Source of the DNA: Nitrospirota bacterium
GTDB lineage: Bacteria > Nitrospirota > Nitrospiria > 2-01-FULL-66-17
Direction: 5' to 3'
Length of the DNA stretch: 64,000 bases
NCBI GenBank assembly: GCA_040757335.1
Contig: JBFLXB010000016.1
Location: forward strand, 1-64,000
Below the pieces are notes generated by a model. It saw only the letters and a program-made list of their open reading frames with translations, ran no database searches and had not been told where the DNA came from. Each line of letters starts with the position of its first letter. Positions within the stretch are counted from its first letter, which is position 1. A program made the position numbers and the translations under genes. Below are positions 1 through 64,000 of this stretch, in pieces.

Positions 1-141
1 CCGCCAGGCTGGGAAACAGAACACCCTGTGTGCTATCATCCGCTCGCATCGACACGCCTCCGAGGTGGGAAATTGCTGCCCGCAACAGCACTTATACCAC
101 AGCGGAGGCGTTGTCGTTTCAAGTTTCATGAATTATTCGGG
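1..141. other. Intergenic window edge, no gene recognised
   Basis: No convincing coding frame is visible. An exact 8-bp inverted repeat (cgcctccg at 55-62, cggaggcg at 103-110) encloses a small hairpin (tgctg 74-78, cagca 86-90). It lies just downstream of the minus-strand operon ending at 142, so it could be a transcript-end structure. There is no T-tract, so I do not call a terminator. Confidence 0.3.
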
Positions 142-420
142 TTAGAACCACCAGACGCCAAACCAGCCGACCATCCCCGACGCAGCCAGCAGTTTCTGGG
201 TACCCGTCAGCCGCCGGGTCGAGAGCACGACCGGCAGGCTGAGCGGGGAGGTGAGAAAGCACGCGGTGAAGAACACCCACGTGGGCAGCCGACGCGCGTG
301 TGACGACTCCGGGAACAGCCCGCAAAACGGGCATTCGATCTCCCCGTGGAGCACCTGACCGCAACGCGCGCAACGCGTGCGGCCCAGGAGCTCGTCGAGG
401 TCCGTGTCCTGGTCGCTCAT
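142..420 (-). CDS. Small zinc-ribbon membrane protein, unknown function
   Basis: The 92-residue product has a zinc ribbon near residues 17-33 (CARC and CPFC pairs) and then two hydrophobic stretches that could form a membrane hairpin (from about TWVFFTACFL, and the C-terminal GMVGWFGVWWF). It begins 13 bp after the HtrA-like protease gene on the same strand, so it is probably the last gene of a pirin, protease and zinc-ribbon operon. No named family is recognised. The start codon has no clear ribosome-binding site, so the N-terminus is less certain than the frame. Confidence 0.6.
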   Translation of the reverse strand: MSDQDTDLDELLGRTRCARCGQVLHGEIECPFCGLFPESSHARRLPTWVFFTACFLTSPLSLPVVLSTRRLTGTQKLLAASGMVGWFGVWWF

Positions 421-433
421 ACCGCGGAAGGAA

Positions 434-1486
434 TCAGCGGCGCGACCGCGAGGCTTCCGGAACGATCGTGACCGCCAGCCGCTCGGTGCCGCGGATCAAC
501 GTGAGCGTGGAGGCCACGCCCACGGCCGTGTCCACCAGCAGCCGGTGGAGCGCGTCGATGCCGTCGACCGGCTGGTCGCCGAAGGCGATGAGCACGTCGC
601 CCGGCAGCACGCCTGCGCGTTCGGCCGGGCTGTCGGATTCCACGGACGCCACCAGAATCCCGCGCTCCACGGGGAGGTCGTGAAAACGAACCAGCCGGCG
701 GCGCAAGGGCGTGTCCTGTCCTGCAACGCCGAGATAGCCGCGGGTGATGCGGCCGTCCTTGAGCAACCGTCCCGCCACGAAGGCCGCGGTGTTGATCCCG
801 ATGGCAAAGCAGATACCCTGGGCCGGCCGGATGACCGCGGTGTTCACGCCGATGACGCGGCCGCGGCTGTCCACGAGCGGCCCCCCGGAGTTGCCGGGGT
901 TGAGCGCCGCGTCGGTCTGGATCACGTTGTCGATCAGGCGCCCGGAGGTCGCGCGGAGCGAGCGGCCGAGCGCGCTCACCACCCCGGCCGTGACCGTACA
1001 CTGAAACCCGTACGGATTGCCGATCGCGATCGCGAGCTGTCCCACGCGGACCGCGTGCGAGTCCGCGAACGTCACGGCCGGGAGCCCGTGCGCGCCAATA
1101 CGGATGACGGCCAGATCCGTGTCGGGATCGTCGCCGATCAGATCCGCTTCCGCGCGGCGACCGTCGAACGACGTCACGGTCAGCCGGTCCGCGCCCCGCA
1201 CCACGTGGCTGTTGGTCAGAATGAATCCGTCGGGGGTGAACAGGAATCCCGATCCGCTGCCTTGGGCCTCGAACGAGCGCCGACGCGCGGGTCCGCTCAC
1301 CTGACGGTGCACGTCGATGTTGACGACCGAGGGACTCACCCGATCCGCCGCGGTCGTGACCGCGTCCGAGTAGGCGTCCAGCAACTCCGCATCGCTCGCC
1401 CGCGGCTCGCCCCGCGGCTCCGCGATATGAGAGCCGTCGTGGCTGAGCAACTCGATAGCGTGGTCGAAATCTCTGTCGAATTTCAT
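434..1486 (-). CDS. HtrA/DegP-like trypsin-fold serine protease with PDZ domain
   Basis: This 350-residue S1C protease carries the catalytic triad in its usual motifs: His in TNSHVV, Asp in DTDLAVI and Ser in NPGNSGGP. A single PDZ domain follows (about residues 255-345, with GILVASVESDSPAERAG and the GDVLIAFG turn). No signal peptide is visible: the N-terminus MKFDRDFDHA is charged, unlike periplasmic DegP. It is therefore probably cytoplasmic or peripherally associated. It starts 4 bp after the pirin gene, which suggests co-transcription. HtrA proteases degrade or sense misfolded proteins; the substrate here is unknown. Confidence 0.9.
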   Translation of the reverse strand: MKFDRDFDHAIELLSHDGSHIAEPRGEPRASDAELLDAYSDAVTTAADRVSPSVVNIDVHRQVSGPARRRSFEAQGSGSGFLFTPDGFILTNSHVVRGADRLTVTSFDGRRAEADLIGDDPDTDLAVIRIGAHGLPAVTFADSHAVRVGQLAIAIGNPYGFQCTVTAGVVSALGRSLRATSGRLIDNVIQTDAALNPGNSGGPLVDSRGRVIGVNTAVIRPAQGICFAIGINTAAFVAGRLLKDGRITRGYLGVAGQDTPLRRRLVRFHDLPVERGILVASVESDSPAERAGVLPGDVLIAFGDQPVDGIDALHRLLVDTAVGVASTLTLIRGTERLAVTIVPEASRSRR

Positions 1487-1490
1487 GATG

Positions 1491-2225
1491 TCACCATCCT
1501 CTCAGGTGGGAGCTCATCTCCCACACCAATACCTCCGCCCCGGCGGCCGCATCCGCGACAAGCTTGCGCGAGCCCGCCGTAACCAGCCGTGCCGAGTCGC
1601 CGGCTTCCAGGCGTCCCACGCCTTCCAGGTCCGCAGCGCCTTTGGGTACAAACACGTGGACAAACCGCGCGTCGGGTACTGTAACCGTCTCCCCGGGCCT
1701 GAGCCGCCCCACCCACAACACCGCGTCCTTCTGCCGGATCGAGATGGCCGCGTGATGCCCGCACCCCGACGCCAGCGGCACCAGGCCGCCCTTGGCGATC
1801 TGGCTGTTGATATCCAACTGCTCGTACGCGGGGTCGATCCGCTCGGTATCGGGCACGACCCACATCTGAACGAAGTGCACCGGCGCGTCGCCGCTGGGAT
1901 TCATCTCACTGTGCCAGATCCCCGTTCCCGCGCTCATGCGTTGCGCCAGACCAGGGTAAATGATGCCCTTGTTGCCCAACGTGTCCTTATGTTCGAGCTC
2001 GCCCTCCAAAACCCACGTCACGATTTCCATGTCCTGGTGCGGGTGCGTGCGAAACCCGGTCCCGGGTCTCACGATGTCCTCGTTGTTCACAAGGAGGAGG
2101 CCGTGATGCGTGTTCTGCGGGTCGTAGTGCGGCCCGAAACTGAAGCTGTGTCGCCCGTGCAGCCAATCGATCGACGTGACGAAGCGATCGGTGCTGCGCT
2201 GAATCTGCGTCAACGCGGCCGGCAT
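1491..2225 (-). CDS. Pirin family protein (cupin; quercetinase-like)
   Basis: This is a bicupin of about 244 residues. Metal-binding motifs are visible: the HPHQDMEIV segment supplies two His, and WHSE supplies the third His and the Glu. This is the His3-Glu arrangement of pirin and YhhW. The preferred start is the second Met of the open frame (MPAALTQIQ), because a GGAGGAG ribosome-binding sequence lies 6 bases upstream of it and inside the longer frame. Pirins act as quercetin 2,3-dioxygenases or redox-sensing regulators; the role here is not known. It heads an operon with the HtrA-like protease. Confidence 0.9.
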   Translation of the reverse strand: MPAALTQIQRSTDRFVTSIDWLHGRHSFSFGPHYDPQNTHHGLLLVNNEDIVRPGTGFRTHPHQDMEIVTWVLEGELEHKDTLGNKGIIYPGLAQRMSAGTGIWHSEMNPSGDAPVHFVQMWVVPDTERIDPAYEQLDINSQIAKGGLVPLASGCGHHAAISIRQKDAVLWVGRLRPGETVTVPDARFVHVFVPKGAADLEGVGRLEAGDSARLVTAGSRKLVADAAAGAEVLVWEMSSHLRGW

Positions 2226-2329
2226 GACGTTCTCCTCCATGTCAGGGAATACGATCTGACTGTACGACGACCGTGGGGCTTCGTAAAGGGTGATGGCGTT
2301 GTTGTCAGGGAACTCGGCTGACGCCGACT

Positions 2330-2656
2330 TTACACGTCGTTCGGTAGGACAATTTCCACATAGGTTCCCGGAACCGCTCGGCTAATGGCCTGTTCGATCT
2401 CGGTGAGGAGGTTGAGCACGATGGGGATTTGATTGCTGGGTAGCACAATGATCGCGAGTCGGCGCCGGGAAAGGTTCTGTTGGTGCCGGAGATTCTTGTC
2501 GGCGGTGACGAAGATGTCGAACTCGCGTTCCGCCCGTTCGAGCAGATCGCCGTTTTTGATGCCAGCCCAACCCATCTCTTGGACGGTCCGGATTGCCGCA
2601 TCGGACAGTCGGCGCTGAATGATCCGCGGCGCCGACTCGTCGAGCAGGACTTTCAA
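2330..2656 (-). CDS. DUF5615 PIN-like toxin of a toxin-antitoxin pair
   Basis: The 108-residue protein starts MKVLLDESAP and has the FDIFVTADKNL segment typical of DUF5615 (Mut7-C/PIN-like) toxins: an early acidic residue, then an acidic T-D-K motif. It overlaps the upstream DUF433 gene by 4 bp (ATGA), the usual arrangement for this pair. These proteins are predicted RNases inhibited by the DUF433 partner. The family assignment is by motif and context; activity is inferred. Confidence 0.82.
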   Translation of the reverse strand: MKVLLDESAPRIIQRRLSDAAIRTVQEMGWAGIKNGDLLERAEREFDIFVTADKNLRHQQNLSRRRLAIIVLPSNQIPIVLNLLTEIEQAISRAVPGTYVEIVLPNDV

Positions 2657-2898
2657 CGAGGCTGGCTAAGCTTGAGAAGGGTGCTCTTCGAAAACTCGAG
2701 GACCTGTAACGCTTGCGCGCGGGAGACGGTTGGAAAATTGTCAAGGAATTCATCCAGAGTTAAGCCCGCTTCGAGGTTGTTCAGAAGGGTGTCAACGGGT
2801 ACCCGCGTTCCTTGAAAGACGGGACGTCCCCCCAGGATGTCAGGGTCGACCGTGATCGGCAGCCGATTGAGCTCTTTCTCCTCGATAACCAGTGTCAT
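2653..2898 (-). CDS. DUF433 antitoxin
   Basis: This 81-residue protein contains the DUF433 signature (ITVDPDILGGRPVFQGTRVP, then a short helix-turn-helix with LDEFLDNFP). The family pairs with DUF5615/PIN-like toxins and probably binds DNA and the toxin. The frame extends 37 codons upstream, but MTLVIEEKEL is preferred because family members begin there and a GGAGG-like sequence precedes it. Its stop overlaps the toxin start by 4 bp. As in most modules the antitoxin is first. Confidence 0.85.
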   Translation of the reverse strand: MTLVIEEKELNRLPITVDPDILGGRPVFQGTRVPVDTLLNNLEAGLTLDEFLDNFPTVSRAQALQVLEFSKSTLLKLSQPR

Positions 2899-3036
2899 AG
2901 CACATCCCCCTCCGGATACCCCAGCGACAGACCCGCAGCGTAGTTGAATCATACACGGTAGCTGGCGGCCTTTCAATGTTCGGTCCAGTGACCGGCCGGA
3001 GCGATGCACAAGCTAAGGGGCCATCCACATCGCCAG

Positions 3037-3246
3037 CTATGTGTTCTTCCGACGCTTGAGCAGCGACTTGAGCCGAGCCTTGCTTACCTGCTCGCCTTCG
3101 AACGCCATCGACTGCACGACCCTATCCAAGAGTACTTTTCGGTGGGCAGCTGCGACCTTCTCTGGCGTGTTGTGACGCTTCTGCCAGGCCCGAATCTTGG
3201 CGGTCAGGTCATCTAAGTCGATCGGCTCGCGATCTCTCTTCTTCAT
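3037..3246 (-). CDS. Small basic hypothetical protein next to the TA module
   Basis: The 69-residue, Lys/Arg-rich product (ending LLKRRKNT) contains a short SMAFEGEQVSKARLK segment. That segment resembles the helical linkers of small antitoxins, but no family is assigned. It lies between the DUF433/DUF5615 pair and a membrane protein gene, all on the minus strand. It could be an orphan antitoxin. The compact, well-formed frame and absence of a competing frame are the main support. Confidence 0.5.
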   Translation of the reverse strand: MKKRDREPIDLDDLTAKIRAWQKRHNTPEKVAAAHRKVLLDRVVQSMAFEGEQVSKARLKSLLKRRKNT

Positions 3247-3264
3247 TCAGAGTTGTCCACTCGT

Positions 3265-3618
3265 TCACGCGATCTTGATCACGAAGTGCATGGCGAAGTC
3301 CAGCACCGTGCCCAACACGCCCACCAAGTACGACGGGCCGACGAATCGCGGGCCGGTGCGCCAGAAGTAGATCGTGTTGCCGACGAGCAGGGCGTCGTAG
3401 ACGATGTTGACGATCTGGTGCGCCAGCGGGAACGGGCGCGCGAGGAAGGCGGTGGTGAAGATCAGAATGAGGGGCAGGATGGCCAGGACGAGCGGGACGA
3501 GTTGACGACGTTTGACCAGGACGATGACGAGCGAGGCCACCAGCGCGACGAAGACCACCAGGAAGAAGATGTGCGCGAGGAAAAAGGCCTGAGCTCCGGC
3601 GCGTTCCGCCTCGTGCAT
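3265..3618 (-). CDS. Small four-helix membrane protein, unknown function
   Basis: The 117-residue product has about four hydrophobic segments (beginning AFFLAHIFFLVVFVALV, LVPLVLAILPLILIF, IVNIVYDALLV and YLVGVLGTVLDFAMHFV) with short loops. No catalytic motif is seen. It lies 4 bp downstream of the DUF190 gene, so it probably belongs to the crcB-DUF190 operon. A role in ion homeostasis is only a contextual guess. Confidence 0.65.
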   Translation of the reverse strand: MHEAERAGAQAFFLAHIFFLVVFVALVASLVIVLVKRRQLVPLVLAILPLILIFTTAFLARPFPLAHQIVNIVYDALLVGNTIYFWRTGPRFVGPSYLVGVLGTVLDFAMHFVIKIA

Positions 3619-3622
3619 CCCG

Positions 3623-4369
3623 TCAGGCCTCCGCGGCGTATTTCAGCACCCGCACCTTTTCCATCGTGACCAGACCTTCCGTGACCGACTGGTCCACCAC
3701 CGGCAGAAACGATTGGATCTTGGGTTCGGAGTCCACGATCTCGATCACCATCGGCAGATCGCGAGACAGCTCGACCAGTTTGGACGTGTGCAGCCGCGAG
3801 TGTTTGCCGAAGCCCATGGGTCCGCGCAGCACGGTGGCCCCGGCCAAGTGCATTTCCTTGGCCCGGTGTACCAACGCCTCATAGAGGGGCCGTCCGGTGC
3901 GCGCCTCCACGTCGCTTTCGCCGATGAAAATTCTGAGCAAGACGCCTTCTTCAGGAATCTGCATGGATGTGACCTCCTGCCCTGCGGGAAGCGCCTCGAT
4001 CGCGGGCGCATCGAGGGAAACGGCGGCCCCGTCATCCGCGCCACCTCGGTAGTACAACACGTGGGCGCGCTCGAGCGTGACCATTCCCGAATGGATGCGG
4101 GGTGCCACCCGCGCGAGCAGCCTGCGGATCCGCGCGTCCGCATCCACAACTTCGACAATCACAGGCATCGGATGGCTCACGCCCCACGCCTGCTCGGTGA
4201 GCATCGCGCCGCCCTGCGAGAATCCCATGTGCCCCTTGAGCACCGTGGCGCCCGCGAGGTGTTCGCGACGCGCCGTCTCCACGATCACCTCGTACGCGGG
4301 TTGCAGTCCCGCGCGGTCAGCCGTGGTCAGATAGAACCGGCACAGAACCTGTTCGCCTTCGAGCTTCAC
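3623..4369 (-). CDS. Tandem DUF190 (PII-like) protein
   Basis: The 248-residue protein holds two copies of a DUF190 domain (about residues 3-108 and 138-245). Both contain the same core: an HLAGATVL(K/R)GxMGF motif followed by a P(M)-V-I-E-(V/I)-V-D strand. DUF190 proteins adopt a PII-like ferredoxin fold and are often encoded with CrcB fluoride channels, as here: crcB ends 16 bp upstream. A regulatory or ligand-sensing role for the channel is inferred from context. The internal duplication is unusual, since most members have one domain. Confidence 0.88.
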   Translation of the reverse strand: MKLEGEQVLCRFYLTTADRAGLQPAYEVIVETARREHLAGATVLKGHMGFSQGGAMLTEQAWGVSHPMPVIVEVVDADARIRRLLARVAPRIHSGMVTLERAHVLYYRGGADDGAAVSLDAPAIEALPAGQEVTSMQIPEEGVLLRIFIGESDVEARTGRPLYEALVHRAKEMHLAGATVLRGPMGFGKHSRLHTSKLVELSRDLPMVIEIVDSEPKIQSFLPVVDQSVTEGLVTMEKVRVLKYAAEA

Positions 4370-4385
4370 GGGCCCGCATCCGATG

Positions 4386-4775
4386 TCAGAACCACGCGCG
4401 CGCCGCCAGCACGCCCAGCCGAACCGCCGCGAGACCGAGGATCACGCTGAGCGCGATGTTCAACGCGGTGATGAGCCACTCGCCGTCCATCAGCAACGCG
4501 TGGTTCTCGAATTCAAACGACGAGAAGGTGGTGTAGGCGCCGAGGAAGCCGATGGCCAGCAGGAGCTGCACCTGCTCCGGCCGCGCGATCAGCCGCTCCA
4601 GGATGACCGTGCCGAGAATGCCGATCAGGAAACAGCCCGAGATATTGACCACGAACGTGCCGAGAGGAAACCGCGTGCCGAACGTGGAGCCGATCCACGT
4701 GCCGACCAGAAACCGCGCGTTGGCTCCGAAAAACCCTCCGATTCCGACCAAGAGATAGGGCATGATCTGGCGCAC
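4386..4775 (-). CDS. crcB: Fluoride ion channel CrcB/Fluc
   Basis: This four-helix membrane protein of about 129 residues has the Fluc hallmarks GGFFGANARF near the N-terminus and GFLGAYTTFSSFEFE in helix 3, the Thr/Phe track that lines the fluoride pore. CrcB works as an antiparallel dimer exporting fluoride. A GTG start at 4775 is preferred because GGAGG lies 6 bases upstream; the longer frame starting at 4796 and the ATG at 4763 have poorer spacing. No fluoride riboswitch consensus is visible upstream on the minus strand. It heads an operon with the tandem DUF190 protein. Confidence 0.93.
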   Translation of the reverse strand: MRQIMPYLLVGIGGFFGANARFLVGTWIGSTFGTRFPLGTFVVNISGCFLIGILGTVILERLIARPEQVQLLLAIGFLGAYTTFSSFEFENHALLMDGEWLITALNIALSVILGLAAVRLGVLAARAWF

Positions 4776-4873
4776 GGTCGTCCTCCGTTCTCCCACCCGC
4801 TGTCCGGCGCTACCTTAAAGGAATTCGCCCCCCGGCGTCCAGCGTCAGGGAATCGAGTAATGGGATACGCGTC

Positions 4874-4901
4874 TTGACTTGAGTCGGGGATGGTTTATAG
4901 T
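4874..4901 (+). promoter_or_regulatory. Sigma70-type promoter for the secreted barrel-like protein
   Basis: TTGACT at 4874-4879 and TATAGT at 4896-4901 are separated by 16 bp and point at the gene starting at 4933. The match to consensus is good for a GC-rich genome. Confidence 0.6.
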
Positions 4902-4932
4902 GGCGCGGACGCCCTGTGAGGAGACGGCCGAT

Positions 4933-5727
4933 ATGCGGAAATCGCTAGGGGTGTTGACTGGAGTGCTGGTGGTGCTGGTCCTCACGGCTCAGCCGGCGCG
5001 TGCGGTGGAGTACCGGCTGGACGCCGCGCTCGCAGTCTACCGTTGGGTGGAGGACGTGGCCCCCATCTATCCAGAGGAACTGGGTCCCATGGTTCTGCTG
5101 GGAGGCTTCGTAAGCGGCTCCCCATCGTCTGCGATGCCAGCGCTCACTCTGCGGGGGGATGTCCGCGTGATGCTCGGTCGGGTGAACTATGACACGGCGC
5201 TTATTTCAGACCCGACGACGCCGATCAACACGCAGACCACCTACGCGGGAATGATTCAAGAAGGCACGGTGGGATGGCGCAAGGCTCGCGGGAGTTGGCG
5301 CGCAGAGCCTTTCGTGGGAGTCGCGTACCGCTGGTGGCTTCGCCAGATCGAATCGACTGGAAACGTCGAAGGATATCCCGAGTGGTACTACACGATCGTC
5401 GGGCGACTGGGCCTACGGTTGGACCAAACAGCCTCCGCCGGCTGGCGCCTGTATGGGGTGTTCTCCGCGGATCCGTTGCTGTGGGCGACCGAGGTGATCG
5501 ATCTCACCGACGCAACAGGCGAGGCGTTGTACGTGGAGAACGGGTTGAACATCGGCTGGACGCTTGAACTCGGGCTGCGTCAACCCCAGGCCGACCTGGG
5601 CGTCTTCTGGCAAGCCGTTCGGCTCGGAGAAAGCAACGTGGTATCGTGCAGTATCTCCACGAGCGGCTGTCTGCAGCCGAAGTCCGAGCAAGACATCATC
5701 GGCGTGAAACTCGGCGTCACATTCTAG
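4933..5727 (+). CDS. Secreted beta-rich protein, probable outer-membrane protein
   Basis: The 264-residue product starts MRKSLGVLTG, with a signal peptide ending near AQPARA. The mature part has alternating strands rich in Trp, Tyr and Arg (WRLYGVFS, GWTLELGLRQ) and ends in the strand DIIGVKLGVTF with a terminal Phe, as expected for an outer-membrane barrel. The start is chosen over the upstream ATG at 4879 because a GAGGAG site precedes it and it begins the signal peptide. It has its own promoter at 4874-4901. No named family is recognised. Confidence 0.7.
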   Translation: MRKSLGVLTGVLVVLVLTAQPARAVEYRLDAALAVYRWVEDVAPIYPEELGPMVLLGGFVSGSPSSAMPALTLRGDVRVMLGRVNYDTALISDPTTPINTQTTYAGMIQEGTVGWRKARGSWRAEPFVGVAYRWWLRQIESTGNVEGYPEWYYTIVGRLGLRLDQTASAGWRLYGVFSADPLLWATEVIDLTDATGEALYVENGLNIGWTLELGLRQPQADLGVFWQAVRLGESNVVSCSISTSGCLQPKSEQDIIGVKLGVTF

Positions 5728-5752
5728 TTGCCATGCTGCGAGCGGGGCGTTC

Positions 5753-6478
5753 GTGACCTCGGACCCTCGACTCGACCTCGTCGAACGCTTCTTCCGCGGA
5801 ACCGGTTCCACGTATGACTTCATGGTCCGCGTCGCCACGCTGGGCTTCGACCCGGCGTGGAAGCGTCGGATGGTCCGGATCGCGCGTGAGCAGAAGGGCG
5901 AGCCGGGAGCGATCCTCGACCTGGCCTGTGGGACCGGAATTTCGACGTTCGCGTTCAGCCGTGCGTTTCCCCGCGCGCGCGTCGTGGGCGTCGAGCTTCG
6001 GGACGAGTACCTGCAACGTGCGCGGGCGAAATTGGCGGCCGCGCCCGATCCTCGCATCCAATTTGTCTTGAGCCGCGCCGAGGACTTCGCGACCGACCAA
6101 CGCTTCGACGTGGTCGCCGCGTCCTACCTCGCCAAATACGCCGACCTACCGGTGTTGGTGGATCGCGTGGTCGGATGGCTCAAACCAGGCGGATTGCTCA
6201 TGATGCATGACTTCACCTTGCCGCCGAATCGTCTCGCGTTGGGGGTTTGGAGAGCCTACTTTCGGATGTTGCAAACCCTCGGGTCGAAGATCTTCCCCCC
6301 GTGGAAGGCGATATACGATGGGTTGCCGGAGTTGATCGAACGCACGCGCTGGACGAGCCAACTGCAAGAGTTACTGCGTCAGCGGCGATTTTCAGATGTG
6401 CGGTTCGAGTGGCAGACGTTGGGCGGGTCGGCCATCGTGACAGCCTTGGCGCCGTTAACCGTGCGTGAACCGGAATAG
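5753..6478 (+). CDS. UbiE/MenG-like class I SAM methyltransferase
   Basis: This 241-residue Rossmann methyltransferase has the SAM-binding motif ILDLACGTGIS (residues about 54-64), an acidic residue in VVGVELRD and a post-II LKPGG loop. The N-terminal layout (TYDFMVRVATLGFDPAWKRRMV) resembles UbiE/MenG quinone C-methyltransferases, so a quinone-related substrate is plausible but unproven. The start is GTG. Its 3' end overlaps the convergent membrane gene by 24 bp. Confidence 0.78.
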   Translation: MTSDPRLDLVERFFRGTGSTYDFMVRVATLGFDPAWKRRMVRIAREQKGEPGAILDLACGTGISTFAFSRAFPRARVVGVELRDEYLQRARAKLAAAPDPRIQFVLSRAEDFATDQRFDVVAASYLAKYADLPVLVDRVVGWLKPGGLLMMHDFTLPPNRLALGVWRAYFRMLQTLGSKIFPPWKAIYDGLPELIERTRWTSQLQELLRQRRFSDVRFEWQTLGGSAIVTALAPLTVREPE

Positions 6479-7192
6479 GGCGACACCTATTCCAAGCGCG
6501 ATTACCCCGAGGCTGACGCTTTTCAGAATGCGTTCGTACATGGTGGCGGACGCCGTCTCGTCCGCGGATCGAGTCGATTTCCGCTTCAGATCCTTATAGG
6601 CGCGCGACGCGGTGATTTCCACCACGCTCAACGCGGCCATGGCTGCCGCGACGATCAGGGCCGCGACGGACACGCCGTTAGTCTGCATCGCGTATCCGGC
6701 CAGTACCGGCAGTGCGCCCCAAGACAACGCAAACCAGCCGTCGGTGTGGAAACGGCCGTTCCACCATTCGAGGTTGTAGGCGAACACGAAAAAGCCTTCG
6801 ACCACGGCAACGGCCGCGAGCCACGGCACGTACCAGAAGCTATAGTGCCCCGCGATCGCGTAGGCCGCGATCAGTGAACCACCCGCGGCAAACCATAGTT
6901 GCCGGCGCGAGAACACCTCGCCCCACGGCTTGATGCCGCGGCTCCCCAGCGCGTCCAGCGCGTGCGCGGCTATACCCAATCCAAAGAAATAGATTACTAA
7001 CAGCGCACCGACACGATGCCACACGACCGACGTCGCGAGCATGCCGCCGATCACGGTGTAAGACAGCACCATGCCGGTGTACGGCAGAAAGAGCAGGCCG
7101 ATGGCGGTTCGAAACCACAGCGGTCCTCTGCGGGGGACGAACCACTCGGAGAGTCGCGCGTTGTGGGTCGAACGCGCGGCGAGACGACTCAC
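6455..7192 (-). CDS. Multi-pass membrane protein, weakly UbiA-like topology
   Basis: The 245-residue product has about seven hydrophobic segments. The AAHALDALGSRGIK loop sits where UbiA prenyltransferases carry their Asp-rich motif, but the DxxxD pattern is absent, so I do not call it a prenyltransferase. The start is GTG. The gene converges on the UbiE-like methyltransferase with a 24-bp overlap, and a DUF559 cassette lies directly upstream. Function unknown. Confidence 0.65.
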   Translation of the reverse strand: MSRLAARSTHNARLSEWFVPRRGPLWFRTAIGLLFLPYTGMVLSYTVIGGMLATSVVWHRVGALLVIYFFGLGIAAHALDALGSRGIKPWGEVFSRRQLWFAAGGSLIAAYAIAGHYSFWYVPWLAAVAVVEGFFVFAYNLEWWNGRFHTDGWFALSWGALPVLAGYAMQTNGVSVAALIVAAAMAALSVVEITASRAYKDLKRKSTRSADETASATMYERILKSVSLGVIALGIGVALFRFTHG

Positions 7193-7602
7193 TCAGTCCC
7201 TTGTCGTCCCCCCCCTTTGAAAAAGGGGGGAGGGGGGATTTCCCGCCTGCGGTCCACCACCGCCTCACGGATGGCCTCGGTGACAGCGTCGGTGTGCCGA
7301 AGGACTTCCGCGCTGTCAAAACGTAATACGCATAGACCGAACCCTCTCAGCACTATGTCGCGCCGCGCGTCCTGGAGACTTCCTTCAGGGGCGAAGTGCT
7401 GGGATCCGTCGACCTCTACGACGAGCTTGGCACGCGGAGCATAGAAGTCCACGACAAAGCCGGCAATTGGTCGCTGGCGATAGAACTGAATTCCGGCGAT
7501 CTGTTTCCTTCTCACTCTCGACCAGAGAACCTGCTCACTCTGAGTCATCTCCTGGCGGAGGCGCCGTGCGACCTGCTTCAGGTCTGGTCGATAGTTGAGC
7601 AC
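7189..7602 (-). CDS. DUF559 endonuclease-like protein in a repeat-bracketed cassette
   Basis: The core (about 137 residues from a GTG start) is a DUF559 domain of the Vsr/PD-(D/E)xK fold. It has LRQEMTQSEQVLW, RRKQIAGIQFYRQ, FVVDFYAPRAKLVVEVDGSQH with the acidic catalytic residues, and GLCVLRFDSAEVL. These proteins are predicted very-short-patch-repair-like endonucleases. The frame stays open into repeats on both sides: a longer start at 7677 would add PPFDKGGQGG, and the C-terminus EIPPPPFFKGGG is encoded by the other repeat copy. The GTG start is preferred because the G-run of the repeat can serve as its ribosome-binding site 9 bases upstream. Confidence 0.78.
   Translation of the reverse strand: MLNYRPDLKQVARRLRQEMTQSEQVLWSRVRRKQIAGIQFYRQRPIAGFVVDFYAPRAKLVVEVDGSQHFAPEGSLQDARRDIVLRGFGLCVLRFDSAEVLRHTDAVTEAIREAVVDRRREIPPPPFFKGGGRQGTE
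7208..7241. repeat. Inverted GC-rich repeat, left copy (DUF559 cassette)
   Basis: A C-run (7208-7215), TTT, and then AAAAGGGGGG form a short palindrome, followed by a second GGGGGG (7232-7237) and ATTT. Its reverse complement matches the right copy at 7608-7643 almost base for base. It encodes the C-terminal PPPPFFKGGG of the DUF559 protein. Confidence 0.75.
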
Positions 7603-7607
7603 AGGGC

Positions 7608-7643
7608 AAATCCCCCCTTGCCCCCCTTTGTCAAAGGGGGGAA
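7608..7643. repeat. Inverted GC-rich repeat, right copy (DUF559 cassette)
   Basis: AAATCCCCCC, TTG, CCCCCC, TTTGTCAAA and GGGGGG follow each other. The element is itself palindromic around TTTGTCAAA and is the inverted counterpart of 7208-7241. Read on the minus strand it gives PPFDKGGQGG and a G-run just upstream of the DUF559 GTG start. Confidence 0.75.
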
Positions 7644-7658
7644 GAAGGCCCTGGAGCG

Positions 7659-10238
7659 TCAGTGAGCCTCCGCCCAATTCTGTCCTGTCCCGATATCCAC
7701 GCGGATCGGTACGGATAGCGGGTACGCCCCCTCCATTTGGGCCTTCACGAGCGCCTTCAGCGCCACGACGTCCCGCTCGACCACCTCGAAGACCAGTTCG
7801 TCGTGCACTTGCAGCAGCATCCGCGCGTCGAGCCCCTCGGTTTGAAGGCGTCGATCGATGTTGATCATCGCGAGTTTGATGATGTCCGCAGCGCTGCCCT
7901 GGATGGGGCTGTTCACGGCGCTGCGCTCGCCGAAGCTGCGATGCGCGGGGTTGGCGCTGGCCAACTCAGGGATCGGGCGCTTACGGCCCACGAGCGTAGT
8001 GACGTGGCCGTCGGCGCGCGCTTTGTCGATCGTCGCGTCCACAAAGCGCTTCACGCCTGCGAAGTGGATGAAGTACTCGTCGATATAGCGTCTGGCCTCG
8101 GCTTGCGACACGCCGAGTTGCTCTGACAAGCCGAACGGAGAGATCCCGTAAATGATGCCGAAGTTCACGGTCTTCGCGGCTCGACGCATCGCGGGCGTGA
8201 TCTCCGACGCGGGCAGGTTGAACAGAGTGCGCGCGGTGTCGGTGTGGATGTCGCCGTTGGTCCGGAACGCCTCGAGGAGGCGTTCGTCGCCCGACAGGTG
8301 CGCCAGAATACGCAGCTCGATCTGGCTGTAGTCCGCGGACAGCAGCGTGTACCCGGGCTCGGGCACGAACGCGGCGCGGATGCGCGGGCCCATCGGACCC
8401 TTGATCGGGATGTTCTGAAGATTGGGATCACTACTGGACAGGCGCCCGGTGGCCGCGACGGCTTGGTGGAACGTGGTGTGGATCCGACCGGTGCGCGGGT
8501 TGATCAGCGCGGGCAGCGCGTCGACGTACGTCGACTTCAGCTTGGAGAGCTGCCGGTAGGCCAGAATCTCGGCGGGCAGCTCGTGCTGCGCGGCGAGCTG
8601 CGTGAGCACGCTCTCGTCCGTGGAATACCCCGTCTTGGTTTTTTTAATCGGGGCCAGGCCGAGCCTGGTGAACAGGATCTCGGCGAGCTGCTTGGGGGAA
8701 TTGACGTTGAACTCGCCGCCGGCCAGGGTGTAGAGCCGTTGCATCATCCCCGCCATCTGCACATCCATCTCTTTGCTCAGGGAACTCAGGAGGTCCGCGT
8801 CCACACGGATGCCGAGCGCTTCCATGCGGGCGAGAACCGGAATGAGCGGGAGCTCGACGCGCTCCAGCACCTCGGTCTGACCGTCCGCGGCAAGGCGCGC
8901 CGCGAGGTCGTCCACCAGCGCCTCGGTCGCGCGGCACCAATCCGCGGCCGCGTCCGGACCGTCTGAAGCCGCAATCGTTTGTGAAAGGTATTCCAGCGCC
9001 ACGGGCGCCAGGCGTTGATCGGACCGATTCGCGTTCAACAGATACGCCGCGAGCATGCTGTCCCAGAATCCGGCGCGCACCGGGATGCCGCGTCCGAAGG
9101 CCCACACCAGCAGAGGCTTGACGTTGTGGCCGCGAATCGTGACCCGGTCGTCGCCCAGCAGGGCCGTCAATCCGCGAACCACGTGGTCGGCGTGTCGAGT
9201 CGCGTCGATCACCCCTTGTTCGCCGCCGACCACGGCGTACGCCAACGCGGTGGGCTCGCTGTTCACCGCCAGCCCTTCGCTCCACGCTGCCGCGAGCGTG
9301 ACGGCCCGTGCGTCGCGACCGCGCGCCATCGCTTGCTCGAACGTGGCGCCGTCCACGGTTGCGACCGCGACGGCCGGCGCTGACGGCGCGGGCGTAAGGG
9401 ATTTCAATAGCGCCGTGAATTCCAACTCGCGGCACAAGGCCACGAGTCGGCCTTGGTCCGGATCTTGCCGCTTGAACCGCGCGAGATCGAGCGTGACCGG
9501 GCAGTCGGTGGCAATCGTGGCGAGGCCGCGCGATCGGCGCGCCTCCTTAGCGTGCTGTTCCAGCGCGGCGCGCAGTTTAGGCTGGGGAATATCGGGAAGC
9601 CGGTTGAGAATCTGCTCCACCGAGCCAAACTCGCCGACCAGTTTGGTGGCGGTCTTTTCCCCGATGCCTTTGACGCCGGGGATGTTGTCTGTCGAGTCTC
9701 CCATCAGCCCCAACACATCGGGCACCAGAGTCGGCGCGACGCCGAACCGCTCGCGCACCTCGGCTTCACCGAACATCTTGTTTCGCAAGGTGTCGAACAC
9801 CTTCACGCTCGGCGTGACGAGCTGCAGCATGTCCTTGTCCGCGGTGACGATTGTGACCTCCAGCCCTTGCGCCTCGGCTTGGCGGGCGATGGTGCCGATC
9901 AAATCGTCCGCTTCGTACCCCTCCAGGACGAGCTTGGGAATGTTGAAGGCCTCGACCATGCGTTCGATATAGGGGATCTGCCGGGCCATGGGGTCCGGCA
10001 TGGGCGGGCGGTGGGCTTTGTAGTCCGTGTACTCGACGTGCCGTTGCGTGGGACCGACGGTATCGAACGCCACCGCGAGATAATCGGGCTGCTGCTCGCG
10101 AACGATCTTGAGCAGCATGTTGGTGAAGCCGAAGACCGCGTTGGTCTGAAAGCCTTTGGACGTGGACAGCGGCGGCAGCGCGAAAAATGCGCGGTAGATA
10201 TAGCCGTGGCCGTCGATGAGGAAGAGTCGTTGGGGCAT
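7659..10238 (-). CDS. polA: DNA polymerase I
   Basis: The 859-residue family A polymerase contains a 5' nuclease domain (residues 1 to about 290, with YEADDLIGT and GDSTDNIPGVKGIG), a central 3'-5' exonuclease-like domain and the polymerase domain from about 450. Polymerase motifs A (LLSADYSQIELR), B (RRAAKTVNFGIIYG) and C (VHDELVFEV) are intact. The central domain has no recognisable FDxE proofreading motif where VTLAAAWSEG occurs, so proofreading is probably lost, as in Taq and Bacillus Pol I. It acts in Okazaki fragment processing and gap repair. The ogt repair gene lies upstream on the same strand. Confidence 0.97.
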   Translation of the reverse strand: MPQRLFLIDGHGYIYRAFFALPPLSTSKGFQTNAVFGFTNMLLKIVREQQPDYLAVAFDTVGPTQRHVEYTDYKAHRPPMPDPMARQIPYIERMVEAFNIPKLVLEGYEADDLIGTIARQAEAQGLEVTIVTADKDMLQLVTPSVKVFDTLRNKMFGEAEVRERFGVAPTLVPDVLGLMGDSTDNIPGVKGIGEKTATKLVGEFGSVEQILNRLPDIPQPKLRAALEQHAKEARRSRGLATIATDCPVTLDLARFKRQDPDQGRLVALCRELEFTALLKSLTPAPSAPAVAVATVDGATFEQAMARGRDARAVTLAAAWSEGLAVNSEPTALAYAVVGGEQGVIDATRHADHVVRGLTALLGDDRVTIRGHNVKPLLVWAFGRGIPVRAGFWDSMLAAYLLNANRSDQRLAPVALEYLSQTIAASDGPDAAADWCRATEALVDDLAARLAADGQTEVLERVELPLIPVLARMEALGIRVDADLLSSLSKEMDVQMAGMMQRLYTLAGGEFNVNSPKQLAEILFTRLGLAPIKKTKTGYSTDESVLTQLAAQHELPAEILAYRQLSKLKSTYVDALPALINPRTGRIHTTFHQAVAATGRLSSSDPNLQNIPIKGPMGPRIRAAFVPEPGYTLLSADYSQIELRILAHLSGDERLLEAFRTNGDIHTDTARTLFNLPASEITPAMRRAAKTVNFGIIYGISPFGLSEQLGVSQAEARRYIDEYFIHFAGVKRFVDATIDKARADGHVTTLVGRKRPIPELASANPAHRSFGERSAVNSPIQGSAADIIKLAMINIDRRLQTEGLDARMLLQVHDELVFEVVERDVVALKALVKAQMEGAYPLSVPIRVDIGTGQNWAEAH

Positions 10239-10281
10239 GGGACCGTGCCGAACACTACACTAGGGGCGACCGGGAAGACAA

Positions 10282-10340
10282 CTGTTGTTCGCGGGCAGTT
10301 GTCTGTTGTTCGTCACGGACAACAAACAACGAAGAACGAA
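10282..10340. repeat. Short repeats and hairpin between ogt and polA
   Basis: tgttgttcg occurs twice (about 10283 and 10304). The second copy forms a hairpin: TGTTGT at 10304-10309 pairs with ACAACA at 10319-10324. It lies between two minus-strand DNA repair genes and could be a weak terminator or attenuating structure; no T-tract follows. Confidence 0.4.
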
Positions 10341-10355
10341 TAACGTGGTGTGGAA

Positions 10356-10907
10356 CTAGTGAGTGCGTTCGTGTTGCAGCAGCTTTGCCTTCAGAGCCAG
10401 CCCGCCGGCATAGCCCGTGAGGGTTCCGTCACCGCCAACAACCCGATGGCAGGGGATGATCAAGCCTATGGGGTTGGTCCGGCATGCCATGCCCACGGCG
10501 CGCGCAGCCCCGGGGTGGCCGATCATTGCGGCGATCTCGCCGTACGTCCGCGTCTCCCCATAGGGGATCCTGAGCAGCGCGGCCCAGACCGCCCGCTGAA
10601 ACGGCGTACCTTGCGGATCGAGAGGAAGCGAGAAGTCCTTGAGCTGTCCGCGTGCATAGGCGCGCAACTGCTCGTGGGCCGCGCGATGCATCGGATCGGA
10701 CGCGGGCGCCTGGGGGTATTTGTCATGGAACGGCGGCCTGATGTCGAGCTCGATGACTCCCTGCGGCCCGATCACGACGCGGGCGCGTCCCCACGGCAAC
10801 GCCACCGAACTGGCGGTGGTGAGGGAATCGCCAAGATTCCGCAAGACGCTTCTGCTGCGGGTGGGACGGGGGAGGGGCCGGGTGGTGCTCAAAGAAGGAA
10901 GAGTCAT
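10356..10907 (-). CDS. ogt: Methylated-DNA--protein-cysteine methyltransferase (Ogt/AGT)
   Basis: The 183-residue protein has the AGT active-site motif IIPCHRVV with the alkyl-accepting Cys, the helix-turn-helix segment [19 protein letters not shown] and the C-terminal [15 protein letters not shown]. It directly repairs O6-alkylguanine in a suicidal transfer. About 35 N-terminal residues are low in complexity and could be partly untranslated. It lies upstream of polA on the same strand. Confidence 0.93.
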
Positions 10908-10942
10908 GACGTTCGCAGCCTCCTAGGTAAGGTGCGTTGCCA

Positions 10943-11027
10943 TGGTGCCGAAGGGGGGATTTGAACCCCCACGGGTTGCCCCACACCCCCCTCAAAGGTG
11001 CGTGTCTGCCAGTTCCACCACTTCGGC
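10943..11027 (-). tRNA. tRNA-Leu (GAG anticodon)
   Basis: Read on the minus strand, the acceptor stem GCCGAAG pairs with CTTCGGC, followed by A and an encoded CCA (10943-10945). The D arm contains TGGTGGAACTGGCAGAC, the anticodon stem CACCT/GGGTG encloses a TTGAGGG loop with anticodon GAG (CTC on the plus strand at 10991-10993), a long variable arm is present, and the T arm has GGTTCAAATCC. The long variable arm and sequence closely match bacterial tRNA-Leu. Confidence 0.95.
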
Positions 11028-11119
11028 TCGGCGTGCATCGCGCGGGGCGAGAGCAGAGGGGATAGCCCCCACGCGCGGGCCGGATTATACATCTCAACCG
11101 GCTGGCGAAGCAATCGGCG

Positions 11120-11148
11120 TTCCACGGCACTACGGATTCTGTTAGAAT
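11120..11148 (+). promoter_or_regulatory. Extended -10 promoter for the small zinc-ribbon gene
   Basis: TAGAAT at 11143-11148 is preceded by TGT, giving an extended -10 (TGnTAGAAT). A weak -35 (ttccac, 11120-11125) lies 17 bp upstream. It faces the CDS at 11173. Confidence 0.5.
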
Positions 11149-11172
11149 CGATCCGTTCCGCGGAGTGGTTCC

Positions 11173-11334
11173 GTGCCTACCGATGATTTCGACGACATCG
11201 AGCTGCCCCCGCTGGTGATCCCCAAGCGCGATGGGCCCGAGTGCCCGTTCTGCGGCGAGCCGACGATGATGGCGGATGGCGATTGGATCTGTTTGGATTG
11301 CAACGGTGGTAGCTACGGTCCTGAGACTGGTTAG
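11173..11334 (+). CDS. 53-residue zinc-ribbon protein
   Basis: A GTG start with a GGAG site 7 bases upstream opens a frame encoding an acidic N-terminus ([13 protein letters not shown]) and a four-Cys ribbon: CPFC near residue 24 and CLDC near residue 41. It ends at TAG 11332-11334. The regular Cys spacing, the ribosome-binding site and the upstream extended -10 promoter all support a real gene. Function unknown; small ribbons of this type are often nucleic-acid or protein adaptors. Confidence 0.72.
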
Positions 11335-11335
11335 G

Positions 11336-11534
11336 AGCCTGACCATGAAGGGCCATCTGCTGCGTTGCCGCTCTCTTAAGGTGCCACGGCCGCCTCACCG
11401 TCTCGGCGGCGCTCGTAGCTTGGGCGCCACTTCTTCGTGGCGCCATTCGCCTCACGTACGCACTCAGCAGTATGCTCCGGTGCGGTGCTCGCGGCGCCTT
11501 GCATTTGGCCCATTCCTGGCCAGGCTGAAATGGG
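11336..11534. repeat. Large imperfect palindrome, copy 1 of a three-copy family
   Basis: The ends are inverted: agcctgaccatgaagggcc begins the element near 11337 and the complement of ggcccattcctggccaggct closes it (to about 11525). Internal arms ggccatctgctgcgttgccg and gcggcgccttgcatttggcc, plus cctcacgtacg, are shared with copies at 61315-61513 and 62188-62310. It contains the nested hairpin ggcgccacttcttcgtggcg. No credible CDS lies here. Confidence 0.7.
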
Positions 11535-11572
11535 CCACTCTGGATACGGTTCCCTGATCCCTCTTCTCTCTA

Positions 11573-12154
11573 ATGAGAGACGGTACCTCGCGGTTCTTTG
11601 CTCTCCATGACGCTTTGCGGGAGCGCATGGACGGGCTCCAGCGCAAGATCAGCGCCGGGATGGAGTTTGCGCTCGACAATCTGCTCGAACACCAGATCGA
11701 TCACTATTTTCGGCACGAAGAGGCGTTAGAGGAGCTCGAGTCGTTGTTCTGTCGAGTCACCGCGGACTTTGATTCGTTGGACAGCGTGGAGGCGCTGAAG
11801 CGCTTCGAGGCGCGGTTCGTGATCCTCGAAGATCGCTGCGAGGAGATCGATGCCGCGTTGCGTCAGCGACCCATGCGGCGGCGACAGCGCATCAACTTTT
11901 TCAATTTCTTTCGCCAGTCCCAAGGAGACAACGGACAGGCCGAGACCTCGCGACCCGAAGTCTCATCGCTCACCGAGGCGTACGAGATCCTCGGCGTGGA
12001 GCCGGACACGCGCCCTGCGCTGATCACCGCGGCGTTCCGAAAACTCGTGAAGGAATTTCATCCCGATATGAACGGCGGGGACCGCAGCCATGAGCCGCGT
12101 TTGCGCAAGCTCATGGCTGCGTATCAGTTAATCAAAGCACAGGTCACCAAATAA
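11573..12154 (+). CDS. J-domain (DnaJ-like) co-chaperone
   Basis: The 193-residue protein has a charged helical N-terminal part, an Arg-rich linker around residues 98-110 and a C-terminal J domain (SLTEAYEILGVEPDT, then the invariant HPD near residue 163). The HPD tripeptide stimulates DnaK ATPase. No G/F-rich, zinc or CTD segments are present, so this is a class C J protein with its own N-terminal targeting domain. A lone groES lies convergent and downstream. Confidence 0.85.
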   Translation: MRDGTSRFFALHDALRERMDGLQRKISAGMEFALDNLLEHQIDHYFRHEEALEELESLFCRVTADFDSLDSVEALKRFEARFVILEDRCEEIDAALRQRPMRRRQRINFFNFFRQSQGDNGQAETSRPEVSSLTEAYEILGVEPDTRPALITAAFRKLVKEFHPDMNGGDRSHEPRLRKLMAAYQLIKAQVTK

Positions 12155-12159
12155 ACCAC

Positions 12160-12222
12160 GTTCAAATTGTTCAAGGGTTCAAGGGGTTCAAGTTAAACCT
12201 TTGAACCCTTGAACGTTTGAAC
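12160..12222. terminator. Long two-stage hairpin between convergent genes
   Basis: Outer arms gttcaaa (12160-12166) and tttgaac (12216-12222) enclose inner arms gttcaagggttcaa (12169-12182) and its complement (12201-12214). It sits between the 3' ends of the J-domain gene and groES, so it probably ends or protects both transcripts. It lacks a classical T-tract and may be a repeat element used as a bidirectional terminator. Confidence 0.6.
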
Positions 12223-12227
12223 AGTCT

Positions 12228-12560
12228 TTACGCGAGAATCCCCAGGACGTTCTCTTCCCGCACGAGCACGAACTCTTCACCGTTGACCGTCACCTTCGAG
12301 CCCGCGTACTTCTCGTAGAGGATTTTATCTCCGGGTTTTAGCGTGGTCTTGACGAAAATCTTGTCCTCAGTGCTCTTCTTTTTTCCCGATCGGTAGTTGT
12401 CCTCGTCTTTGGACTTCCAACGACCTTCGCCGATTGCGATGACCTCGCCCTCCTGGGGCTTTTCCTTGGCGGTGTCCGGGATGTATAGGCCGCCGGCGGT
12501 GCGCTCTTCTCCTGACGATTGTTTGACCACGGCCCAGTCGTGCAACGGTCGAATCTTCAT
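12228..12560 (-). CDS. groES: Co-chaperonin GroES, lone copy with an insertion
   Basis: The 110-residue GroES starts MKIRPLHDWAVVK after an AAAGGAGG site and contains the mobile-loop region (EERTAGGLYIPDTA) and the conserved EGEVIAIGEG and PGDKILYEKYAG segments. It is longer than the usual ~96 residues because of a charged insert (about SKDEDNYRSGKKKSTED) in the middle. No groEL lies next to it, so it must partner with a GroEL encoded elsewhere. Confidence 0.92.
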   Translation of the reverse strand: MKIRPLHDWAVVKQSSGEERTAGGLYIPDTAKEKPQEGEVIAIGEGRWKSKDEDNYRSGKKKSTEDKIFVKTTLKPGDKILYEKYAGSKVTVNGEEFVLVREENVLGILA

Positions 12561-12611
12561 CTCACGTCCTCCTTTCAGGAACAAAATTATAGAAACGTCG
12601 CCTCGCCCGAA

Positions 12612-14048
12612 TCAAGCCGCCTTGCGGCTGTCGGAAAGACGCGGATCCAACGCGTCGCGTACCACGTCGGCGAACAGGTTGGCGGCCAGCACGAGCGTGA
12701 ACATGAAGGTGAACGCCGCGGCAAGCGACCACCAGACCATGGGCTCGCGCGCCATTTCCAGTCTGGCGCTGTTGATCATGGTGCCCCAACTGATGGTGGT
12801 GGGATCGACGCCCACGCCCACGTACGACAGAACGGCCTCGGCCAGCACCAAGCCGCTGAAGTCCAGCACGAGGGTGATTAGCACGATATGCATCACGTTG
12901 GGCAGCAGATGCCGCATCATAATCGTCATCGACCCCGCGCCATATGCCTGCGCGGCTTGGACGTACTCCATCTCGCGCAGCTTGAGAGTCTCACCCCGTA
13001 GGAGCCTGCACAGGCCCGTCCAGCTCGTCACGCCGAGTATCGCGCACAAGAACAGCAGGCGTGCGTCGGCACGGACGGCCGCGGTATCGAACGCCTCGGG
13101 GTGCACGGCAATATACGCTTGGAGCGTCAGAATTGCCGCGGCGATGAGCAGCACGCCGGGAATCGAACTGAGCGTCGTATACAGATACTGGATCACGTCG
13201 TCGGCCCATCCCTTGAAGTATCCGGCGGTGATTCCGAGCAGGATGGCGAACGGCATCATAATCAGCGTGGTGAGCGTGCCGATCGCGATGCCGGTGCGGA
13301 CGCTTTTGAGCGAGAGGTACAGCACGTCCGTTCCGACTTTGTCGGTGCCGAGCACGTGGTACTTGACCGCCCAGTGACCCACCACGAAGCCGAGCAACAG
13401 CAGCACTCCGAGTGTCGCGAGGATGACCCGCCAGGGCGTATCGGTCTCACCCCGGATGAAGCGTGCCAGCATGGTGTTCCACGGCAGCCGGTGCCGACGG
13501 ACCTGCCAGGCGCTGACGCCGACGATCAGCAGCGCCCAGACCAGCAGGCCCTGGATCGCGCCAACCGCCGCAGTCGCGGCGATGTCTCGCGCGCGGTCGG
13601 CCGCGGGATCGGCCAGATGTGCGCCGCCGTAGCGGAGGCGGGGGAAGTCGCGCGTGGTCGTCCCGTCGGGACGCTCCACCGTCTCCTTGGCGTACAAGTG
13701 CGTGGCGAACGGCGCGGAGTAGGTTTTTTCCACCCGATCCTTCAGGGGGAGGACCAGGGCGTCAAGTGCGCTCAGGACCTCGGTCGAATAGTCCACGCGG
13801 GTCGCGGTTGCGGGGTTATCGGTCTGCGGGAGCGCCCGGCGAAAGTGGATCGAGTCGAGCAACCCGATCGCCACGTACGCGGCGAGCACGACCAGCGCGG
13901 CCATGCCCAGCCGGCTGCGCCGCACCACGCGCCAGGGCGCGCGCAAGTGCTCCCGCTGCCGCGTATACAGCGCCGCCGCGACGGTCAGGCCCACCAGCAC
14001 GAACAGCAGGGCGTCGGTCCACAGCAACACGGGCTTCACCGAGGTCAT
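12612..14048 (-). CDS. Oligopeptide-type ABC transporter permease (OppC-like)
   Basis: The 478-residue membrane protein has two N-terminal helices, a large extracytoplasmic region of about 100 residues (including DNPATATRVDYS) and a C-terminal BPD permease domain with at least five helices. The EAA-loop segment is seen as YVQAAQAYGAGSMTIMMRHLLPN. The N-terminal extension is longer than in classical OppC. It overlaps the OppB-like gene by 4 bp. It should form the inner-membrane channel with the 14045-15022 product. Confidence 0.88.
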   Translation of the reverse strand: MTSVKPVLLWTDALLFVLVGLTVAAALYTRQREHLRAPWRVVRRSRLGMAALVVLAAYVAIGLLDSIHFRRALPQTDNPATATRVDYSTEVLSALDALVLPLKDRVEKTYSAPFATHLYAKETVERPDGTTTRDFPRLRYGGAHLADPAADRARDIAATAAVGAIQGLLVWALLIVGVSAWQVRRHRLPWNTMLARFIRGETDTPWRVILATLGVLLLLGFVVGHWAVKYHVLGTDKVGTDVLYLSLKSVRTGIAIGTLTTLIMMPFAILLGITAGYFKGWADDVIQYLYTTLSSIPGVLLIAAAILTLQAYIAVHPEAFDTAAVRADARLLFLCAILGVTSWTGLCRLLRGETLKLREMEYVQAAQAYGAGSMTIMMRHLLPNVMHIVLITLVLDFSGLVLAEAVLSYVGVGVDPTTISWGTMINSARLEMAREPMVWWSLAAAFTFMFTLVLAANLFADVVRDALDPRLSDSRKAA

Positions 14049-15022
14049 TCCAGCCGCACCCGCGGATCCACGAGCGTGTAGGACACGTCGGTCAGGATCA
14101 GCCCCACGATGTATAAAGCCGACCCCAGGAACACCATGGCGCGCACGATCGCGAAGTCCTGCGAGCGTATTCCGTCGATCGTGTAGCTACCGAGGCCGGG
14201 CACGCCGAAAAAGGACTCCAGGATCAGGCTGCCCAGAAACAGGGCGGGAATGATCACCACCACGCCGGTCAGAATCGGAATCATGGCGTTCTTGAGGCCG
14301 TGTTTGAAGAGCACGCGCGCTTCCGACAAACCCTTGGCGCGCGCGGTGCGGACGTAGTCCTTGCCGATCTCTTCGAGGAACACCGTTCGGTACAGCCGCG
14401 TGCTCGCCCCGACGCCGCTGACCACGCCCACCAGCACGGGCAGCACCAAGAACTTCGCGGCGGCCGTGCCGGTGTCGTATCCGGAGATCGGCGTGAGGTT
14501 CAGCAGCTTGCCGATCACGTATTGTCCGCCGATGACGTAGAACAACGAGGAAATCGACAACAGGATCACGCAGAGGACCACGCCCCACAGATCGAGGTAC
14601 GTGCCGCGGAAAAACGCCAGCGTCATGGCGAACGTGACGTTGATCAGGATGCCGACGACGAAGATCGGGACCGCGATTGCGAGGCTGGGCCACATCCGCT
14701 GTTGGATATCGTAGCCGATGTCGCGGCCGTCGTCGGCGCTCCCGAACTGGAACGCGAACAGGGAGAGCGATTTCTCGAAGAAGATGGTGTCGGTCACCTT
14801 GCCGCCGCCGGGTGCGGTTCCGTTCCATAGCAATGGTTTATCGTACCCGTGCTCGTGTTTCCATTTGGCGATCGCTTCCGGGGTGACCCGTTTCACGCCC
14901 AAATGGATGCGCGCCATGTTGTCGGGTGGATTGACGACAAAAAACAGGGTGAAGGTGATGAGATTGACGCCGATGAGGATCGGCACCGCGTAGAGGAGAC
15001 GGCGGATCAGGTATCGGGTCAT
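14045..15022 (-). CDS. Oligopeptide-type ABC transporter permease (OppB-like)
   Basis: The 325-residue permease begins MTRYLIRRLLYAVPILIGVN, the typical first helix of DppB/OppB. It has the EAA loop YVRTARAKGLSEARVLFKHG and ends LTDVSYTLVDPRVRLE, a family hallmark. The start at 15022 overlaps the stop of the substrate-binding protein gene by 4 bp (ATGA); the longer frame would overlap that gene much further. It pairs with the OppC-like protein. Confidence 0.93.
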   Translation of the reverse strand: MTRYLIRRLLYAVPILIGVNLITFTLFFVVNPPDNMARIHLGVKRVTPEAIAKWKHEHGYDKPLLWNGTAPGGGKVTDTIFFEKSLSLFAFQFGSADDGRDIGYDIQQRMWPSLAIAVPIFVVGILINVTFAMTLAFFRGTYLDLWGVVLCVILLSISSLFYVIGGQYVIGKLLNLTPISGYDTGTAAAKFLVLPVLVGVVSGVGASTRLYRTVFLEEIGKDYVRTARAKGLSEARVLFKHGLKNAMIPILTGVVVIIPALFLGSLILESFFGVPGLGSYTIDGIRSQDFAIVRAMVFLGSALYIVGLILTDVSYTLVDPRVRLE

Positions 15023-17205
15023 CCCGGGGCTCGGGTGCGCCGAATGTGCCGAATCACTGCGGGCAGGACCACCGCCACTGGTAGCAACAGGGCCACCGCG
15101 ATCGGGGCGAGCTTGGGCCGGTTCCACGCGGCGCGTTGCTTTGCGCGCTGCCCAGGATCGATGCGCTTGTATTTCAGCGTGTTATTGGCCATCAGGTTGG
15201 GTTTCGCGTTGTGGTACCAGGCGTGGTGAAGCGTGAACTGCTTAGGGTGAAATCCGAAGGCCCAGGGCGCGTCCCGCCTGGCCATCTCCACCATCCGATC
15301 AATGATGGCCTGCCGTTCTGGCCCGTTGTTCATGTTCTTCATGCGTTCGAACAGCCGGTCGAACTCTGGGTTCTGATAGTTCGCCGCGTTCTCGCCGTTC
15401 TTGCCGACCTTGATGTTGGGGCCGTAGAGCAGGAACAAAAAATTCTCCGGGTCGGGGTAGTCCGCGTTCCAGCCCCACTGAAAGATTTGGGCGTCGCCCC
15501 GGAGCATCTTGTCCTGGAAGCGGTTGTAGTCGGTGTCGCGAATCTCCAGGTCAAGGTCCAGCTTGGCGAACTGTTTGCGCACCCAATCCAGACGCGCTTT
15601 GTCCTCGGGCCCACCCGTCGTGACGTCGAAATGCAGCACCAAGGGTCTGCCGGTTTGGGCATCGCGGCCATTGGGGAACCCGGCTTCGATCAACAGCCGC
15701 TTCGCGTCCGCGATGGACTTGCGCTGGGGGCGATTGTCCACCCAGTCGTAGACGTAGGGGTTCACGCCCGCCGGTCCTTCCAAGTGCCCGAAGATCCCCG
15801 GGGGAATGGGCCCCTGCGCTGGGCTGCCGCGCCCGTTGCGGAAGATCGAAATGAACTCGTCGTCGTCGTACGCGATCGAAATCGCCTGCCGGAGCTTGCG
15901 ACCGCGCTCGGAATATCCTCCGACAACCGGATCGAGCATGTTAAAGCCCAGGTAAAAGATCGACGTCTCAACGGACGTGACCAGCCGGATCCCTTTGGCT
16001 TCCATCGCTTCGGTGAGCCCCACCTCGCCGTGTCCGGTCATCTGTACGGCTTGGTCGAAAGTCTCGGAGCTGATGCCGCTGACGTCGTAGTAGCCCTGGA
16101 GGAACTTGTTCCAATACGGAATGCTTTCTTTCTCCAGGCTGTATACGGCCTTGTCGATGAAGGGCAACGCCTCTCCAGCGTCGACCAGGAACCCGGCGGC
16201 TCGATCGCTCGGCTCGCCATCCGAGGGATAGCGCTCGCCGTGAAAGTTGGGGTTCCGCTCCAGGGCCATCTGGCGGTTGGGATTATTGACCGTGAGCATG
16301 AAGGGGCCAGTGCCGATCGGGTACCAGTCGAGCGTGATGTTCTTCTCGGTCATGCCGGGCTGGGAATAGAACCGATCGGCCTCCCATGGGATGGGTGCGA
16401 AAAACGGCATGGCGAGCCAGTACACCATCTGCGGATACTTTGCCTTGACCGTGATCCGGTAGGTGTAGCGGTCCACCACCGCAGCGCCTTCGAGCGGATA
16501 CTGCGTCAAATCCAGGAACGCGGAGGGGTGATCAGCGAGCGCTTTGGCCAAGACCCCGGCGTAGTCACCGAGCCCGACGATGTATTCGCTCATGAGGCCG
16601 AAGATCGGCGAATGCACCTTGGGATGGGCCAGGCGTTTGATCTGGTACACGTAGTCGTCGGCCACGAGCTCGCGCGTGCCGGTCTGGGCAAAGTCCGACA
16701 ACGCGTACACGCGCGCAAGGTCCGTTGGCGCAAGGTCGTGATAGAGGAAGCGCCCCCCGGCGTCGGCGGCAAACGCGGGGTGGGGCTGGTACCGGATACC
16801 GGGCTGGATGTGGATGTCGTACACGCTGTACGCGATCTGTTCCACCGACGCGGAGTCGGGCAGCGGACGGCGCCGGGCGTCCAGGTAGGCGGGCCGGGGC
16901 ACCTCGGTCGCGGTCAGCGGGATGAGTTCGTAGGGCCGTCTGAGAAAGTGGTACTGGAGCGGCGGTTCGTAGATCTGGGCGGTGAACGCGGCCTCGTTCG
17001 CGCTGTACGACCGCGCAGGGTCCAGGTGCTTGGGGCGTTCGTCGAACGACGAGTAAAGGATGTTGCGGCCTTCGTCCGAGCCGGGATACGGATTATTCCA
17101 CGGCGAACCAGTGCACCCGGACAGCCCGGTGAGAAGGATCTGAGCAGACAACAACGGGACGCTGAGGTAGATCGACAGCCGACGAGCCCCCGGCATGGGG
17201 GCCAT
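15019..17205 (-). CDS. Peptide ABC transporter substrate-binding lipoprotein (SBP family 5)
   Basis: The 728-residue protein has a lipoprotein signal (LLTGLSGC, Cys near residue 31) followed by an extracellular solute-binding family 5 fold, with GIRYQPHP, YPIGTGPFMLTVNNPNRQM and LRQAISIAYD as typical segments. It is longer than OppA/DppA and ends with a predicted transmembrane helix (LAPIAVALLLPVAVVLPAVI) and a basic tail, so it may be anchored at both ends. It is the first gene of the importer operon. No ATPase gene follows. Confidence 0.9.
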   Translation of the reverse strand: MAPMPGARRLSIYLSVPLLSAQILLTGLSGCTGSPWNNPYPGSDEGRNILYSSFDERPKHLDPARSYSANEAAFTAQIYEPPLQYHFLRRPYELIPLTATEVPRPAYLDARRRPLPDSASVEQIAYSVYDIHIQPGIRYQPHPAFAADAGGRFLYHDLAPTDLARVYALSDFAQTGTRELVADDYVYQIKRLAHPKVHSPIFGLMSEYIVGLGDYAGVLAKALADHPSAFLDLTQYPLEGAAVVDRYTYRITVKAKYPQMVYWLAMPFFAPIPWEADRFYSQPGMTEKNITLDWYPIGTGPFMLTVNNPNRQMALERNPNFHGERYPSDGEPSDRAAGFLVDAGEALPFIDKAVYSLEKESIPYWNKFLQGYYDVSGISSETFDQAVQMTGHGEVGLTEAMEAKGIRLVTSVETSIFYLGFNMLDPVVGGYSERGRKLRQAISIAYDDDEFISIFRNGRGSPAQGPIPPGIFGHLEGPAGVNPYVYDWVDNRPQRKSIADAKRLLIEAGFPNGRDAQTGRPLVLHFDVTTGGPEDKARLDWVRKQFAKLDLDLEIRDTDYNRFQDKMLRGDAQIFQWGWNADYPDPENFLFLLYGPNIKVGKNGENAANYQNPEFDRLFERMKNMNNGPERQAIIDRMVEMARRDAPWAFGFHPKQFTLHHAWYHNAKPNLMANNTLKYKRIDPGQRAKQRAAWNRPKLAPIAVALLLPVAVVLPAVIRHIRRTRAPG

Positions 17206-17349
17206 CGTAGTGAAGCGCTCGGCAGAAAGTCAAACGCGGGGTGCGAGGGGTCTTGCGGCGGTGATCGTCAAGCGGCAGCAGTGCCTGCTACGCGCTGTCC
17301 AACCGTTCAGATATGCGCCGAAGCGACCGCGTGGATTGTTCGGGCAGAA

Positions 17350-17574
17350 TCAGCCGAATAACACCCACGCCGTGGTGAGTCCGAACACAAAACCCACCAT
17401 CAGCATGGTCACGGTCGCCAGCATCGTGACGGTCGCGACGGATCCCGTTGAGGCAGCGGTCTCCAGCGCATCCGACACGGCCTGTTGGCAGCACGACGAG
17501 AGGGGCCTTGCGCGAGCCTCGGGCATCGGGATCGCTATTTGGTCAAACGCGGCCGGGGAAACCACGTGCCCCAT
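17350..17574 (-). CDS. Small single-helix membrane protein
   Basis: The 74-residue product starts MGHVVSPAAF after an AGGAGG site 7 bases upstream. It has a soluble N-terminal half with a Cys pair (SSCCQQA) and a C-terminal transmembrane helix (MLMVGFVFGLTTAWVLFG). No family is recognised. It stands alone between the importer operon and the HD-GYP operon. Confidence 0.55.
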   Translation of the reverse strand: MGHVVSPAAFDQIAIPMPEARARPLSSCCQQAVSDALETAASTGSVATVTMLATVTMLMVGFVFGLTTAWVLFG

Positions 17575-17805
17575 GGGAAGTCCTCCTGGGTGAGTCAGCC
17601 ACAAACACGGCCACGCACACTGAACTCCTTGAAAACATACCGGCCTTCAATTCGTGTGCCAGCCAAACTGCGGTAAAACAGGTGTACGCGCTCACCTGGT
17701 GCCGGAAACATGGCAGAAGTCGAGTTGAATCGACGGAGTTTCGTCGTGTGTTCCTCAAAAAGAAGCCCGACCGTAATAAGGAGTCGAAGCGTTCGGTTAC
17801 GACGA

Positions 17806-18930
17806 CTACGCCACGGTTCGTGCTTGAATGAGGGCCACGAAGTGACGAGCCAGGCGTTCCTCGAAGTGCGTGCCGATGCGCGTCTCCAGCATGGCCAGAA
17901 TTTCGTCCGACGGACGTGCGGTCTGGTAGGGCCGATTGGTGCGGAGGGCGTCGTAGAAGTCCGACAGCGAGGTCAACATGCTGCACAGGTGTTGGGAGCG
18001 CGATCGCGGAAGCGTAGGATACCCCGACACGTTGTACAAGAGGTGGTGCTCATACGCCACGATCGCGGCCAGCTTGGGAATCGCCGGGTTGCGCAAGAGC
18101 AGGATCGACCCGGTGATGGGATGTTTTTTCATCTCCTCGTACTCGTGGGGTTCCAGCTTGGAGGGTTTCTTGAGAATGTGCTCGGGAACCAAGGTCTTCC
18201 CGATATCGTGCAGCATGGCCGCGATGCCGAAGTCGTGGATCAACGTCTTGGGCACGCCCAACGACTCGGCTTGCGCCATGGTCAGGATCGCGATGTTGAT
18301 CGCGTGCGTGTACGTGTATTCGTCATAACTCTTCAAGCTGGCCAAGGAGATCAGGGACGACCGATTGGCAAAGAGCTGATCTTCCAATACGCGCATGATT
18401 CGCTCGACGTGATCCATCACCAGCCCCTGGATCTCATCCCATCCTTCGAAGATCTGACGCAGCTCCTGGACCTGGGGACCGAAGTCGAATTGTGCGCGGC
18501 CGGACGGCGACTCCGGGCGGTCGGCCGAGAGTTTGCCGATCTGGATATGGGGCAGCGTCGGCACCGTGCCGGCCGTGAGGCCGTCCACCAAGGCCAGCAA
18601 CTCGTGACCCTCCACACCGGCTTGGAAAATGAGCATCTCGATGCCGCGGGTCTTGAGCCGACCCTTGAGGTCGTGGGAGACCATCTCCAGCTCGAGGCTT
18701 CGGACATCGTCAACGAACAGCCGGTCATCGACCGCCACGATGCGAATCTCTTCGCGCCCCTCGAACAGCCCATCGAGACTGCCGAGTAACTCGCTCACGG
18801 CGTCACGAAGCTGCGGGTGACCGGCGGGATAGAGCGACCGCCCGCGCAACACCCGGCTGATCTGTCGGAGCAGCCGATAGCGGGGATCGGCCGCGATCGG
18901 AGAGAGGGACCACTCAGGCTGCGCGCCCAT
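17806..18930 (-). CDS. HD-GYP-type phosphodiesterase-like protein
   Basis: The 374-residue protein has an N-terminal alpha/beta region (about residues 20-130, with SLYPAGHPQLRDAV) and a C-terminal HD domain. The HD motif is MLHDIGK and later elements are KHP-ITGS and EHHLLYNVSGYP. The GYP-containing motif is altered from the canonical HHExxDGxGYP, so cyclic-di-GMP phosphodiesterase activity is probable but not certain. It overlaps the upstream HEAT-repeat gene by 17 bp, implying translational coupling. Both proteins share the N-terminal YP-x-x-H module. Confidence 0.83.
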   Translation of the reverse strand: MGAQPEWSLSPIAADPRYRLLRQISRVLRGRSLYPAGHPQLRDAVSELLGSLDGLFEGREEIRIVAVDDRLFVDDVRSLELEMVSHDLKGRLKTRGIEMLIFQAGVEGHELLALVDGLTAGTVPTLPHIQIGKLSADRPESPSGRAQFDFGPQVQELRQIFEGWDEIQGLVMDHVERIMRVLEDQLFANRSSLISLASLKSYDEYTYTHAINIAILTMAQAESLGVPKTLIHDFGIAAMLHDIGKTLVPEHILKKPSKLEPHEYEEMKKHPITGSILLLRNPAIPKLAAIVAYEHHLLYNVSGYPTLPRSRSQHLCSMLTSLSDFYDALRTNRPYQTARPSDEILAMLETRIGTHFEERLARHFVALIQARTVA

Positions 18931-21076
18931 GTTCCTCCGCGCTTTGTCGCTCCGACACCTTGAGCCGACGCCGGCGCAACGCCTCGCGTGCGGCTTTGCG
19001 AACCACCGCGTCTTTCGGGAGATCGAACAAGATGAATCGCCGACGCCTGGCCAGTCGGCTCAGAAACGCCACGCACGCCGGTTCGTTCGAGCGTCCCAAC
19101 GCCTCGATGATCTTGAGTTTCCGCGTCTCCGATAGGCGCGAGGCGCGGGAGTGGTAGATCTGCCGAAGGCGCTCCACCGTAGCCGGCGTGGGTCGCTGGA
19201 GCAGAAGGGAGATTGCGCAGGAGGCCACGCGGTCATCCTTGTCCTGCACGCCGACAGCCAGCGTGTCCAGCAGGGCTTCTGGTGGGCTGATCGACCCGAG
19301 CGCGCGCAGCGCTTCCAAGCGGACCTGCTCGTGGGCGTGCGTGGCGAAGGGCTTGAGCTTCGGGAGCACCTCCGAAACTCGGGCTTCGCCCAGCAGAAAA
19401 ATCATGTTCCGGAGGATGAACCACCGCTCGTCCTTGAGCCAGGGCAACACGGCCGGCGCGATGGGTCGGCCGATTCGCGCGAGGACGTCGAGTAGGCGCT
19501 TGCGAAGGACCATGTCGCCAGGGTCGGTCGCGGCATTCAAGATCTCCAACAACGCGGCGACGATGGGTTCGCCGATGGCGACCAGGTGGTCCGCGATCGC
19601 CGCGGCCCGCGCCTTGTCGATTTTGGGGATCGCCCGTACCACGGGCGCCACCATGCGGGCCAGCGTTTTGTCGAACGCCTGCTTCGCCTCCGGGTTGGCG
19701 GGCCGACACGCCCTGATGGCCTCGAACACCCCTACGACCGCCTCGGGATGTCCGCCCACCAGCGGGTCTTCCAGCGCCTGGCCCAGCCGTTCGATGAGGG
19801 CGGCCTGACTGGGGGCCGCGGCGGGAAGCTCCAGGAGTTCGGTCATCACGATCGCGAGGTGGCGGTGAATCTGCGCCTCATCGACCGGATCGACGAGGTC
19901 TCCGATCGGCTCATGGGCGACGGCTGCGAAGGCGGGCGCGGTACCAGACAGCCCCTTGATCGTCTTAGCGTAACTATCCGGATAGAAGTTCTTCTCCGTC
20001 TTCTTGTGGAACAGCTCCGCGTACAACGCGTGTCGATCCGCCAGTTCGAGCCCGTCCAGCCGCTCCGCGATGGACGGAGCCAAGGCGGGTTGCTCCCGAC
20101 TGAGCCCCACGAACTTCCTGAGCAGCTCCAGCGTCGGGATCGAGATGGTTCCGCCGTGGGACTGGATCTGGGACAAGACCTCGAGCAGGACCGGTTCGGA
20201 CAGGTCCGCCAAGATCGCCGCCAACGCGCCGGGTCCCGGACTGTCCGGCGCGAACGCGAGGCGAAACAGGCGTTCGCGCACCGGCGGATCGAGCCGTTCG
20301 ACCAGCGTGGCGAGCCGTTTGCGTTCGGCCTCGGGCAACGGTGCGGCGCGCTGGTCTCCCGTTGCGGGATCGTGCAGCGGGGCGGCAAGGCGCTGCAGGT
20401 GTTCGAGCACGAGCCGCTCGTACCGCCCGGAGTCGCCGGTCGTGGACGCGCGGTTGATCAGTTCCGCCAACCGTTCGGGTTGTTGGCTCTCCGGTGTCTC
20501 GCCGCCGGGCGCGCCGCCGGGGCTACGCTCTTCCAATCCGGCCTCGAGCAGCGCGTCCAGGAGCTGGCTCCACGTGTCGCCGCGAGACGCCGATCCTTGC
20601 GCGTCCGCGGTGGCGTGTCGAAAACTGACCAGTGCGATTTCGATCGCGGGGACGGCCTGGTGAAGCGCTGCGAGGCTCTGTTGTCGCGCTTCGGGAGACG
20701 CGTTGCGTTCCTTGAGCCACACGAGGAGGCGAGACAGCCCGTCGTGGTCCACGCCCTGGCGAACCGTCATGCGCGCGACGTGGGCGGACGACAACGCGTG
20801 GGTCAATTCCTTGAGCACCGGATTCTGCGGGTCCAGGGGCTCGCCTGCCAAGAGCAGGTGCTTGGCGCCGACGTCGACGGTCAGCGTCGGGTGAGTCGGC
20901 CAGAGCGCCTCAAATCGTTGGGCCAAGCTGTCGATGGCTTTGGGAATGAGCGCGTGCGTCGGCGGATACAACACCATTTTTCGCGCCGCCTGGTGGAGCT
21001 CGACGAGCACCGGAATAACCTGGGGAGGTGTGGGTCCTTCAACTGCCATGGCCAGCGCCAAGTCTGCAGACGACAC
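18914..21076 (-). CDS. HEAT-repeat protein with YPxxH N-terminal module
   Basis: The 720-residue protein begins with a module (about residues 15-120, with MVLYPPTHALIPKAIDSL and HLLLAGEPLDPQNPVLKEL) resembling the N-terminus of the adjacent HD-GYP protein. A Pro/Gly-rich linker and then helical HEAT repeats follow (from about 560, with RLEALRALGSISPPEAL and KIIEALGRSNEPACVAFL). HEAT repeats make protein-binding scaffolds. The start is GTG. Co-transcription with the HD-GYP gene suggests a signalling scaffold; the partner is unknown. Confidence 0.78.
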   Translation of the reverse strand: MSSADLALAMAVEGPTPPQVIPVLVELHQAARKMVLYPPTHALIPKAIDSLAQRFEALWPTHPTLTVDVGAKHLLLAGEPLDPQNPVLKELTHALSSAHVARMTVRQGVDHDGLSRLLVWLKERNASPEARQQSLAALHQAVPAIEIALVSFRHATADAQGSASRGDTWSQLLDALLEAGLEERSPGGAPGGETPESQQPERLAELINRASTTGDSGRYERLVLEHLQRLAAPLHDPATGDQRAAPLPEAERKRLATLVERLDPPVRERLFRLAFAPDSPGPGALAAILADLSEPVLLEVLSQIQSHGGTISIPTLELLRKFVGLSREQPALAPSIAERLDGLELADRHALYAELFHKKTEKNFYPDSYAKTIKGLSGTAPAFAAVAHEPIGDLVDPVDEAQIHRHLAIVMTELLELPAAAPSQAALIERLGQALEDPLVGGHPEAVVGVFEAIRACRPANPEAKQAFDKTLARMVAPVVRAIPKIDKARAAAIADHLVAIGEPIVAALLEILNAATDPGDMVLRKRLLDVLARIGRPIAPAVLPWLKDERWFILRNMIFLLGEARVSEVLPKLKPFATHAHEQVRLEALRALGSISPPEALLDTLAVGVQDKDDRVASCAISLLLQRPTPATVERLRQIYHSRASRLSETRKLKIIEALGRSNEPACVAFLSRLARRRRFILFDLPKDAVVRKAAREALRRRRLKVSERQSAEEHGRAA

Positions 21077-21136
21077 GCGATGTTAGGATAGGAGCAACCC
21101 GGGGGTCTGTCAAAAGACGGCGGCCGCGTCGGCGCC

Positions 21137-21166
21137 TTGACATTGGTTGGATCGGAGTGATACAAA
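21137..21166 (+). promoter_or_regulatory. Promoter of the rplU-rpmA-obgE operon
   Basis: A perfect -35 TTGACA (21137-21142) is followed after 18 bp by TACAAA (21161-21166). The inferred start leaves a leader of about 30 bases before rplU with an AAGGAGG site. Confidence 0.55.
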
Positions 21167-21202
21167 ATGCGGATTCTATCTTCCGGTAAGGAGGACCATC
21201 CG

Positions 21203-21517
21203 ATGTACGCAGTGATTGAAACGGGCGGCAAGCAATACCGCGTGACGCCCGGGGAATTGGTGCAGGTTGAACGACTGGACCGTCCGGTCGGAGCCGTGGT
21301 GGAGTTTGACCGCGTGCTGGCCGTGGGCGGCGATCAGGGGTTGGTCGTCGGCGTCCCGCACGTGGAGCGGGCGCGGGTGTCGGCGGAGGTCATCGCGCAG
21401 ACCCGGGGCAAAAAGGTCATCGCGTTCAAGAAGCGGCGGCGGAAGAATTCTCGGCGTACCCGAGGCCATCGCCAGCAGCTCACCACCATCAAAATTACGC
21501 AGATCGCCGCGGCATGA
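21203..21517 (+). CDS. rplU: 50S ribosomal protein L21
   Basis: The 104-residue protein starts [14 protein letters not shown], the universal L21 N-terminus, after an AAGGAGG site. It contains the [20 protein letters not shown]-binding C-terminal stretch. L21 binds 23S rRNA. It is the first gene of the rplU-rpmA-obgE-proB-proA run; the frame upstream of this Met is leader. Confidence 0.98.
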
Positions 21518-21538
21518 CGCGGGCGGCACGAGGACGCC

Positions 21539-24061
<2,523 letters not shown>

Positions 24062-24073
24062 CGGAATGCGAAC

Positions 24074-25333
24074 GTGAGCGACCTGGCGACCCACATCACG
24101 GAAAAGGCACAGGCCGCCAAACGCGCTGCCGCGTCGCTCGCCGTGCTCCCCGGCGAGGTCAAGAACCGGGCCTTGCGCGCCATGGCCGACGCGCTGGTGG
24201 CGAACCAAACAGGGCTCTTAACGGCCAACGCCCTCGACGTCGAGACCGCGCGACGCGAGGGCCGGTCGGCCGCGTTCACCGACCGTCTCACGCTCACCCC
24301 GACTCGCATCGAAGACATGGCCAAGGGGTTGCGCGAGGTCTCGGAGCTGCCCGACCCGGTGGGATCGATCGGGTCGCTCGCAGTACGCCCCAACGGGATG
24401 CAGGTGGGCCGCATGCGCGTACCGCTTGGCGTGATCGGTATCATCTACGAGTCCCGTCCCAACGTCACAGCCGATTCTGCGGCCTTGTGTCTAAAATCCG
24501 GCAACGCGGTGTTGCTGCGCGGAGGGTCGGAGTCGCTGCAGTCCAATCGGGCGATCGCGATGTTGCTGACCGACGCGGCCGCAAAAGCCGGCGTCCCGCA
24601 AGGCGCGATCTCGTTGATTGAACGCACCGAACGCGAAGGCGTGCGCGTAATGGCCACCCTCGACCGGTACGTGGATCTGATCATCCCGCGCGGCGGCGAA
24701 GGGTTGATTCGGGCCGTCGCCGGCGAGGCGACCGTGCCGGTGATCAAACACGACAAAGGAGTCTGTCATATCTACGTAGACGCTCCGGTGGACTTGACCA
24801 TGGCCGACGCGGTGTGTCTGAACGCGAAAGTCCAGCGTCCCGGGACGTGCAACGCCATGGAAACGCTCCTCGTGCACGAGGCCCACGCGGGTTCGTGGTT
24901 GCCCGCGATGATCAGGCACCTGCAACAAGCCGGCGTGGAGATCCGCGGATGCCCGCGGACGCAAGCCGCGGCTCCCGGTGTCGTGTCGGCCACCGAGGAC
25001 GACTGGTCCGCGGAGTACCTCGATCTCATACTGGCCGTGAAGGTGGTCCAGGGATTGGACGACGCGATGGCCCACATCGCGCGCTACGGCTCGCAGCACA
25101 CGGAGGCGATCCTCACCGCGGACTATGCCCGCGCCCAGCGGTTCCTGCGCGAGGTGGACGCGGCCGCCGTGTTGGTCAACGCCTCCACACGCTTGCACGA
25201 CGGGTACCAGTTCGGCTTGGGCGCTGAAATCGGAATTTCGACCACCCGCATCCACGCCCGCGGAGCCATGGGGCTGGAAGAACTCACCTGCGCGAAGTTC
25301 GTCGTGTTCGGTTCCGGCCAGATCCGCACCTAG
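24074..25333 (+). CDS. proA: Glutamate-5-semialdehyde dehydrogenase (gamma-glutamyl phosphate reductase)
   Basis: The 419-residue ALDH-fold enzyme has the cofactor and substrate motifs GVIGIIYESRPNVT and LRGGSESLQSN, the catalytic Cys in VQRPGTCNAMETLL and the C-terminal GLGAEIGISTTRIHARGAMG. It reduces glutamyl-5-phosphate to the semialdehyde, the second step of proline synthesis. The start is GTG, 12 bp after proB. Confidence 0.97.
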   Translation: MSDLATHITEKAQAAKRAAASLAVLPGEVKNRALRAMADALVANQTGLLTANALDVETARREGRSAAFTDRLTLTPTRIEDMAKGLREVSELPDPVGSIGSLAVRPNGMQVGRMRVPLGVIGIIYESRPNVTADSAALCLKSGNAVLLRGGSESLQSNRAIAMLLTDAAAKAGVPQGAISLIERTEREGVRVMATLDRYVDLIIPRGGEGLIRAVAGEATVPVIKHDKGVCHIYVDAPVDLTMADAVCLNAKVQRPGTCNAMETLLVHEAHAGSWLPAMIRHLQQAGVEIRGCPRTQAAAPGVVSATEDDWSAEYLDLILAVKVVQGLDDAMAHIARYGSQHTEAILTADYARAQRFLREVDAAAVLVNASTRLHDGYQFGLGAEIGISTTRIHARGAMGLEELTCAKFVVFGSGQIRT

Positions 25334-25385
25334 GACCTGTGGTGGTGAGCGTGGAAGCCCGTGACCATTCATGGACGGGCTAGCC

Positions 25386-26072
25386 ATGCCACCGAGAATC
25401 GGGGTATTCGGTGGGACATTCAATCCTATCCACGTCTGCCATCTCCACGTCGCGGCGCGCGTTCGCGAACTGGTCGGATTGGACCGGGTGATCTTCGTGC
25501 CCGCGGCCGAGCCGCCGCACAAGAGCGCGGATCTGGCGCCGGCGTTCCACCGGTTGCAGATGACCAAGCTCGCGGTCGCGGGGCGGCCTGGGTTCGAGGT
25601 GGATGATCTGGAGCTCAAGCGCTCCGGCCCGTCCTATTCCGCCGATACCATGGAGGAGTTCCGCCGCCGGTATCCGGACGCCGACCTGTACTTTTTGCTG
25701 GGGGAAGACATGTTCCGCGACCTCTCGACGTGGCGTGATCCCCACCGCTTGCTCGCGGTCTGTCGCCTGGCGGTGATCGCCCGGTCGGGAGTCCCGTTCG
25801 CCGAACTCGCCGGCCTCCCCTGGTTGGGCGACACGCCGCGCAAGGTGCTGGAGCGTCTCGATGCCCAGTCCGGTGAGGTCAGCCTTGATTTGGGACCGCG
25901 CGTTCCGGTGTGCCTGGTCAAACCCACGCCGTGTGATATCTCTTCGACGCAGGTCCGACGCGACTTGGCCGCTGGTCGCCTGGAGAAAAAGGTCTTGCCC
26001 GACCCAGTGCACTCTTATATACTGAAAAACAGATTATATGGAGTTCGCGACGATCAGAGACCCTTCTCGTGA
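25386..26072 (+). CDS. nadD: Nicotinate-nucleotide adenylyltransferase
   Basis: The protein of about 228 residues begins MPPRIGVFGGTFNPIHVCHLHVA, the nucleotidyltransferase signature; the usual HxGH is HVCH here. It ends with ISSTQVRRDLAAGR, the second nucleotide-binding motif. It makes deamido-NAD from nicotinate mononucleotide and ATP. An upstream Met at 25371 would add five residues. It is followed by rsfS, a common pairing. Confidence 0.95.
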   Translation: MPPRIGVFGGTFNPIHVCHLHVAARVRELVGLDRVIFVPAAEPPHKSADLAPAFHRLQMTKLAVAGRPGFEVDDLELKRSGPSYSADTMEEFRRRYPDADLYFLLGEDMFRDLSTWRDPHRLLAVCRLAVIARSGVPFAELAGLPWLGDTPRKVLERLDAQSGEVSLDLGPRVPVCLVKPTPCDISSTQVRRDLAAGRLEKKVLPDPVHSYILKNRLYGVRDDQRPFS

Positions 26073-26120
26073 GCCAGCGTTCGAGGAGCCCGCACGACCC
26101 TGACCGATAAAGCCGCTGCG

Positions 26121-26522
26121 ATGTTGGCCGGCACGGTCGCCCGCGACAAGCTGGCGGAGGAGGTGCTGGTGCTGGACGTGGCCGCGCTCACCACGGTGGC
26201 GAGTTACCTGGTGATTGGTTCGGGCGACTCCGTGCGTCAGGTGAAAGCGATCGCCGAAGCCGTGGACGAGGCGCTCGCGGCCGAGGGCGTGCGGTTGCTG
26301 CACAGCGAGGGGGTCGAACACGGTCGCTGGGTGCTCCTCGACTACGGCGACGTCGTTGTCCACGTGTTCCACCGTGAGGCGCGCGAGTTTTATCGCATTG
26401 AGCGCCTGTGGGCGGATGCCCCCGAGGTCGATCTGCCGCCCGTTCGCGCAGAAGGCCGCCAGGGGCGAGCCCCTTGGCATCACGACCGAGAACGGAAGGT
26501 TCCTCCCGCCGAGCACGCGTAA
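26121..26522 (+). CDS. rsfS: Ribosomal silencing factor RsfS
   Basis: The 133-residue protein carries the RsfS/DUF143 core: LAEEVLVLDVAALTTVASYLVIGSG, SVRQVKAIAEAV, HGRWVLLDYGDVVVHVF and FYRIERLWADAP. RsfS binds L14 and blocks subunit joining in slow growth. The typical N-terminus suggests translation may begin seven codons earlier at a CTG (26100), which sits 11 bases after a GAGGAG site; the ATG has no close site. The C-terminal 25 residues are basic and poorly conserved. Confidence 0.93.
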   Translation: MLAGTVARDKLAEEVLVLDVAALTTVASYLVIGSGDSVRQVKAIAEAVDEALAAEGVRLLHSEGVEHGRWVLLDYGDVVVHVFHREAREFYRIERLWADAPEVDLPPVRAEGRQGRAPWHHDRERKVPPAEHA

Positions 26523-26531
26523 GAGACCACT

Positions 26532-27872
26532 GTGCGCTTCTTCGTGACGATCGTCATCCTGCTCTTGGGGGCGTTGGCTTATCTCACGCACCTAAACCCC
26601 ACTCCCGTCACCTTTCGACTGACCCAAACCCGCCAGGCCGAGATCGGGCTGGCGGTGCTCATGTTGGGGGCCACGGCGTTCGGCGGCGTGCTCGTGTTGT
26701 CGGCGCTCGGTATGCGCGAGGTGCGTCGCTGGTGGGCCAATTGGCGGCTGGGTCGCCAGCGGCAGGCGGCGGGCAAGGCGCAGGAGCAACTCGCGATCGC
26801 GCACCGGGCGTTGTTCTCCGGCCGGATCAAGGAAGCCTCCTCCCATCTGAGCCGGTTGCTGGACATCAATCCGCACCACGTGCCGGCGCTCCTGGCTCTC
26901 GGTACCATCAAGCAGCAACACGGAGAGTTGGCGGATGCGATCCGCCTGCATCGACGCGCGCGAGCCGCGGACGACCAGAACCTGGAAGTAGCGCTCGCGT
27001 TGGGCCATGATCTCGAGCTGGCGGAACGGAGAGACGAAGCGGTGCAACTCTACCGTGATCTGCTCAAGTCGGACGAGACCAATCCGAAGGTCCTGGCGCG
27101 TTTGCGCGACCTCTACGTCCGCGCCGAGCGGTGGGAAGACGCGCACGGCCTGCAGGAACGGATCTTCAAGACGGCTCGTGTGCCGGCCGACGTCGAGGCC
27201 GCCAAGCGGATGTTCTGCGGGATCAAATACGAGTTGGGGCGAATGTGGATGGCGAAGGGCGACCGGGACCGCGCCCGGCGCGCATTTCGCGGCGTGGTCA
27301 AGCTGGACAAACGATTCGTCCCGGCATACGTGGGGTGGGGCGAGTTGATCCTGCAGGAAGGACGGCCGCACGACGCCGCATCGCTGTACGAGAAAGCCTA
27401 CGCCGTGGTCAATGAGATGGTCCTCCTGCACCGCCTGGAGGACCTCTACATCGATATCGGTGAGCCAGAACAGATTCTTCGTCTCTATCACGAGGCGGTT
27501 CGCAAAGATCCCGATAACCATGCGCTGCGGTTCTACCTCGGAAAGGCCTACTACCGGCTCGAGATGCTCGACGAAGCCCAGGAAGTCCTCGCGGAAATCG
27601 ACGCGAGCGACGAACACTTTCCCGATCTGCACCGGCTGCTCGGTAACCTGGCGCAACGCCAAGGGAACGAAGCGCTGGCGGTCGAAGAGTTCAAACGCGC
27701 GCTGGGGCTGAAGAAACGCGTGATCGTGCCGTATTACTGCCCGGCCTGCGACTACCACTCCACCCGATACTCGGGCCGGTGCCCGCGCTGCCAGGCGTGG
27801 AACACGTTCTCCGCATCGCCGATCGTGGTCAAGCAACACACCGAAGGCGCCATCATCCGCGTGCCATGGTAA
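26532..27872 (+). CDS. LapA-LapB-like fusion: membrane-anchored TPR protein with C-terminal zinc ribbon
   Basis: The 446-residue protein starts with two transmembrane helices around a short NPTPVTFRL loop (residues 1-60), matching the LapA/DUF1049 layout. TPR repeats follow (about 70-390, with LLDINPHHVPALLALGTIKQQ and IRLHRRARAADDQNLEVALALG), and then a rubredoxin-like ribbon (YYCPACDYHS and CPRCQAWNTF). LapB/YciM uses the same TPR-plus-ribbon layout to control LpxC degradation and lipopolysaccharide synthesis. A LapA-type hairpin fused to LapB is inferred here. The start is GTG. Confidence 0.85.
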   Translation: MRFFVTIVILLLGALAYLTHLNPTPVTFRLTQTRQAEIGLAVLMLGATAFGGVLVLSALGMREVRRWWANWRLGRQRQAAGKAQEQLAIAHRALFSGRIKEASSHLSRLLDINPHHVPALLALGTIKQQHGELADAIRLHRRARAADDQNLEVALALGHDLELAERRDEAVQLYRDLLKSDETNPKVLARLRDLYVRAERWEDAHGLQERIFKTARVPADVEAAKRMFCGIKYELGRMWMAKGDRDRARRAFRGVVKLDKRFVPAYVGWGELILQEGRPHDAASLYEKAYAVVNEMVLLHRLEDLYIDIGEPEQILRLYHEAVRKDPDNHALRFYLGKAYYRLEMLDEAQEVLAEIDASDEHFPDLHRLLGNLAQRQGNEALAVEEFKRALGLKKRVIVPYYCPACDYHSTRYSGRCPRCQAWNTFSASPIVVKQHTEGAIIRVPW

Positions 27873-29449
27873 GGCCGAGCGATCAGAAACGGCCCCGCCC
27901 GATGGTGCTCATCGTGCTGGACGGATGGGGGATTCGGCGGGAGCGCGAGGGGAACGCCATCGCCTTGGCCGGCGCGCCCTTCTATCACGGTCTGTTGCGC
28001 GATTATGCCTCGCTCGAACTGACGGCGTCCGGCGAATCCGTCGGTCTTCCCGACGAGCAGATGGGCAATTCCGAGGTCGGCCACCTCAATCTCGGAGCCG
28101 GCCGAGTCGTCTACCAGGAGTTGACTCGAATCAACCGCAGCGTGTCCGACGGGTCGTTCGCCTCCAACCCCGTGTTGTGCCGGGCCGTGGACGCGGCAAC
28201 AGCTCCCGGCGCCACACTTCACCTGCTGGGTCTGCTGTCGGACGGGGGCGTCCATAGTCATATCGAACATGTGTTCGCCTTGCTGGCCATGGCCAAACGC
28301 CGCGGTGCGCGTCGCGTGGCCGTGCACGCGTTTCTTGACGGTCGCGACACGCCGCCGCAAAGCGGGGTGAACTACCTCAGGACGTTGGAGGCGCGGCTCG
28401 CGACGGAGGGCATCGGGCGCCTGGCGACCGTGTCGGGCCGTTACTATGCCATGGACCGCGATAAACGGTGGGATCGCGTGCAGAAGGCGTATGACGCCAT
28501 CGTGGCCGGACAAGGAGTCGAGGCCAAGGAAGCGGTGGGCGCGGTGGAGGAGAGCTACCGTCAGGGTGTGACGGACGAATTCGTCGTCCCCATCGTGCTG
28601 ACGGCCAACGGACAGCCAACTCCTATCCGCGACGGGGACAGCGCGATCTTTTTCAATTTCCGGGCTGACCGCGCGCGGCAATTGACCGCCGCGCTGATCG
28701 ACGACGGCTTCGACGGATTTCCGCGCAGCCGCCGCGTGCGGTTCGCGGAATTCGTGGGGCTGACCAGGTACGACGACCGACTCGCCGTCTCCGCGGCGTA
28801 CGAGCCGGTGCGCTTGACGCGGATATTGGCGGATGTCCTCAGCGACCGGGGGCTGAGGCAACTGCGGATTGCGGAGACCGAAAAATACGCCCACGTCACC
28901 TATTTCTTCAACGGCGGGGTGGAAACGGTCTACCCGGGGGAGGACCGAATCCTCATTCCCTCGCCCCGCGACGTGGCCACGTATGACCAACGGCCCGCCA
29001 TGTCGGCCGTCGAAGTCACCGACACGGTCGTCGCCAAGGTGGCGTCGGGGGCGTACGATTTCATGCTCATCAACTACGCCAACCCGGATATGGTCGGGCA
29101 CACCGGCGACCTGGCCGCGGCGATCGAGGCGGTTCGGGTGATCGACGCGTGCCTGGAACGGGTCGTCGCCGCGGTGTTGGCGCAGGGCGGGGCGGTGTTG
29201 CTCACGGCGGATCACGGCAACTTGGAGCAAATGTTCGACGACACGGGGGGACCGCACACCGCGCACACCACCAACCCCGTGCCCTGCATTTTGATCGATG
29301 CGCGCCTGCGTCTGGATGCGGCTGATCGGCCGGCGGTCCGTGCCCGCGGAGTGTTTGCGGACGTGGCGCCCACGCTGCTGGCGTTGATGGGTATTCCCCA
29401 GCCCCCGGAGATGACGGGCCGGTCGCTCGTAGCTGTTCCCAGCGCGTAG
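27866..29449 (+). CDS. gpmI: 2,3-bisphosphoglycerate-independent phosphoglycerate mutase
   Basis: The 527-residue enzyme has the alkaline phosphatase superfamily motifs: IVLDGWGIRR (metal Asp), MGNSEVGHLNLGAGRVVYQ (catalytic Ser), HAFLDGRDTPP, NYANPDMVGHTGD and LLTADHGNLEQM (metal Asp-His). It interconverts 3- and 2-phosphoglycerate in glycolysis using Mn(II). The start ATG overlaps the stop of the upstream TPR gene, so the long upstream frame is not part of it. Confidence 0.97.
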   Translation: MVRPSDQKRPRPMVLIVLDGWGIRREREGNAIALAGAPFYHGLLRDYASLELTASGESVGLPDEQMGNSEVGHLNLGAGRVVYQELTRINRSVSDGSFASNPVLCRAVDAATAPGATLHLLGLLSDGGVHSHIEHVFALLAMAKRRGARRVAVHAFLDGRDTPPQSGVNYLRTLEARLATEGIGRLATVSGRYYAMDRDKRWDRVQKAYDAIVAGQGVEAKEAVGAVEESYRQGVTDEFVVPIVLTANGQPTPIRDGDSAIFFNFRADRARQLTAALIDDGFDGFPRSRRVRFAEFVGLTRYDDRLAVSAAYEPVRLTRILADVLSDRGLRQLRIAETEKYAHVTYFFNGGVETVYPGEDRILIPSPRDVATYDQRPAMSAVEVTDTVVAKVASGAYDFMLINYANPDMVGHTGDLAAAIEAVRVIDACLERVVAAVLAQGGAVLLTADHGNLEQMFDDTGGPHTAHTTNPVPCILIDARLRLDAADRPAVRARGVFADVAPTLLALMGIPQPPEMTGRSLVAVPSA

Positions 29450-29485
29450 CGCGGGCACGCGTCGCGTCAACCTCCCCAAGGTCGT

Positions 29486-30178
29486 ATGATTCCAATACGG
29501 GATGACAACCCCACCACGATCACGCCGGTCGTCACGGTCGGGCTGATCGTGGTCAATGTCCTGGTCTTCATCTATCAACTGTCGCTCGGGCCCCAGGGTC
29601 AGGCGTTCGTATACGTCTTCGGCGCGGTGCCCGGAGCGTTGTTCGGGGGCGAGTCGTTGTCACCGGTTCCCCCGATGCTCACCCTTGTGACGTCGATGTT
29701 TCTTCACGGAGGCGTGATGCACATCGGGGGCAACATGCTGTATCTGTGGATCTTCGGCAACAACATCGAGGATGTGATGGGCCACGGCCGGTTCATCCTG
29801 TTCTACCTGCTGTGCGGGGTGGCCGCGGCCTATGCGCACGCCATCACGGCGCCCGACTCGCTGGTTCCCATGATCGGCGCGAGCGGCGCGATTTCGGGCG
29901 TGCTCGGCGCCTACCTTCTCTTATTCCCCCGCGCGCGGGTGTTGACGCTGATTCCGTTCGGGATCGTGATGCACATGGAGTACATCCCGGCGGCGTGGCT
30001 GCTGGGGCTGTGGATCCTCCTGCAGTTTTTCAACGGTACCTTGAGTCTTGGTGGCGGAGGCGGCGGGGTGGCTTGGTTTGCGCATGTGGGGGGATTTCTG
30101 GCGGGCATGGCGTTGATCCACGCGTTTGTGCGCCGTCGTCCAGGGCGGGACCGGGTGCCGGGGCGGCGGTTTTCTTGA
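29486..30178 (+). CDS. Rhomboid family intramembrane serine protease
   Basis: The 230-residue membrane protein has at least six helices. It shows the rhomboid features HIGGNMLYLWIFGNNIED (conserved His-Asn), GASGAISGVLGAY (catalytic Ser in GxSG) and AHVGGFLAG (catalytic His). It should cleave membrane-anchored substrates. A Gly-rich loop (LGGGGGGV) precedes the last helix. Its stop codon lies inside the -35 box of the downstream T2SS promoter. Confidence 0.94.
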   Translation: MIPIRDDNPTTITPVVTVGLIVVNVLVFIYQLSLGPQGQAFVYVFGAVPGALFGGESLSPVPPMLTLVTSMFLHGGVMHIGGNMLYLWIFGNNIEDVMGHGRFILFYLLCGVAAAYAHAITAPDSLVPMIGASGAISGVLGAYLLLFPRARVLTLIPFGIVMHMEYIPAAWLLGLWILLQFFNGTLSLGGGGGGVAWFAHVGGFLAGMALIHAFVRRRPGRDRVPGRRFS

Positions 30179-30204
30179 CAAATTTGCCAATGTTCTCGGA
30201 TAAT
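30175..30204 (+). promoter_or_regulatory. Promoter of the type II secretion operon
   Basis: A perfect -35 TTGACA (30175-30180) overlaps the rhomboid stop and is followed after 18 bp by GATAAT (30199-30204). A small hairpin, GCTGAT (30211-30216) with ATCAGC (30222-30227), follows in the leader of gspC. Confidence 0.6.
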
Positions 30205-30292
30205 TTTGCGGCTGATGGAGAATCAGCGGTGCAGCGTGTCGATTTCGGGATGAGTCGATGCCCCGGAACGGTCCCTCTTAGGGGGTTTACTC

Positions 30293-31192
30293 GTGATGGC
30301 ATGGTGGCATAAGCGGCTCTTACTGGTGCTCCACGTGGCGTTCCTCACCACCGGAGCCTACTTCCTCGCCGACACGGTCAATCTGGTCATCGCGCGAGGT
30401 CTGGAGGCCTCGATTCGCCCCAACCAAGGCCCGCCGAATCCGGTCGCGAACCGTACCCCGGCCGTTGATCGGACGGCCTACCAACGGATTCTCCTGGGCG
30501 ATCTGTTTCACCCCACCGAGCGTGGCCAAGAGATTGTTCAGCCGGAGTTCGCAACCTCACCGACTCTTACGCCTCTTGATTTGCCCCTGATCCTCATCGG
30601 GACCGTCGACGGCCAAGGCACGGCCTCGTTTGCGATCCTGGAGGATCGCGGCACGCGCGAGCAACAAGTCTACCGCCTGAAAGACGTGGTCAGGGACGGC
30701 GCCATCTTGGCGAAGGTCGAACGCAACCAAGTGGTGTTGCAGCTCGGCACCCGAGAGCAGGTGTTGACGATCTACAGCGACGGGACCCAAGACGTGGCCC
30801 CACCAGGTCCCGGTGTGACGTCGCGCGCCGCTGACGCGCCGCCTTCGGGTGCGGGGATCCGCCAAGTGCAGCCCAACCGGTGGGTGCTGGACAAACAGGA
30901 GGTCACGGCGGCTTTGGGCAACCTCTCCCAACTGCTGACCAAGGCCCGCGTCGTTCCGAACTTCACCGACGGCAAGCCGGATGGGTTCAAGATTTTCTCG
31001 ATCGCTCCCGACAGCTTGTACGCGAAGATCGGCCTTCAGAACGGGGACGTTCTGCAGCAGATCAACGGCGTGGAGGTCAAAGACCCGGAGAACTTCATGC
31101 GGGTCTTCCAACAGCTCAGGGACGAAACCCAGATCGCGCTGGACTTCGTCCGGAACAGCCGGCGCGAGAGCTATACGTATGAAATCCGCTGA
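30293..31192 (+). CDS. gspC: Type II secretion protein GspC with PDZ domain
   Basis: The 299-residue inner-membrane protein has one N-terminal helix (LLLVLHVAFLTTGAYFLAD), a homology region (LFHPTERG to VLQLGTREQVL, about residues 80-155) and a C-terminal PDZ domain (about 215-295, with GFKIFSIAPDSLYAKIGLQNGDVLQQINGVEV). GspC links the inner-membrane platform to the secretin and helps select substrates. The frame opens at GTG, with an ATG one codon later; an AGGGGG site lies upstream. First gene of the gsp operon. Confidence 0.93.
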   Translation: MMAWWHKRLLLVLHVAFLTTGAYFLADTVNLVIARGLEASIRPNQGPPNPVANRTPAVDRTAYQRILLGDLFHPTERGQEIVQPEFATSPTLTPLDLPLILIGTVDGQGTASFAILEDRGTREQQVYRLKDVVRDGAILAKVERNQVVLQLGTREQVLTIYSDGTQDVAPPGPGVTSRAADAPPSGAGIRQVQPNRWVLDKQEVTAALGNLSQLLTKARVVPNFTDGKPDGFKIFSIAPDSLYAKIGLQNGDVLQQINGVEVKDPENFMRVFQQLRDETQIALDFVRNSRRESYTYEIR

Positions 31193-31285
31193 GCCCACGA
31201 CCCCACGAAACGGAGCCGAGGGCCGCCGCGCGGTACGACGCATCGGCCGGCGGTCTTCCCGCGAACGGGTGTCTGGGCCTGCGGC

Positions 31286-32791
31286 ATGACGAAGCGGAGC
31301 GTTCTTCGGCGCTCATTCCTACCTGTTCGATGGGTGGTCCTCGCGGCCGCGATGTTGGTCGCGCCCGCGGGGCTGGCTCAAGCCGCGGAGCCAGCGCCCT
31401 CCGCCGCGGCCAAGCCCGTCCGCGCTAGTGAGGCCAAGATCTCGCTCGACTTCAAGGATGTGGACCTACCCGTCCTGGTCAAGTTTTTCGCCGAGCTGAC
31501 CCAGAAGAATTTCGTGATCGACGAGAAGGTCAAGGGTAAGGTCACGATCTTCTCCCCCTCTCAACTGTCGGTGGACGACGCGTACCGCGTGTTCCTTTCG
31601 GTGTTGGAGCTCAAAGGGTTCGCGGCGGTGCCGGCCGGGAAAGTGACGCAGATCCTGCCCGTCACCGAGGTGCCGCCTGATCGGGTGATTGAAGTCTATC
31701 CGTTGGCCAATGCGAACGCCGAAGATCTGGTCAAGGTGCTCACGGTGGTGGTCACGCGCCCGGCGCAGGCGGGAGCGGCCCGTCGCGGAACCCAACAGGC
31801 CGGGGATTTCGAAGGCGCGGTCCAAATCCTTGCCGACAAGCCGACCAACTCGTTGATCATCACCGCTACGGCGCGCGACCTCGAGTTGGTAAAGGACGTT
31901 GTCCGCAAACTGGACACCGCACGGCGCCAGGTGTACGTGGAGACCGTGATCATGGAGGTCACCGTCGATCGCCTCAAGCAGTTCGGCGACGACATTACCG
32001 CCTTGTTCGGCGTCCAGACGCCGTCGCAAAACCTCACCGCGGTGGGCGGGCTCAACGCCGAGCCTCCGACCTTTGCACAATTCGCGACGTTGACCAGTAC
32101 CCCAATCGACTTCAGCGACCTCAGCGCGTTCAACGTCCGGGCCGTGCTCACGGCCCTGCAACGAAGCGACGGTGTCAATATCCTGTCCACGCCGCAGATC
32201 CTCACCAGCGACAACCAGAAGGCGGAGATCGTGGTGGGCGAGAATCGTCCGTTTCCCACCGGCCAGAGCCAGACCACCGGGGGGAACACCATCACCACGA
32301 TCGAGCGCCGAGACGTCGGCATCACGCTTCGCCTCACGCCCCAGATTCTCGAGAGCAGTTTGGTCAAACTCGACGTATTCCAGGAGATCTCCGCGGTGTC
32401 GGGTGAGTCGCAGGCGGCTGGATCGATCCCGCTGGGCGTGGTCACCAACAAACGGTCGGCCACCACGTCGGTGCTGGTCCAGGACGGACAGACCGCCGTG
32501 ATCGGCGGCCTCATCCGCGACAACGTCGTGACGGGTCAGCGAAAGATCCCGTTGCTGGGGGATATTCCGATCTTGGGGTGGCTGTTCAAGTTCGAGAGCA
32601 AGCGCACGGAAAAAACCAACCTGCTGATCTTTCTTACGCCCACAATCGTGAAGGGCCCCAAGGAAATGGCCGAGATTCGGGCGGCGAAGAGCGAGGCCAT
32701 GGGCCAGTACATGGAGACCCTCGACGTCCCCAAGAACGAGATGCAGCGCACCTTGCTGAACGGCGCAAACCCTCCGCAGCCGAAACCCTAG
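31286..32791 (+). CDS. gspD: Type II secretion secretin GspD (short form)
   Basis: The 501-residue protein has a signal peptide ending near AQAA, an N0-like domain (ISLDFKDVDLPVLVKFFAEL), at least one KH-like N domain (RVIEVYPLANANAEDLVKVL to NSLIITATARDLELVKDVV) and the secretin core with VPLLGDIPILGWLFKF-type ending (seen as KIPLLGDIPILGWLF). It forms the outer-membrane pore. It is 150-200 residues shorter than classical GspD, so one or more N domains and the S domain appear to be missing. No separate pilotin gene is nearby. Confidence 0.94.
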   Translation: MTKRSVLRRSFLPVRWVVLAAAMLVAPAGLAQAAEPAPSAAAKPVRASEAKISLDFKDVDLPVLVKFFAELTQKNFVIDEKVKGKVTIFSPSQLSVDDAYRVFLSVLELKGFAAVPAGKVTQILPVTEVPPDRVIEVYPLANANAEDLVKVLTVVVTRPAQAGAARRGTQQAGDFEGAVQILADKPTNSLIITATARDLELVKDVVRKLDTARRQVYVETVIMEVTVDRLKQFGDDITALFGVQTPSQNLTAVGGLNAEPPTFAQFATLTSTPIDFSDLSAFNVRAVLTALQRSDGVNILSTPQILTSDNQKAEIVVGENRPFPTGQSQTTGGNTITTIERRDVGITLRLTPQILESSLVKLDVFQEISAVSGESQAAGSIPLGVVTNKRSATTSVLVQDGQTAVIGGLIRDNVVTGQRKIPLLGDIPILGWLFKFESKRTEKTNLLIFLTPTIVKGPKEMAEIRAAKSEAMGQYMETLDVPKNEMQRTLLNGANPPQPKP

Positions 32792-32809
32792 CGCGTCGAT
32801 GGCAGCACG

Positions 32810-34597
32810 ATGGCGACAAAAGCGGCCGAGATTATGACGCCGGGTGGTGTGTCCCGTGTCGCGCAGGGCACGCGGCCGTCGGGGAACACCGCCGCTCCCC
32901 GGCTGGGCGAGATCCTGGTGAGCAAATTCGGCGTCACGCAGGCCCAGGTGGACGAGGCGCTTTCCGTGCAACGGGACAAGGGCGGGCGGCTGGGAGAAAT
33001 TCTCGTTCGCATGGGGCACGTGAAAGAAGAAGCGGTGCTCGAAGCCCTGGCCGAGCAGCTCCGCATGCCGTACCTGCGTCACATCTCCACGGGCGACATC
33101 GACCGCGCGTTGCTGGCCAAGGTTCCGATCGCGTTCGCCAAACGGTACGAGCTCCTGCCGCTGCGTGAGGTCGACGGCGCGGTGCAGGTGGCTACGTCGC
33201 AACCGTTGGCCACGGCGCCGCTCGACGACGTCCGTCTCCTGCTGGCGAAACCGGTCGCGCCGGTCATCGTGTCGTCCCGAGCAATTGTCTCGTGTATCAA
33301 CCAGGCCTACGAGCGCGGCGGGGACTCGGCGGAACAGGTGATCGAAGGTCTCGGCGCCGAGTCACTCGATTCCCTGGCCACCGCGCTGGAAGAGGAGCCG
33401 CGCGATCTCCTCGAGGCGGCGGACGAAGCGCCCATCATCAAGCTGGTGAATTCGCTGCTGTTCGAGGCCGCGACCAAACGAGCGAGCGACATCCACATCG
33501 AACCCTTTGAGCGCGACCTCCTCATCCGATATCGCATCGACGGGGTGTTGTACAACGTCTTGACGCCGCCCAAGCGGCTGCAGGCGAGCATCATCTCCCG
33601 GATCAAGATCATGGGGGGGCTCAATATCGCCGAGAAACGCCTGCCCCAAGACGGCCGGATCAGCATCAAGATCGCCGGGCGGGACATCGATATCCGCGTG
33701 TCCGCGATTCCGACCGCGCATGGCGAACGGCTTGTGCTTCGGCTGCTGGACAAGGGCAACCTGTTGCTGCAGCTCTCCGAGATCGGGCTTGACGACGACG
33801 AGCGACTCACGACCCTGAACCAACTCATTCGCCTCAGTCACGGGATCGTGCTGGTCACCGGGCCGACCGGAAGCGGCAAAACCACTACGCTCTACGCCGC
33901 CCTCAACACCATCAACGCGCCCGAAAAGAACATCATCACCATCGAAGACCCGATCGAATACCAACTGCGCGGCGTGGGTCAGATGCAGGTCAACCCCAAG
34001 ATCAATCTGACGTTTGCGGCGGGCCTGCGGTCGATCCTGCGTCAGGACCCGGACGTCATCATGGTCGGCGAGATCCGCGACGGCGAAACCGCGGAAATCG
34101 CCATCCACGCGTCGTTGACCGGACACCTCGTCTTCTCCACCCTGCACACCAACGACGCGGCGGGAGCCATCACCAGACTGCTGGACATGGGAATCGAGCC
34201 GTTTCTGGTCGCGTCATCGCTCGTCGCGATCGTGGCCCAGCGCCTGGTGCGCATCTTGTGTCCCGCGTGCCGTCAGCCGTACCAGCCCGCGGCCGAAGAG
34301 CTCGTCAAGCTCGGCATCCGCGCCGACCGCGCGAAGGGTGCCACCGCGTTCCGGGTCGGGGGATGCGCCGCCTGTCTCTCCACCGGGTACCGCGGACGGA
34401 CCGGAATCTACGAGCTCCTGGTGTTGGACGACGAGTCGCGGGCGCTGGTCCTCGCAAAAGCCGACGCGAACACCATCAAGGCCCGCGCGATCGCGCACGG
34501 CATGAGAACCCTCCGCGAGGATGGCGCCAGAAAAGTCCTGTCAGGGATCACCACCACGGAAGAGGTGCTCCGCGTGACCTCGGAGGACGTGAGGTGA
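32810..34597 (+). CDS. gspE: Type II secretion ATPase GspE
   Basis: The 595-residue protein carries an N-terminal MshEN/N1E-like domain (LGEILVSKFGVTQAQVDEAL), an N2 domain and the secretion ATPase core: Walker A GPTGSGKTTTLYAAL near residue 350, Asp box ITIEDPIEYQ, Walker B DPDVIMVGEIRD and His box TGHLVFSTLHTNDA. A zinc-binding region with CPAC and CAAC follows. It powers pseudopilus assembly in the cytoplasm with GspL and GspF. Confidence 0.97.
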   Translation: MATKAAEIMTPGGVSRVAQGTRPSGNTAAPRLGEILVSKFGVTQAQVDEALSVQRDKGGRLGEILVRMGHVKEEAVLEALAEQLRMPYLRHISTGDIDRALLAKVPIAFAKRYELLPLREVDGAVQVATSQPLATAPLDDVRLLLAKPVAPVIVSSRAIVSCINQAYERGGDSAEQVIEGLGAESLDSLATALEEEPRDLLEAADEAPIIKLVNSLLFEAATKRASDIHIEPFERDLLIRYRIDGVLYNVLTPPKRLQASIISRIKIMGGLNIAEKRLPQDGRISIKIAGRDIDIRVSAIPTAHGERLVLRLLDKGNLLLQLSEIGLDDDERLTTLNQLIRLSHGIVLVTGPTGSGKTTTLYAALNTINAPEKNIITIEDPIEYQLRGVGQMQVNPKINLTFAAGLRSILRQDPDVIMVGEIRDGETAEIAIHASLTGHLVFSTLHTNDAAGAITRLLDMGIEPFLVASSLVAIVAQRLVRILCPACRQPYQPAAEELVKLGIRADRAKGATAFRVGGCAACLSTGYRGRTGIYELLVLDDESRALVLAKADANTIKARAIAHGMRTLREDGARKVLSGITTTEEVLRVTSEDVR

Positions 34598-34662
34598 CGG
34601 CGGGGGCGGGACATCCGCTGCCGGCTGGTCGTGACGATTCGCCCTGACCCGCTCTCCGACCC

Positions 34663-35871
34663 ATGCCCGTCTTTGAATACACGGCGTTGACGCCCGAGGG
34701 CCGCACGGTGTCCGGCGTCATCGACGCGGACAGCCCCAAAGACGCCAGGCAGAAACTCAAACGCTCGGGCGTGTTCCCCGTTGACGTGGCAATCACCGCG
34801 ACGCGGCCCGCGGCCGGCCGGCCGCTCTGGGGCGAGCGCGTGGCGGCCACCGAGGTGGCGGTGCTCACGCGCCAACTCGCCACCCTGCTTGCGGCGGGTT
34901 TGCCGTTGGTGGATTCGCTCACCGCGCTCGGCGAGCAGGTGGAGCGGACCGCGGTGAAACGCGTGGTGGCCTCCGTGCGGGAGCGGATCCGCGAGGGCGG
35001 TTCGTTCGCGGAAGCGCTGGCCGTCCACCCCACGGTGTTCTCCTCCCTTTACGTCAACATGGTTCGGGTGGGGGAGGCCAGCGGAACGCTCGATCGCGTG
35101 CTGCAGAGCCTCGCGGAGTTCCTGGAACGCCAAGCCAAAGTGCGGAACGCGGTCGTGGGCGCGTTGACCTACCCGGTGCTCATGCTCGCCGTCAGCCTCG
35201 CCATCCTGGTGTTCCTGATCGCGTTCGTGGTCCCCAAGGTGACCGCGGTCTTCGCGGATCTCCAGCAGGCGTTGCCGTGGCCGACGAGGCTTCTGATCTT
35301 CGCCAGCGACGCGGTGCGCGCGGGGTGGTGGGTGTTCGCCATCGTCGCGGTCGCGGGCGGCGTCTGGTTCTCCCGTTATGCGCGCACCGCGCACGGTCGC
35401 CGCCGTCTCGACGCGCTGGCGTTGCGGGTGCCGATCGTAGGCCGCCTCACCCGGCTGATCGCGCTGTCGCGGTTTTCGTCCACGCTCAGCACCTTGCTGG
35501 CCGGGGGCGTGGCCCTGCTGACGGCGCTCGAGATCGTCCGGCACGTGGTCCGCAACGAGATCATCGCCGCGGCCATCGACGCGGCGCGTGAACGGATCCG
35601 TCAAGGGCAGAGCATCGCCGAACCGTTGCGCACGAGCGGGGTCTTCCCCCCCCTGGTGACGCACATGATCGCCGTCGGGGAACTGAGCGGGGAGCTGGAG
35701 TCGATGCTCAAGAAGGTGTCCGAGGCGTACGATCACGAGGTGGAAACCACCCTCGGCTCGATCACGGCGATGTTGTCTCCGGTGATGATTTTGGTGATGG
35801 GCGGTGTGATCCTGTTCATCGTCCTGGCGATCCTGTTGCCGATTTTCGAGATGAGCCAGATTGTGAGGTGA
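34663..35871 (+). CDS. gspF: Type II secretion inner-membrane protein GspF
   Basis: The 402-residue protein has two T2SSF domains (about residues 70-190 and 270-390) and three transmembrane segments (near 165-195, 220-245 and 370-395). Hallmarks are FTRQLATLLAAGLPLVDSL (seen as LTRQLATLLAAGLPL), FPPLVTHMIAVGELSGELE and LSPVMILVMGGVILFIVLAI. It is the platform protein of the pseudopilus machine. Confidence 0.96.
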   Translation: MPVFEYTALTPEGRTVSGVIDADSPKDARQKLKRSGVFPVDVAITATRPAAGRPLWGERVAATEVAVLTRQLATLLAAGLPLVDSLTALGEQVERTAVKRVVASVRERIREGGSFAEALAVHPTVFSSLYVNMVRVGEASGTLDRVLQSLAEFLERQAKVRNAVVGALTYPVLMLAVSLAILVFLIAFVVPKVTAVFADLQQALPWPTRLLIFASDAVRAGWWVFAIVAVAGGVWFSRYARTAHGRRRLDALALRVPIVGRLTRLIALSRFSSTLSTLLAGGVALLTALEIVRHVVRNEIIAAAIDAARERIRQGQSIAEPLRTSGVFPPLVTHMIAVGELSGELESMLKKVSEAYDHEVETTLGSITAMLSPVMILVMGGVILFIVLAILLPIFEMSQIVR

Positions 35872-35875
35872 TGCC

Positions 35876-36412
35876 GTGATTGGTCTATCGTCGTGGGTGA
35901 GAAGCATGATCCGTAGGGCCAAGCTGGTTGCGTCGCCGGTTGGCTTGCTGCACGATCCGCAAAGAAAGGGGCGATTTCCAGGGGTCCCCTTGGCGCACTC
36001 CGGGTTTACCTTGATCGAAGTCATGGTGGTGGTCACGATTCTGGCTATCCTGGCCATCCTGGTGGTGCCCAAGATCGTGGGGCGAACCGACGACGCGCGG
36101 CGGACCGCGGCTATTGTGGAGATCAAAAACCTCGAAGAAGCCCTGCATCTCTACAAACTCGACAACGCCTTCTATCCCACAACGGAGCAGGGACTGGAGG
36201 CCCTCGTGACGAAACCCACGTCGAGTCCGATTCCGGAGCGATGGCGCACCGGAGGCTACGTGGCGAAGGTGCCCAAAGATCCGTGGAACAATGACTACGT
36301 CTACCTGTCGCCCGGAACGCACGGCGATTTCGATTTGTTGTCGTACGGCGGGGACGGGGAGCGCGGCGGGGAGGACAAGGACGCGGATCTGGAGAATTGG
36401 GATCTGAAGTGA
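35876..36412 (+). CDS. gspG: Type II secretion major pseudopilin GspG with extended leader
   Basis: The cleavage site SG|FTLIEVMVVVTILAIL is followed by the pseudopilin helix and a Ca-binding-type C-terminus (DPWNNDYVYLSPG, YGGDGERGGEDKDADLENW). Mature length is about 135 residues, normal for GspG. The frame gives a leader of 43 residues, far longer than the usual 6-15, because it includes one 20-residue module beginning GLLHDPQRKGRF (35942-36001). True initiation could lie further in. GspG forms the body of the pseudopilus. Confidence 0.93.
   Translation: MIGLSSWVRSMIRRAKLVASPVGLLHDPQRKGRFPGVPLAHSGFTLIEVMVVVTILAILAILVVPKIVGRTDDARRTAAIVEIKNLEEALHLYKLDNAFYPTTEQGLEALVTKPTSSPIPERWRTGGYVAKVPKDPWNNDYVYLSPGTHGDFDLLSYGGDGERGGEDKDADLENWDLK
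35942..36001 (+). repeat. 60-bp leader module in gspG (1 copy)
   Basis: One 20-codon unit, GLLHDPQRKGRFPGVPLAHS, lies directly before the Gly of the prepilin cleavage site. It is the most diverged copy: the position of the hairpin seen in gspH and gspI reads ggggtccccttggcgcac and does not form the 7-bp stem. Confidence 0.75.
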
Positions 36413-36431
36413 CACCGAGTGATGGGTTGAT

Positions 36432-37163
36432 ATGACAAAGGCGGGATGGGGGGATTTCCGAAAGGGATCCCCTCGTCACGTGGAGGTCGGCTTGCTTCGC
36501 GATCCGTATCGAAGGAAGCGATTACATGCTGCGCCCTTGGCGCAGGGCGGGTTGCTGCGCGATCCGGGAAGAAGGGGAGGATTTACAGTTGCGCCCTTGG
36601 CGCAAAGCGGATTGCTGCGCCACCCGTGTGGATTGGGACGATTGACATCTGCGCCCTTGGCGCAGGGCGGGTTTACTCTGATTGAAATTTCGATCGTGGT
36701 GTTTATTCTTGCACTCGTGGCGTTGCTGGTGACTCCAAAACTGCACCGGTTCGCGGGAGGGGACGCCCGATCAGCGTCGCGCGAGTTGGCCGGATTTGTC
36801 GCTGCGCTCGAACAGGAGGCGGTGGCGTCGCACACCATCCATCGACTCTATTACGACCTGGAGGCAGACGAGTACTGGGTCACGACACTGGTGCCGGTGG
36901 GCGGCGTGCTGGAAGAAGGTGCTCCGGTGGGCACGAAACGCCGGCTTCCTTCCGATGTTCAGTTCGAAGACGTGGCCACAGCGCACCAGGGATTGGTCAC
37001 CTCGGGGACGGCGTTCACCCAGTTCTTTCCTTCGGGCGCGGTGACGCGAACCACCATCCATCTTCGCGATGAGGATGACGCGAAGTACAGTCTGTCGGTC
37101 AATCCGATCACGGGCCGAGTCGTGGTCACGGACGGATACGTGGACACGGTGGGGGCGTCGTGA
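36432..37163 (+). CDS. gspH: Type II secretion minor pseudopilin GspH with triple-repeat leader
   Basis: The pseudopilin core begins QGG|FTLIEISIVVFILALVALL and continues with a GspH/FimT-like domain (SRELAGFVAALEQEAVAS, YDLEADEYWVTTLV). The frame from the ATG at 36432 gives a leader of about 80 residues, most of it three tandem 20-residue modules (GLLRDPYRRKRL..., GLLRDPGRRGGF..., GLLRHPCGLGRL...). The start is uncertain: TTG codons in each module could initiate. GspH is a minor tip-complex pseudopilin. Confidence 0.88.
   Translation: MTKAGWGDFRKGSPRHVEVGLLRDPYRRKRLHAAPLAQGGLLRDPGRRGGFTVAPLAQSGLLRHPCGLGRLTSAPLAQGGFTLIEISIVVFILALVALLVTPKLHRFAGGDARSASRELAGFVAALEQEAVASHTIHRLYYDLEADEYWVTTLVPVGGVLEEGAPVGTKRRLPSDVQFEDVATAHQGLVTSGTAFTQFFPSGAVTRTTIHLRDEDDAKYSLSVNPITGRVVVTDGYVDTVGAS
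36489..36668 (+). repeat. 60-bp leader module in gspH (3 tandem copies)
   Basis: Units at 36489-36548, 36549-36608 and 36609-36668 are exactly in frame and end where the cleavage-site Gly begins. Each holds a 7-bp hairpin with a 3-base loop: CTGCGCC/GGCGCAG at 36529-36545, TTGCGCC/GGCGCAA at 36589-36605 and CTGCGCC/GGCGCAG at 36649-36665. Confidence 0.9.
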
Positions 37164-37651
37164 GCACGCGGGGCGGCTTGCTGCGCGATCCGAGTGGAAT
37201 GGGACGATTTAGATTTGTGCCCTCGGCACAAGGCGGATTGCTGCGCCAACCGCGAGGAACGGGACGATGTACATCTGCGCCTTCGGCGCAGTGCGGATTT
37301 ACTCTGTTGGAAATCATGGTGGCGCTGGCCATCATTGGGGTGGCGTTCGTGGCCCTGCTCGGGCTGCGGAACCGAGACATCGTGCTGCACGAACGTGGGC
37401 GCGCGATGATTCAAGCCACCGCGCTCGCGCAGCAGCGGATGGGCGAGGTGCTGGTCGGCACCTATCCCGATGTGGGAACCAGTGAAGGACAATTCGAAGA
37501 CGAACAATCGCGGTTTGCCTGGCGCCAAGAGGTGCAACAGACGCCGTTCGAGTTCGTGCGGGAGGTCCGCGTGACCGTGACGTGGGATCCGCCCCACAAC
37601 GAACGAGTCGACTTGGTGAGTTACGTCTTCCAACGCTCCGCCCAACCGTAA
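37160..37651 (+). CDS. gspI: Type II secretion minor pseudopilin GspI with double-repeat leader
   Basis: The core starts QCG|FTLLEIMVALAIIGVAFVAL and includes the GspI segment MIQATALAQQRMGEVL. The GTG start overlaps the gspH stop by 4 bp. The leader of about 45 residues consists almost wholly of two 20-residue modules (GLLRDPSGMGRF..., GLLRQPRGTGRC...). GspI is part of the GspH-I-J-K tip complex. Total length is 163, with a mature part of about 118. Confidence 0.92.
   Translation: MSTRGGLLRDPSGMGRFRFVPSAQGGLLRQPRGTGRCTSAPSAQCGFTLLEIMVALAIIGVAFVALLGLRNRDIVLHERGRAMIQATALAQQRMGEVLVGTYPDVGTSEGQFEDEQSRFAWRQEVQQTPFEFVREVRVTVTWDPPHNERVDLVSYVFQRSAQP
37175..37294 (+). repeat. 60-bp leader module in gspI (2 tandem copies)
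   Basis: Units at 37175-37234 and 37235-37294 are in frame. The hairpins are TTGTGCC/GGCACAA (37215-37231) and CTGCGCC/GGCGCAG (37275-37291), again with 3-base loops. The first differs from the gspH stems by paired changes on both arms, so base pairing is kept. Confidence 0.9.
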
Positions 37652-37655
37652 CGCT

Positions 37656-38348
37656 GTGCGTGAACACACATTGCTGCGCGATCCGAGAGACGTGAGCGCC
37701 TTTACCTTGATCGAGGTGGTGGTGGCGATCGCTCTGCTGGCGGTGGTGATGACCATCGTGTACAGCGCGTTTTCTCGGAGCATCGACGTGACGCGCGAAA
37801 CGGCCCAAGTGACCGAGCGGGTGCGACAGGTCCAAGTGATCACCGAGCGGCTGGTCGATGAACTCTCGGCGGCCCACTGGTCCAACAGACCAATGGTACC
37901 GGCGTCGGCCGACACGGAGGGGCGCGGGAGTTTTGTCGGGACGAGGGACACGACGCTGGACTCCGACGTCCGGCTCGATCGGTTGGTGTGGACGACGTTT
38001 GCGCATCGCCGCTACGTGGCGGACCGTCCCGAGGCGGATGTCGCGGAGGTCGCCTACCGGGTGGCGGTCGAGTCTGATTCGTCGGAAGGGGGGCGGTTGG
38101 TGCGCGACGAGCGGATCAATGTGTTTTCCGAAGCGGAGTGGGCCACGCAAAGCGACGACCTGGCGGTTGGTGTGTCGGAGTTTCGCCTCCGATATCTGAC
38201 CAAGGGCGAATGGGTGGATGAGTGGGACGCTGACCAGCGCCTCCGCCTTCCGGACGCCGTGGAGGTGACGGTCGCGCTCGCCGGCAAGGGCAACGCCCCG
38301 CCGGAGCGAATGCGGACGATCGTCCCGCTGCCGCTCGCCACCCGGTGA
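37656..38348 (+). CDS. gspJ: Type II secretion minor pseudopilin GspJ
   Basis: The 230-residue protein has a short leader (MREHTLLRDPRDVSA) and the helix FTLIEVVVAIALLAVVMTIVY, followed by a GspJ-type domain (RVRQVQVITERLVDELSAAHW, GVSEFRLRYL). The residue before the cleavage site is Ala, not the usual Gly. The leader keeps LLRDP but lacks the rest of the 20-residue module. The start is GTG, 4 bp after gspI. Confidence 0.92.
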   Translation: MREHTLLRDPRDVSAFTLIEVVVAIALLAVVMTIVYSAFSRSIDVTRETAQVTERVRQVQVITERLVDELSAAHWSNRPMVPASADTEGRGSFVGTRDTTLDSDVRLDRLVWTTFAHRRYVADRPEADVAEVAYRVAVESDSSEGGRLVRDERINVFSEAEWATQSDDLAVGVSEFRLRYLTKGEWVDEWDADQRLRLPDAVEVTVALAGKGNAPPERMRTIVPLPLATR

Positions 38349-38358
38349 GCCGTTACAT

Positions 38359-39264
38359 ATGTCGGGTCAAGCCGTGGTGACTGCGGGTCGTGTCGGCTCA
38401 CGCGTGTCTTGGCGAGCCGCCATGGGTTACGCGCTGTATGCGTTGCTCGCCTTTGCCGTGTTTCTGGTCTGGTTTTTCCCGGTCGAGGGGCTCCAGACCA
38501 AACTGCTGGCTGAAGTGGAACGCCGCGTTCAGGCGACCGTCACGGTGCAGAACCGTGACTGGCTCTTCCCGCTGGGCGTGGCGTGGCAGGGAGTGCGGAT
38601 CGTGCCGGTCGGCCACCCCGACCGCGCGGTGGTGCTCGACGCGATTCGAGTGGACCTGGCGGTTCTGCCACTGTTGCGTCGGCGGATCGAAGCCGATCTG
38701 ACGTGGGAGGCCTACGGCGGCAAGGCGCGGGGGAGCTGGTCGCTGCGGCGTGAAGGCGACGATACGCGCCTCTCGCTCGATCAATTCGGGCAGGGGTTCG
38801 AGGTGGGGCAGCTGCCGGGCCTGCCCGAGGGCTCGTGGCAGGGCGTTCTGCAGGTCGACCTCAACGGCCGCTGGCTCAATGAGGCATGGTGGTTGGGGGA
38901 GGGGACCGGGTCGGTCGAGGTCTCGCGATTGAAGGTCGACGGTCTGACCGTCGGGGGATTCCCCGTGAACGGAATCGAGTTCGACTCGGTGACGGGGCAC
39001 GTGTCGCTCAACGGCGGCACGATCACGCTGCAACGGCTGGCCGCTCACGGCCCGCTGGGCAAGGTCTCGGGCGATGGCACGGTGCTGGTGCGCGCCCCGT
39101 GGACGGAGAGCGTCATCAACCTTACGCTGCGACTCGAACCGACGGCCGACGCGAAGGCGCGCGTCCCGATGCTCGCGCTGTCCGGTGGGGGCGCGGTGAC
39201 CGTGCGGGTGAGCGGGCGTCTCGCCAGACCCGGCGTCAGCGTCAACGGCGCACCGGTGGTGTAG
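38359..39264 (+). CDS. gspN: Type II secretion system protein GspN
   Basis: The 301-residue protein has one N-terminal helix (LYALLAFAVFLVWFFPVEGL) and a periplasmic beta-rich domain (AIRVDLAVLPLLRRRIEADL, GKARGSWSLR, LNGGTITLQRLAAHGPLGKVSGDG), as in GspN/AsmA-like proteins found in some T2SS clusters. It lies between gspJ and gspL. GspN is accessory; its exact role is not settled. Confidence 0.85.
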   Translation: MSGQAVVTAGRVGSRVSWRAAMGYALYALLAFAVFLVWFFPVEGLQTKLLAEVERRVQATVTVQNRDWLFPLGVAWQGVRIVPVGHPDRAVVLDAIRVDLAVLPLLRRRIEADLTWEAYGGKARGSWSLRREGDDTRLSLDQFGQGFEVGQLPGLPEGSWQGVLQVDLNGRWLNEAWWLGEGTGSVEVSRLKVDGLTVGGFPVNGIEFDSVTGHVSLNGGTITLQRLAAHGPLGKVSGDGTVLVRAPWTESVINLTLRLEPTADAKARVPMLALSGGGAVTVRVSGRLARPGVSVNGAPVV

Positions 39265-39266
39265 CG

Positions 39267-40766
39267 ATGCGAGGCATCGGATTCGATCTCGGTCCCAACG
39301 CGGTGACGGCGGCGGTGGTGAACGCGGGGCTCAAGAGCGTCAAACTGGAGTCCGTGCGGGTCTCCGCTGCGCCCGAGACGGGAGAGGCCCGCGCCCGTGC
39401 ATTGCGGGCCCTTAAACAGGCGACGCTGCCGGCGGCCATCGCAGTGCCGGTGCATCAAGTATCCACCCGCCTCGTGACGGTGCCGTTCACCCTGCAAGCG
39501 AAGTGGGACGCGGTGCTGCCGTCCGAGTTGGAGGGCCAGATTCCGTTCGAACTGGACGAGGTCGTCGTCGATGGGGCGGCGGTGGACCGCGACGGGAACC
39601 GCACACGCGTGCTGGCCGCCGCCGCGCCCAAAACCACGGTGAAAGCCCGACTCGATGACGCCGCCCGGGGTGGAATCGATCCCCGCGTCGTCACCATCGA
39701 TGCCGAGGCGCTCGCAGCGGCCGCGTCCGCGTGGTTGCCGGCGTCGCCGGATCTGGCGCTGGTTCACCTGGATGATCGCGCGGTCACGCTCACGTTGCTC
39801 GCCGACGGTCGGGTGCGCGCCACGCGCGCGGTACTCTGGGACGGCGGTGCGGCGCGCGACGCGGTCGCCCGCGGGTGCGGGCTGCCGGCGGCGGAGATCG
39901 AGGAAATTGCCGCGGGCGAACGACGGACAGAAGTCGACGGAGGAGAGCTGGCCGAGGCCTTGGGACGCGCGCTCAAACCGGCGCTCGACGAGGCCGTTCG
40001 CACCTTGCGCGCCGATCGGCTCGAATCGGACCGTGCCGTCGCATCCGTTTCGGTGAGCGGGCGATGGTCCGCGGTCGGAGAGGTCGGCGAAACCGTGGCC
40101 CGGTCGCTCGGCCTGGCGTGCGTCCGGTGGCCGTCCGTGTCCGTGGGCGGCGTCGAACGGCCCCTCGGACCGGCCGCGCTCGCCGCCGGCCTCGCGTTGA
40201 TCGCGGCCCGCGGCGGGGTCCATCTCAACCTCCGTCGCGGGGAGTTCGTCTACGGGCGCGAGCGGGCCGGGCTTCGGAGGCGGTTGGTGGCGCTCGGCGC
40301 GCTCGCCGTGTTCGCACTGGCGGCGGCGGGCGTCGATTGGGGGGTCCGCTTGACCCTCAAGGAGCGCCGATGGGCCGAAGTCGACGGTCGCGTCCGCGCG
40401 GCGTTCCAGCAAGTGTTGCCCGAAGCAACGATCGTGAGCGAACCCGAACAGCTCCAAGCGGCGATCGACACGTTGACCAAACAACGGGCGTTTCTGGGGG
40501 GCAGGCTGGGCGTGTTGGACGTCCTATTGGCGTTCACCGACGCCATGCCGCCGGAGAGCGGCGTCGCGGTGTTGGACCTGTCGATCGACCAGGACAAGGT
40601 TCGGATGGAGGCCGAGACGCTTTCGTTCGACTGGGTGAACAAGATCGAAAGCGCGATTACCAAACTGCCGAACGTGCAAACCGTGGCGGTGAGCGACGCC
40701 AAGACCACGGCGGATCAATCCAAGGTCCGCTTCATCATGAACGTCACGCTGGCGGAGGGCGTGTGA
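39267..40766 (+). CDS. gspL: GspL/PilM-like platform protein
   Basis: The 499-residue protein has an N-terminal actin-like fold as in PilM/GspL (MRGIGFDLGPNAVTAAVVN, LPSELEGQIPFELDEVVVDG, ALVHLDDRAVTLTLLADG), one transmembrane helix near residues 335-355 (LGALAVFALAAAGVDWGV) and a periplasmic ferredoxin-like domain (LEAETLSFDW-type, seen as MEAETLSFDWVNKIESAI). It recruits GspE to the membrane. It starts 2 bp after the gspN stop; upstream open frame is out of context. It overlaps gspM by 4 bp. Confidence 0.9.
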   Translation: MRGIGFDLGPNAVTAAVVNAGLKSVKLESVRVSAAPETGEARARALRALKQATLPAAIAVPVHQVSTRLVTVPFTLQAKWDAVLPSELEGQIPFELDEVVVDGAAVDRDGNRTRVLAAAAPKTTVKARLDDAARGGIDPRVVTIDAEALAAAASAWLPASPDLALVHLDDRAVTLTLLADGRVRATRAVLWDGGAARDAVARGCGLPAAEIEEIAAGERRTEVDGGELAEALGRALKPALDEAVRTLRADRLESDRAVASVSVSGRWSAVGEVGETVARSLGLACVRWPSVSVGGVERPLGPAALAAGLALIAARGGVHLNLRRGEFVYGRERAGLRRRLVALGALAVFALAAAGVDWGVRLTLKERRWAEVDGRVRAAFQQVLPEATIVSEPEQLQAAIDTLTKQRAFLGGRLGVLDVLLAFTDAMPPESGVAVLDLSIDQDKVRMEAETLSFDWVNKIESAITKLPNVQTVAVSDAKTTADQSKVRFIMNVTLAEGV

Positions 40767-41311
40767 AGGCCGCGCTGTCCGCGTGGTGGCGAGAGCGGAC
40801 GGACCGCGAGCGCGTGGTGCTCGGAGCCGGCGCGGTGATCGCGTTGGGCCTTGCGGGGTTCGCGTTCGTGGCGGACCCGTTGATGGAACGCAGCGCGCGG
40901 TTGGACCGCCGAATCGTCCAACGCCAAGACGACCTCGCACGGGTGGAAAAGCTGGGCGCCGAGTACCGCGCCGTCGCCGACCAGATGGCGGGCCTCGATC
41001 GGCGCGTGGCTGCTCCCGGCAGCTTTGCCCTCTTGTCGTTTCTCGAAGAAACCGCCTCGGTGCAGCAAATGCGCAACCGCCTGACCTCGATCCGGCCCCA
41101 GCCCGCCCAGACACTCCCACCGTACCGGGAGGTCGTCGCAGAGGTGAAACTCGAGTCCATCACCTTGGCCCAGGTCGTGGCCTACCTGGACGCGCTGGAT
41201 CGAGCCCCGCAGCGTGTGCGGGTCAAGCTGCTGCGTCTCAAGACGCGTTACGCAGACCCCAAACTCCTGGACGGATCGCTCCTGGTTTCCACGTATGAGC
41301 GGATCTCCTGA
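40763..41311 (+). CDS. gspM: Type II secretion protein GspM
   Basis: The 182-residue bitopic protein has an N-terminal helix (VVLGAGAVIALGLAGFAFV), a coiled-coil segment (RLDRRIVQRQDDLARVEKLGAEYRAV region) and a periplasmic domain (EVKLESITLAQVVAYLDALD). It stabilises GspL and binds GspC. The GTG start overlaps the gspL stop by 4 bp (GTGA). Its end overlaps gspK by 17 bp. Confidence 0.9.
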   Translation: MKAALSAWWRERTDRERVVLGAGAVIALGLAGFAFVADPLMERSARLDRRIVQRQDDLARVEKLGAEYRAVADQMAGLDRRVAAPGSFALLSFLEETASVQQMRNRLTSIRPQPAQTLPPYREVVAEVKLESITLAQVVAYLDALDRAPQRVRVKLLRLKTRYADPKLLDGSLLVSTYERIS

Positions 41312-42278
41312 CCGCGTGGCACACGGTCAGCGCGGGATGGCGCTGGTGCTCACCCTGCTCGTGGTGGTCCTGCTGGTGACCGCGGTGCTGGAGTTCGATC
41401 GGTCCACGCGGACCACGCTCAAGGCCGCCGGGAACTTCCGCGACGGGATGAAAGCCTTTCATCTGGCCACCTCCGGTGTGGCAGCTGCTCAAGCCGTGCT
41501 GAAAGACGACCTGACCAAAACTGGCGGCAAAGACGATCTCACCGAGTTGTGGGCCATTCCGTTTCCTCCCTATCCGGTCGGCGACGGGACCGTGGCGGTC
41601 GCGATTCAAGACGAGGGTGGAAAGATCAACCTCAACGCGCTAGTCACCAAAGACGGTAACCGCTTTACCGAACCGGCGTGGCAGGTCGAGCGTCTTAGGA
41701 AGCTCTTTCGCCTCAAGGATCTGGACCCCAGCATGGTGGACGCGATCGTGGACTGGCTGGACCGCGACGAGATTCCAGAGCCCAACGGGGCTGAAACCTC
41801 GTACTACGAGGGCCTTGAACGCCCGTATCGATGCCGGAACGGCCCGATGGAGACGCTGGCCGAGCTGCATCTGGTGAAGGGTATTACGGATGAGGTGTAC
41901 CGAACTATTTCCCCGTACCTGACGGTCTATTGGAACGGTCCGCCGGGCGGAGAATCACGGATCAACGTCAACACCGCGGACCCCCTTGTGCTCGAGTCGC
42001 TGGCCGTGCGCGAAGGGCCCGGTATCCAGTTTCCCTTGGACGCGGCGCAGGTCGAGCAGATCGTAGCCACGCGTCCGTTCGCCAACGTCACGCAGTTGCA
42101 GAAGGTCCCAGGCCTCACGCCGGCCGTGTACAGCGCGATCCAGCCGCAACTGGAGGTCGGGAGCCGGTTCTTCTCGATCTACGCGGAAGGGGAGGCCAAC
42201 GGCGTGAAAAAAGGGGTGATCGCCGTGGCCGAACGCGTGGGCGAACCGGCGTTGCGCTACTGGCGGTTGGCCGACTGA
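41295..42278 (+). CDS. gspK: Type II secretion minor pseudopilin GspK
   Basis: The 327-residue protein starts MSGSPDRVAHGQRG, then MALVLTLLVVVLLVTAVLEF. The bulky insertion typical of GspK follows, with GKINLNALVTKD, MVDAIVDWLDRD and two helix-hairpin-helix-like SAM domains (RINVNTADPLVLESL, FANVTQLQKVPGLTPAVY). As in other GspK proteins the cleavage site lacks Glu at +5. It caps the pseudopilus. Last gene of the operon; no gspO peptidase gene is in the window. Confidence 0.93.
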   Translation: MSGSPDRVAHGQRGMALVLTLLVVVLLVTAVLEFDRSTRTTLKAAGNFRDGMKAFHLATSGVAAAQAVLKDDLTKTGGKDDLTELWAIPFPPYPVGDGTVAVAIQDEGGKINLNALVTKDGNRFTEPAWQVERLRKLFRLKDLDPSMVDAIVDWLDRDEIPEPNGAETSYYEGLERPYRCRNGPMETLAELHLVKGITDEVYRTISPYLTVYWNGPPGGESRINVNTADPLVLESLAVREGPGIQFPLDAAQVEQIVATRPFANVTQLQKVPGLTPAVYSAIQPQLEVGSRFFSIYAEGEANGVKKGVIAVAERVGEPALRYWRLAD

Positions 42279-42300
42279 ACCCCCTGAGCCAGTCGCCGCC

Positions 42301-43158
42301 TCACGCGGGCTTACGCGCCACCACAACGCGAATCGCCATGGGGAGGGCGATTCCCCCGTCGCGCCGGTAGCTGTCGGCCGCGCGTTTGATTCCCTCCTGG
42401 GCCGCTCCCCGTTGTGCGGCGTCCAATTTCGTCAGCAGATTCTGGATGGGCGCGGCGATGTCGAGCAGGCTGTCCAGGTACTCCTGGGCGGACGCGAACG
42501 GAGATTCACCGATCATCTCATCGTCCGCCAAGCCGGCAAGGCCCGCGCGTTCCATCATCCCCAGCAGATCTCCCGGTTTGGCGAGCCGGAAGATCCCGGG
42601 CTGGTCTGGAGCGGGCGTGGGAACTTCTGTGAGCGTCTTGATGACGTCTATGGGCGCGCGGAGGTAGGGATTCTTGTCTGGCGCGGACCACACCGCGGCC
42701 GCCACATAGCCTCCGGGCTTGACCACGCGGGCGATCTCCGCGACCGCCCTCGCAACATCCGGTAGAAACATCAGACAGAAACGCGTGATCACGGCATCGA
42801 ACGAGGCCGGCTCGAACGGCAGCGTGGTAACGTCGGCGGGGCGGAACGAGAGATTCGCGAGCCCCAGCCCAGCGGCCTTGCGGCGCGCCACGTCCAGCAT
42901 CTCCTCGGCGAGGTCCAGTCCGACCACTTCTCCGCCGTTGCCGACAGCCTGTGCGGCGAGCACGGCGGGATAGCCGGTACCACTGCCCAGGTCCAGGACG
43001 CGATGACCGGGGCGGAGCCTCGCATCCCCCACCAGCCGATAGTTAACGAACGCGAGGTTGTCATCGAGCACCCGGTCCCATTTCTCCCAACCGGGTGCGA
43101 CGCGGTTCCAGTCAGTGCGTTGGGTATCGATGTACTGTTGGGTGTCGCCGGTGCTCAT
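42301..43158 (-). CDS. Class I SAM-dependent methyltransferase
   Basis: The 285-residue protein has the SAM motif VLDLGSGTGYPAVLAA (about residues 52-67), VVGLDLAEEML, a motif II region FDAVITRFCLMFLPD and VVKPGGYVAAAVWS. The UbiE/COQ5-like layout does not fix the substrate. The start at 43158 is preferred because a GGGGAGAA site precedes MSTGDTQQY; the longer frame is not family-like. It is the last of three consecutive methyltransferase genes on the minus strand. Confidence 0.85.
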   Translation of the reverse strand: MSTGDTQQYIDTQRTDWNRVAPGWEKWDRVLDDNLAFVNYRLVGDARLRPGHRVLDLGSGTGYPAVLAAQAVGNGGEVVGLDLAEEMLDVARRKAAGLGLANLSFRPADVTTLPFEPASFDAVITRFCLMFLPDVARAVAEIARVVKPGGYVAAAVWSAPDKNPYLRAPIDVIKTLTEVPTPAPDQPGIFRLAKPGDLLGMMERAGLAGLADDEMIGESPFASAQEYLDSLLDIAAPIQNLLTKLDAAQRGAAQEGIKRAADSYRRDGGIALPMAIRVVVARKPA

Positions 43159-43220
43159 AGTGTTCTCCCCGAAGTGACGCGTGAAAAGTCGTGTGGCGCA
43201 TGCCGCGACGGCGCCTGCGC

Positions 43221-44312
43221 CTATTTCATCACGACGTACCAGTTGTTTTGGATGTCGTGCGCCAAGCGGTGCGTGGTGATGGAGCGAAAACCGGCCCGCT
43301 GAAGGTACTCCCGCGTGGTCTCTTCGCCCCACATCGCGCCCAACCCCTCACCGCCTTGCGCGAGGGAGACGGTCATGCAGTGCATGCAGGAGATCGTGTA
43401 CAGGAACGGGCCGATGGGATGCTCGATGTCCTTGTGAACGTGGCTCGTCCCGCTGATGTCCTGCATGAGATACACGCCGTCCGGCGTCAGCGTCCGATAA
43501 ATACCCTTGAGCACGTTCAGCGGCCTGGCTTGGTCATGAATGGCGTCAAAGGTCGTGACGACGTCAAACGATCCAGGCTCGGCCGTTCGGTCGAAGTCAC
43601 TCACGTCGGCGGTGGCGAACTCGATGTTTCGTAATCCGTGCCGCGACGCCTCATCGCGCGCAGAAGCGATCGCCTCCGGCGAGAGGTCCAGCCCGGTAAA
43701 CCGACTGTTGGGGTACAGCGTTGCGAGCCGGGTCAGGATGCGGCCGCGTCCACATCCCACGTCCAGGACGCGAAGCCCTTTCTCCAAGCGCTCGGTCAAC
43801 TCCGGCACGAGCGGCAGGATGTGAGACTCCAGCGAGGATAGCACCGACTGTCCGCTATCCTCGGCCATCACGTCGTGGAACCGCGGGAACTTGGAGTACG
43901 GGACCCCGCCGCCGTTCGTGAAGCATTCAACGATATCGTCCTCCACACCGCCGAGCACCGCAATATATTGGGCGAACACCGCCATATTGTCGGCGGCAGC
44001 CGCCCGGGTCAGATACGCGGCGTGCTCGCTCGGCAGCGAGTACCGGGCAGTGGCGGGATCGACCTCCACGACCCCTGCGGTCACCATCGCGCCGAGCCAC
44101 TCACGGACGTAGCGTTCGTTCAAGCCCGCGGCCGCGGCGATGGCTTCTGACGTGCTTGGGGCCAGCCTGCTCATGACGTCGAACAGCCCGGTGCGATGGC
44201 CGACGGACAGCATCAGGCAGAGGGCGCCGTTGTTGAGCGTTCCGAGCACTTTCCCGGCGAAGGCCTCGGCTTTGGCCCGATCAAAGGTGAGTTGCGTGTC
44301 GCTTTGTGACAT
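43221..44312 (-). CDS. SAM methyltransferase with N-terminal winged-helix domain
   Basis: The 363-residue protein has an N-terminal winged-helix-like region (LFDVMSRLAPSTSEAIAAAAG, RYVREWLGAMVTAGVVEV) and a C-terminal Rossmann domain (VLDVGCGRGRILTRLATLYP, FTGLDLSPEAI, FDVVTTFDAIHDQARP). This matches the Rv2258c-like O/S-methyltransferase group; the N-terminal domain usually dimerises rather than binds DNA. The start at the second Met follows a GGAGG site 7 bases upstream. Substrate unknown. Confidence 0.85.
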   Translation of the reverse strand: MSQSDTQLTFDRAKAEAFAGKVLGTLNNGALCLMLSVGHRTGLFDVMSRLAPSTSEAIAAAAGLNERYVREWLGAMVTAGVVEVDPATARYSLPSEHAAYLTRAAAADNMAVFAQYIAVLGGVEDDIVECFTNGGGVPYSKFPRFHDVMAEDSGQSVLSSLESHILPLVPELTERLEKGLRVLDVGCGRGRILTRLATLYPNSRFTGLDLSPEAIASARDEASRHGLRNIEFATADVSDFDRTAEPGSFDVVTTFDAIHDQARPLNVLKGIYRTLTPDGVYLMQDISGTSHVHKDIEHPIGPFLYTISCMHCMTVSLAQGGEGLGAMWGEETTREYLQRAGFRSITTHRLAHDIQNNWYVVMK

Positions 44313-44418
44313 GTTCTTCGCCTCCATGGTTGCCGGGTAGTTTTCGCCACCTAATTGCTCCGTTATTGTGATGCTGCTGATGGCTCGGCCCGTGCGTGCC
44401 CCATCGTTGGCGATCGAG

Positions 44419-45204
44419 TCATGCGGCCTTGATGCCCTTCAGAACCACGGTGATGGCCCCGTATTTCCCGGCAACCTCCCGGGTCTCAGCCTCCGGGCTC
44501 TTCGAGAAGTAGTCAACGTGACTGATCGCGGCGACATCGGAGAAACCCGCCTTCCGGAACAGAGTCAGGTAGTCGTCCTCCAACACCGCGCCCACGATGC
44601 ACTCGGCCCAGAGCTGGGGGTTCTCCCGCGACGTCTCCTTGATCGGCTTGCCGAGCACGATATCGGAAATCTGGATCCGGCCGCCGGGCTTGAGGACTCG
44701 GAAGATTTCGGCGAATGCGCGGGGTTTGTCGGGCACAAGGTTCAACACGCCGTTGCTGGTCACGACATCCATGGAGGCGTCGGGAAGCGGGATCTTCTCG
44801 GCGTTCCCCTCGATGAACGTCGCGCACCGCGCAGTCATTTTGGCGGCGTTGGACCGCGCCTTCTCGAGCATGGCCGGCGTCATGTCCAGGCCGTAGACCG
44901 TGCCGCCCGGGCCGACCCACAACGAGGCGATGAGCACGTCGGTTCCCGAGCCCGAGCCAATGTCGAGCACGGTGTCGCCCTTCCGGATCGCTCCCACGGC
45001 AAAGGGATACCCCACGCCCGCGAACGACTCCACGGCCGTGGCCGGTATCGCATCGAGCTCCTCGGCGGGGTAGCCCACGAATTCGCACGCCGGGCGACCC
45101 GTAGGGAAGTGAAACGCTCGGTTGGGGCAGCTTGCCACGTCGGAGTACATCTGCGACACGGCCTTAAAGATCGACTCCTTCTTGGTATCGGTGATGGCGA
45201 CCAT
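44419..45204 (-). CDS. ArsM-like class I methyltransferase
   Basis: The 261-residue enzyme has VLDIGSGSGTDVLIAS, VYGLDMTPAMLEKAR, VTSNGVLNLVPDKPRAF and LKPGGRIQISDIVLGKP, the arsenite methyltransferase-like pattern. Cys residues occur at SCPNRAF, RPACEF, RCATF and AECIVGAV, the last like the ArsM CIAGA motif. The classical ArsM GCG-NP Cys is replaced in SFAGVGYPF, so arsenic methylation is possible but unproven. A GGAGGGAGG site precedes the ATG, immediately downstream of a repeated leader (45211-45332). Confidence 0.75.
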   Translation of the reverse strand: MVAITDTKKESIFKAVSQMYSDVASCPNRAFHFPTGRPACEFVGYPAEELDAIPATAVESFAGVGYPFAVGAIRKGDTVLDIGSGSGTDVLIASLWVGPGGTVYGLDMTPAMLEKARSNAAKMTARCATFIEGNAEKIPLPDASMDVVTSNGVLNLVPDKPRAFAEIFRVLKPGGRIQISDIVLGKPIKETSRENPQLWAECIVGAVLEDDYLTLFRKAGFSDVAAISHVDYFSKSPEAETREVAGKYGAITVVLKGIKAA

Positions 45205-45210
45205 TGCAAT

Positions 45211-45332
45211 CCTCCCTCCCTCGCTTGCGAAGCGCAACGCAGGCGCGTCGTTCCGCGCCGAGAACCTGCGCCGTGCCGACGGCACGGATGCCAATCGCCC
45301 TTCCTACCAGGTGGCGAAGCACTGCGAGACGC
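45211..45332 (-). repeat. Shared leader element, copy B (upstream of ArsM-like gene)
   Basis: On the minus strand the element begins gcgtctcgcagtgcttcgcc and contains cacctggtagga, gggcgattggcatcc, a perfect hairpin (ccgtgcc, 3-base loop, ggcacgg), gcgcaggttctcggcgcgg and a final gcaagcgaggg that abuts the ribosome-binding site. It is about 95% identical over roughly 95 bp to copy A at 58998-59180. Confidence 0.85.
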
Positions 45333-45403
45333 CGTTGATCTTGGTGATACGTTTCGTGTCAGCCGGGTTATCGTCCCCCGTACAGCGCGGCCAAAAGGTA
45401 CCG

Positions 45404-45844
45404 CTATCGCGTTTCGACGATGTCCTCGCGCATCGGCGCCAACAGGGCGAGCAGTTCGTTTTTCTCCCGTGCGGGCACCTTGTAGTGATCGAGGGTCTGG
45501 ACGAGATCGTCGACCACCGCGTCGAACTCGTCGCCGGAGATCCCCATCCCCGCGTGCGCGGCCTTCATCGGCCGGCCCTGATACTCGCAGGGGCCGCCGG
45601 TGGCCTGGCAGACGAGGTCCACGAGGTTTGCGGCAAGCACCGGGACGCGTTCAGGAGCGGGCTGGTGCTGGATACGGCTGTCCGATCCCACCTTCTGGAG
45701 GAAATCCCCGACAACCGCGGTGATGGCGGGCTTGCCGCCCAGGCGGTCGTAGAGCGAGGCTTCGGTCGTGGTCACGTGGCGCGCGCAGCCGGCGGCCGCT
45801 GCCATGGAAAGTCCAACGACGACAGCAATTCGCAAGATACTCAT
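45404..45844 (-). CDS. Group 1 truncated haemoglobin, lipoprotein form
   Basis: The 146-residue protein has a lipoprotein signal with lipobox AAAGC (Cys near residue 20) followed by a truncated globin: LYDRLGGKPAITAVVGDFLQKV, GPCEYQGRPMKAAHAGMGI with the proximal His, and FDAVVDDLVQTLDHYKV. Such globins bind O2 or NO. Export and lipid anchoring place it in the periplasm. It lies 25 bp after an anti-sigma gene and is probably co-transcribed with the ECF sigma factor. Confidence 0.88.
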   Translation of the reverse strand: MSILRIAVVVGLSMAAAAGCARHVTTTEASLYDRLGGKPAITAVVGDFLQKVGSDSRIQHQPAPERVPVLAANLVDLVCQATGGPCEYQGRPMKAAHAGMGISGDEFDAVVDDLVQTLDHYKVPAREKNELLALLAPMREDIVETR

Positions 45845-45869
45845 CGGTCATCCTCCCGCGGTGAAATGG

Positions 45870-46109
45870 TTAAAACCGCTTTAACACGGTCTTGATCCGC
45901 TCCTGAAAAGATTCGCCGGCGGGCTCCCGCCCCGCCGTGCGAAGCTTGTCTTTCAGGCGGCGCTCGAACTCCGCGCGCGAGAAACAACTCCTGCACGCTT
46001 CCAGGTGATGGTCGACCTGGTGGCGCACCGTCGCTCCCACCTCCTGGTCGAGGTACTCGAGCAGGTGCGCCAACGCTTCCTCACATCCGATTGTCTTGAC
46101 CCGTTTCAT
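45870..46109 (-). CDS. Zinc-finger anti-sigma factor (mycothiol/ChrR-like ZAS)
   Basis: The 79-residue protein has an N-terminal Cys and a zf-HC2 motif HHLEACRSCF (HxxxCxxC), as in zinc anti-sigma factors that release their sigma factor on thiol oxidation or metal stress. No transmembrane segment is present, so it is soluble. Its start overlaps the end of the ECF sigma gene by 29 bp. Confidence 0.85.
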   Translation of the reverse strand: MKRVKTIGCEEALAHLLEYLDQEVGATVRHQVDHHLEACRSCFSRAEFERRLKDKLRTAGREPAGESFQERIKTVLKRF

Positions 46110-46692
46110 GGCATGCCTCGTGTGAGTGATGGCTCGACGGCGCGTCCTTGGCGTAGACCCACAATGCCTTCTGGAGGTGGCCTCGCGCCCGTGCCAGCCG
46201 GGATCGCACCGTGCCGAGCGGAACGCCCAGCATCCGGCTGATGTCCTGGTACGAAAACCCTTCCATGTCCGCCAGGACCACCACGATACGGAACGCCTCG
46301 GGCAAGGCATCCACGGCGCGTTCGATGTCGTGGCGGAGCATCTTGTTGAGGAACTCCTGCTCGGGGTTGCCCCACCACAGCAGGAATGGCTGGTGGAGCT
46401 CTTCGAACAGGGAGAACGCCGACTCGCCGGTGGGCTCGTCGAGCGAGACGTCGGCCTTCGGGCGGACGCTGCGCTTGCGGCACTCGCTGATGAAGGCGTT
46501 GGTGAGGATCCGGAACAGCCACGGCCGGAAGCGGCCGGCGTCCCGGAGGGTGCCGCGTCGCTCCCACGCCTTGGCTACGGCGTCCGCCACGAGATCTTCG
46601 GCGTCTTGCCGATTTTTTGCCAGCCGCATGGCGGCGCCCAGCAAGTCGTCGAGGAGCGCCATGATCTGGTCTTGAAACGCCGTTCGATCCAT
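46081..46692 (-). CDS. ECF-family RNA polymerase sigma factor
   Basis: The 203-residue sigma factor has region 2 (QDAEDLVADAVAKAWERRG, RPWLFRILTNAFISECRKR) and region 4 (ALPEAFRIVVVLADMEGFSY, MLGVPLGTVRSRLARARGHLQ). The start at 46692 is preferred because a GGGGGG-like site lies 4-5 bases upstream; an in-frame Met 11 codons earlier is less likely. It is coupled to its anti-sigma gene. Its probable targets include the globin lipoprotein operon. Confidence 0.92.
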   Translation of the reverse strand: MDRTAFQDQIMALLDDLLGAAMRLAKNRQDAEDLVADAVAKAWERRGTLRDAGRFRPWLFRILTNAFISECRKRSVRPKADVSLDEPTGESAFSLFEELHQPFLLWWGNPEQEFLNKMLRHDIERAVDALPEAFRIVVVLADMEGFSYQDISRMLGVPLGTVRSRLARARGHLQKALWVYAKDAPSSHHSHEACHETGQDNRM

Positions 46693-46855
46693 CCGTTCCC
46701 CCCGCAGTCCGTTGTCGCCCGACATCCGCCTAGACGCAGGCGCTCCGAAAAAGTTCCCGGGTGCCCCGCTTCGACGCCAAGGACATGGCCCGCGGGCGAG
46801 TCGACGACCGGACCGCGCCGGTTCAGACGCGGCGAGCTGTGCTACAGTTGATGCC

Positions 46856-47380
46856 ATGGCACCGCTGGACGCTGCCCACTCTCCACTCGACGGCCGTCGC
46901 GTCATTCGCGACATTAACACGGTGGGCTGGCACGTCGCGCGGGTGCCGCCCGCGGGCGGCCACCACGGGTGGGCGTTTTCCGTGGGATTCGCACAGACCT
47001 TTGATCATCCCGAAGTGGCGATCTTCGGGCTCCCCGACGACGTGCTACGGGCGCTCCTCGACACCATCGGCCGGCATCTCCGCGCCGGGCGAACGTTTCG
47101 CGACGGCCACGAGGACGCGACACTGGCCCCGCCCTTTCGTTTCGTGTTCCGTGCCGTTGACCCCGCGTGGCGGGCCGCGGTGCTGCCGGTGGCGTCGTGG
47201 TTTTACGGCGACCGCTCGTTTACCGCGGTGCAGTCGTTCTGGCCGGATCGCGCCCACCGACTTCCCTGGGAAGAGGGTTTCGACCCGGATCTGGTCGGCT
47301 TCCAGCCCCTGTTGTTTCACGACGACGCGACGGCGGCGCGCGTCGGGCCTCTGCTCGCTTCCTCGCCCGCTGCCGATTGA
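46856..47380 (+). CDS. DUF4262 domain protein
   Basis: The 174-residue protein matches DUF4262: DINTVGWHVARVPP, GWAFSVGFAQTFDHPEVAIFGLP and GFQPLLFHD. These proteins are widespread and uncharacterised. It is divergently transcribed from the ECF sigma gene with about 160 bp between them, and the FHA gene follows 50 bp downstream. Confidence 0.8.
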   Translation: MAPLDAAHSPLDGRRVIRDINTVGWHVARVPPAGGHHGWAFSVGFAQTFDHPEVAIFGLPDDVLRALLDTIGRHLRAGRTFRDGHEDATLAPPFRFVFRAVDPAWRAAVLPVASWFYGDRSFTAVQSFWPDRAHRLPWEEGFDPDLVGFQPLLFHDDATAARVGPLLASSPAAD

Positions 47381-47429
47381 CAGCGGGCCGCTCCCGTCTA
47401 TCCTTAACCGGGCTGCCGAAACTTCACGT

Positions 47430-47792
47430 ATGGACGACGAGCAGACACTTCATTTCGGAATGAACGGGGGGCTGCCCGGGGACTCGGTGCCGACCCTCAA
47501 GGTGCTCAACGGCCCGCTCGAAGGCCGCGAGTATCGTCTGGTCAGCCGCGAGTACGTGATCGGCCGTGACCCCATGTCGGACATCGTGATCGATTTGAAG
47601 GACGTGTCGCGGCGCCACGCCAAAATCGAGAAAATGGCGACCGAATACGTGATCTGCGACCTGGGCAGCGCCAACGGCGTGTCCGTCAACAACCTCAAAT
47701 CGCCGCGAGCGGTCTTGATGAACGGCGACGTGCTCCAGATCGGGTCCTGTTTAATCCAGTTCCACTGGATTCGTCCCTTGCCCACGTCCTGA
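47430..47792 (+). CDS. FHA domain protein
   Basis: The 120-residue protein is one FHA domain: GREYRLVSREYVIGRDPMSDI, VSRRHAKIEK and LGSANGVSVNN, with the phosphothreonine-binding Arg, Ser and Asn residues in place. FHA domains bind phosphothreonine. No kinase or secretion partner is adjacent, so the partner is unknown. The start at 47430 begins a natural N-terminus (MDDEQTLHFG). Confidence 0.88.
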   Translation: MDDEQTLHFGMNGGLPGDSVPTLKVLNGPLEGREYRLVSREYVIGRDPMSDIVIDLKDVSRRHAKIEKMATEYVICDLGSANGVSVNNLKSPRAVLMNGDVLQIGSCLIQFHWIRPLPTS

Positions 47793-47881
47793 CGCTCCCT
47801 CCCGCCACCAGCGCCCAGGCCCATTGCCGCGCCGTCCCCTTCATCGGGCCGCAGCGTAGCAGAGGAGATCGCTCGGTTCAA

Positions 47882-47897
47882 CCGACCGGATGGTCGG
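47882..47897. promoter_or_regulatory. Candidate TetR-type operator upstream of the cus operon
   Basis: ccgacc (47882-47887) and ggtcgg (47892-47897) form a perfect palindrome with a 4-base centre, extended weakly by flanking AA and AA. Such dyads are typical of TetR-family operators. It sits 11 bp before a TTGACA box. No tetR gene is in the window. Confidence 0.45.
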
Positions 47898-47907
47898 AAT
47901 ACGTGCA

Positions 47908-47937
47908 TTGACAACTCGGCGGTTATTGAAGTAGCTT
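47908..47937 (+). promoter_or_regulatory. Promoter of the CusCBA-like efflux operon
   Basis: A perfect -35 TTGACA (47908-47913) is followed after 18 bp by a weak TAGCTT (47932-47937). The poor -10 fits an activated or regulated promoter. The first gene begins within or just after the -10, so the start codon of that gene is uncertain. Confidence 0.45.
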
Positions 47938-48343
47938 GTCTGACGTGAAGACCCTCTTCCGTCGCGGCTCCTCGGCCGGTGGGTACTCTCCCATTCGGAA
48001 ACCGGTGGCGGTGGTGGTTTCGTTCCTGCTGCTGGTGGCGTCGCTTTGTCCGGTGTCTGTTTCGGCAATGAGCCCGGACGTCGCTTGGACCGACCCCGGG
48101 ATGGCTCCCATGTCCTGCCCGGTTCAACTGGTCCCCTGCACCACGCTCTCCACCGCGTTCCAGTCATCGGTGCAGCATCTCAAAAGCGTGCCGGGGCACA
48201 GCGCGTCGATCTTGGATCCGGATGGGGAGACGACGATTGCTCCTGCCGTTGCGAACCGCGGCCGAGTCAGTCGTGACTCCATCCGCGTTGCACCACTCCG
48301 TTCTATTCCGCTGTACCTCCTGCACGCCTCGCTGATCCGCTAA
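47936..48343 (+). CDS. Small exported protein at the head of the efflux operon
   Basis: The frame opens at TTG, with GTG three codons later. It encodes an N-terminal hydrophobic segment (VAVVVSFLLLVASLCPVSVSA, probable signal peptide) and about 90 further residues with two Cys (MSCPVQLVPC) and a basic C-terminus. Similar small proteins often precede metal RND operons, but no family is recognised. Because it overlaps the weak -10, a downstream GTG is the more likely start. Confidence 0.55.
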   Translation: MSDVKTLFRRGSSAGGYSPIRKPVAVVVSFLLLVASLCPVSVSAMSPDVAWTDPGMAPMSCPVQLVPCTTLSTAFQSSVQHLKSVPGHSASILDPDGETTIAPAVANRGRVSRDSIRVAPLRSIPLYLLHASLIR

Positions 48344-48415
48344 ACCCTTCGCTCTGCGTCAATCGACGCGCCCCCGTGGTGCGTCCGAGTCCTCGACGTC
48401 CGGAGAGAGGGTGGT

Positions 48416-49672
48416 ATGCCGATTTTGTCTCGCTTAGTTACCCGGTTCATCTTATGGGCCGTGTTGTCGCTGGTTGTCTGGGGGATGCCGCACCCCGCGC
48501 ACGCCGACGACACGTTGAACCGCTTCCTCGATCAGGCCATGGCCGACAACCCCGCGATCGTCGCAGCGCGGCAGCGCTGGGAGGCGGTGCAGGCCGAGGT
48601 CCCGCAAGCGCGCGCCCTGGAAGACCCGACGGCCAGTCTCACGCTCTGGTCCATTCCCTCGAATTTCGACGTGTCGGAGACCGATGAGGTCTGGTACGGC
48701 CTGTCCCAGACATTCCCGTTTCCGGGAAAACGAGGGTTCAGGGGGCGAGCGGCAGAGCAGATGGCCCGTGCCGTGGAACAGGACTATCTCGCGGTGCAAC
48801 GAGCGGTGCGCGCGCAGGTCAAGCAGACGTGGGCGCGGCTGTACCGCGTGCAGCGACAGATCGCGGTCCACCGTGAGCATCAGGCCCTGTTGAACGAATT
48901 AATCCAGAGCGCGCTGCAGCGCTACGCCGTGGGGCAGGCGACGCAGCAGGAAAGCCTCAAGGCCCAGGTGGAGCTCTCCACGCTGCACGCAAGTCTGTTG
49001 ACCCTTGAACAAGAACAGCAGAGTCTGCGCATCGAACTCAACACCCTGGCGGGCCGTCCCGATGACCCGTTGTTCTTCGGCACGGCGCAGATCGACTATC
49101 AATCGGTCGCGGCCGGTCTCGATGCATTGGAGGCGCGTGCTCTCGATCAACGCCCGGAACTCCAAGCGGCCGGCCGCATGGTGGCGCGCCAGGAGGAGAC
49201 TGTGGCGCTGGCGCGGCGGGCGTGGTGGCCCGACTTCATGACGGAGGTCTCCTACTGGGACGTCCAGGATGGGCCCAATCGCTGGATGCTCACGGGCAAG
49301 ATGACGCTCCCCTGGGTGGCGGCCGGGAAATACCGGGCAAAGGTCGCGGAGGAAGTGGCGGGTCGGGCACGGGCCGCGGCCGAGGTGGATGCCGTCCGGA
49401 ACGACACCGTCTCCAGGGTCCGCGATGCGTTCCTCAAGCTCAATACCGCACAGTCGCTGATCGAGCTCTATCGCGGCGGCATCATCGCTCAAGCCGAACA
49501 AGGGCTGGAGTCGGCGCGTATCGCGTACATGACCGGGAGGACCGATTTTCTCAATGTGATCGATGCGGAGCGCCGGTTGCGCGACGTGAGGCTCGCGGCG
49601 GACGTGGCGCTCGCTGATTGGGCCGAGCAACGCGCTGAACTGGAACGAGTGGTTGGACTCGATCTTTTATAA
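48416..49672 (+). CDS. TolC-family outer-membrane efflux protein (CusC-like)
   Basis: The 418-residue protein has a signal peptide ending near PHPAHA and two TolC-type helical repeats (ALDQAMADNPAIVAARQRWE-type; later AEVDAVRNDTVSRVRDAFLKL). It forms the outer-membrane channel of a tripartite pump. It is followed directly by the adaptor and RND genes; its end overlaps the long adaptor frame, but the adaptor start at 49692 leaves a 19-bp gap. Confidence 0.92.
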   Translation: MPILSRLVTRFILWAVLSLVVWGMPHPAHADDTLNRFLDQAMADNPAIVAARQRWEAVQAEVPQARALEDPTASLTLWSIPSNFDVSETDEVWYGLSQTFPFPGKRGFRGRAAEQMARAVEQDYLAVQRAVRAQVKQTWARLYRVQRQIAVHREHQALLNELIQSALQRYAVGQATQQESLKAQVELSTLHASLLTLEQEQQSLRIELNTLAGRPDDPLFFGTAQIDYQSVAAGLDALEARALDQRPELQAAGRMVARQEETVALARRAWWPDFMTEVSYWDVQDGPNRWMLTGKMTLPWVAAGKYRAKVAEEVAGRARAAAEVDAVRNDTVSRVRDAFLKLNTAQSLIELYRGGIIAQAEQGLESARIAYMTGRTDFLNVIDAERRLRDVRLAADVALADWAEQRAELERVVGLDLL

Positions 49673-49691
49673 CGAGAAAGGAATGGACACC

Positions 49692-51374
49692 ATGACAGCA
49701 CGAGCACGACGAACGATCTCGGGAACATTGTTGGGCTTCCTCGGCGGTGTGGCCACCGCCCTGGCTGTAGTCGCGGGGTGGTGGCTGTGGTCGGACCGCC
49801 CTCTGGCTGCCTCCGGGGACGTGGAGCGCTCAGGAGCCATGGCGAACATGTCCGACATGGAGGGCATGGACATGTCGGGTGGCAGCATGGCTCAAGCCCC
49901 CGTCACACTGACGCCCGCGCGGCGCCAGAGCATCGGGGTCAAGACCGGCGTCGTCGAAACACGTCCGTTCGAGAAGACGGTCCGTGCCGTCGGCACCGTG
50001 GCGTATGACGAACGGCATGTCAAGCAGGTCAATCTGCGGGTCGCGGGGTGGGTCACCAAGCTGGCCGCGAATTTCACCGGCCAGTTCGTGCGGGCCGGGG
50101 AGCCGTTACTGACCATTTACAGTCCCGAGCTGGCAGCGACCCAGGACGAGTACCGTCTGGCGCTCCGTACCCGCGCGCGGCTGGGCCAGTCGGTGATGGA
50201 GCCCATTCGAACCGGGGCCGACGAGCAGGTCGTGGCCGCACGCTCGCGGCTGCGGCTCCTCAACCTGAGCGACGAGCAGATCGCGTCGCTGGGCGAAGCG
50301 GCCCCCAGCGCTGAAACCACCCTGGTCGCTCCGCTCTCCGGCGTCATCACCAAAAAGATGGCGCTTCAAGGCATGTACGCGACCCCCGAGATGCCCCTGT
50401 ACGAGATCGCGGACCTTTCGACGGTGTGGGTCTACGCGGACGTTTACGAGCAGGATCTGCCCTTGATCGCTCTGGGCCAGACGGCCGCGGTGACGTTGGC
50501 GGCCTATCCCGGAGAGCAATTTGAGGGGCGCGTCGTCTTCATCGACCCGGCGCTTTCGCCTGAAACGCGGACCACCAGGGTCCGGACGGAGTTCGCGAAT
50601 CCCGATCTTCGGCTCAAGCCCGGCATGTATGGCGACGTCACGATCCACGTGAGGAAAAAACCCGTGCTGGCCGTGCCGCGCGAGGCCGTGCTCGATTCAG
50701 GCACCAAGACGCTTGCGTTCCTGGACGCGGGGGACGGGCGTTTCGAGCCGCGCGAAATCAAGACCGGCCGCACGTTCGACGGCTACACCGAGGTGATCGA
50801 GGGGCTGCAAGCGGGCGACAAGGTCGTGACCTCGGGAACGTTCCTGATCGATTCCGAGAGCAGGCTGATGGCGGCGACCAACATGATGGGGGCGCTCGGC
50901 ATGGGCGGTATCAAGATGGAGCAGGCCCAGATGGGCGAGATGGATATGGGCGGGATGCCGGGCATGGCCGGGATGGAGGACATGAAGGGCATGGAGGGCA
51001 TGGAGGGCAATGACATGAAGGGTATGCCCGGCATGCCCATGGGAGCTGCCGCGACGCCGTCCGCTCAGACGATCGGCGGGGTCACGCTCTCCCTGGAGAC
51101 CGATCCCGCGCCTGCCCAAAAAGGCGACAACACGGTGCGGGTGACGGTTCGCGCCAACAACAAGCCGGTGACGGACGCCGTGGTCACGGTGGCGTACACC
51201 ATGGCCATGCCGGGCATGGAGGTGGAGACCGTGAAAGCGACCCACACCAAGGACGGGGTCTATGAGGCGGTCGTAGATCTGGGGATGAGGGGCGCGTGGA
51301 CCATTGACGCGACCGTGGCGCGAGGCAATTCCAAGCCCGTGACCGCGCAGTTCACCGTGCACGCCGGGAAATAA
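49692..51374 (+). CDS. CusB-like membrane fusion protein with Met-rich segments and C-terminal YtkA-like domain
   Basis: The protein of about 560 residues begins MTARARRTISG, with one N-terminal helix. The adaptor region has LRVAGWVTKLAANFTGQFVR and YSPELAATQDEY, and a beta-barrel domain follows. Two Met-rich stretches (near residues 50-67, with MSDMEGMDMSGG, and near 400-455, with MGEMDMGGMPGMAGM) probably bind Cu(I)/Ag(I). A C-terminal YtkA/FixH-like Ig-type domain (DPAPAQKGDNTVRVTVRANN to PVTAQFTVHAGK) is fused on, which is unusual for CusB. The start at 49692 follows an AAGGA site. Confidence 0.9.
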   Translation: MTARARRTISGTLLGFLGGVATALAVVAGWWLWSDRPLAASGDVERSGAMANMSDMEGMDMSGGSMAQAPVTLTPARRQSIGVKTGVVETRPFEKTVRAVGTVAYDERHVKQVNLRVAGWVTKLAANFTGQFVRAGEPLLTIYSPELAATQDEYRLALRTRARLGQSVMEPIRTGADEQVVAARSRLRLLNLSDEQIASLGEAAPSAETTLVAPLSGVITKKMALQGMYATPEMPLYEIADLSTVWVYADVYEQDLPLIALGQTAAVTLAAYPGEQFEGRVVFIDPALSPETRTTRVRTEFANPDLRLKPGMYGDVTIHVRKKPVLAVPREAVLDSGTKTLAFLDAGDGRFEPREIKTGRTFDGYTEVIEGLQAGDKVVTSGTFLIDSESRLMAATNMMGALGMGGIKMEQAQMGEMDMGGMPGMAGMEDMKGMEGMEGNDMKGMPGMPMGAAATPSAQTIGGVTLSLETDPAPAQKGDNTVRVTVRANNKPVTDAVVTVAYTMAMPGMEVETVKATHTKDGVYEAVVDLGMRGAWTIDATVARGNSKPVTAQFTVHAGK

Positions 51375-51375
51375 C

Positions 51376-54300
51376 GTGATCAACCGCATCATCGCGTGGA
51401 GCGCCGGGAACCCGTTCCTGCTCGGGCTCGCGGCCATCGGGCTGTCGGTGTGGGGCGCCTGGGCCGTGGTCCACACCCCGGTGGACGCGTTGCCTGACTT
51501 GTCGGATGTCCAGGTCATCATCTACACCACCTGGGAGGGACGCAGCCCGAATCTGGTCGAAGATCAGATCACCTACCCGCTGGTGACCAGCATGCTCGGC
51601 GCCCCGCACGTGCGATCGGTGCGCGGGGTGTCGGATTTCGGATTTTCGTACGTCTACGTGATCTTCGAGGATCGGACCGATCTCTATTGGGCGCGCAGCC
51701 GCGTGCTGGAGTACCTCAGTAAGATCAGCGGGCGCTTGCCGGACGGCGTCACACCCATTCTGGGTCCCGACGCCACCGGCGTGGGATGGGTGTATCAGTA
51801 CGCGCTGGTCGACACGACGGGACGGCACGACCTAGCCGAGCTGCGCTCGTTTCAGGATTGGTTCCTCCGTTATCAACTCCAGGCGGTTCCGGGCGTGGCC
51901 GAGGTGGCGTCGGTGGGCGGGTTCGTCAAGCAGTACCAGATCGCGGTCGATCCCAACAAGTTGCTGGCGTACCGCATGCCGCTCTCCCGCGTGATCGAGG
52001 CGGTACGGATGAGCAACAACGACGTGGGCGGCCGCGCAATCGAGATGGCGGAACGCGAATACATGATTCGCGGCCGCGGGTATCTGCAATCGATCGACGA
52101 CTTGGCGCTGGTGGCGCTGGGCGCGGATCAATCCGGGACCCCGATCCTTCTGCGCGATGTGGCCGCGATCGCGCTCGGACCCGAGATGCGCCGCGGTGTC
52201 GTGGAACTCAACGGCGAAGGCGAGGTCGTGGGCGGCGTGGTGGTCATGCGCTACGGGGAGAACGCGCTCGCGGTGATCGATCGCGTCAAAGCCAAGCTGG
52301 CCCAACTCGCGCCGGCCTTTCCCGAGGGCGTCGAGGTCGCGACCACCTACGACCGGTCGGACCTGATCCAGCGCGCGATCGCCACCTTGCGCGAGAAGTT
52401 GCTGGAGGTCACGGTCGTCGTCAGCCTGGTCTGCCTCGTGTTCCTGTTCCACTTTCGATCAGCCTTGGTCGCCATTCTCACGCTGCCGCTCGCGCTTCTC
52501 CTCTCCTTTATCGCCATGCAGGCCCTGGGCCTGACCTCCAACATCATGTCGTTGGGCGGCATCGCCATCGCGGTGGGAGCCATGGTGGACGCCGCGATCG
52601 TGATGATCGAAAACGCTCACCGGCGACTGGAGCACGATGAGTTGGCCGCCACCGACGCACGGCGACGGCGAGAAATCATTATTGCAGCTGCCAAAGAAGT
52701 CGGGTGCCCGCTGTTCTTCTCGCTGTTGATCATCACCGTGTCGTTCTTGCCCGTGTTCACCTTGGAAGCGCAAGAGGGTCGGCTGTTCAAACCGCTGGCC
52801 TTCACCAAGACCTTTGCGATGTTCTTCGCGTCCATGCTCTCGATCACGCTCGTCCCGCTCTTGATGGTGGCCTGGATCCGAGGGCGCATCACGCCGGCCG
52901 CCAAGAACCCGGTGAACCGGGCGCTCGTCGCCGTGTACGCCCCCGTGGCGCGGCTGGCGCTGCGCCACGGAGCCGTGGTGGTGGTCATCGCGGTGGTGCT
53001 GGTCGCCGCCGCGGTTCCGATCTATCGCGCGCTGGGGTCCGAGTTCATGCCCCCCCTCAACGAGGGGACCATCCTCTATATGCCGACCGCGTTGCCCGGG
53101 ATTTCCATCACCAAAGCCACCCAGGTGCTCCAACAACAGGATGCGCTGTTGAAGACCATTCCCGAGGTCGAGACGGTGTTCGGCAAGATCGGTCGCGCCG
53201 ACACCGCGACCGATCCCGCGCCGCTGTCCATGGCCGAAACTACGATCACGCTCAAACCCGAATCGGAATGGCGTCCCGGGATGACGTGGGACGGCCTGAT
53301 CGCGGAGATGGACCGGTTGGTGCGCTTTCCCGGCATGCCGAATATCTGGTGGATGCCGATCCAGACCCGTACCGAGATGTTGGCTACCGGGGTGCGCAGT
53401 GCGGTGGGGGTCAAGATCTTGGGCCGCGATCTGGCCGAGATCGACCGGGTGGGCCAGGAAATCGAAGGGGCGCTGGCCGATCTGCCCGGCACGCGCAGCG
53501 CGTTTGCGGAGCGGGTGACCGGCGGCTACTACCTCGACATCGGAGTTGACCGGGGGCAGGCTGCGCGGTACGGCCTCACGGTCGGCGACGTCGAACACGT
53601 GATCGAGGCGGCCATCGGGGGCGTCAATGTGACGACCACGGTGGAGGGTCGCGAGCGGTACCCGGTCAACGTGCGATACCCCCGTGGGTTGCGGGAGGAC
53701 CCGGAGAGCCTCTCGCGCGTGCTGGTGCCGACGCCCAGCGGAGCCGCGGTGCCGCTGGGCCAGCTCGCCACCATCGAGGCCACGATGGGACCCTCGATGG
53801 TCCGCGATGAGAACGGTTCGCTGTCAGGGATCGTCTACGTGGACGTGGCGGGCCGCGACCTGGCGGGCTACGTGAAGGACGCCAAGCAACGAGTCGCCGA
53901 GCGGGTGACGCTCCCCACCGGCACCTCGCTGGTCTGGGCAGGTTCCTACGAATACCTGTTGCGGGCGCAAGACCGGATGAAGATCGTGGTCCCGGTCACG
54001 CTGCTGCTCGTCTTCGTGTTGCTGTACCTGAACTTTCGGTCGGTGGCGCAAACCCTGATCGTCCTGCTCTCGATCCCGTTTGCGGTGGTGGGCAGCGTGT
54101 TGTTGCTGGGCCTGCTCCACTACAACCTCAGCGTCGCGGTGTGGGTGGGAATCATTGCGCTGGCCGGCGTGGCCGCAGAGACGGGGGTGGTCATGCTCAT
54201 CTACCTGGACGAGGCCTACCAGCGGTGGCGACGCGAAGGGAGGCTACGCAGCCGAACCGATCTGCTCGAGAGCGTGATCGAAGGCGCGGTGCTGCGCGTG

Positions 54301-54591
54301 CGGCCGGTGGTGATGACGGTGTCGGCCATTGTGTTCGGGCTCGTGCCGATCATGTGGAGCCACGGAGCAGGCGCGGACGTGATGAAACGCATCGCCGCAC
54401 CCATGATCGGCGGCATGGTCACGTCCACGCTCCTGACGTTGATTGTGATCCCGGTGATCTATTTGTGGTGGAGGGGCCGGTCCCTGGAGGGATCTGCTCC
54501 GCGATTGCAGAACGGTGAAGGGTTGGATGCGTGGGATCGGAAGCTCGCTGAAGGGGGAAGAGGGCGGGAGCCGGTGAACCAACCGGGGTGA
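51376..54591 (+). CDS. cusA: CusA-like heavy-metal RND efflux pump
   Basis: The 1071-residue HME-RND transporter has the usual 12-helix layout with two large periplasmic loops. Three Met residues occupy the places of the E. coli CusA metal site: ILYMPTALPG (near 569), APLSMAETT (near 618) and TEMLATG (near 667). This supports Cu(I)/Ag(I) rather than Zn/Co. Helix 4 carries the GAMVDAAIVMIENAHRR proton-relay segment. The start is GTG, one base after the adaptor stop. Confidence 0.95.
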   Translation: MINRIIAWSAGNPFLLGLAAIGLSVWGAWAVVHTPVDALPDLSDVQVIIYTTWEGRSPNLVEDQITYPLVTSMLGAPHVRSVRGVSDFGFSYVYVIFEDRTDLYWARSRVLEYLSKISGRLPDGVTPILGPDATGVGWVYQYALVDTTGRHDLAELRSFQDWFLRYQLQAVPGVAEVASVGGFVKQYQIAVDPNKLLAYRMPLSRVIEAVRMSNNDVGGRAIEMAEREYMIRGRGYLQSIDDLALVALGADQSGTPILLRDVAAIALGPEMRRGVVELNGEGEVVGGVVVMRYGENALAVIDRVKAKLAQLAPAFPEGVEVATTYDRSDLIQRAIATLREKLLEVTVVVSLVCLVFLFHFRSALVAILTLPLALLLSFIAMQALGLTSNIMSLGGIAIAVGAMVDAAIVMIENAHRRLEHDELAATDARRRREIIIAAAKEVGCPLFFSLLIITVSFLPVFTLEAQEGRLFKPLAFTKTFAMFFASMLSITLVPLLMVAWIRGRITPAAKNPVNRALVAVYAPVARLALRHGAVVVVIAVVLVAAAVPIYRALGSEFMPPLNEGTILYMPTALPGISITKATQVLQQQDALLKTIPEVETVFGKIGRADTATDPAPLSMAETTITLKPESEWRPGMTWDGLIAEMDRLVRFPGMPNIWWMPIQTRTEMLATGVRSAVGVKILGRDLAEIDRVGQEIEGALADLPGTRSAFAERVTGGYYLDIGVDRGQAARYGLTVGDVEHVIEAAIGGVNVTTTVEGRERYPVNVRYPRGLREDPESLSRVLVPTPSGAAVPLGQLATIEATMGPSMVRDENGSLSGIVYVDVAGRDLAGYVKDAKQRVAERVTLPTGTSLVWAGSYEYLLRAQDRMKIVVPVTLLLVFVLLYLNFRSVAQTLIVLLSIPFAVVGSVLLLGLLHYNLSVAVWVGIIALAGVAAETGVVMLIYLDEAYQRWRREGRLRSRTDLLESVIEGAVLRVRPVVMTVSAIVFGLVPIMWSHGAGADVMKRIAAPMIGGMVTSTLLTLIVIPVIYLWWRGRSLEGSAPRLQNGEGLDAWDRKLAEGGRGREPVNQPG

Positions 54592-54630
54592 CACGCGGGT
54601 CCCGTCGTTTTAGCTGCAAAGGAGAAGGCC

Positions 54631-54951
54631 ATGAAGCGACAGAGTTTTCTCACAGTGGCGATGGCGGGAGTGTTCATCGCGGTTGCGGTGAGCGGGTACG
54701 CAATGGACGCCGAGTACGTAAAAAAGGCGGCCGACACCAATCCGTTCTACGTCGGAGAAGGGCGGAGCGCCGCAGTCTCGTATGCGGGGGGAGAAGCCCC
54801 GCACATCGAGAAGCCGTGGGACAAAGGGGCCGTGGGCTACCACCCCCACAGAGAGGGATTGAGCGTCACGGTCTCGTATGCAGGGGGAGAAGCCCCACAC
54901 ATCGAGAAGCCGTGGGACAAAGGGGCCGTGGGCCACCACCGCCACAAATAG
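54631..54951 (+). CDS. Small secreted protein with two tandem His-containing repeats
   Basis: The 106-residue product starts MKRQSFLTVAMAGVFIAVAV, with a signal peptide ending near SGYA. The mature region has two near-identical repeats of about 38 residues, each with VSYAGGEAPHIEKPWDKGA and a His-rich end (GYHPHRE, GHHRHK). The DNA repeats match closely (about 54775-54840 and 54872-54945), so the duplication is recent. It directly follows cusA. A periplasmic metal-binding role is plausible but inferred from context. Confidence 0.75.
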   Translation: MKRQSFLTVAMAGVFIAVAVSGYAMDAEYVKKAADTNPFYVGEGRSAAVSYAGGEAPHIEKPWDKGAVGYHPHREGLSVTVSYAGGEAPHIEKPWDKGAVGHHRHK

Positions 54952-55018
54952 ATCCGTTAGTCTGGACAGTCGAACGTACGCGGGTCGCGCCTAAGGCCCG
55001 CGGTCTGTCTTCGCTGGG

Positions 55019-57700
55019 TCAGTGGCCGAGTTGTTGAAGGAGCTTGGCCACCAGCGCGGTCCAGCCGGTTTGGTGGCTCGCGCCCAGGCCGGCGCCGTCG
55101 TCCCCGTGGAAGTACTCGTAAAACAGCACGAGGTCGCGCCAGTGGGGGTCGTGCTGAAACGTGGGGTTGTCTCCGTACACGGGGCGACGGCCGTCGGCGC
55201 CTCGCAAGAAGATCCGCGTGAGCCGCCGGGAGAGCTCCTCCCCGACCTCCCGCAGCGTCATTAACTTCCCGGAGCCCGAGGGGCACTCGACCGTGTACCC
55301 GTCGCCCAGAAAGTAGTGGAACTTCTGGAGCGACTCGATGAGCAGGAAGTTGACGGGGAACCAGACCGGGCCCCGCCAGTTCGAGTTGCCGCCGAACAGG
55401 CCGGAACGCGACTCGGCGGGCTCGTACGCGACGCGGTGTTCGGTCCCGTCGCACACCAGGGTGTAGGGACGGTCGCGATGGCACGCCGACAACGAGCGCA
55501 CGCCGTAGGGCGAGAGAAATTCGCGTTCATCCAGCATGGTGCGCAGCACCGAGCCCAGGCGGTCCCGGTTGACCAGGGACAGGAAGCGGTGCACGTGTTC
55601 GTCGCCCACCGTGCGCGTTTCCACGTGGTTCGCCAGCTCGGGCCGGTGTTCGATGAACCATTGCAGGCGGCGCTTGAACCCGGGCACGCGGTCCACCGTG
55701 TCGGAGTCGAGCGTCTCCACCGCGAAGAGCGGGATCAAGCCGACCATGGAACGGACCTTCAGCGGGAACGGCTTGCGGTCGGGTTGTTGGAGCACGTCGT
55801 AATAGAACCGGTCCTCCGGGTCCCAGAGCCCGACGCCGGCCCCGCCGAGGTCGTTCATGGCCCGGCAGATGTACACGAAGTGTTCGAAGAACTTGGTGGC
55901 TACGTCTTCGTAGGCCGGATTCTCCCGGGAGAGCTCCAGCGCGATGACCAGCATGTTCAGGCAATACATGCCCATCCAGCTCGTGGCGTCCGACTGCTCG
56001 ATGTGCCCGCCTCCCGGGAACGACACGCTGCGGTCGAACACGCCGATGTTGTCCAACCCCAAGAACCCGCCCTGGAACACGTTGCGGCCAGCCGCGTCTT
56101 TGCGATTGACCCACCACGTGAAATTGAGCAGGAGTTTATGAAAGACGCGTTCCAGAAAGCGGCGATCCGCCCGGCCCCAGTGCTTTTTCTCGATCTTGTA
56201 GACCCGCCAGGCGGCCCACGCGTGGACCGGGGGGTTGACGTCCCCTAAGGCGCCCTCGTAGGCCGGCAACTGCCCGTTGGGATGCATGTACCACTCGCGC
56301 AGAAACAGCAGGAGCTGGTCCTTGGCGAATTGCGGGTCCACGAGCGCGAGCGGGATGCAGTGGAACGCGAGGTCCCACGCCGCGTACCACGGGTATTCCC
56401 ACTTGTCCGGCATGGAGATCACGTCCGCGTTGTGCAGGTGCATCCATTCGTGGTTGCGGCCGGACAGGCGCTCGGCCGGCGGATCCGGTCCGGCCGGATC
56501 GCCCCGGAGCCAGCGGCTGATGTCATAGTGGTAGAACTGTTTGCTCCACAACAGTCCTGCGAACGCCTGGCGCATCACGCTGCCGGCGTCCGCGGTGGCG
56601 TTGCCGGGGATGACCTCGGCGTAAAATTCATCGGCCTCCTTTCGACGCGTCTGCATGGTCTGGTCGAAGTTCGGCCCGAAGAGCGGCGCTCCGCCGTCGG
56701 GGTCTTGATCGGTCAGCCGAAGCCGGACCGTGGCGGACGCACCCGGTCCGAGCGCGAACGCATAGTGCGCCGAGGCCTTGGTCCCGACCGGACGCGGGTT
56801 GACCGCGTCGCCACGGCCCTGCACGATCGCGTCGTTGATACCGTCCTTCACGTAGAGCGAAAGATTCTCCACGCCGAACAGCCGGCGGTGGTTGGTGTTG
56901 TTCTCGGTGAACAACAGGTCGGGTTGGCCGTCGCACGCGAGCCACCGCCGACCGTAGTAGTGATGCTGAAGCGCAATGACGCGTGCGTTGGGCGGGCCGC
57001 CGACCCTGCGGAGGGCCGGGATCCTCGCGTCGAGCCCCCAGGCCCAGGTGTTGCGAAACCAGACGGTCGGCAAGAGGCGAAGCGGCGCGGCCTCGGGTCC
57101 GCGATTGACCACCGAGATCCGGATCAACACATCGTCGGGCGCGGCCTTGGCGTACTCGACGAAGACATCGAAGTACCGGTTCCCGTCGAACACGCCGGTC
57201 TCCAGCAATTCAAACTCGGGGTGGGTCCGCCCGCGGCGCTGATTCTCCGCCACCAAGCGGTCGTAGGGAAAAGCCGCCTGCGGGTACTTGTACAGCGTCC
57301 GCACGTAGGAGTGGGTCGGCGTCGAATCCAGATAGAAATAGTATTCCTTGACGTCTTCGCCGTGGTTGCCTTCGTGGCCGCTCAGACCAAAGAGCCGTTC
57401 CTTCAGGATGGGGTCGCGTTCGTTCCAGAGCGCCAGGGCGAAACAGATGTACTGGTGGCGGTCGCAGAAGCCGGCCAAACCGTCCTCGGTCCATCGAAAG
57501 GCGCGAGAGCGCGCGTGATCGTGCGGAAGATGCTCCCAGAACGATCCGTGGGGGCTGTAGTCCTCCCGCACCGTGCCCCAGGCGCGCTCCGCCAGATACG
57601 GCCCCCAGCGTTTCCAACTGGTCTTGCGGGCGGCATCGTCCGCCAGACGCCGAGCTTCGGCGCCGCGCGGGCCGTGGTCAGTCGTACGCGAGGCGCTCAT
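55019..57700 (-). CDS. GH63-like glucosidase (MGH1-type glycoside hydrolase)
   Basis: The 893-residue enzyme matches bacterial GH63 glucosidase-like proteins: [48 protein letters not shown] and [14 protein letters not shown] in the (alpha/alpha)6 catalytic domain. No signal peptide is present, so it acts in the cytoplasm, perhaps on glucosylglycerate or trehalose-type sugars. The start at 57700 is chosen by the family-like N-terminus [10 protein letters not shown]; the upstream frame runs into the glycosylase gene. It overlaps that gene by 23 bp. Confidence 0.88.
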
Positions 57701-58427
57701 CGCGAGGACCCGTGGGCGGCGCGTCGCCGGCCCGGGCGCGGTCCGCGCGGCGCCGATCGAGCACGCGGCGCGCGGACAGGAACACGCTGGAGAGCATCGG
57801 ACGCGTGAGCCTGCCGGTTTGGGTGTTCTGGCGACTGGGGTGGTAGGACGCGATGAGCGTGACGCCGTCGGCCAGCGCGTAGGCGGCCCCGTGGCCAAAG
57901 GCGGGTCGCGGCTTCGGCGCTTCGAGCCCGGTCTCCGACCGCGCACCCAGGTACGCGTCGAACGCGAACTTCCCCAGCGCCACCACCACCGTCACGCGCC
58001 GCAGCAGCCCCAGCTCGCGGATCAGGTATTGACGGCAGGTCGCGAACTCCTTGGGGGTGGGCTTGTTCTCGGGCGGCGCGCAACGCACCGCTGCGGTGAT
58101 ATACGCGTCCTGCAAGCGCAGTCCGTCGTCACGGGATCGGGAGGTCGGCTGGTTGGCAAACCCCGCCCCGTGCAGCGCCCGCGCGAGCCAGTCGCCGCTG
58201 GAATCACCCGTGAACATGCGGCCGGTGCGGTTGCCCCCGTGCGCGGCCGGCGCCAACCCGATGATCAAAAGCCGCGCATCGGCCTCGCCGAAGCCCGGCA
58301 GCGGCCGGCCCCAATACTCGTCGTTGCAGAATTGGCGACGTTTCTCGCGCGCCACGCGCTCGCGGTGCGCCACGAGCCGGGGACACGCGGTGCAGCCGAT
58401 GATGTCCCGTCGCAGAACGGTCCACAT
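57678..58427 (-). CDS. Family 5 uracil-DNA glycosylase (UDGb)
   Basis: The 249-residue protein has the UDGb motif [20 protein letters not shown] and motif B YHPSRQN. Cys residues in [15 protein letters not shown] and FATCRQ fit the [4Fe-4S] cluster of families 4 and 5. The absence of the Asp/Asn of family 4 motif A and the GRMFTGD wording favour family 5, which removes uracil and other deaminated bases. Start at 58427. Confidence 0.92.
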
Positions 58428-58496
58428 GGGAGCGGATTGTAACGCGCCGGATAATGTATCGTCTAGAAGTCTGGCTGCGTATGCGTGTGTGGCCCC

Positions 58497-58528
58497 TTGA
58501 CTCTGGACCTAGGTCCAGGGTGTATAGT
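58497..58528 (+). promoter_or_regulatory. MerR-type promoter-operator of merR
   Basis: TTGACT (58497-58502) and TATAGT (58523-58528) are separated by a 20-bp spacer, the elongated spacing of MerR-controlled promoters. The spacer holds a perfect 16-bp palindrome, ctggacctaggtccag, at 58503-58518. The merR ATG is only 8 bases after the -10, so the message is probably leaderless. Confidence 0.85.
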
Positions 58529-58535
58529 GCGCTCG

Positions 58536-58961
58536 ATGAAACCTTCGACCATTGGGTGGCTCGCCAGAGAGGCGGGTGTCCGGGTGGACACGGTTCGCTA
58601 TTACGAGCGCCGGGGCTTGATCCCGCCGCCCTCTCGGCGCGACTCGGGCTATCGGGAGTATACCGACGACGACCTCGCGCGGGTCCGGTTCATCCGGCGG
58701 GCCAAGGACCTGGGGTTTTCGCTGGCGGAGATTGCCGAGCTGTTGAATCTGCGGGTCGACCGCCGGAAGACCTGCGCGGACGTCAAGCGCGAAGCGGAGC
58801 GGAAGATGGCCGAGATCGATCAACGAATCGCCGAACTCGCGCGAATGCGCGGCGCCCTGAAGGGTCTGGCTGCAGCCTGTCGGGGACAGGGCCCCACGAA
58901 CGAGTGCCCGATCCTCGACAACTTTGACCAAGCGCCTGGTAACCGGGGAAGGAGGCGGTGA
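58536..58961 (+). CDS. merR: MerR-family mercury-responsive regulator
   Basis: The 141-residue protein has a MerR helix-turn-helix (GWLAREAGVRVDTVRYYERRG) and a dimerisation helix. Three Cys at residues 80, 115 and 124 keep the exact 35- and 9-residue spacing of Tn501 MerR C82, C117 and C126, the Hg(II) ligands. It should repress and, on Hg(II) binding, activate its own promoter by untwisting the 20-bp spacer. The earlier Met is upstream of the promoter -10 and is rejected. Confidence 0.9.
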   Translation: MKPSTIGWLAREAGVRVDTVRYYERRGLIPPPSRRDSGYREYTDDDLARVRFIRRAKDLGFSLAEIAELLNLRVDRRKTCADVKREAERKMAEIDQRIAELARMRGALKGLAAACRGQGPTNECPILDNFDQAPGNRGRRR

Positions 58962-58997
58962 AGCAGAGGGCAAGAGAGGACAGAGCGAACGGCAAGA

Positions 58998-59180
58998 GCG
59001 TCTCGCAGTGCTTCGCCACCTGGTAGGAGGGGGCGATTGGCATCCGTGCCGTCGGCACGGCGCAGGTTCTCGGCGCGGGAAAGCGCGCCTACGTTCCTTC
59101 GGCACCTGTAAGGAAACGCGCATTGTATTCCGCGCCGCTAGGCGCGGTGCAGGTTGCGCCACGCAAGCGAGGAAGGGAGG
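58998..59180 (+). repeat. Shared leader element, copy A (merR to thioredoxin-like gene)
   Basis: The element starts gcgtctcgcagtgcttcgcc and matches copy B (45211-45332) through cgcgcctacgtt (about 59095). It then carries an extra segment with a second hairpin (ccgcgcc, gcta, ggcgcgg at 59130-59147) before the shared end gcaagcgagg next to the ribosome-binding site of the thioredoxin-like gene. Confidence 0.85.
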
Positions 59181-59185
59181 GTGAC

Positions 59186-59455
59186 ATGTCTACACAACGA
59201 CGAGTGGAAGTGTTCAGCGCGGGGTGCACGGTCTGTGACGAGACCATCGCCATGGTCCAACGCCTGGCGTGTCCGTCGTGCGCCGTGGAGGTCGTCTCGA
59301 CGCGCGACGCAGCCGGAGCGGACCGCGCCCGCCGGTACGGCGTCACGCGCGTGCCCGCGGTGGCGGTTGACGGCCGCCTACTCGCGTGCTGCGCGCAAGG
59401 CGGTCCCACGGAAGCCACGCTGCGAGAGGCCGGTATCGGCCGTCCCCTGGCGTAA
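59186..59455 (+). CDS. Thioredoxin/glutaredoxin-like protein of the mer locus
   Basis: The 89-residue protein has a thioredoxin-like fold with an N-terminal SAGCTVCD CxxC, a second LACPSC pair and the cis-Pro loop RVPAVAVDG. Similar proteins accompany MerT/MerF genes and may transfer or reduce metal-bound thiols. The start MSTQRRVEVF follows a GGGAGGG site and the repeated leader. Confidence 0.8.
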   Translation: MSTQRRVEVFSAGCTVCDETIAMVQRLACPSCAVEVVSTRDAAGADRARRYGVTRVPAVAVDGRLLACCAQGGPTEATLREAGIGRPLA

Positions 59456-59509
59456 CGTGCAGGTCCCTCGGCGAATGGGCAGGCGTCTGGCCGGACCAGC
59501 GGTTTGACC

Positions 59510-59764
59510 ATGGCGGCCGCGTCTTCACGGTTGCTGAAAACCGGGGCGGTCGGCTCGACCATCGCGGCGGTCTGTTGCTTCACGCCGATCCTGGTCGTGC
59601 TGCTGGGCGCGCTGGGCCTGGGCGCGATCGCCGGCTATCTCGACTATGTGTTGCTTCCCGTCCTGGGGCTGTGCCTCGCGATCCTGGCGTACGGCCTGTA
59701 CCTGCGCCGGAGGGAGCGGGCGGCCTGCTGTCCTCCGCAGGCCAACCACCGAGAGCCGCGATGA
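59510..59764 (+). CDS. merF: MerF-like mercuric ion transporter
   Basis: The 84-residue protein has two transmembrane helices. The first carries the vicinal Cys pair in AVCCFTPILVVLLGALGLGA and the C-terminus has a second pair in RAACCPP, exactly the MerF layout. YLDYVLLPVLGLCLAILAYGL is the second helix. It takes Hg(II) from a periplasmic or exterior ligand to a cytoplasmic thiol protein. It starts 54 bp after the thioredoxin-like gene. Confidence 0.9.
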   Translation: MAAASSRLLKTGAVGSTIAAVCCFTPILVVLLGALGLGAIAGYLDYVLLPVLGLCLAILAYGLYLRRRERAACCPPQANHREPR

Positions 59765-59849
59765 GATCTCAAATCGCGGGGCCCGACGTCTTGCATGACG
59801 TCGTGGGATTGACTATAGTTTCACGCCGCATCGCGCGGATCGTCCGATC

Positions 59850-60056
59850 GTGAGAGCCTTCATCAAAGTGCCGGGTCTGACCGAGGACCGGGCCGCTGAC
59901 TTGGCGCGGGCGCTGGCTGCCGTGGAGGGCGTGGTGGATGCCGAGGTCTTCGCCGAGGACGAGGTGGCGTCCGTCCTATACGATGTCCGCGCGGATGTCT
60001 CGACCCTGATGGCGGTGATCAAGCAAGCCGGGTATGACGACGCACAGCCCTTATAA
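59850..60056 (+). CDS. HMA-like domain protein without metal-binding cysteines
   Basis: The 68-residue product has the heavy-metal-associated ferredoxin-like pattern (VPGLTEDRAADLARALAAVEGVVDAEVF, VLYDVRADVSTLMAVIKQAGYD). Where HMA domains have GMTCxxC it reads PGLTEDRA, so no Cys is present. It resembles MerP in place and fold but cannot bind Hg(II) through thiols. The start is GTG. Confidence 0.75.
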   Translation: MRAFIKVPGLTEDRAADLARALAAVEGVVDAEVFAEDEVASVLYDVRADVSTLMAVIKQAGYDDAQPL

Positions 60057-60089
60057 GTCCGTGGCTCCGGAGTCCCAGGCGGGGGGAGC

Positions 60090-61220
60090 ATGCCCGGCAT
60101 GACACTGCTGGGCGCCGCCGCGCCGATCGATTTGCTGGACGGGTGCACGCCGGAAACCCGCCGGCTGCTGCACGTGGTCCACGAGTTGGTGGACGAGCCG
60201 CACGAGCGGATCGACGCCAAGCGCGTGGTGACCCTCTTCTGCACCCGCGAATTGGGGCTCGATCCCGACGACGTGGAAGCCGCGTGTGAAGACGTCGCGG
60301 CGCACGTGCAGCACGATTACCTGCCCGGCACCGTCGGACACGTCTACCGCACGCTGCTCCGCCTGACTCAGCCTTGGCGCGCGCGGTACCCGCTTCTGGA
60401 GGCCGCGGGCCTGATCGGCGACCACCACGATGACGAGCCCGGCGGTCCCGACCTGGTCAGCGTCCGGGTGTCCGACGTGTCCCACACCGTGTTGCCGCTG
60501 GATCGTGCGCCGCTGTTGCCGATCGGATTACTCAACGGTCGAAGCGACGCGGACGCCGTGGTCCCTTCGCACAATCTTTCCGAGCTGTGGACCGCAATGG
60601 AGCACCTCCGGCAGGAGCCGGACGAGTCGATCGAGGACCTGATGGAGGTGATGCCGGGACCGGATTTCCCGTCTGGCGGCGTGATCTGGGGCATGGCGCC
60701 GGTGCGGGAGCTGTACGAAACCGGAGCCGCGACATTGGTGCTTCGCGCCGCGATCGACGACCAGTTGCAGGGAGCGCGGACGCGGCTGGCCATCGTCTCC
60801 CTTCCGCCGGGGGTGTTGATCAAGACGGTGGCGGCTCAGATCCGAGACTTGGCCAAGCGCGGTCGCGTGGTCTTGACCCAGCTCGAAGATCTCTCCACGC
60901 AGGACCGCGTCCAGATTCTGCTCGACGCGCCGAGAACCGTCACCACCACGGCGCTCAAGACCGTGCTGTTTGCCGAAACCGATTGTGAACGACGCGTGCC
61001 CTGCCGGTTGGCGTTCGCGTCCGACCGGGGCACCGTGACCCGCCCGCTCCGGGATTGGCTCGCCGAAGCCAACCGCCGGTGCACGCCGGCGTGGCGTCCT
61101 AAACGCGGCCCCATGCTCGATCGCGTTCCCACGCTCCGAGAGATCATGGAGCGCGGAGGATACGAAAGCCCGCTCTTCGACCTCATCGATCACCGACGGA
61201 CCAAGATCCTGACGAGTTGA
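60090..61220 (+). CDS. Catalytically dead GyrA/ParC-like protein (type IIA topoisomerase paralogue)
   Basis: The 376-residue protein aligns by eye with the first part of GyrA/ParC. DGCTPETRRLLHVVHELV matches the DGLKPVHRRVLYAM helix, LRLTQPWRARYPLLEAAG matches the MAQPFSLRYPLVDGQG strand, and LLPIGLLNG, VPSHNLSEL, VMPGPDFPSGG and PVRELYETGAATLVLRA follow in the same order. The catalytic Arg-Tyr of GyrA (MRYTE) is replaced by VRVSD (near residues 125-129), so strand cleavage is not possible. The tower, coiled coil and C-terminal beta-pinwheel are absent. Function unknown. Confidence 0.8.
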   Translation: MPGMTLLGAAAPIDLLDGCTPETRRLLHVVHELVDEPHERIDAKRVVTLFCTRELGLDPDDVEAACEDVAAHVQHDYLPGTVGHVYRTLLRLTQPWRARYPLLEAAGLIGDHHDDEPGGPDLVSVRVSDVSHTVLPLDRAPLLPIGLLNGRSDADAVVPSHNLSELWTAMEHLRQEPDESIEDLMEVMPGPDFPSGGVIWGMAPVRELYETGAATLVLRAAIDDQLQGARTRLAIVSLPPGVLIKTVAAQIRDLAKRGRVVLTQLEDLSTQDRVQILLDAPRTVTTTALKTVLFAETDCERRVPCRLAFASDRGTVTRPLRDWLAEANRRCTPAWRPKRGPMLDRVPTLREIMERGGYESPLFDLIDHRRTKILTS

Positions 61221-61314
61221 CTCTGAACGGTGGGAGCGAGCCGGCTGGCGCGTCTGGCGACCTAGATGGCTGGCCAGCACGGATAGCCGAGGTAAGCGGG
61301 TTCCTAAGACCTTC

Positions 61315-61513
61315 AGCCTGGTTAGGGATGGCCAGATGCAAGGCGCCGCGAGAACCGGAGCCGTAGGGGCGTATTGCAATACGCCCCTACAAAGACGTGG
61401 GACCGGAAAGCGCTTCGCGCGGACCCGTCGCGCTGGCAATGTCCCGTTCCGCTCGCTTGGCGACGCAAGCGCAGCAGCAACGCCGCAGATGGCCATCCAT
61501 GGCCAGGCGCTGG
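61315..61513. repeat. Large imperfect palindrome, copy 2, with a nested perfect palindrome
   Basis: The ends cagcctggttagggatggcc and the complement of ggccatccatggccaggcgctg pair imperfectly. Internal arms match copies 1 and 3 (gcggcgcc, gcagatggcc). A perfect 28-bp palindrome at 61363-61390 (gtaggggcgtattg and its complement) is inserted in the loop. The remaining 61221-61314 shows nothing else. Confidence 0.75.
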
Positions 61514-61516
61514 TCA

Positions 61517-62083
61517 CTACGTGACCAGATAGACGACGTCGTGCTCGCGCGCGTGTTCCGTGACTTTAAGCCCCACCGCCTGTCCGATATCGGTCGAGCT
61601 CACCTGGTCGTGTTCGATTTGCAGGGAATTGACCGTCTGGTAGAAGTCGCTGGTGTGCCCCTTGATGTGAATCCGGTCGCCGACCTGTAAGCGACGATCG
61701 GTCACCGCGACCACGGCCACGGACAGGTGCGAGTAGTAATGCGTGACCACGCCCACTTTGAGTTCGTTGGCCGGCACTATCGGTGCCGGAGGCACCGTAG
61801 GTTTGGGCGCCGGGGCGACGCGCGGGGCCGCGGGTTTCTTGGCAACGGCGGTTTTGCGCGGCCGGGCCGCGGCTCGCGCGGTTTTCTTCACCGCCTTGCG
61901 CACAGTTTTTTTCTTGACCGCCGCCCGCTTCTTCGGCCCCACCCGCCGCTTCGCGGCCGTTGAACGAGACTTGGCGGTCTTCTTGGCTTTCTTGGGGACT
62001 CTTCGTCTCGCCGCCGCGGATCGGGCCTTAGCAGGTTTCTTCTTGGCGGATCGTTTCTTCGACGCTGAGCGGGACTTTTTCAT
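61517..62083 (-). CDS. Histone H1-like tail fused to an EF-Tu domain 2-like barrel
   Basis: The first ~105 residues are Lys/Ala/Arg-rich (KKRSAKKKPAKARSA, AAVKKKTVRKAVKKTARAAAR), like bacterial histone H1-type tails, and then Pro-rich. The C-terminal ~80 residues form a beta-barrel (KVGVVTHYYSHLSVAVVAV, QVGDRIHIKGHTSDF, GQAVGLKVTEHAREHDVVYLV) like domain 2 of translation GTPases. The ATG at 62083 is preferred, with a GGAG site 9 bases upstream. Nucleic-acid binding is likely. Confidence 0.8.
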   Translation of the reverse strand: MKKSRSASKKRSAKKKPAKARSAAARRRVPKKAKKTAKSRSTAAKRRVGPKKRAAVKKKTVRKAVKKTARAAARPRKTAVAKKPAAPRVAPAPKPTVPPAPIVPANELKVGVVTHYYSHLSVAVVAVTDRRLQVGDRIHIKGHTSDFYQTVNSLQIEHDQVSSTDIGQAVGLKVTEHAREHDVVYLVT

Positions 62084-62187
62084 CGGCAAGATCTCCTTTC
62101 TTCACTCGCGACATAAGCGTAGGGCCTTGCGAGGCCCGAAGCTGCGAAGAGTCAGGTTGTTTCCGCGATCCGCGCCTACGCGGATCG

Positions 62188-62310
62188 GAGCCTGTTCAGG
62201 AGCGCGCCAGATCCAAGGCGCCGCGAGAACCGGACCGCAGCGTACTGGGTCGTACGTGAGGACCGGAAGCGCAGCGGCAACGCCGGAGATGGCCGCTCAT
62301 CAACAGGCTC
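62188..62310. repeat. Large imperfect palindrome, copy 3
   Basis: The ends gagcctgttcaggagcg and the complement of cgctcatcaacaggctc match at 15 of 17 positions. The interior shares gcggcgccttggatctggc, cctcacgtacg and ggccatctccggcgttgccg (minus strand) with copies 1 and 2. It lies between citrate synthase and the H1-tailed gene. Confidence 0.75.
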
Positions 62311-62318
62311 CCCAGGCT

Positions 62319-63452
62319 CTAAGCGGCGCGTTGATCGAGAGGGACATACTCGCGCCCATGAACCCCCTCATAGATCTCCGTGGGCCGGAAGATATGGTTG
62401 TCCTGGAGTTGCTCGACCCAATGGGCGAGCCACCCCGCGACCCGCGCCACGGCGAAGACCGGGGTGAAGAAGTCGGGCTCGAGGCCCATTTTCTGATACA
62501 CGATGCCGGAGTAAAAATCGACGTTGGGGTAGACGCCTTTTTGGGCCAACAGGTCGAACGCGACGCGCTCCACGGCTTCGGCCACCTCGTACAGCGGGGA
62601 CTTCCCGAATTTGGCGAAGAGCTCCTTGGCCAGCGATTGCAGAATGACGGCGCGAGGGTCCTTGACCTTGTACTCGCGATGGCCCAGCCCCATGATCTTG
62701 CCGCCCCCGACGAGCTGGCGTTCCACGTACGAGCGGGCGTTCTCGGGTTTGCCGATCTCCCGCAACATGAGGAGGACCTCTTCGTTCGCGCCGCCGTGCA
62801 ACGGCCCCATCAACGTGCCGATCGCGGACGAGACCACGGTGTAGGCGTCCGCGAGCGTGGATGCGGTCACCAGACCGGAGAACGTCGAGGCGTTCATGGT
62901 GTGCTCGGCGTGCAGAATCAAACAGACGTCCAGCACCCGGGCGATCAACGGGTCCGGCACCTTGCCGGTGAGCATATACAGGAAGTTGGCGGCGTGATCC
63001 AGGTCATCCTGAGGAGGAATCGGGTTGTCGCCGCGTCGCATGCGGGCGTAGGCCGCGACGATGGTGGGCAACTTGGCGAGCAAGCGCACCACCGAGCTGT
63101 ACTGCACGTCGCGGTCCCGCACGTTTTTGGCGGGATAAAACATGCCGAGCGCCGCCACCGCGGCCTGCAGCGCGTCCATCGGGTGGCCGCCTTCCGGCAG
63201 GCATTTCATCAGATCCGTGATGCGGAACTTGATCTGGCGGTGCGCGATGAGATCCGCCTCAAAACGCTGGAGCTCCTGTCGGGTCGGCAGGTCGCCGAAC
63301 ACGAGCAGATACGCGGTTTCAACGAACGTGCTGTGGCGGGCGAGCAACTCGAGGCGGACGCCGCGGTACTCCAGCAAGCCCTTTTGGCCGTCGAGGTAAC
63401 TGATTTTGGAGCGCGCTGCGGGAATTCCTGCGAGTCCGGGGGAGTACTCCAC
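62319..63452 (-). CDS. gltA: Citrate synthase
   Basis: The 377-residue enzyme has the citrate synthase motifs SYLDGQKGLLEYRG, LILHAEHTMNASTF (catalytic His), GPLHGGANEEVL and IMGLGHREYKVKDPRA (catalytic His), and the catalytic Asp region VDFYSGIVYQ. It condenses acetyl-CoA and oxaloacetate. A GTG start with an AAAGGAG site 5 bases upstream is preferred over a GTG five codons earlier. Confidence 0.97.
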   Translation of the reverse strand: MEYSPGLAGIPAARSKISYLDGQKGLLEYRGVRLELLARHSTFVETAYLLVFGDLPTRQELQRFEADLIAHRQIKFRITDLMKCLPEGGHPMDALQAAVAALGMFYPAKNVRDRDVQYSSVVRLLAKLPTIVAAYARMRRGDNPIPPQDDLDHAANFLYMLTGKVPDPLIARVLDVCLILHAEHTMNASTFSGLVTASTLADAYTVVSSAIGTLMGPLHGGANEEVLLMLREIGKPENARSYVERQLVGGGKIMGLGHREYKVKDPRAVILQSLAKELFAKFGKSPLYEVAEAVERVAFDLLAQKGVYPNVDFYSGIVYQKMGLEPDFFTPVFAVARVAGWLAHWVEQLQDNHIFRPTEIYEGVHGREYVPLDQRAA

Positions 63453-63568
63453 ATTGACTCCTTTCACCCGCCACGTCCGATGTGGCGCGGTTCAATATCC
63501 CGTTGTCGGATCGCAGTTCATTGTAGGAGGTGCCTTCCGGGATGTCAACCGCGGGCGCTGCCGTCGGG

Positions 63569-64000
63569 TCACGTGGCGCTTCGCAGCGCGGCCAGGAACG
63601 CGGCGCCGTATTGGGCCAGCTTCTTCGGGCCCACGCCGCTGACGGCCAAGAGCTCGCCGTCGTTCGCGGGCCGGCGCTCGACCATTTGGATCAACGCCGC
63701 GTCGGAAAACACCAAATAGGCGGGAATGCCGCGCGCGTCGGCCAGTTGTTTGCGCAGCGATTTGAGTCGGGCCAACAGCGCGTCGTCCACGCTCAGGCTT
63801 TCGGAGTCCTCGCGCGACCGTTTGCGCGGTCGCACCGACACGGCGCGTGAGGACGCGAGCAAGTCGGTGTTCGAGCAGACGTCGCACGACGTGCGACACG
63901 GGGCGATGGCTTCGCCCAGGTATGCGACCAGGGTGCGGTGGCGGCACGCGCGCCGGTCGGCCCACGCGAACATCTCCCGGCACTGGTCGCGGCTGCGTGT
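63569..64000 (-). CDS. recQ: ATP-dependent DNA helicase RecQ, C-terminal part (truncated by window edge)
   Basis: The visible 143 residues are the C-terminus of RecQ. They include the RQC zinc site (DQCREM at the edge, RACRHRT, APCRTSCDVC), a charged linker and an HRDC domain (LARLKSLRKQLADARGIPAYLVFSD, ELLAVSGVGPKKLAQYG). The gene begins beyond position 64000 on the minus strand. Confidence 0.93.
   Translation of the reverse strand, partial: TRSRDQCREMFAWADRRACRHRTLVAYLGEAIAPCRTSCDVCSNTDLLASSRAVSVRPRKRSREDSESLSVDDALLARLKSLRKQLADARGIPAYLVFSDAALIQMVERRPANDGELLAVSGVGPKKLAQYGAAFLAALRSAT

Follow-up and report, generated by a model that had tools for sequence, protein, structure and literature searches.

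A DUF559 nuclease gene bracketed by inverted copies of a dispersed REP-like palindrome in a Nitrospirota bacterium

Why should a small nuclease gene, placed between polA and a UbiA-like gene, be enclosed by two GC-rich palindromes that face each other? We analyzed this locus in a 64,000-nucleotide stretch of a Nitrospirota contig (hereafter the window), for which the original prediction had proposed a possible mobile cassette, and asked whether the repeats are the ends of such a unit or belong to a wider family.

The DUF559 gene, its product and its flanking repeats

The full open frame of the gene runs from 7677 to 7189 on the minus strand, and its stop codon (7191-7189) shares GTGA with the start of the UbiA-like ORF. 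The protein matches PF04480 over positions 3-107 of 109 (E=3.2e-32, 111.1 bits against a cut-off of 20.6), and a Pfam scan returned this family and MTES_1575 only. In an alignment, the first residue of its relatives corresponds to V26 of the window frame, which points to GTG 7602-7600 as the probable start. Because the relatives begin there, the right repeat is probably an untranslated leader, and the left repeat would be translated (REIPPPPFFKGGGRQGTE) as a C-terminal PPPPFFKGG. The frame is open across both repeats, as had been claimed, but with the probable GTG start only the left one would give a peptide. The G-run of the right copy (7612-7617) lies 9 nt upstream of this GTG, in agreement with its proposed role in ribosome binding.

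Table 1. Features of the DUF559 locus in the window
Feature	Coordinates	Strand	Content or basis
UbiA-like neighbor	6455-7192	minus	ORF; UbiA 31.6 bits, below the cut-off of 34.2; start overlaps DUF559 stop
DUF559 (PF04480) gene	7189-7602	minus	ORF, Pfam, start aligned with relatives, structure model and fold matches
Left REP-like unit	7204-7244	none	C-run 7208-7215; hairpin CCCCCC-TTTGAAAAA-GGGGGG 7210-7230; G-run 7232-7237; ATTT tail 7238-7241, facing the gene
Right REP-like unit, inverted	7605-7645	none	AAAT 7608-7611; C-run 7612-7617; hairpin 7621-7641; tail toward the gene
AAGGGGGG of right unit	7612-7619	minus	Putative Shine-Dalgarno position, 9 nt before GTG 7602; from sequence and spacing
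polA neighbor	7659-10238	minus	ORF, Pfam

The protein is predicted to be a small Vsr/EDxHD-type endonuclease. Its structure model matches the catalytic domain of the homing endonuclease I-Bth0305I (3r3p; Z 12.4, 96 aligned, rmsd 2.7) and Vsr (Z 10.9), and its sequence matches the I-Bth0305I entry with an E of 4.6e-4. An alignment of 10 proteins, the window protein among them, has 19 invariant columns, which include E61, D63, H67 and D76. Unlike I-Bth0305I and Vsr, the window gene is bracketed by a dispersed palindrome and has no intron: no Rfam match was found within the window at gathering score, and a known structured RNA or group I intron around the gene was rejected. The long tethered DNA-binding region described for phage EDxHD enzymes (PMC3943268) is absent from the window protein.

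The two arms are 41 nt each, inverted, and 73% complementary without gaps. A gapped alignment of the gene's two flanks scored 25.5; a score of 16 was reached at 3 of 970 control positions at other DUF559 loci. Across the 3.56-Mb genome the hairpin pattern matched 45 times forward and 45 times in reverse, compared with 1 and 0 for the same pattern read backwards. A chance palindrome is excluded by these counts, which confirms the bracketing by inverted GC-rich palindromes. Exceptional hairpin strength as such was ruled out for both window copies, whose z values against shuffles (-1.3 and -1.5) do not stand out, whereas that of a complete single unit (-4.2) does.

The genome holds 46 of these hairpins in 36 elements, among them abundant solo copies such as had been sought, 7 complete doublets, 1 incomplete doublet and 1 triple. 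All 7 complete doublets have one orientation, with tails outward. HUH RAYTs go with GTAG repeats; the present unit is built of a palindrome, a C-run/G-run and AAAT/ATTT ends. The DUF559 gene lies between two half units with tails inward and does not split one unit, and its pair is the only half-unit pair whose tails face each other across less than 220 bp plus the gene length. Complete units facing each other also occur elsewhere, for example 629 bp apart on another contig, where the stretch between them reads by eye like UvrA; tblastn found no DUF559 remnant in it (best E 0.069). No second copy of the window gene was found in its own genome. The other DUF559 gene there is a different one, with a flank-repeat score of 9, and is not bracketed.

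DUF559 loci in relatives and across phyla

In G001, the nearest relative in which the gene order is conserved, the UbiA-like gene lies beside polA and there is no DUF559 gene, so that a polA neighborhood without the cassette does exist. The junctions are too diverged between the two genomes for a target-site duplication to be read, and the empty site could reflect loss of the gene. Among class relatives, 14/21 DUF559 loci were bracketed (22 loci minus one with a short flank; hits inside long frames or without a locus were left out) as opposed to 1/30 GIY-YIG genes, and the nearest relatives of the window protein were mostly bracketed by the same repeat type. Of 58 related genomes, those with the window motif more often had a strong DUF559 hit (9/15 versus 8/43 of the others, p 0.006, at a cut-off set after the table was seen). 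For any DUF559 hit the relationship was weak (9/15 versus 14/43, p 0.07), and six of the 58 carried the motif without any hit.

The association of DUF559 genes with bracketing repeats is solid. Of the 75 DUF559 loci put to the same test, drawn from many phyla, 52 were bracketed by inverted repeats and 23 were not, compared with 1/251 other ORFs and 3/970 shifted positions at the same loci; a general piling up of repeats beside small genes is ruled out by these controls. The 75 loci are 80 named loci minus four with short flanks and one, L105, with a run of N. The bracketed loci include an archaeal case (L056) and one whose gene lies between two whole doublets (L039). The repeat families are unlike between genomes and the kind of gene is constant. 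Genome-wide counts, which covered five repeat patterns, found locus-derived motifs recurring in their own genomes and hardly in others (among 30 genomes). One clostridial genome has its repeat solely beside its DUF559 gene, and the genome of L082 contains 157 window-type motifs, yet its own DUF559 flanks are of another type.

Between loci of different phyla, the more alike two nucleases are, the more alike are their flanking repeats (partial r 0.228; 0/500 permutations as high; control regions -0.014). This analysis used 72 loci with phylum labels taken from record titles, and Alpha-, Beta- and Gammaproteobacteria were pooled with unplaced Proteobacteria. In a search for captured gene fragments, a similar stretch nearby was found for 26/80 cores versus 10/135 controls, although most of those listed are the repeat itself and the count is given no weight here; L062 and L121 do include some gene sequence.

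Of the two outcomes named as counting against a mobile cassette, constant presence with vertical descent and other DUF559 genes lacking the repeats, neither occurred. An empty site, bracketed DUF559 genes and solo copies all speak for a cassette. That reading is nevertheless just partly supported, because movement itself is inferred, the gene has no second copy, and the empty site might stem from loss. A dispersed REP-like family with a nuclease of its own describes the repeats better than the two ends of a single cassette do.

E. coli ycjD and the GIY-YIG genes

E. coli ycjD fits the pattern partly. Its GC-rich repeat, which we take to be of the BOX-C type, resembles the window repeat in its C-runs, hairpin and G-runs, but in K-12 both copies lie on the 3' side of ycjD and none on the 5' side. 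The family has about 19 copies (median 19 places per genome), and a 39-nt end fragment of ycjD (90%) is a real capture between repeats. A ycjD match was found in 3365/5426 E. coli genomes. Genomes with ycjD have a median of 20 repeat places (n=37) and those without it 5 (n=23), in a raw comparison with lineage not controlled. In two inspected strains without ycjD an RND efflux operon adjoins fabI; the site in these two is therefore not a clean empty one. A plasmid search for ycjD gave just two chromosome-sized records.

The three repeat loci searched for alleles varied in what they revealed. No allele without the repeat was seen at aaeR-tldD among the 23 chromosomal matches listed, and the alleles at ytfR-ytfQ are too complex to read. 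At pstA-pstB, the 24 matches listed comprise 9 full alleles, 14 lacking 92 bp and 1 unrelated fragment. The 92 bp are flanked on both sides by ACACGGTT, an 8-bp direct repeat; the sequence would fit either an insertion with duplication or a deletion between short repeats.

Stand-alone GIY-YIG genes of Alphaproteobacteria were bracketed at 17/29 testable loci (30 minus L222, which has a short flank), many of them by CGTC-REP-like repeats. Because of this, and despite the low count in class relatives, GIY-YIG genes are no clean negative control. The repeats differ between the two gene kinds: a C-run/G-run hairpin was present on both sides of 50/75 DUF559 loci and 0/29 alphaproteobacterial GIY-YIG loci, and a GTCAT motif on both sides of 3/75 and 14/29, respectively. 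CGTC REPs are dispersed tagged palindromes reported without a dedicated transposase (PMC3733652). They resemble the window repeat in being dispersed and tagged, but their sequence is different and in our survey they go with GIY-YIG rather than DUF559 genes. Full-text literature searches gave no description of either the DUF559/repeat or the GIY-YIG/repeat pairing.

What may spread the repeats

The pairing of a DUF559 gene with inverted palindromes is found again in many phyla and in an archaeon, each lineage having its own palindrome, and such nucleases may therefore spread repeats. We favor, as somewhat the likelier account, a REP/RAYT-like system in which a Vsr/homing-type cognate nuclease takes the place of the HUH transposase, with the window locus as a nuclease-bearing copy of the repeat system. 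The endonuclease would most likely recognize its own repeat, as a duplex palindrome or an extruded hairpin, and then nick or cut it; repair copying from the break would create new repeat copies and could take the gene along to another location. Both the binding and cutting of the repeat by the enzyme and its spread by cutting are inferred. Measured against the criteria of PMC2817692, the likeness to REP/RAYT systems (REPtron, with BIMEs and REPINs) lies in a gene between inverted copies of a palindrome dispersed in the host, in doublets, in co-variation of repeat and enzyme, and in repeat numbers that go with the presence of the gene. A further likeness is the capture of gene ends between repeats, as at ycjD. 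The enzyme differs, however, being a PF04480 protein rather than an HUH/Y1 tyrosine transposase; the window repeat carries a G-run and an ATTT tail but lacks a GTAG tag, and the DUF559 arrangement extends to an archaeon.

Another enzyme, such as a RAYT, might instead spread the repeats, with DUF559 a free-standing homing gene that lands in them and so ends up between two. The predicted homing-endonuclease fold and the six relatives with the motif but no DUF559 hit are consistent with this, as is the use of REPs as targets by some insertion sequences (PMC2817692). We consider it unlikely, though worth weighing, since the repeat type follows the nuclease sequence across phyla, many repeat families share one kind of gene, and the gene lies between units whose tails face it, with no unit split, or, at L039, between two whole doublets. 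Stand-alone hairpins are able to act on mRNA, and DUF559 could be a normal Vsr-like host repair enzyme, passed on by descent with occasional transfer, beside which terminators or mRNA ends gather. Caulobacter VsrA, which contains a DUF559 domain, is proposed as a Vsr-type mismatch-repair endonuclease (PMC12907096), so some DUF559 members may have host functions. As a general account this is improbable, given inverted copies at both ends that other ORFs almost never show, unrelated repeat families in different genomes, the orthologous site without the gene, and the presence of ycjD in just part of E. coli. The inverted ends and solo copies also look MITE-like, as does the 92-bp presence/absence with its direct repeat at one E. 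coli locus, and an unrelated transposase acting on the palindromes in trans could move the bracketed unit as cargo. Cargo would not be the same gene each time, and because many unrelated repeat families, spread over many phyla, enclose one kind of gene, we regard this as very improbable.

The favored account, a nuclease that spreads its cognate repeat, may be one instance of a general rule, which we offer tentatively: each REP-like palindrome superfamily might bracket, and be spread by, its own small nuclease, DUF559 with G-run repeats (the BOX-C type included) and GIY-YIG with CGTC repeats. If so, REPs would be a lifestyle reached by several unrelated homing-type nucleases, by break and copy and not by classical transposition. 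Short palindromes are common in bacterial genomes, and their origin is poorly explained outside the RAYT-linked class. Should DUF559 and GIY-YIG proteins be cognate partners of such repeats, a large unexplained repeat class would gain an enzyme and a domain of unknown function a substrate, and ycjD with its repeat in E. coli K-12 would open the question to a direct bench test.

The palindromes of the window and their genome

The DUF559 (PF04480) gene stands between polA and a UbiA-like gene, in the order polA, DUF559, UbiA-like on the minus strand. Both of the palindromes at its ends consist of a C-run/TTTGnnAAA/G-run hairpin followed, towards the gene, by a further G-run and ATTT. The AAGGGGGG of the right copy stands 9 nt upstream of the GTG, and the left copy is translated into PPPPFFKGG at the C terminus. 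The protein looks intact, as it keeps all 19 columns that are invariant in an alignment of ten DUF559 proteins.

Genes and palindromes at the DUF559 locus of the window
Feature	Position	Strand	Basis or placement
polA	7659-10238	minus	ORF + Pfam
DUF559 gene	7602 (GTG, most likely start) to 7189 (stop)	minus	ORF + Pfam
UbiA-like gene	6455-7192	minus	ORF + Pfam
Left palindrome, inverted relative to right	7204-7244		end of DUF559 gene
Right palindrome, inverted relative to left	7605-7645		end of DUF559 gene

The hairpin is dispersed in the host genome (3.56 Mb in 61 contigs), where the pattern, searched with up to two mismatches, gave 45 forward and 45 reverse matches vs 1 and 0 for the same pattern written backwards. 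The stretches that we read hold 46 hairpins in 36 elements, including the two of the window: 16 half units, 10 complete single units (AAATCCCCCCnnn-hairpin-nnnGGGGGGATTT), one bare hairpin, seven complete doublets with a spacing of 48-143 bp, a single incomplete doublet, and a triple. Tails point outward in all seven complete doublets and in the outer units of the triple. The DUF559 gene is flanked by two half units with their tails inward, and complete units elsewhere in the genome can likewise face each other at a distance. One local cluster (C33:7377-14028; L145-L147) holds eight window-type hairpins in 7 kb, two of which surround a stretch resembling UvrA by reading.

The second DUF559 gene of this genome (locus L001) has other palindromes nearby and a bracketing score of just 9. 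It adjoins CCCCGCAAGGGG-type palindromes (about 1390-1500 of L001; C1:337157) and sits, by eye, between apparent carA and carB; on one side of the DUF559 gene of another genome, G002 (L029), the neighboring sequence is the same.

G001, a genome of the same family, has the methyltransferase, UbiA-like gene, and polA in the same order as the window (identity 75-79% for the UbiA-like gene and 80% for polA); the alignments of the last two end ~90 bp apart, with no DUF559 match. The spacer is too diverged for the junction to be placed, and gene loss in G001 is possible. Palindromes of the GTAGGGGCACnnnATGnnGTGCCCCTAC type lie within its methyltransferase and UbiA-like coding sequences (L136 1150-1200 and 1610-1645) and are, by eye, missing from the window orthologues; this seems to be another dispersed palindrome that enters genes.

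Bracketing of nuclease genes across phyla

Scanning named genomes with the alignment of ten DUF559 proteins gave 555 confirmed loci; the analysis used the best 80 of these, 75 of which were testable after one run-of-N artefact had been dropped. Bracketing was measured as the local alignment score of the left flank against the reverse complement of the right flank. A score of at least 16 was reached by 52 of the 75 loci, vs 3/970 shifted positions and 1/251 other ORFs, both sets taken from these loci. When left and right flanks of different loci were combined, 95/1500 pairs reached this score, as some loci share a repeat. Among class relatives, 14/21 DUF559 genes were bracketed vs 1/30 GIY-YIG genes. 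Record titles place bracketed loci in Nitrospirota, Desulfobacterota, Proteobacteria, Chloroflexi, Bacteroidota, Cyanobacteria, Clostridia, Planctomycetes, Patescibacteria, and Myxococcota, and in one euryarchaeote. Scripted scoring of hairpin-plus-tail orientation (65 bracketed of 88 loci) gave 37 inward, 19 outward, 8 symmetrical, and 1 unscored, some of the "outward" loci being whole doublets. In 23/59 bracketed loci, a G-run from the repeat lies 4-13 nt upstream of an in-frame start.

Stand-alone GIY-YIG genes of Alphaproteobacteria, meant as a control, were taken from 142 searched genomes (30 loci, L194-L223). Of the 29 that were testable, 17 were themselves bracketed, vs 1/105 control positions. 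Several of their repeats, e.g., CGTCATCCCGACGCAGGTCGGGATCCA, resemble CGTC REPs, for which one study reports no dedicated transposase (PMC3733652); other loci among the 17 have repeats of different families. The GTCAT motif is on both sides of 14/29 of these loci vs 3/75 DUF559 loci, and C-run/G-run hairpins are on both sides of 0/29 vs 50/75. A stand-alone GIY-YIG gene in the class relative G032 (L186) is also flanked by inverted repeats. Full-text searches of the open-access literature showed us no paper that links genes of either the DUF559 or the GIY-YIG kind to dispersed palindromes.

Repeat specificity and the E. coli locus

The repeats are specific to genome and to enzyme. Three motifs were searched in 30 genomes with named loci. 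The motif CCCTCCCCCn4-5GGGGGAGGG was taken from four alphaproteobacterial loci and is confined to the genomes that these come from (13, 6, 57, and 72 copies). A clostridial motif is confined to its two genomes, one having three copies in addition to those at the gene and the other no more; the window motif occurs in seven. A window-type hairpin lies within 200 nt of the DUF559 gene in 12/14 loci read (exceptions, L060 and L082) and within that distance in 10 of the 11 nearest relatives (L055-L065, where L063 is the same locus as L039, from the Nitrospirota class relative G029). Between different-phylum pairs of 72 loci, with G+C difference removed, DUF559 similarity predicts flank similarity (partial r, 0.228; as high in 0/500 permutations; control regions, -0.014), and a repeat is shared by 40% of such pairs in the top protein-similarity class vs 2.5% in the lower half. 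The window motif is present in 15/58 class relatives, with a strong DUF559 hit in 9/15 vs 8/43 others (P = 0.006); taken alone this co-occurrence is a weak test, because the cut-off was chosen after the table had been seen and any DUF559 hit gives 9/15 vs 14/43 (P = 0.07). G032 and G039 belong to one genus, with five DUF559 matches in the first and two in the second. Both have two palindrome families at once: CCCCTCCTTnnnAAGGAGGGG, which peaks at 119 copies in G032 (20 in G039), and CCTCTCCCnnnnnGGGAGAGG, which peaks at 39 and 42 copies, respectively.

The DUF559 gene of E. coli, ycjD, has one repeat and an inverted partial copy on its 3' side, with a copy of its own 3' end (39 nt, 90%) between them, and no repeat on its 5' side. 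This 56-bp repeat, which we take to be BOX-C, is in 5376/5426 E. coli genomes at a median of 19 places, and ycjD is matched in 3365/5426. Across 60 records spaced evenly down the ranking, the median was 20 places with ycjD (n = 37) vs 5 without (n = 23; Mann-Whitney P = 5e-10), a comparison in which lineage is not controlled, the K-12 query favors copies of the K-12 kind, and the places counted include the ycjD locus itself. Between pstA and pstB, some strains have and others lack a 92-bp repeat-bearing stretch with ACACGGTT at both sides, the surroundings being 97-99% identical among the rows listed. The difference would stem either from an insertion that duplicated 8 bp or from a deletion between short repeats. 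A second repeat locus had no repeat-free allele among the matches listed, and a third had too complex a structure to be interpreted. In strains without ycjD beside fabI (L190 and L191), a TetR/RND efflux operon occupies that place; in ETEC6 (L193), an IS1 element interrupts ycjD.

The enzyme and a possible mode of spread

The AlphaFold model of the window protein (mean pLDDT, 86.7) matches 3hrl, an endonuclease-like protein (Z 16.6), the catalytic domain of the homing endonuclease I-Bth0305I (Z 12.4), and Vsr (Z 10.9); the ten-protein profile also matches the I-Bth0305I entry by sequence (E = 4.6e-4). A review describes EDxHD enzymes as homing endonucleases to which long DNA-binding regions are tethered (PMC3943268). 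The window protein, 137 residues long when read from the GTG, leaves little space for such a region. Recognition of the repeat would thus fall to the compact domain itself, perhaps as a dimer on the palindrome.

The proposal by Nunvar and colleagues that RAYTs spread REPs rests on REPs that lie inverted at both gene ends, differ in abundance between hosts, and form composites, on co-evolution, on a link between abundance and the gene, and on the capture of gene ends (PMC2817692). All of these features recur, fully or partly, at DUF559 loci, whose enzyme is unrelated; the HUH enzyme and the GTAG tag of the REP/RAYT system are absent. The DUF559 system appears to work like a REPtron without being one. 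A role purely in repeat spreading is opposed by Caulobacter VsrA, which holds a DUF559 domain and is proposed to be a mismatch-repair enzyme (PMC12907096). Given the features shared with RAYTs, our view is that DUF559 enzymes of this kind would introduce nicks or breaks in their own repeat, which repair may then copy into new places.

Follow-up and report, generated by a model that had tools for sequence, protein, structure and literature searches.

Small palindromic repeats of bacteria are usually described as loosely intergenic. The BOX, RUP and SPRITE elements of Streptococcus pneumoniae are small intergenic stem-loop elements that cluster and insert into each other (PMC3049150, PMC10969869). 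The REP or GTAG palindromes that accompany RAYT (TnpA_REP) are short imperfect palindromes of high copy number, mostly intergenic, whose stems vary by complementary changes in genomes carrying Y1 transposases (PMC3733652, PMC2817692, PMC8266576). The Correia/NEMIS elements of Neisseria are mobile palindromes that lie beside genes, end up in transcripts and serve as RNase III substrates (PMC2649163), whereas the Rickettsia palindromic elements are mobile and insert in frame into protein genes (described in PMC10969869). Small, hairpin-forming, mobile elements are also described from compact genomes, namely the repetitive hairpin elements of sponge mitochondria and the GC-rich mobile clusters of yeast mitochondria (PMC2800124, PMC4478555).

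The DNA analysed here, a stretch of 64,000 nucleotides from a Nitrospirota bacterium (hereafter the window), contains two such repeats, E1 and E2, which resemble each of these systems in part. Like BOX, RUP and SPRITE, with which they were compared by description only, they are small intergenic stem-loop elements that cluster and insert into each other. In contrast, E1 obeys a tight one-end rule at ribosome-binding sites (RBS) and tRNA ends, with a fixed orientation and distance to SD sequences and tRNA ends, of which there is no report in PMC3049150 or PMC10969869. E1 and E2 share with REP sequences the properties listed above, but are longer (54-66 nt), exhibit no conserved GTAG at the hairpin foot, hardly any G-U pairs and no copies flanking transposase genes. 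No sequence in common with Correia/NEMIS was seen, and the RNase III substrate role of these elements may, by analogy, serve as a model for E1. E2, again compared by description, resembles the Rickettsia palindromic elements, but measures about 60 nt rather than about 150, codes in tandem units, and has its coding use chiefly in leader peptides that are expected to be cut off. Compared with the mitochondrial elements, E1 and E2 reside on a bacterial chromosome and are unrelated in sequence.

Two look-alike leaders in the window

The features that make up the two leaders and their genes are the following.

44419 to 45204, minus strand: ArsM-like methyltransferase gene behind leader 1 (Pfam Methyltransf_31, 8.7e-33)
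45211 to 45218, minus strand: RBS side of the arsM-like leader (GAGGGAGG), adjoining E1, from the sequence
45219 to 45342, minus strand: E1 copy before the ArsM-like gene, interrupted by E2 (model R1, 51.3 bits, and the genome-wide family)
45263 to 45320, minus strand: E2 nested in the arsM-leader E1, holding the ccgtgcc-gtc-ggcacgg hairpin (model R2, 73.3 bits)
58485 to 58961, plus strand: merR regulator gene upstream of leader 2 (Pfam MerR_1 and MerR-DNA-bind)
58988 to 59172, minus strand: E1 copy between merR and the thioredoxin-like gene (trx), interrupted by two E2 (model R1, 24.2 bits across the inserts)
59010 to 59068, plus strand: E2 copy a, at the same position in E1 as the E2 at 45263-45320 (model R2, 77.4 bits)
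59096 to 59155, plus strand: E2 copy b, second insertion into the merR/trx E1, after CGTT (model R2, 66.7 bits)
59186 to 59455, plus strand: small thioredoxin-like gene behind leader 2 (Pfam Thioredoxin_3, 1.3e-7)

The sequence-only reading described the two leaders as about 95% identical, both ending at the RBS, and offered two readings, a dispersed element and an RNA or regulator by which metal(loid)-linked genes would be jointly controlled. Their match is real and not due to chance, the main block aligning within the window with an E value of 1.6e-36, but its identity is 92.9% over 97-98 nt (minus strand 45332-45236, plus strand 58998-59095), that is about 93% rather than 95%. On the RBS side, a second part of 28 nt aligns with 89% identity (45238-45211 and 59153-59180), although the shared block of the trx leader is broken by a 60-nt insert at 59096-59155, which is the second E2 copy. 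The perfect hairpin CCGTGCC-GTC-GGCACGG is present in both leaders as described, and the likeness to the cgattgacatc hairpin of the gsp genes is stronger than claimed: the stretch 36614-36673 is a member of the E2 family. The CCTCG end of E1 is located at 45219 in the arsM leader, 14 nt from the start codon, and at 59172 in the trx leader, 13 nt from the start codon. The ArsM-like gene matches the NCBIfam arsenite methyltransferase PRK11873 with 1.1e-65, below the curated cut-off.

E1 measures 54-66 nt and comprises CCTCGCTTGCG, which forms a small hairpin, an imperfect long hairpin (CGCAACGYAGGCGCG-loop-CGCGCCGAGGCTGCG), AGA and often TTGA. E2 measures about 60 nt, starts after TT with GCTTCGCCACCTG, continues with a hairpin and ends with GCAGGTT. 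We estimate at roughly 0.8 the probability that both leaders are insertions of one composite, the palindromic repeat E1 carrying the nested palindrome E2. Duplication or gene conversion of one locus, without any element family, would also fit the identical position of E2 copy a in the two leaders. Against this, dozens more copies lie at unrelated loci, the likeness ends at the element ends, and the flanking genes are unrelated on both sides; this explanation is hardly tenable and is refuted by the copy number.

Copies, pairing and movement of E1 and E2

Queried with the leader block, the whole genome yielded 17 places, and a pattern for the 3' part of the block matched 19 places, compared with 0 in the reversed control. 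Covariance models were built from 16 copies of E1 (R1) and 9 copies of E2 (R2). In the genome of the window (G000), 34 E1 and 64 E2 matches were found, with 52 and 66 in G001 and 23 and 9 in G002, two relatives of the same family with completeness of 65% and 88%. The bacterial family is represented here by these three genomes. Many of the copies are dispersed, intergenic, imperfect palindromes, as are REP sequences. Together with the mutual nesting and the clean empty sites in relatives, this upholds the dispersed-element half of the sequence-only reading.

Among 197 genomes of the class, R1 matched three, all of one family, and none outside it. An exact pattern for the E1 core, applied to 84,980 genomes, was found in one assembly only, JACQCD01, a Nitrospirae MAG that is very probably G001. 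R2, applied to the same 197 genomes and to 296 of the phylum, gave a single match outside the family, in a genome of a different family of the same class (G016 C10:11165-11232, L244; 40.8 bits). Variants of E1 in which the first small hairpin is swapped for another (CCCCGCAAAGCGGGCT) occur at L211, L214, L215, L221 and L236, which suggests a modular exchange of parts. A further repeat, likewise dispersed but longer, has inverted ends (AGGCTGCTGAAAAAGTCC ... GCTTTTTGAGCAACCT) and carries E2 at a fixed inner position (L169, L173, L178 and L144, e.g. G000 C1:404968-405024).

In both E1 and E2, pairing is kept through two-sided changes, the covariation that had been proposed as a check of the leader structure. 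For E1, 97.5% of the cells of alignment A2 are paired, with 22 two-sided changes, a level that none of 500 shuffles reached. In alignment A4, which comprises 40 copies and was made without structure, 97.9% are paired, with 59 two-sided changes compared with at most 7 in the slid controls. E2 exhibits 99.1% paired cells and 10 two-sided changes, and its terminal stem, over 63 copies, contains 298 Watson-Crick, 6 G-U and 11 mismatched cells in at least 10 stem versions. As the minimum free energies of single copies are ordinary for their composition (z of -1.7 to 0.4), it is the covariation that carries the structure. G-U pairs occupy only 3 cells of A4, a scarcity which suggests that maintenance of the palindrome as DNA counts for no less than maintenance as RNA. 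Upkeep as DNA could act on hairpin or cruciform DNA, or proceed by template-switch correction.

Several sites are informative about movement. At the merR/trx junction of G001 (L199), E1 is uninterrupted (L199:1201-1266) and lacks either E2, while the flanking E1 sequence is nearly identical; compared with the window, both E2 insertions, of 59-60 bp each, have a clean empty site in L199, that of copy b being CTAC^GTTGCG. Clean filled and empty sites, by which MITEs are recognised, thus exist for E2 at merR/trx and likewise at gspG. For E1, filled and empty sites occur at gspL/gspM, where E1 lies between the two genes in G001 and a 4-nt overlap joins them in the window, and at arsM, neither being clean to the base. 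E2 is flanked by TT on the left in 51 of 63 copies and has TT at its right end in 57 of 63, junctions compatible with cutting of the IS200/IS605 kind as well as with a 2-bp duplication. A parent IS was not found, and the left flank of E1 exhibits no constant target. The base-exact sites of E2, in E1 and in prepilin leaders, fix its ends and its TT target. Three composites (at 45 kb and 59 kb in the window and near 76.05 kb on contig C13) carry E2 at the same position in E1, so E1 carrying E2 was probably copied as a unit: E2 inserted into E1, as the empty sites show, and the E2-bearing E1 would then have been copied to another junction. It is well supported that E1 and E2 are dispersed mobile palindromes and that they are nested.

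E2 also occurs in the leaders of the gsp prepilin genes of the window.

35947 to 36006, plus strand: weak, diverged E2 in the GspG-like prepilin leader (model R2, 19.1 bits)
36494 to 36673, plus strand: three tandem 60-nt E2 (36494-36553, 36554-36613 and 36614-36673), in frame with the GspH-like prepilin leader (model R2; open frame ...GLLRDPYRRKRLHAAPLAQG...GFTLIE)
37180 to 37299, plus strand: two tandem 60-nt E2, in frame with the GspI-like prepilin leader (model R2; open frame to GFTLLE)

The gsp units measure exactly 60 nt and contain no stops in the prepilin frame, and they lengthen the leader peptide ahead of the cleavage motif, as in GspH (...GLLRDPYRRKRLHAAPLAQGGLLRDPGRRGGFTVAPLAQSGLLRHPCGLGRLTSAPLAQG-GFTLIE). 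These open frames indicate that translation continues through the gsp copies of E2, which thereby add leader peptide to the prepilins. As with the Rickettsia palindromic elements, in-frame insertion is found in the GspG, GspH and GspI leaders and an empty orthologue exists: gspG of G002 (L192) has no E2 and exhibits the empty site MTREH|GFTLIE, in contrast to gspG of G000 and G001, where E2-derived sequence is present. The insertion point lies between TT and TACT of GGC-TTT-ACT, which restores GF. Upstream of GFTLIE genes, G002 carries tandem E2 (L193) and G001 two E2-derived units (L194), and the number of units in these leaders (window 35947-37299) differs between relatives.

The probable form in which E1 and E2 spread is that of palindromes folded from single-stranded DNA and moved by an enzyme acting in trans, possibly one of the Y1 transposases of the genome. 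E1 and E2 could accordingly be REP sequences in the strict sense, mobilised by RAYT/TnpA_REP transposases. Their high copy number, intergenic location and palindromic nature fit this, as do the eight Y1_Tnp genes of G000 and the four of the relatives, some of which are of RAYT type, and the inner GYAG that precedes the E1 hairpin, the only such motif conserved in E1. In contrast, none of these twelve Y1_Tnp genes has an E1 within about 1.5 kb in any of the three genomes, and E2-like matches at the same loci are weak, the best of 19.8 bits; the transposases are thus at most candidate mobilisers. A conserved GTAG at the foot of the E1 hairpin was not found, columns 11-14 of A4 reading GTAG, TGAG, GAAG, TGGG and others, and E2 has no such tag. 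Strict REP identity is thus rather unlikely for these nested mobile palindromes.

Placement of E1 and its neighbours

The sequence-only reading held that many copies at random positions and orientations, away from gene starts, would point to a simple repeat rather than control. E2 exhibits such scatter, whereas the placement of E1 is strongly non-random. Among the 85 E1 copies with features on both sides, 42 have their CCTCG end either 11-20 nt away from a start codon or within 5 nt of a tRNA end, compared with 7.1 +/- 2.4 (maximum 19 in 20,000 trials) when position and orientation are drawn at random within the same gaps; only 2 copies obey the same distance rule with their tail end. Gene starts in this test were computed, and the gene calls near the copies come from a home-made codon model that is adequate for distances and misses some small genes. 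Most copies lie between co-directional genes, with the CCTCG end inward. Random insertion alone does not explain why one end always faces the boundary; E1 may insert preferentially at RBS and tRNA-end sites, or survive only there.

In G000, the CCTCG end abuts the RBS of rpoB, nusA, ruvC, a class I aldolase gene, thioredoxin genes, arsM and others, and it abuts tRNA-Gln (upstream of prs), tRNA-Asp, tRNA-Ser, tRNA-Glu, tRNA-Met and tRNA-Thr (upstream of tuf), rpoB, nusA, ruvC and tuf being named from their N-terminal sequence. The RNase Y gene is a further neighbour. As E1 neighbours are this heterogeneous, a metal regulon is excluded as the rule for E1, and the shared metal(loid)-linked control proposed for the two leaders is not supported.

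A metal(loid)-responsive riboswitch or operator common to arsM and the mer thioredoxin gene would account for the near-identical leaders of two metal-linked genes, and merR/trx is the one metal-linked site at which E1 recurs, in G001 (L199) and probably also at another mer locus of G000 (L151:4002-4067). The E1 neighbours, most of them housekeeping genes and tRNAs, speak against it. The arsM orthologues of both relatives also lack E1 at the RBS: G002 still has the globin gene ahead of arsM, in the same order, but no E1 in the arsM leader, and in G001 an E1 is found before a globin remnant, at a distance of about 100 nt from arsM on its upstream side. Furthermore, the trx leader of G001 lacks E2, and with it the hairpin common to both window leaders. 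Rfam gave no match in the window, nor at the E1 and E2 copies of L001-L003, L199, L141, L150, L148 and L191, and a riboswitch or other known RNA was rejected on this ground. A shared metal switch is therefore very improbable, and the arsM and trx leaders most probably represent ordinary 5'-leader decoration rather than metal sensing. For annotation, near-identical leaders before two metal genes should not be taken as evidence of shared metal control.

Two observations were made at these loci. The arsM leaders of both relatives (L238, L239) carry a different palindrome, of the GTAGGGGCAGGCC type, where G000 has E1. The E1-like repeat at L151:4002-4067 (G000 C18:10239-10304) precedes a thioredoxin-like start, MSTQRTVEVF..., which was missed by the gene caller; a MerT-like gene is nearby, and this is probably a second mer-type locus in G000.

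Possible roles of E1 at transcript boundaries

At such sites, E1 would be transcribed as an intercistronic hairpin beside the translation start, where any influence on processing, stability or initiation would be a general one. E1 could have a function as a boundary element of RNA, its hairpin between cistrons directing the processing of mRNA or tRNA or shielding the RBS, and be under selection at particular junctions, for which rplL/rpoB, rimP/nusA, yebC/ruvC, tRNA/tuf, tRNA-Ser, tRNA-Glu and tRNA-Met are named. This is consistent with the strict adjacency to SD sequences and tRNA ends and with the recurrence of E1 in more than one genus at the rplL/rpoB, rimP/nusA, yebC/ruvC, merR/trx and tRNA-Thr/tuf junctions and beside tRNA-Pro, tRNA-Ser, tRNA-Glu and tRNA-Met, despite proteins that are only 67-95% identical between genera. 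The E1 stems at shared junctions differ by paired changes, and at tRNA-Glu and tRNA-Met each copy is most similar to its own orthologue. Such junctions are not predicted by purely selfish spread and could mean a function.

Other observations argue against selection as RNA. At some other shared junctions, the orthologous copy is not the closest match, and the mixed pattern fits either saturation or repeated insertion; the yebC/ruvC E1 of G001 has lost its inner hairpin. E1 occurs at both the 5' and the 3' ends of tRNAs, so RNA would be made from either strand. G-U pairs are nearly absent, unlike in typical RNA helices, which speaks for a constraint at the level of DNA, whether double-stranded or single-stranded. 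When read in the leader direction, 52 of 63 copies have a GNRA motif within the loop window, compared with 1 of 63 in the opposite direction, yet its excess over the composition-matched expectation at CDS starts does not surpass that at tRNA 3' ends; the tetraloop test does not show RNA-level selection, and tetraloops were rejected as a sign of it. A dedicated RNA boundary function is therefore possible but tentative. We also consider, as a speculative and fairly improbable synthesis, that E1, as a mobile palindrome, either seeks out RBS and both tRNA ends or persists nowhere else, always with the same end inward, and has been co-opted in this Nitrospirota family as a general RNA-boundary (processing or insulation) element, with E2 parasitising E1 and able to enlarge prepilin leaders in frame. 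The presence of E1 at the same operon junctions across genera offers, together with its tight one-end rule, a testable case of a possible passage from a selfish repeat to a general transcript-boundary element.

One locus of G000 exhibits E1 on both sides of a tRNA gene: at C15:11063-11358 (L138), four tandem E1 copies with a spacing of about 79 bp lie beside tRNA-Ser(tga), and an inverted E1 is located on the other side of this tRNA.
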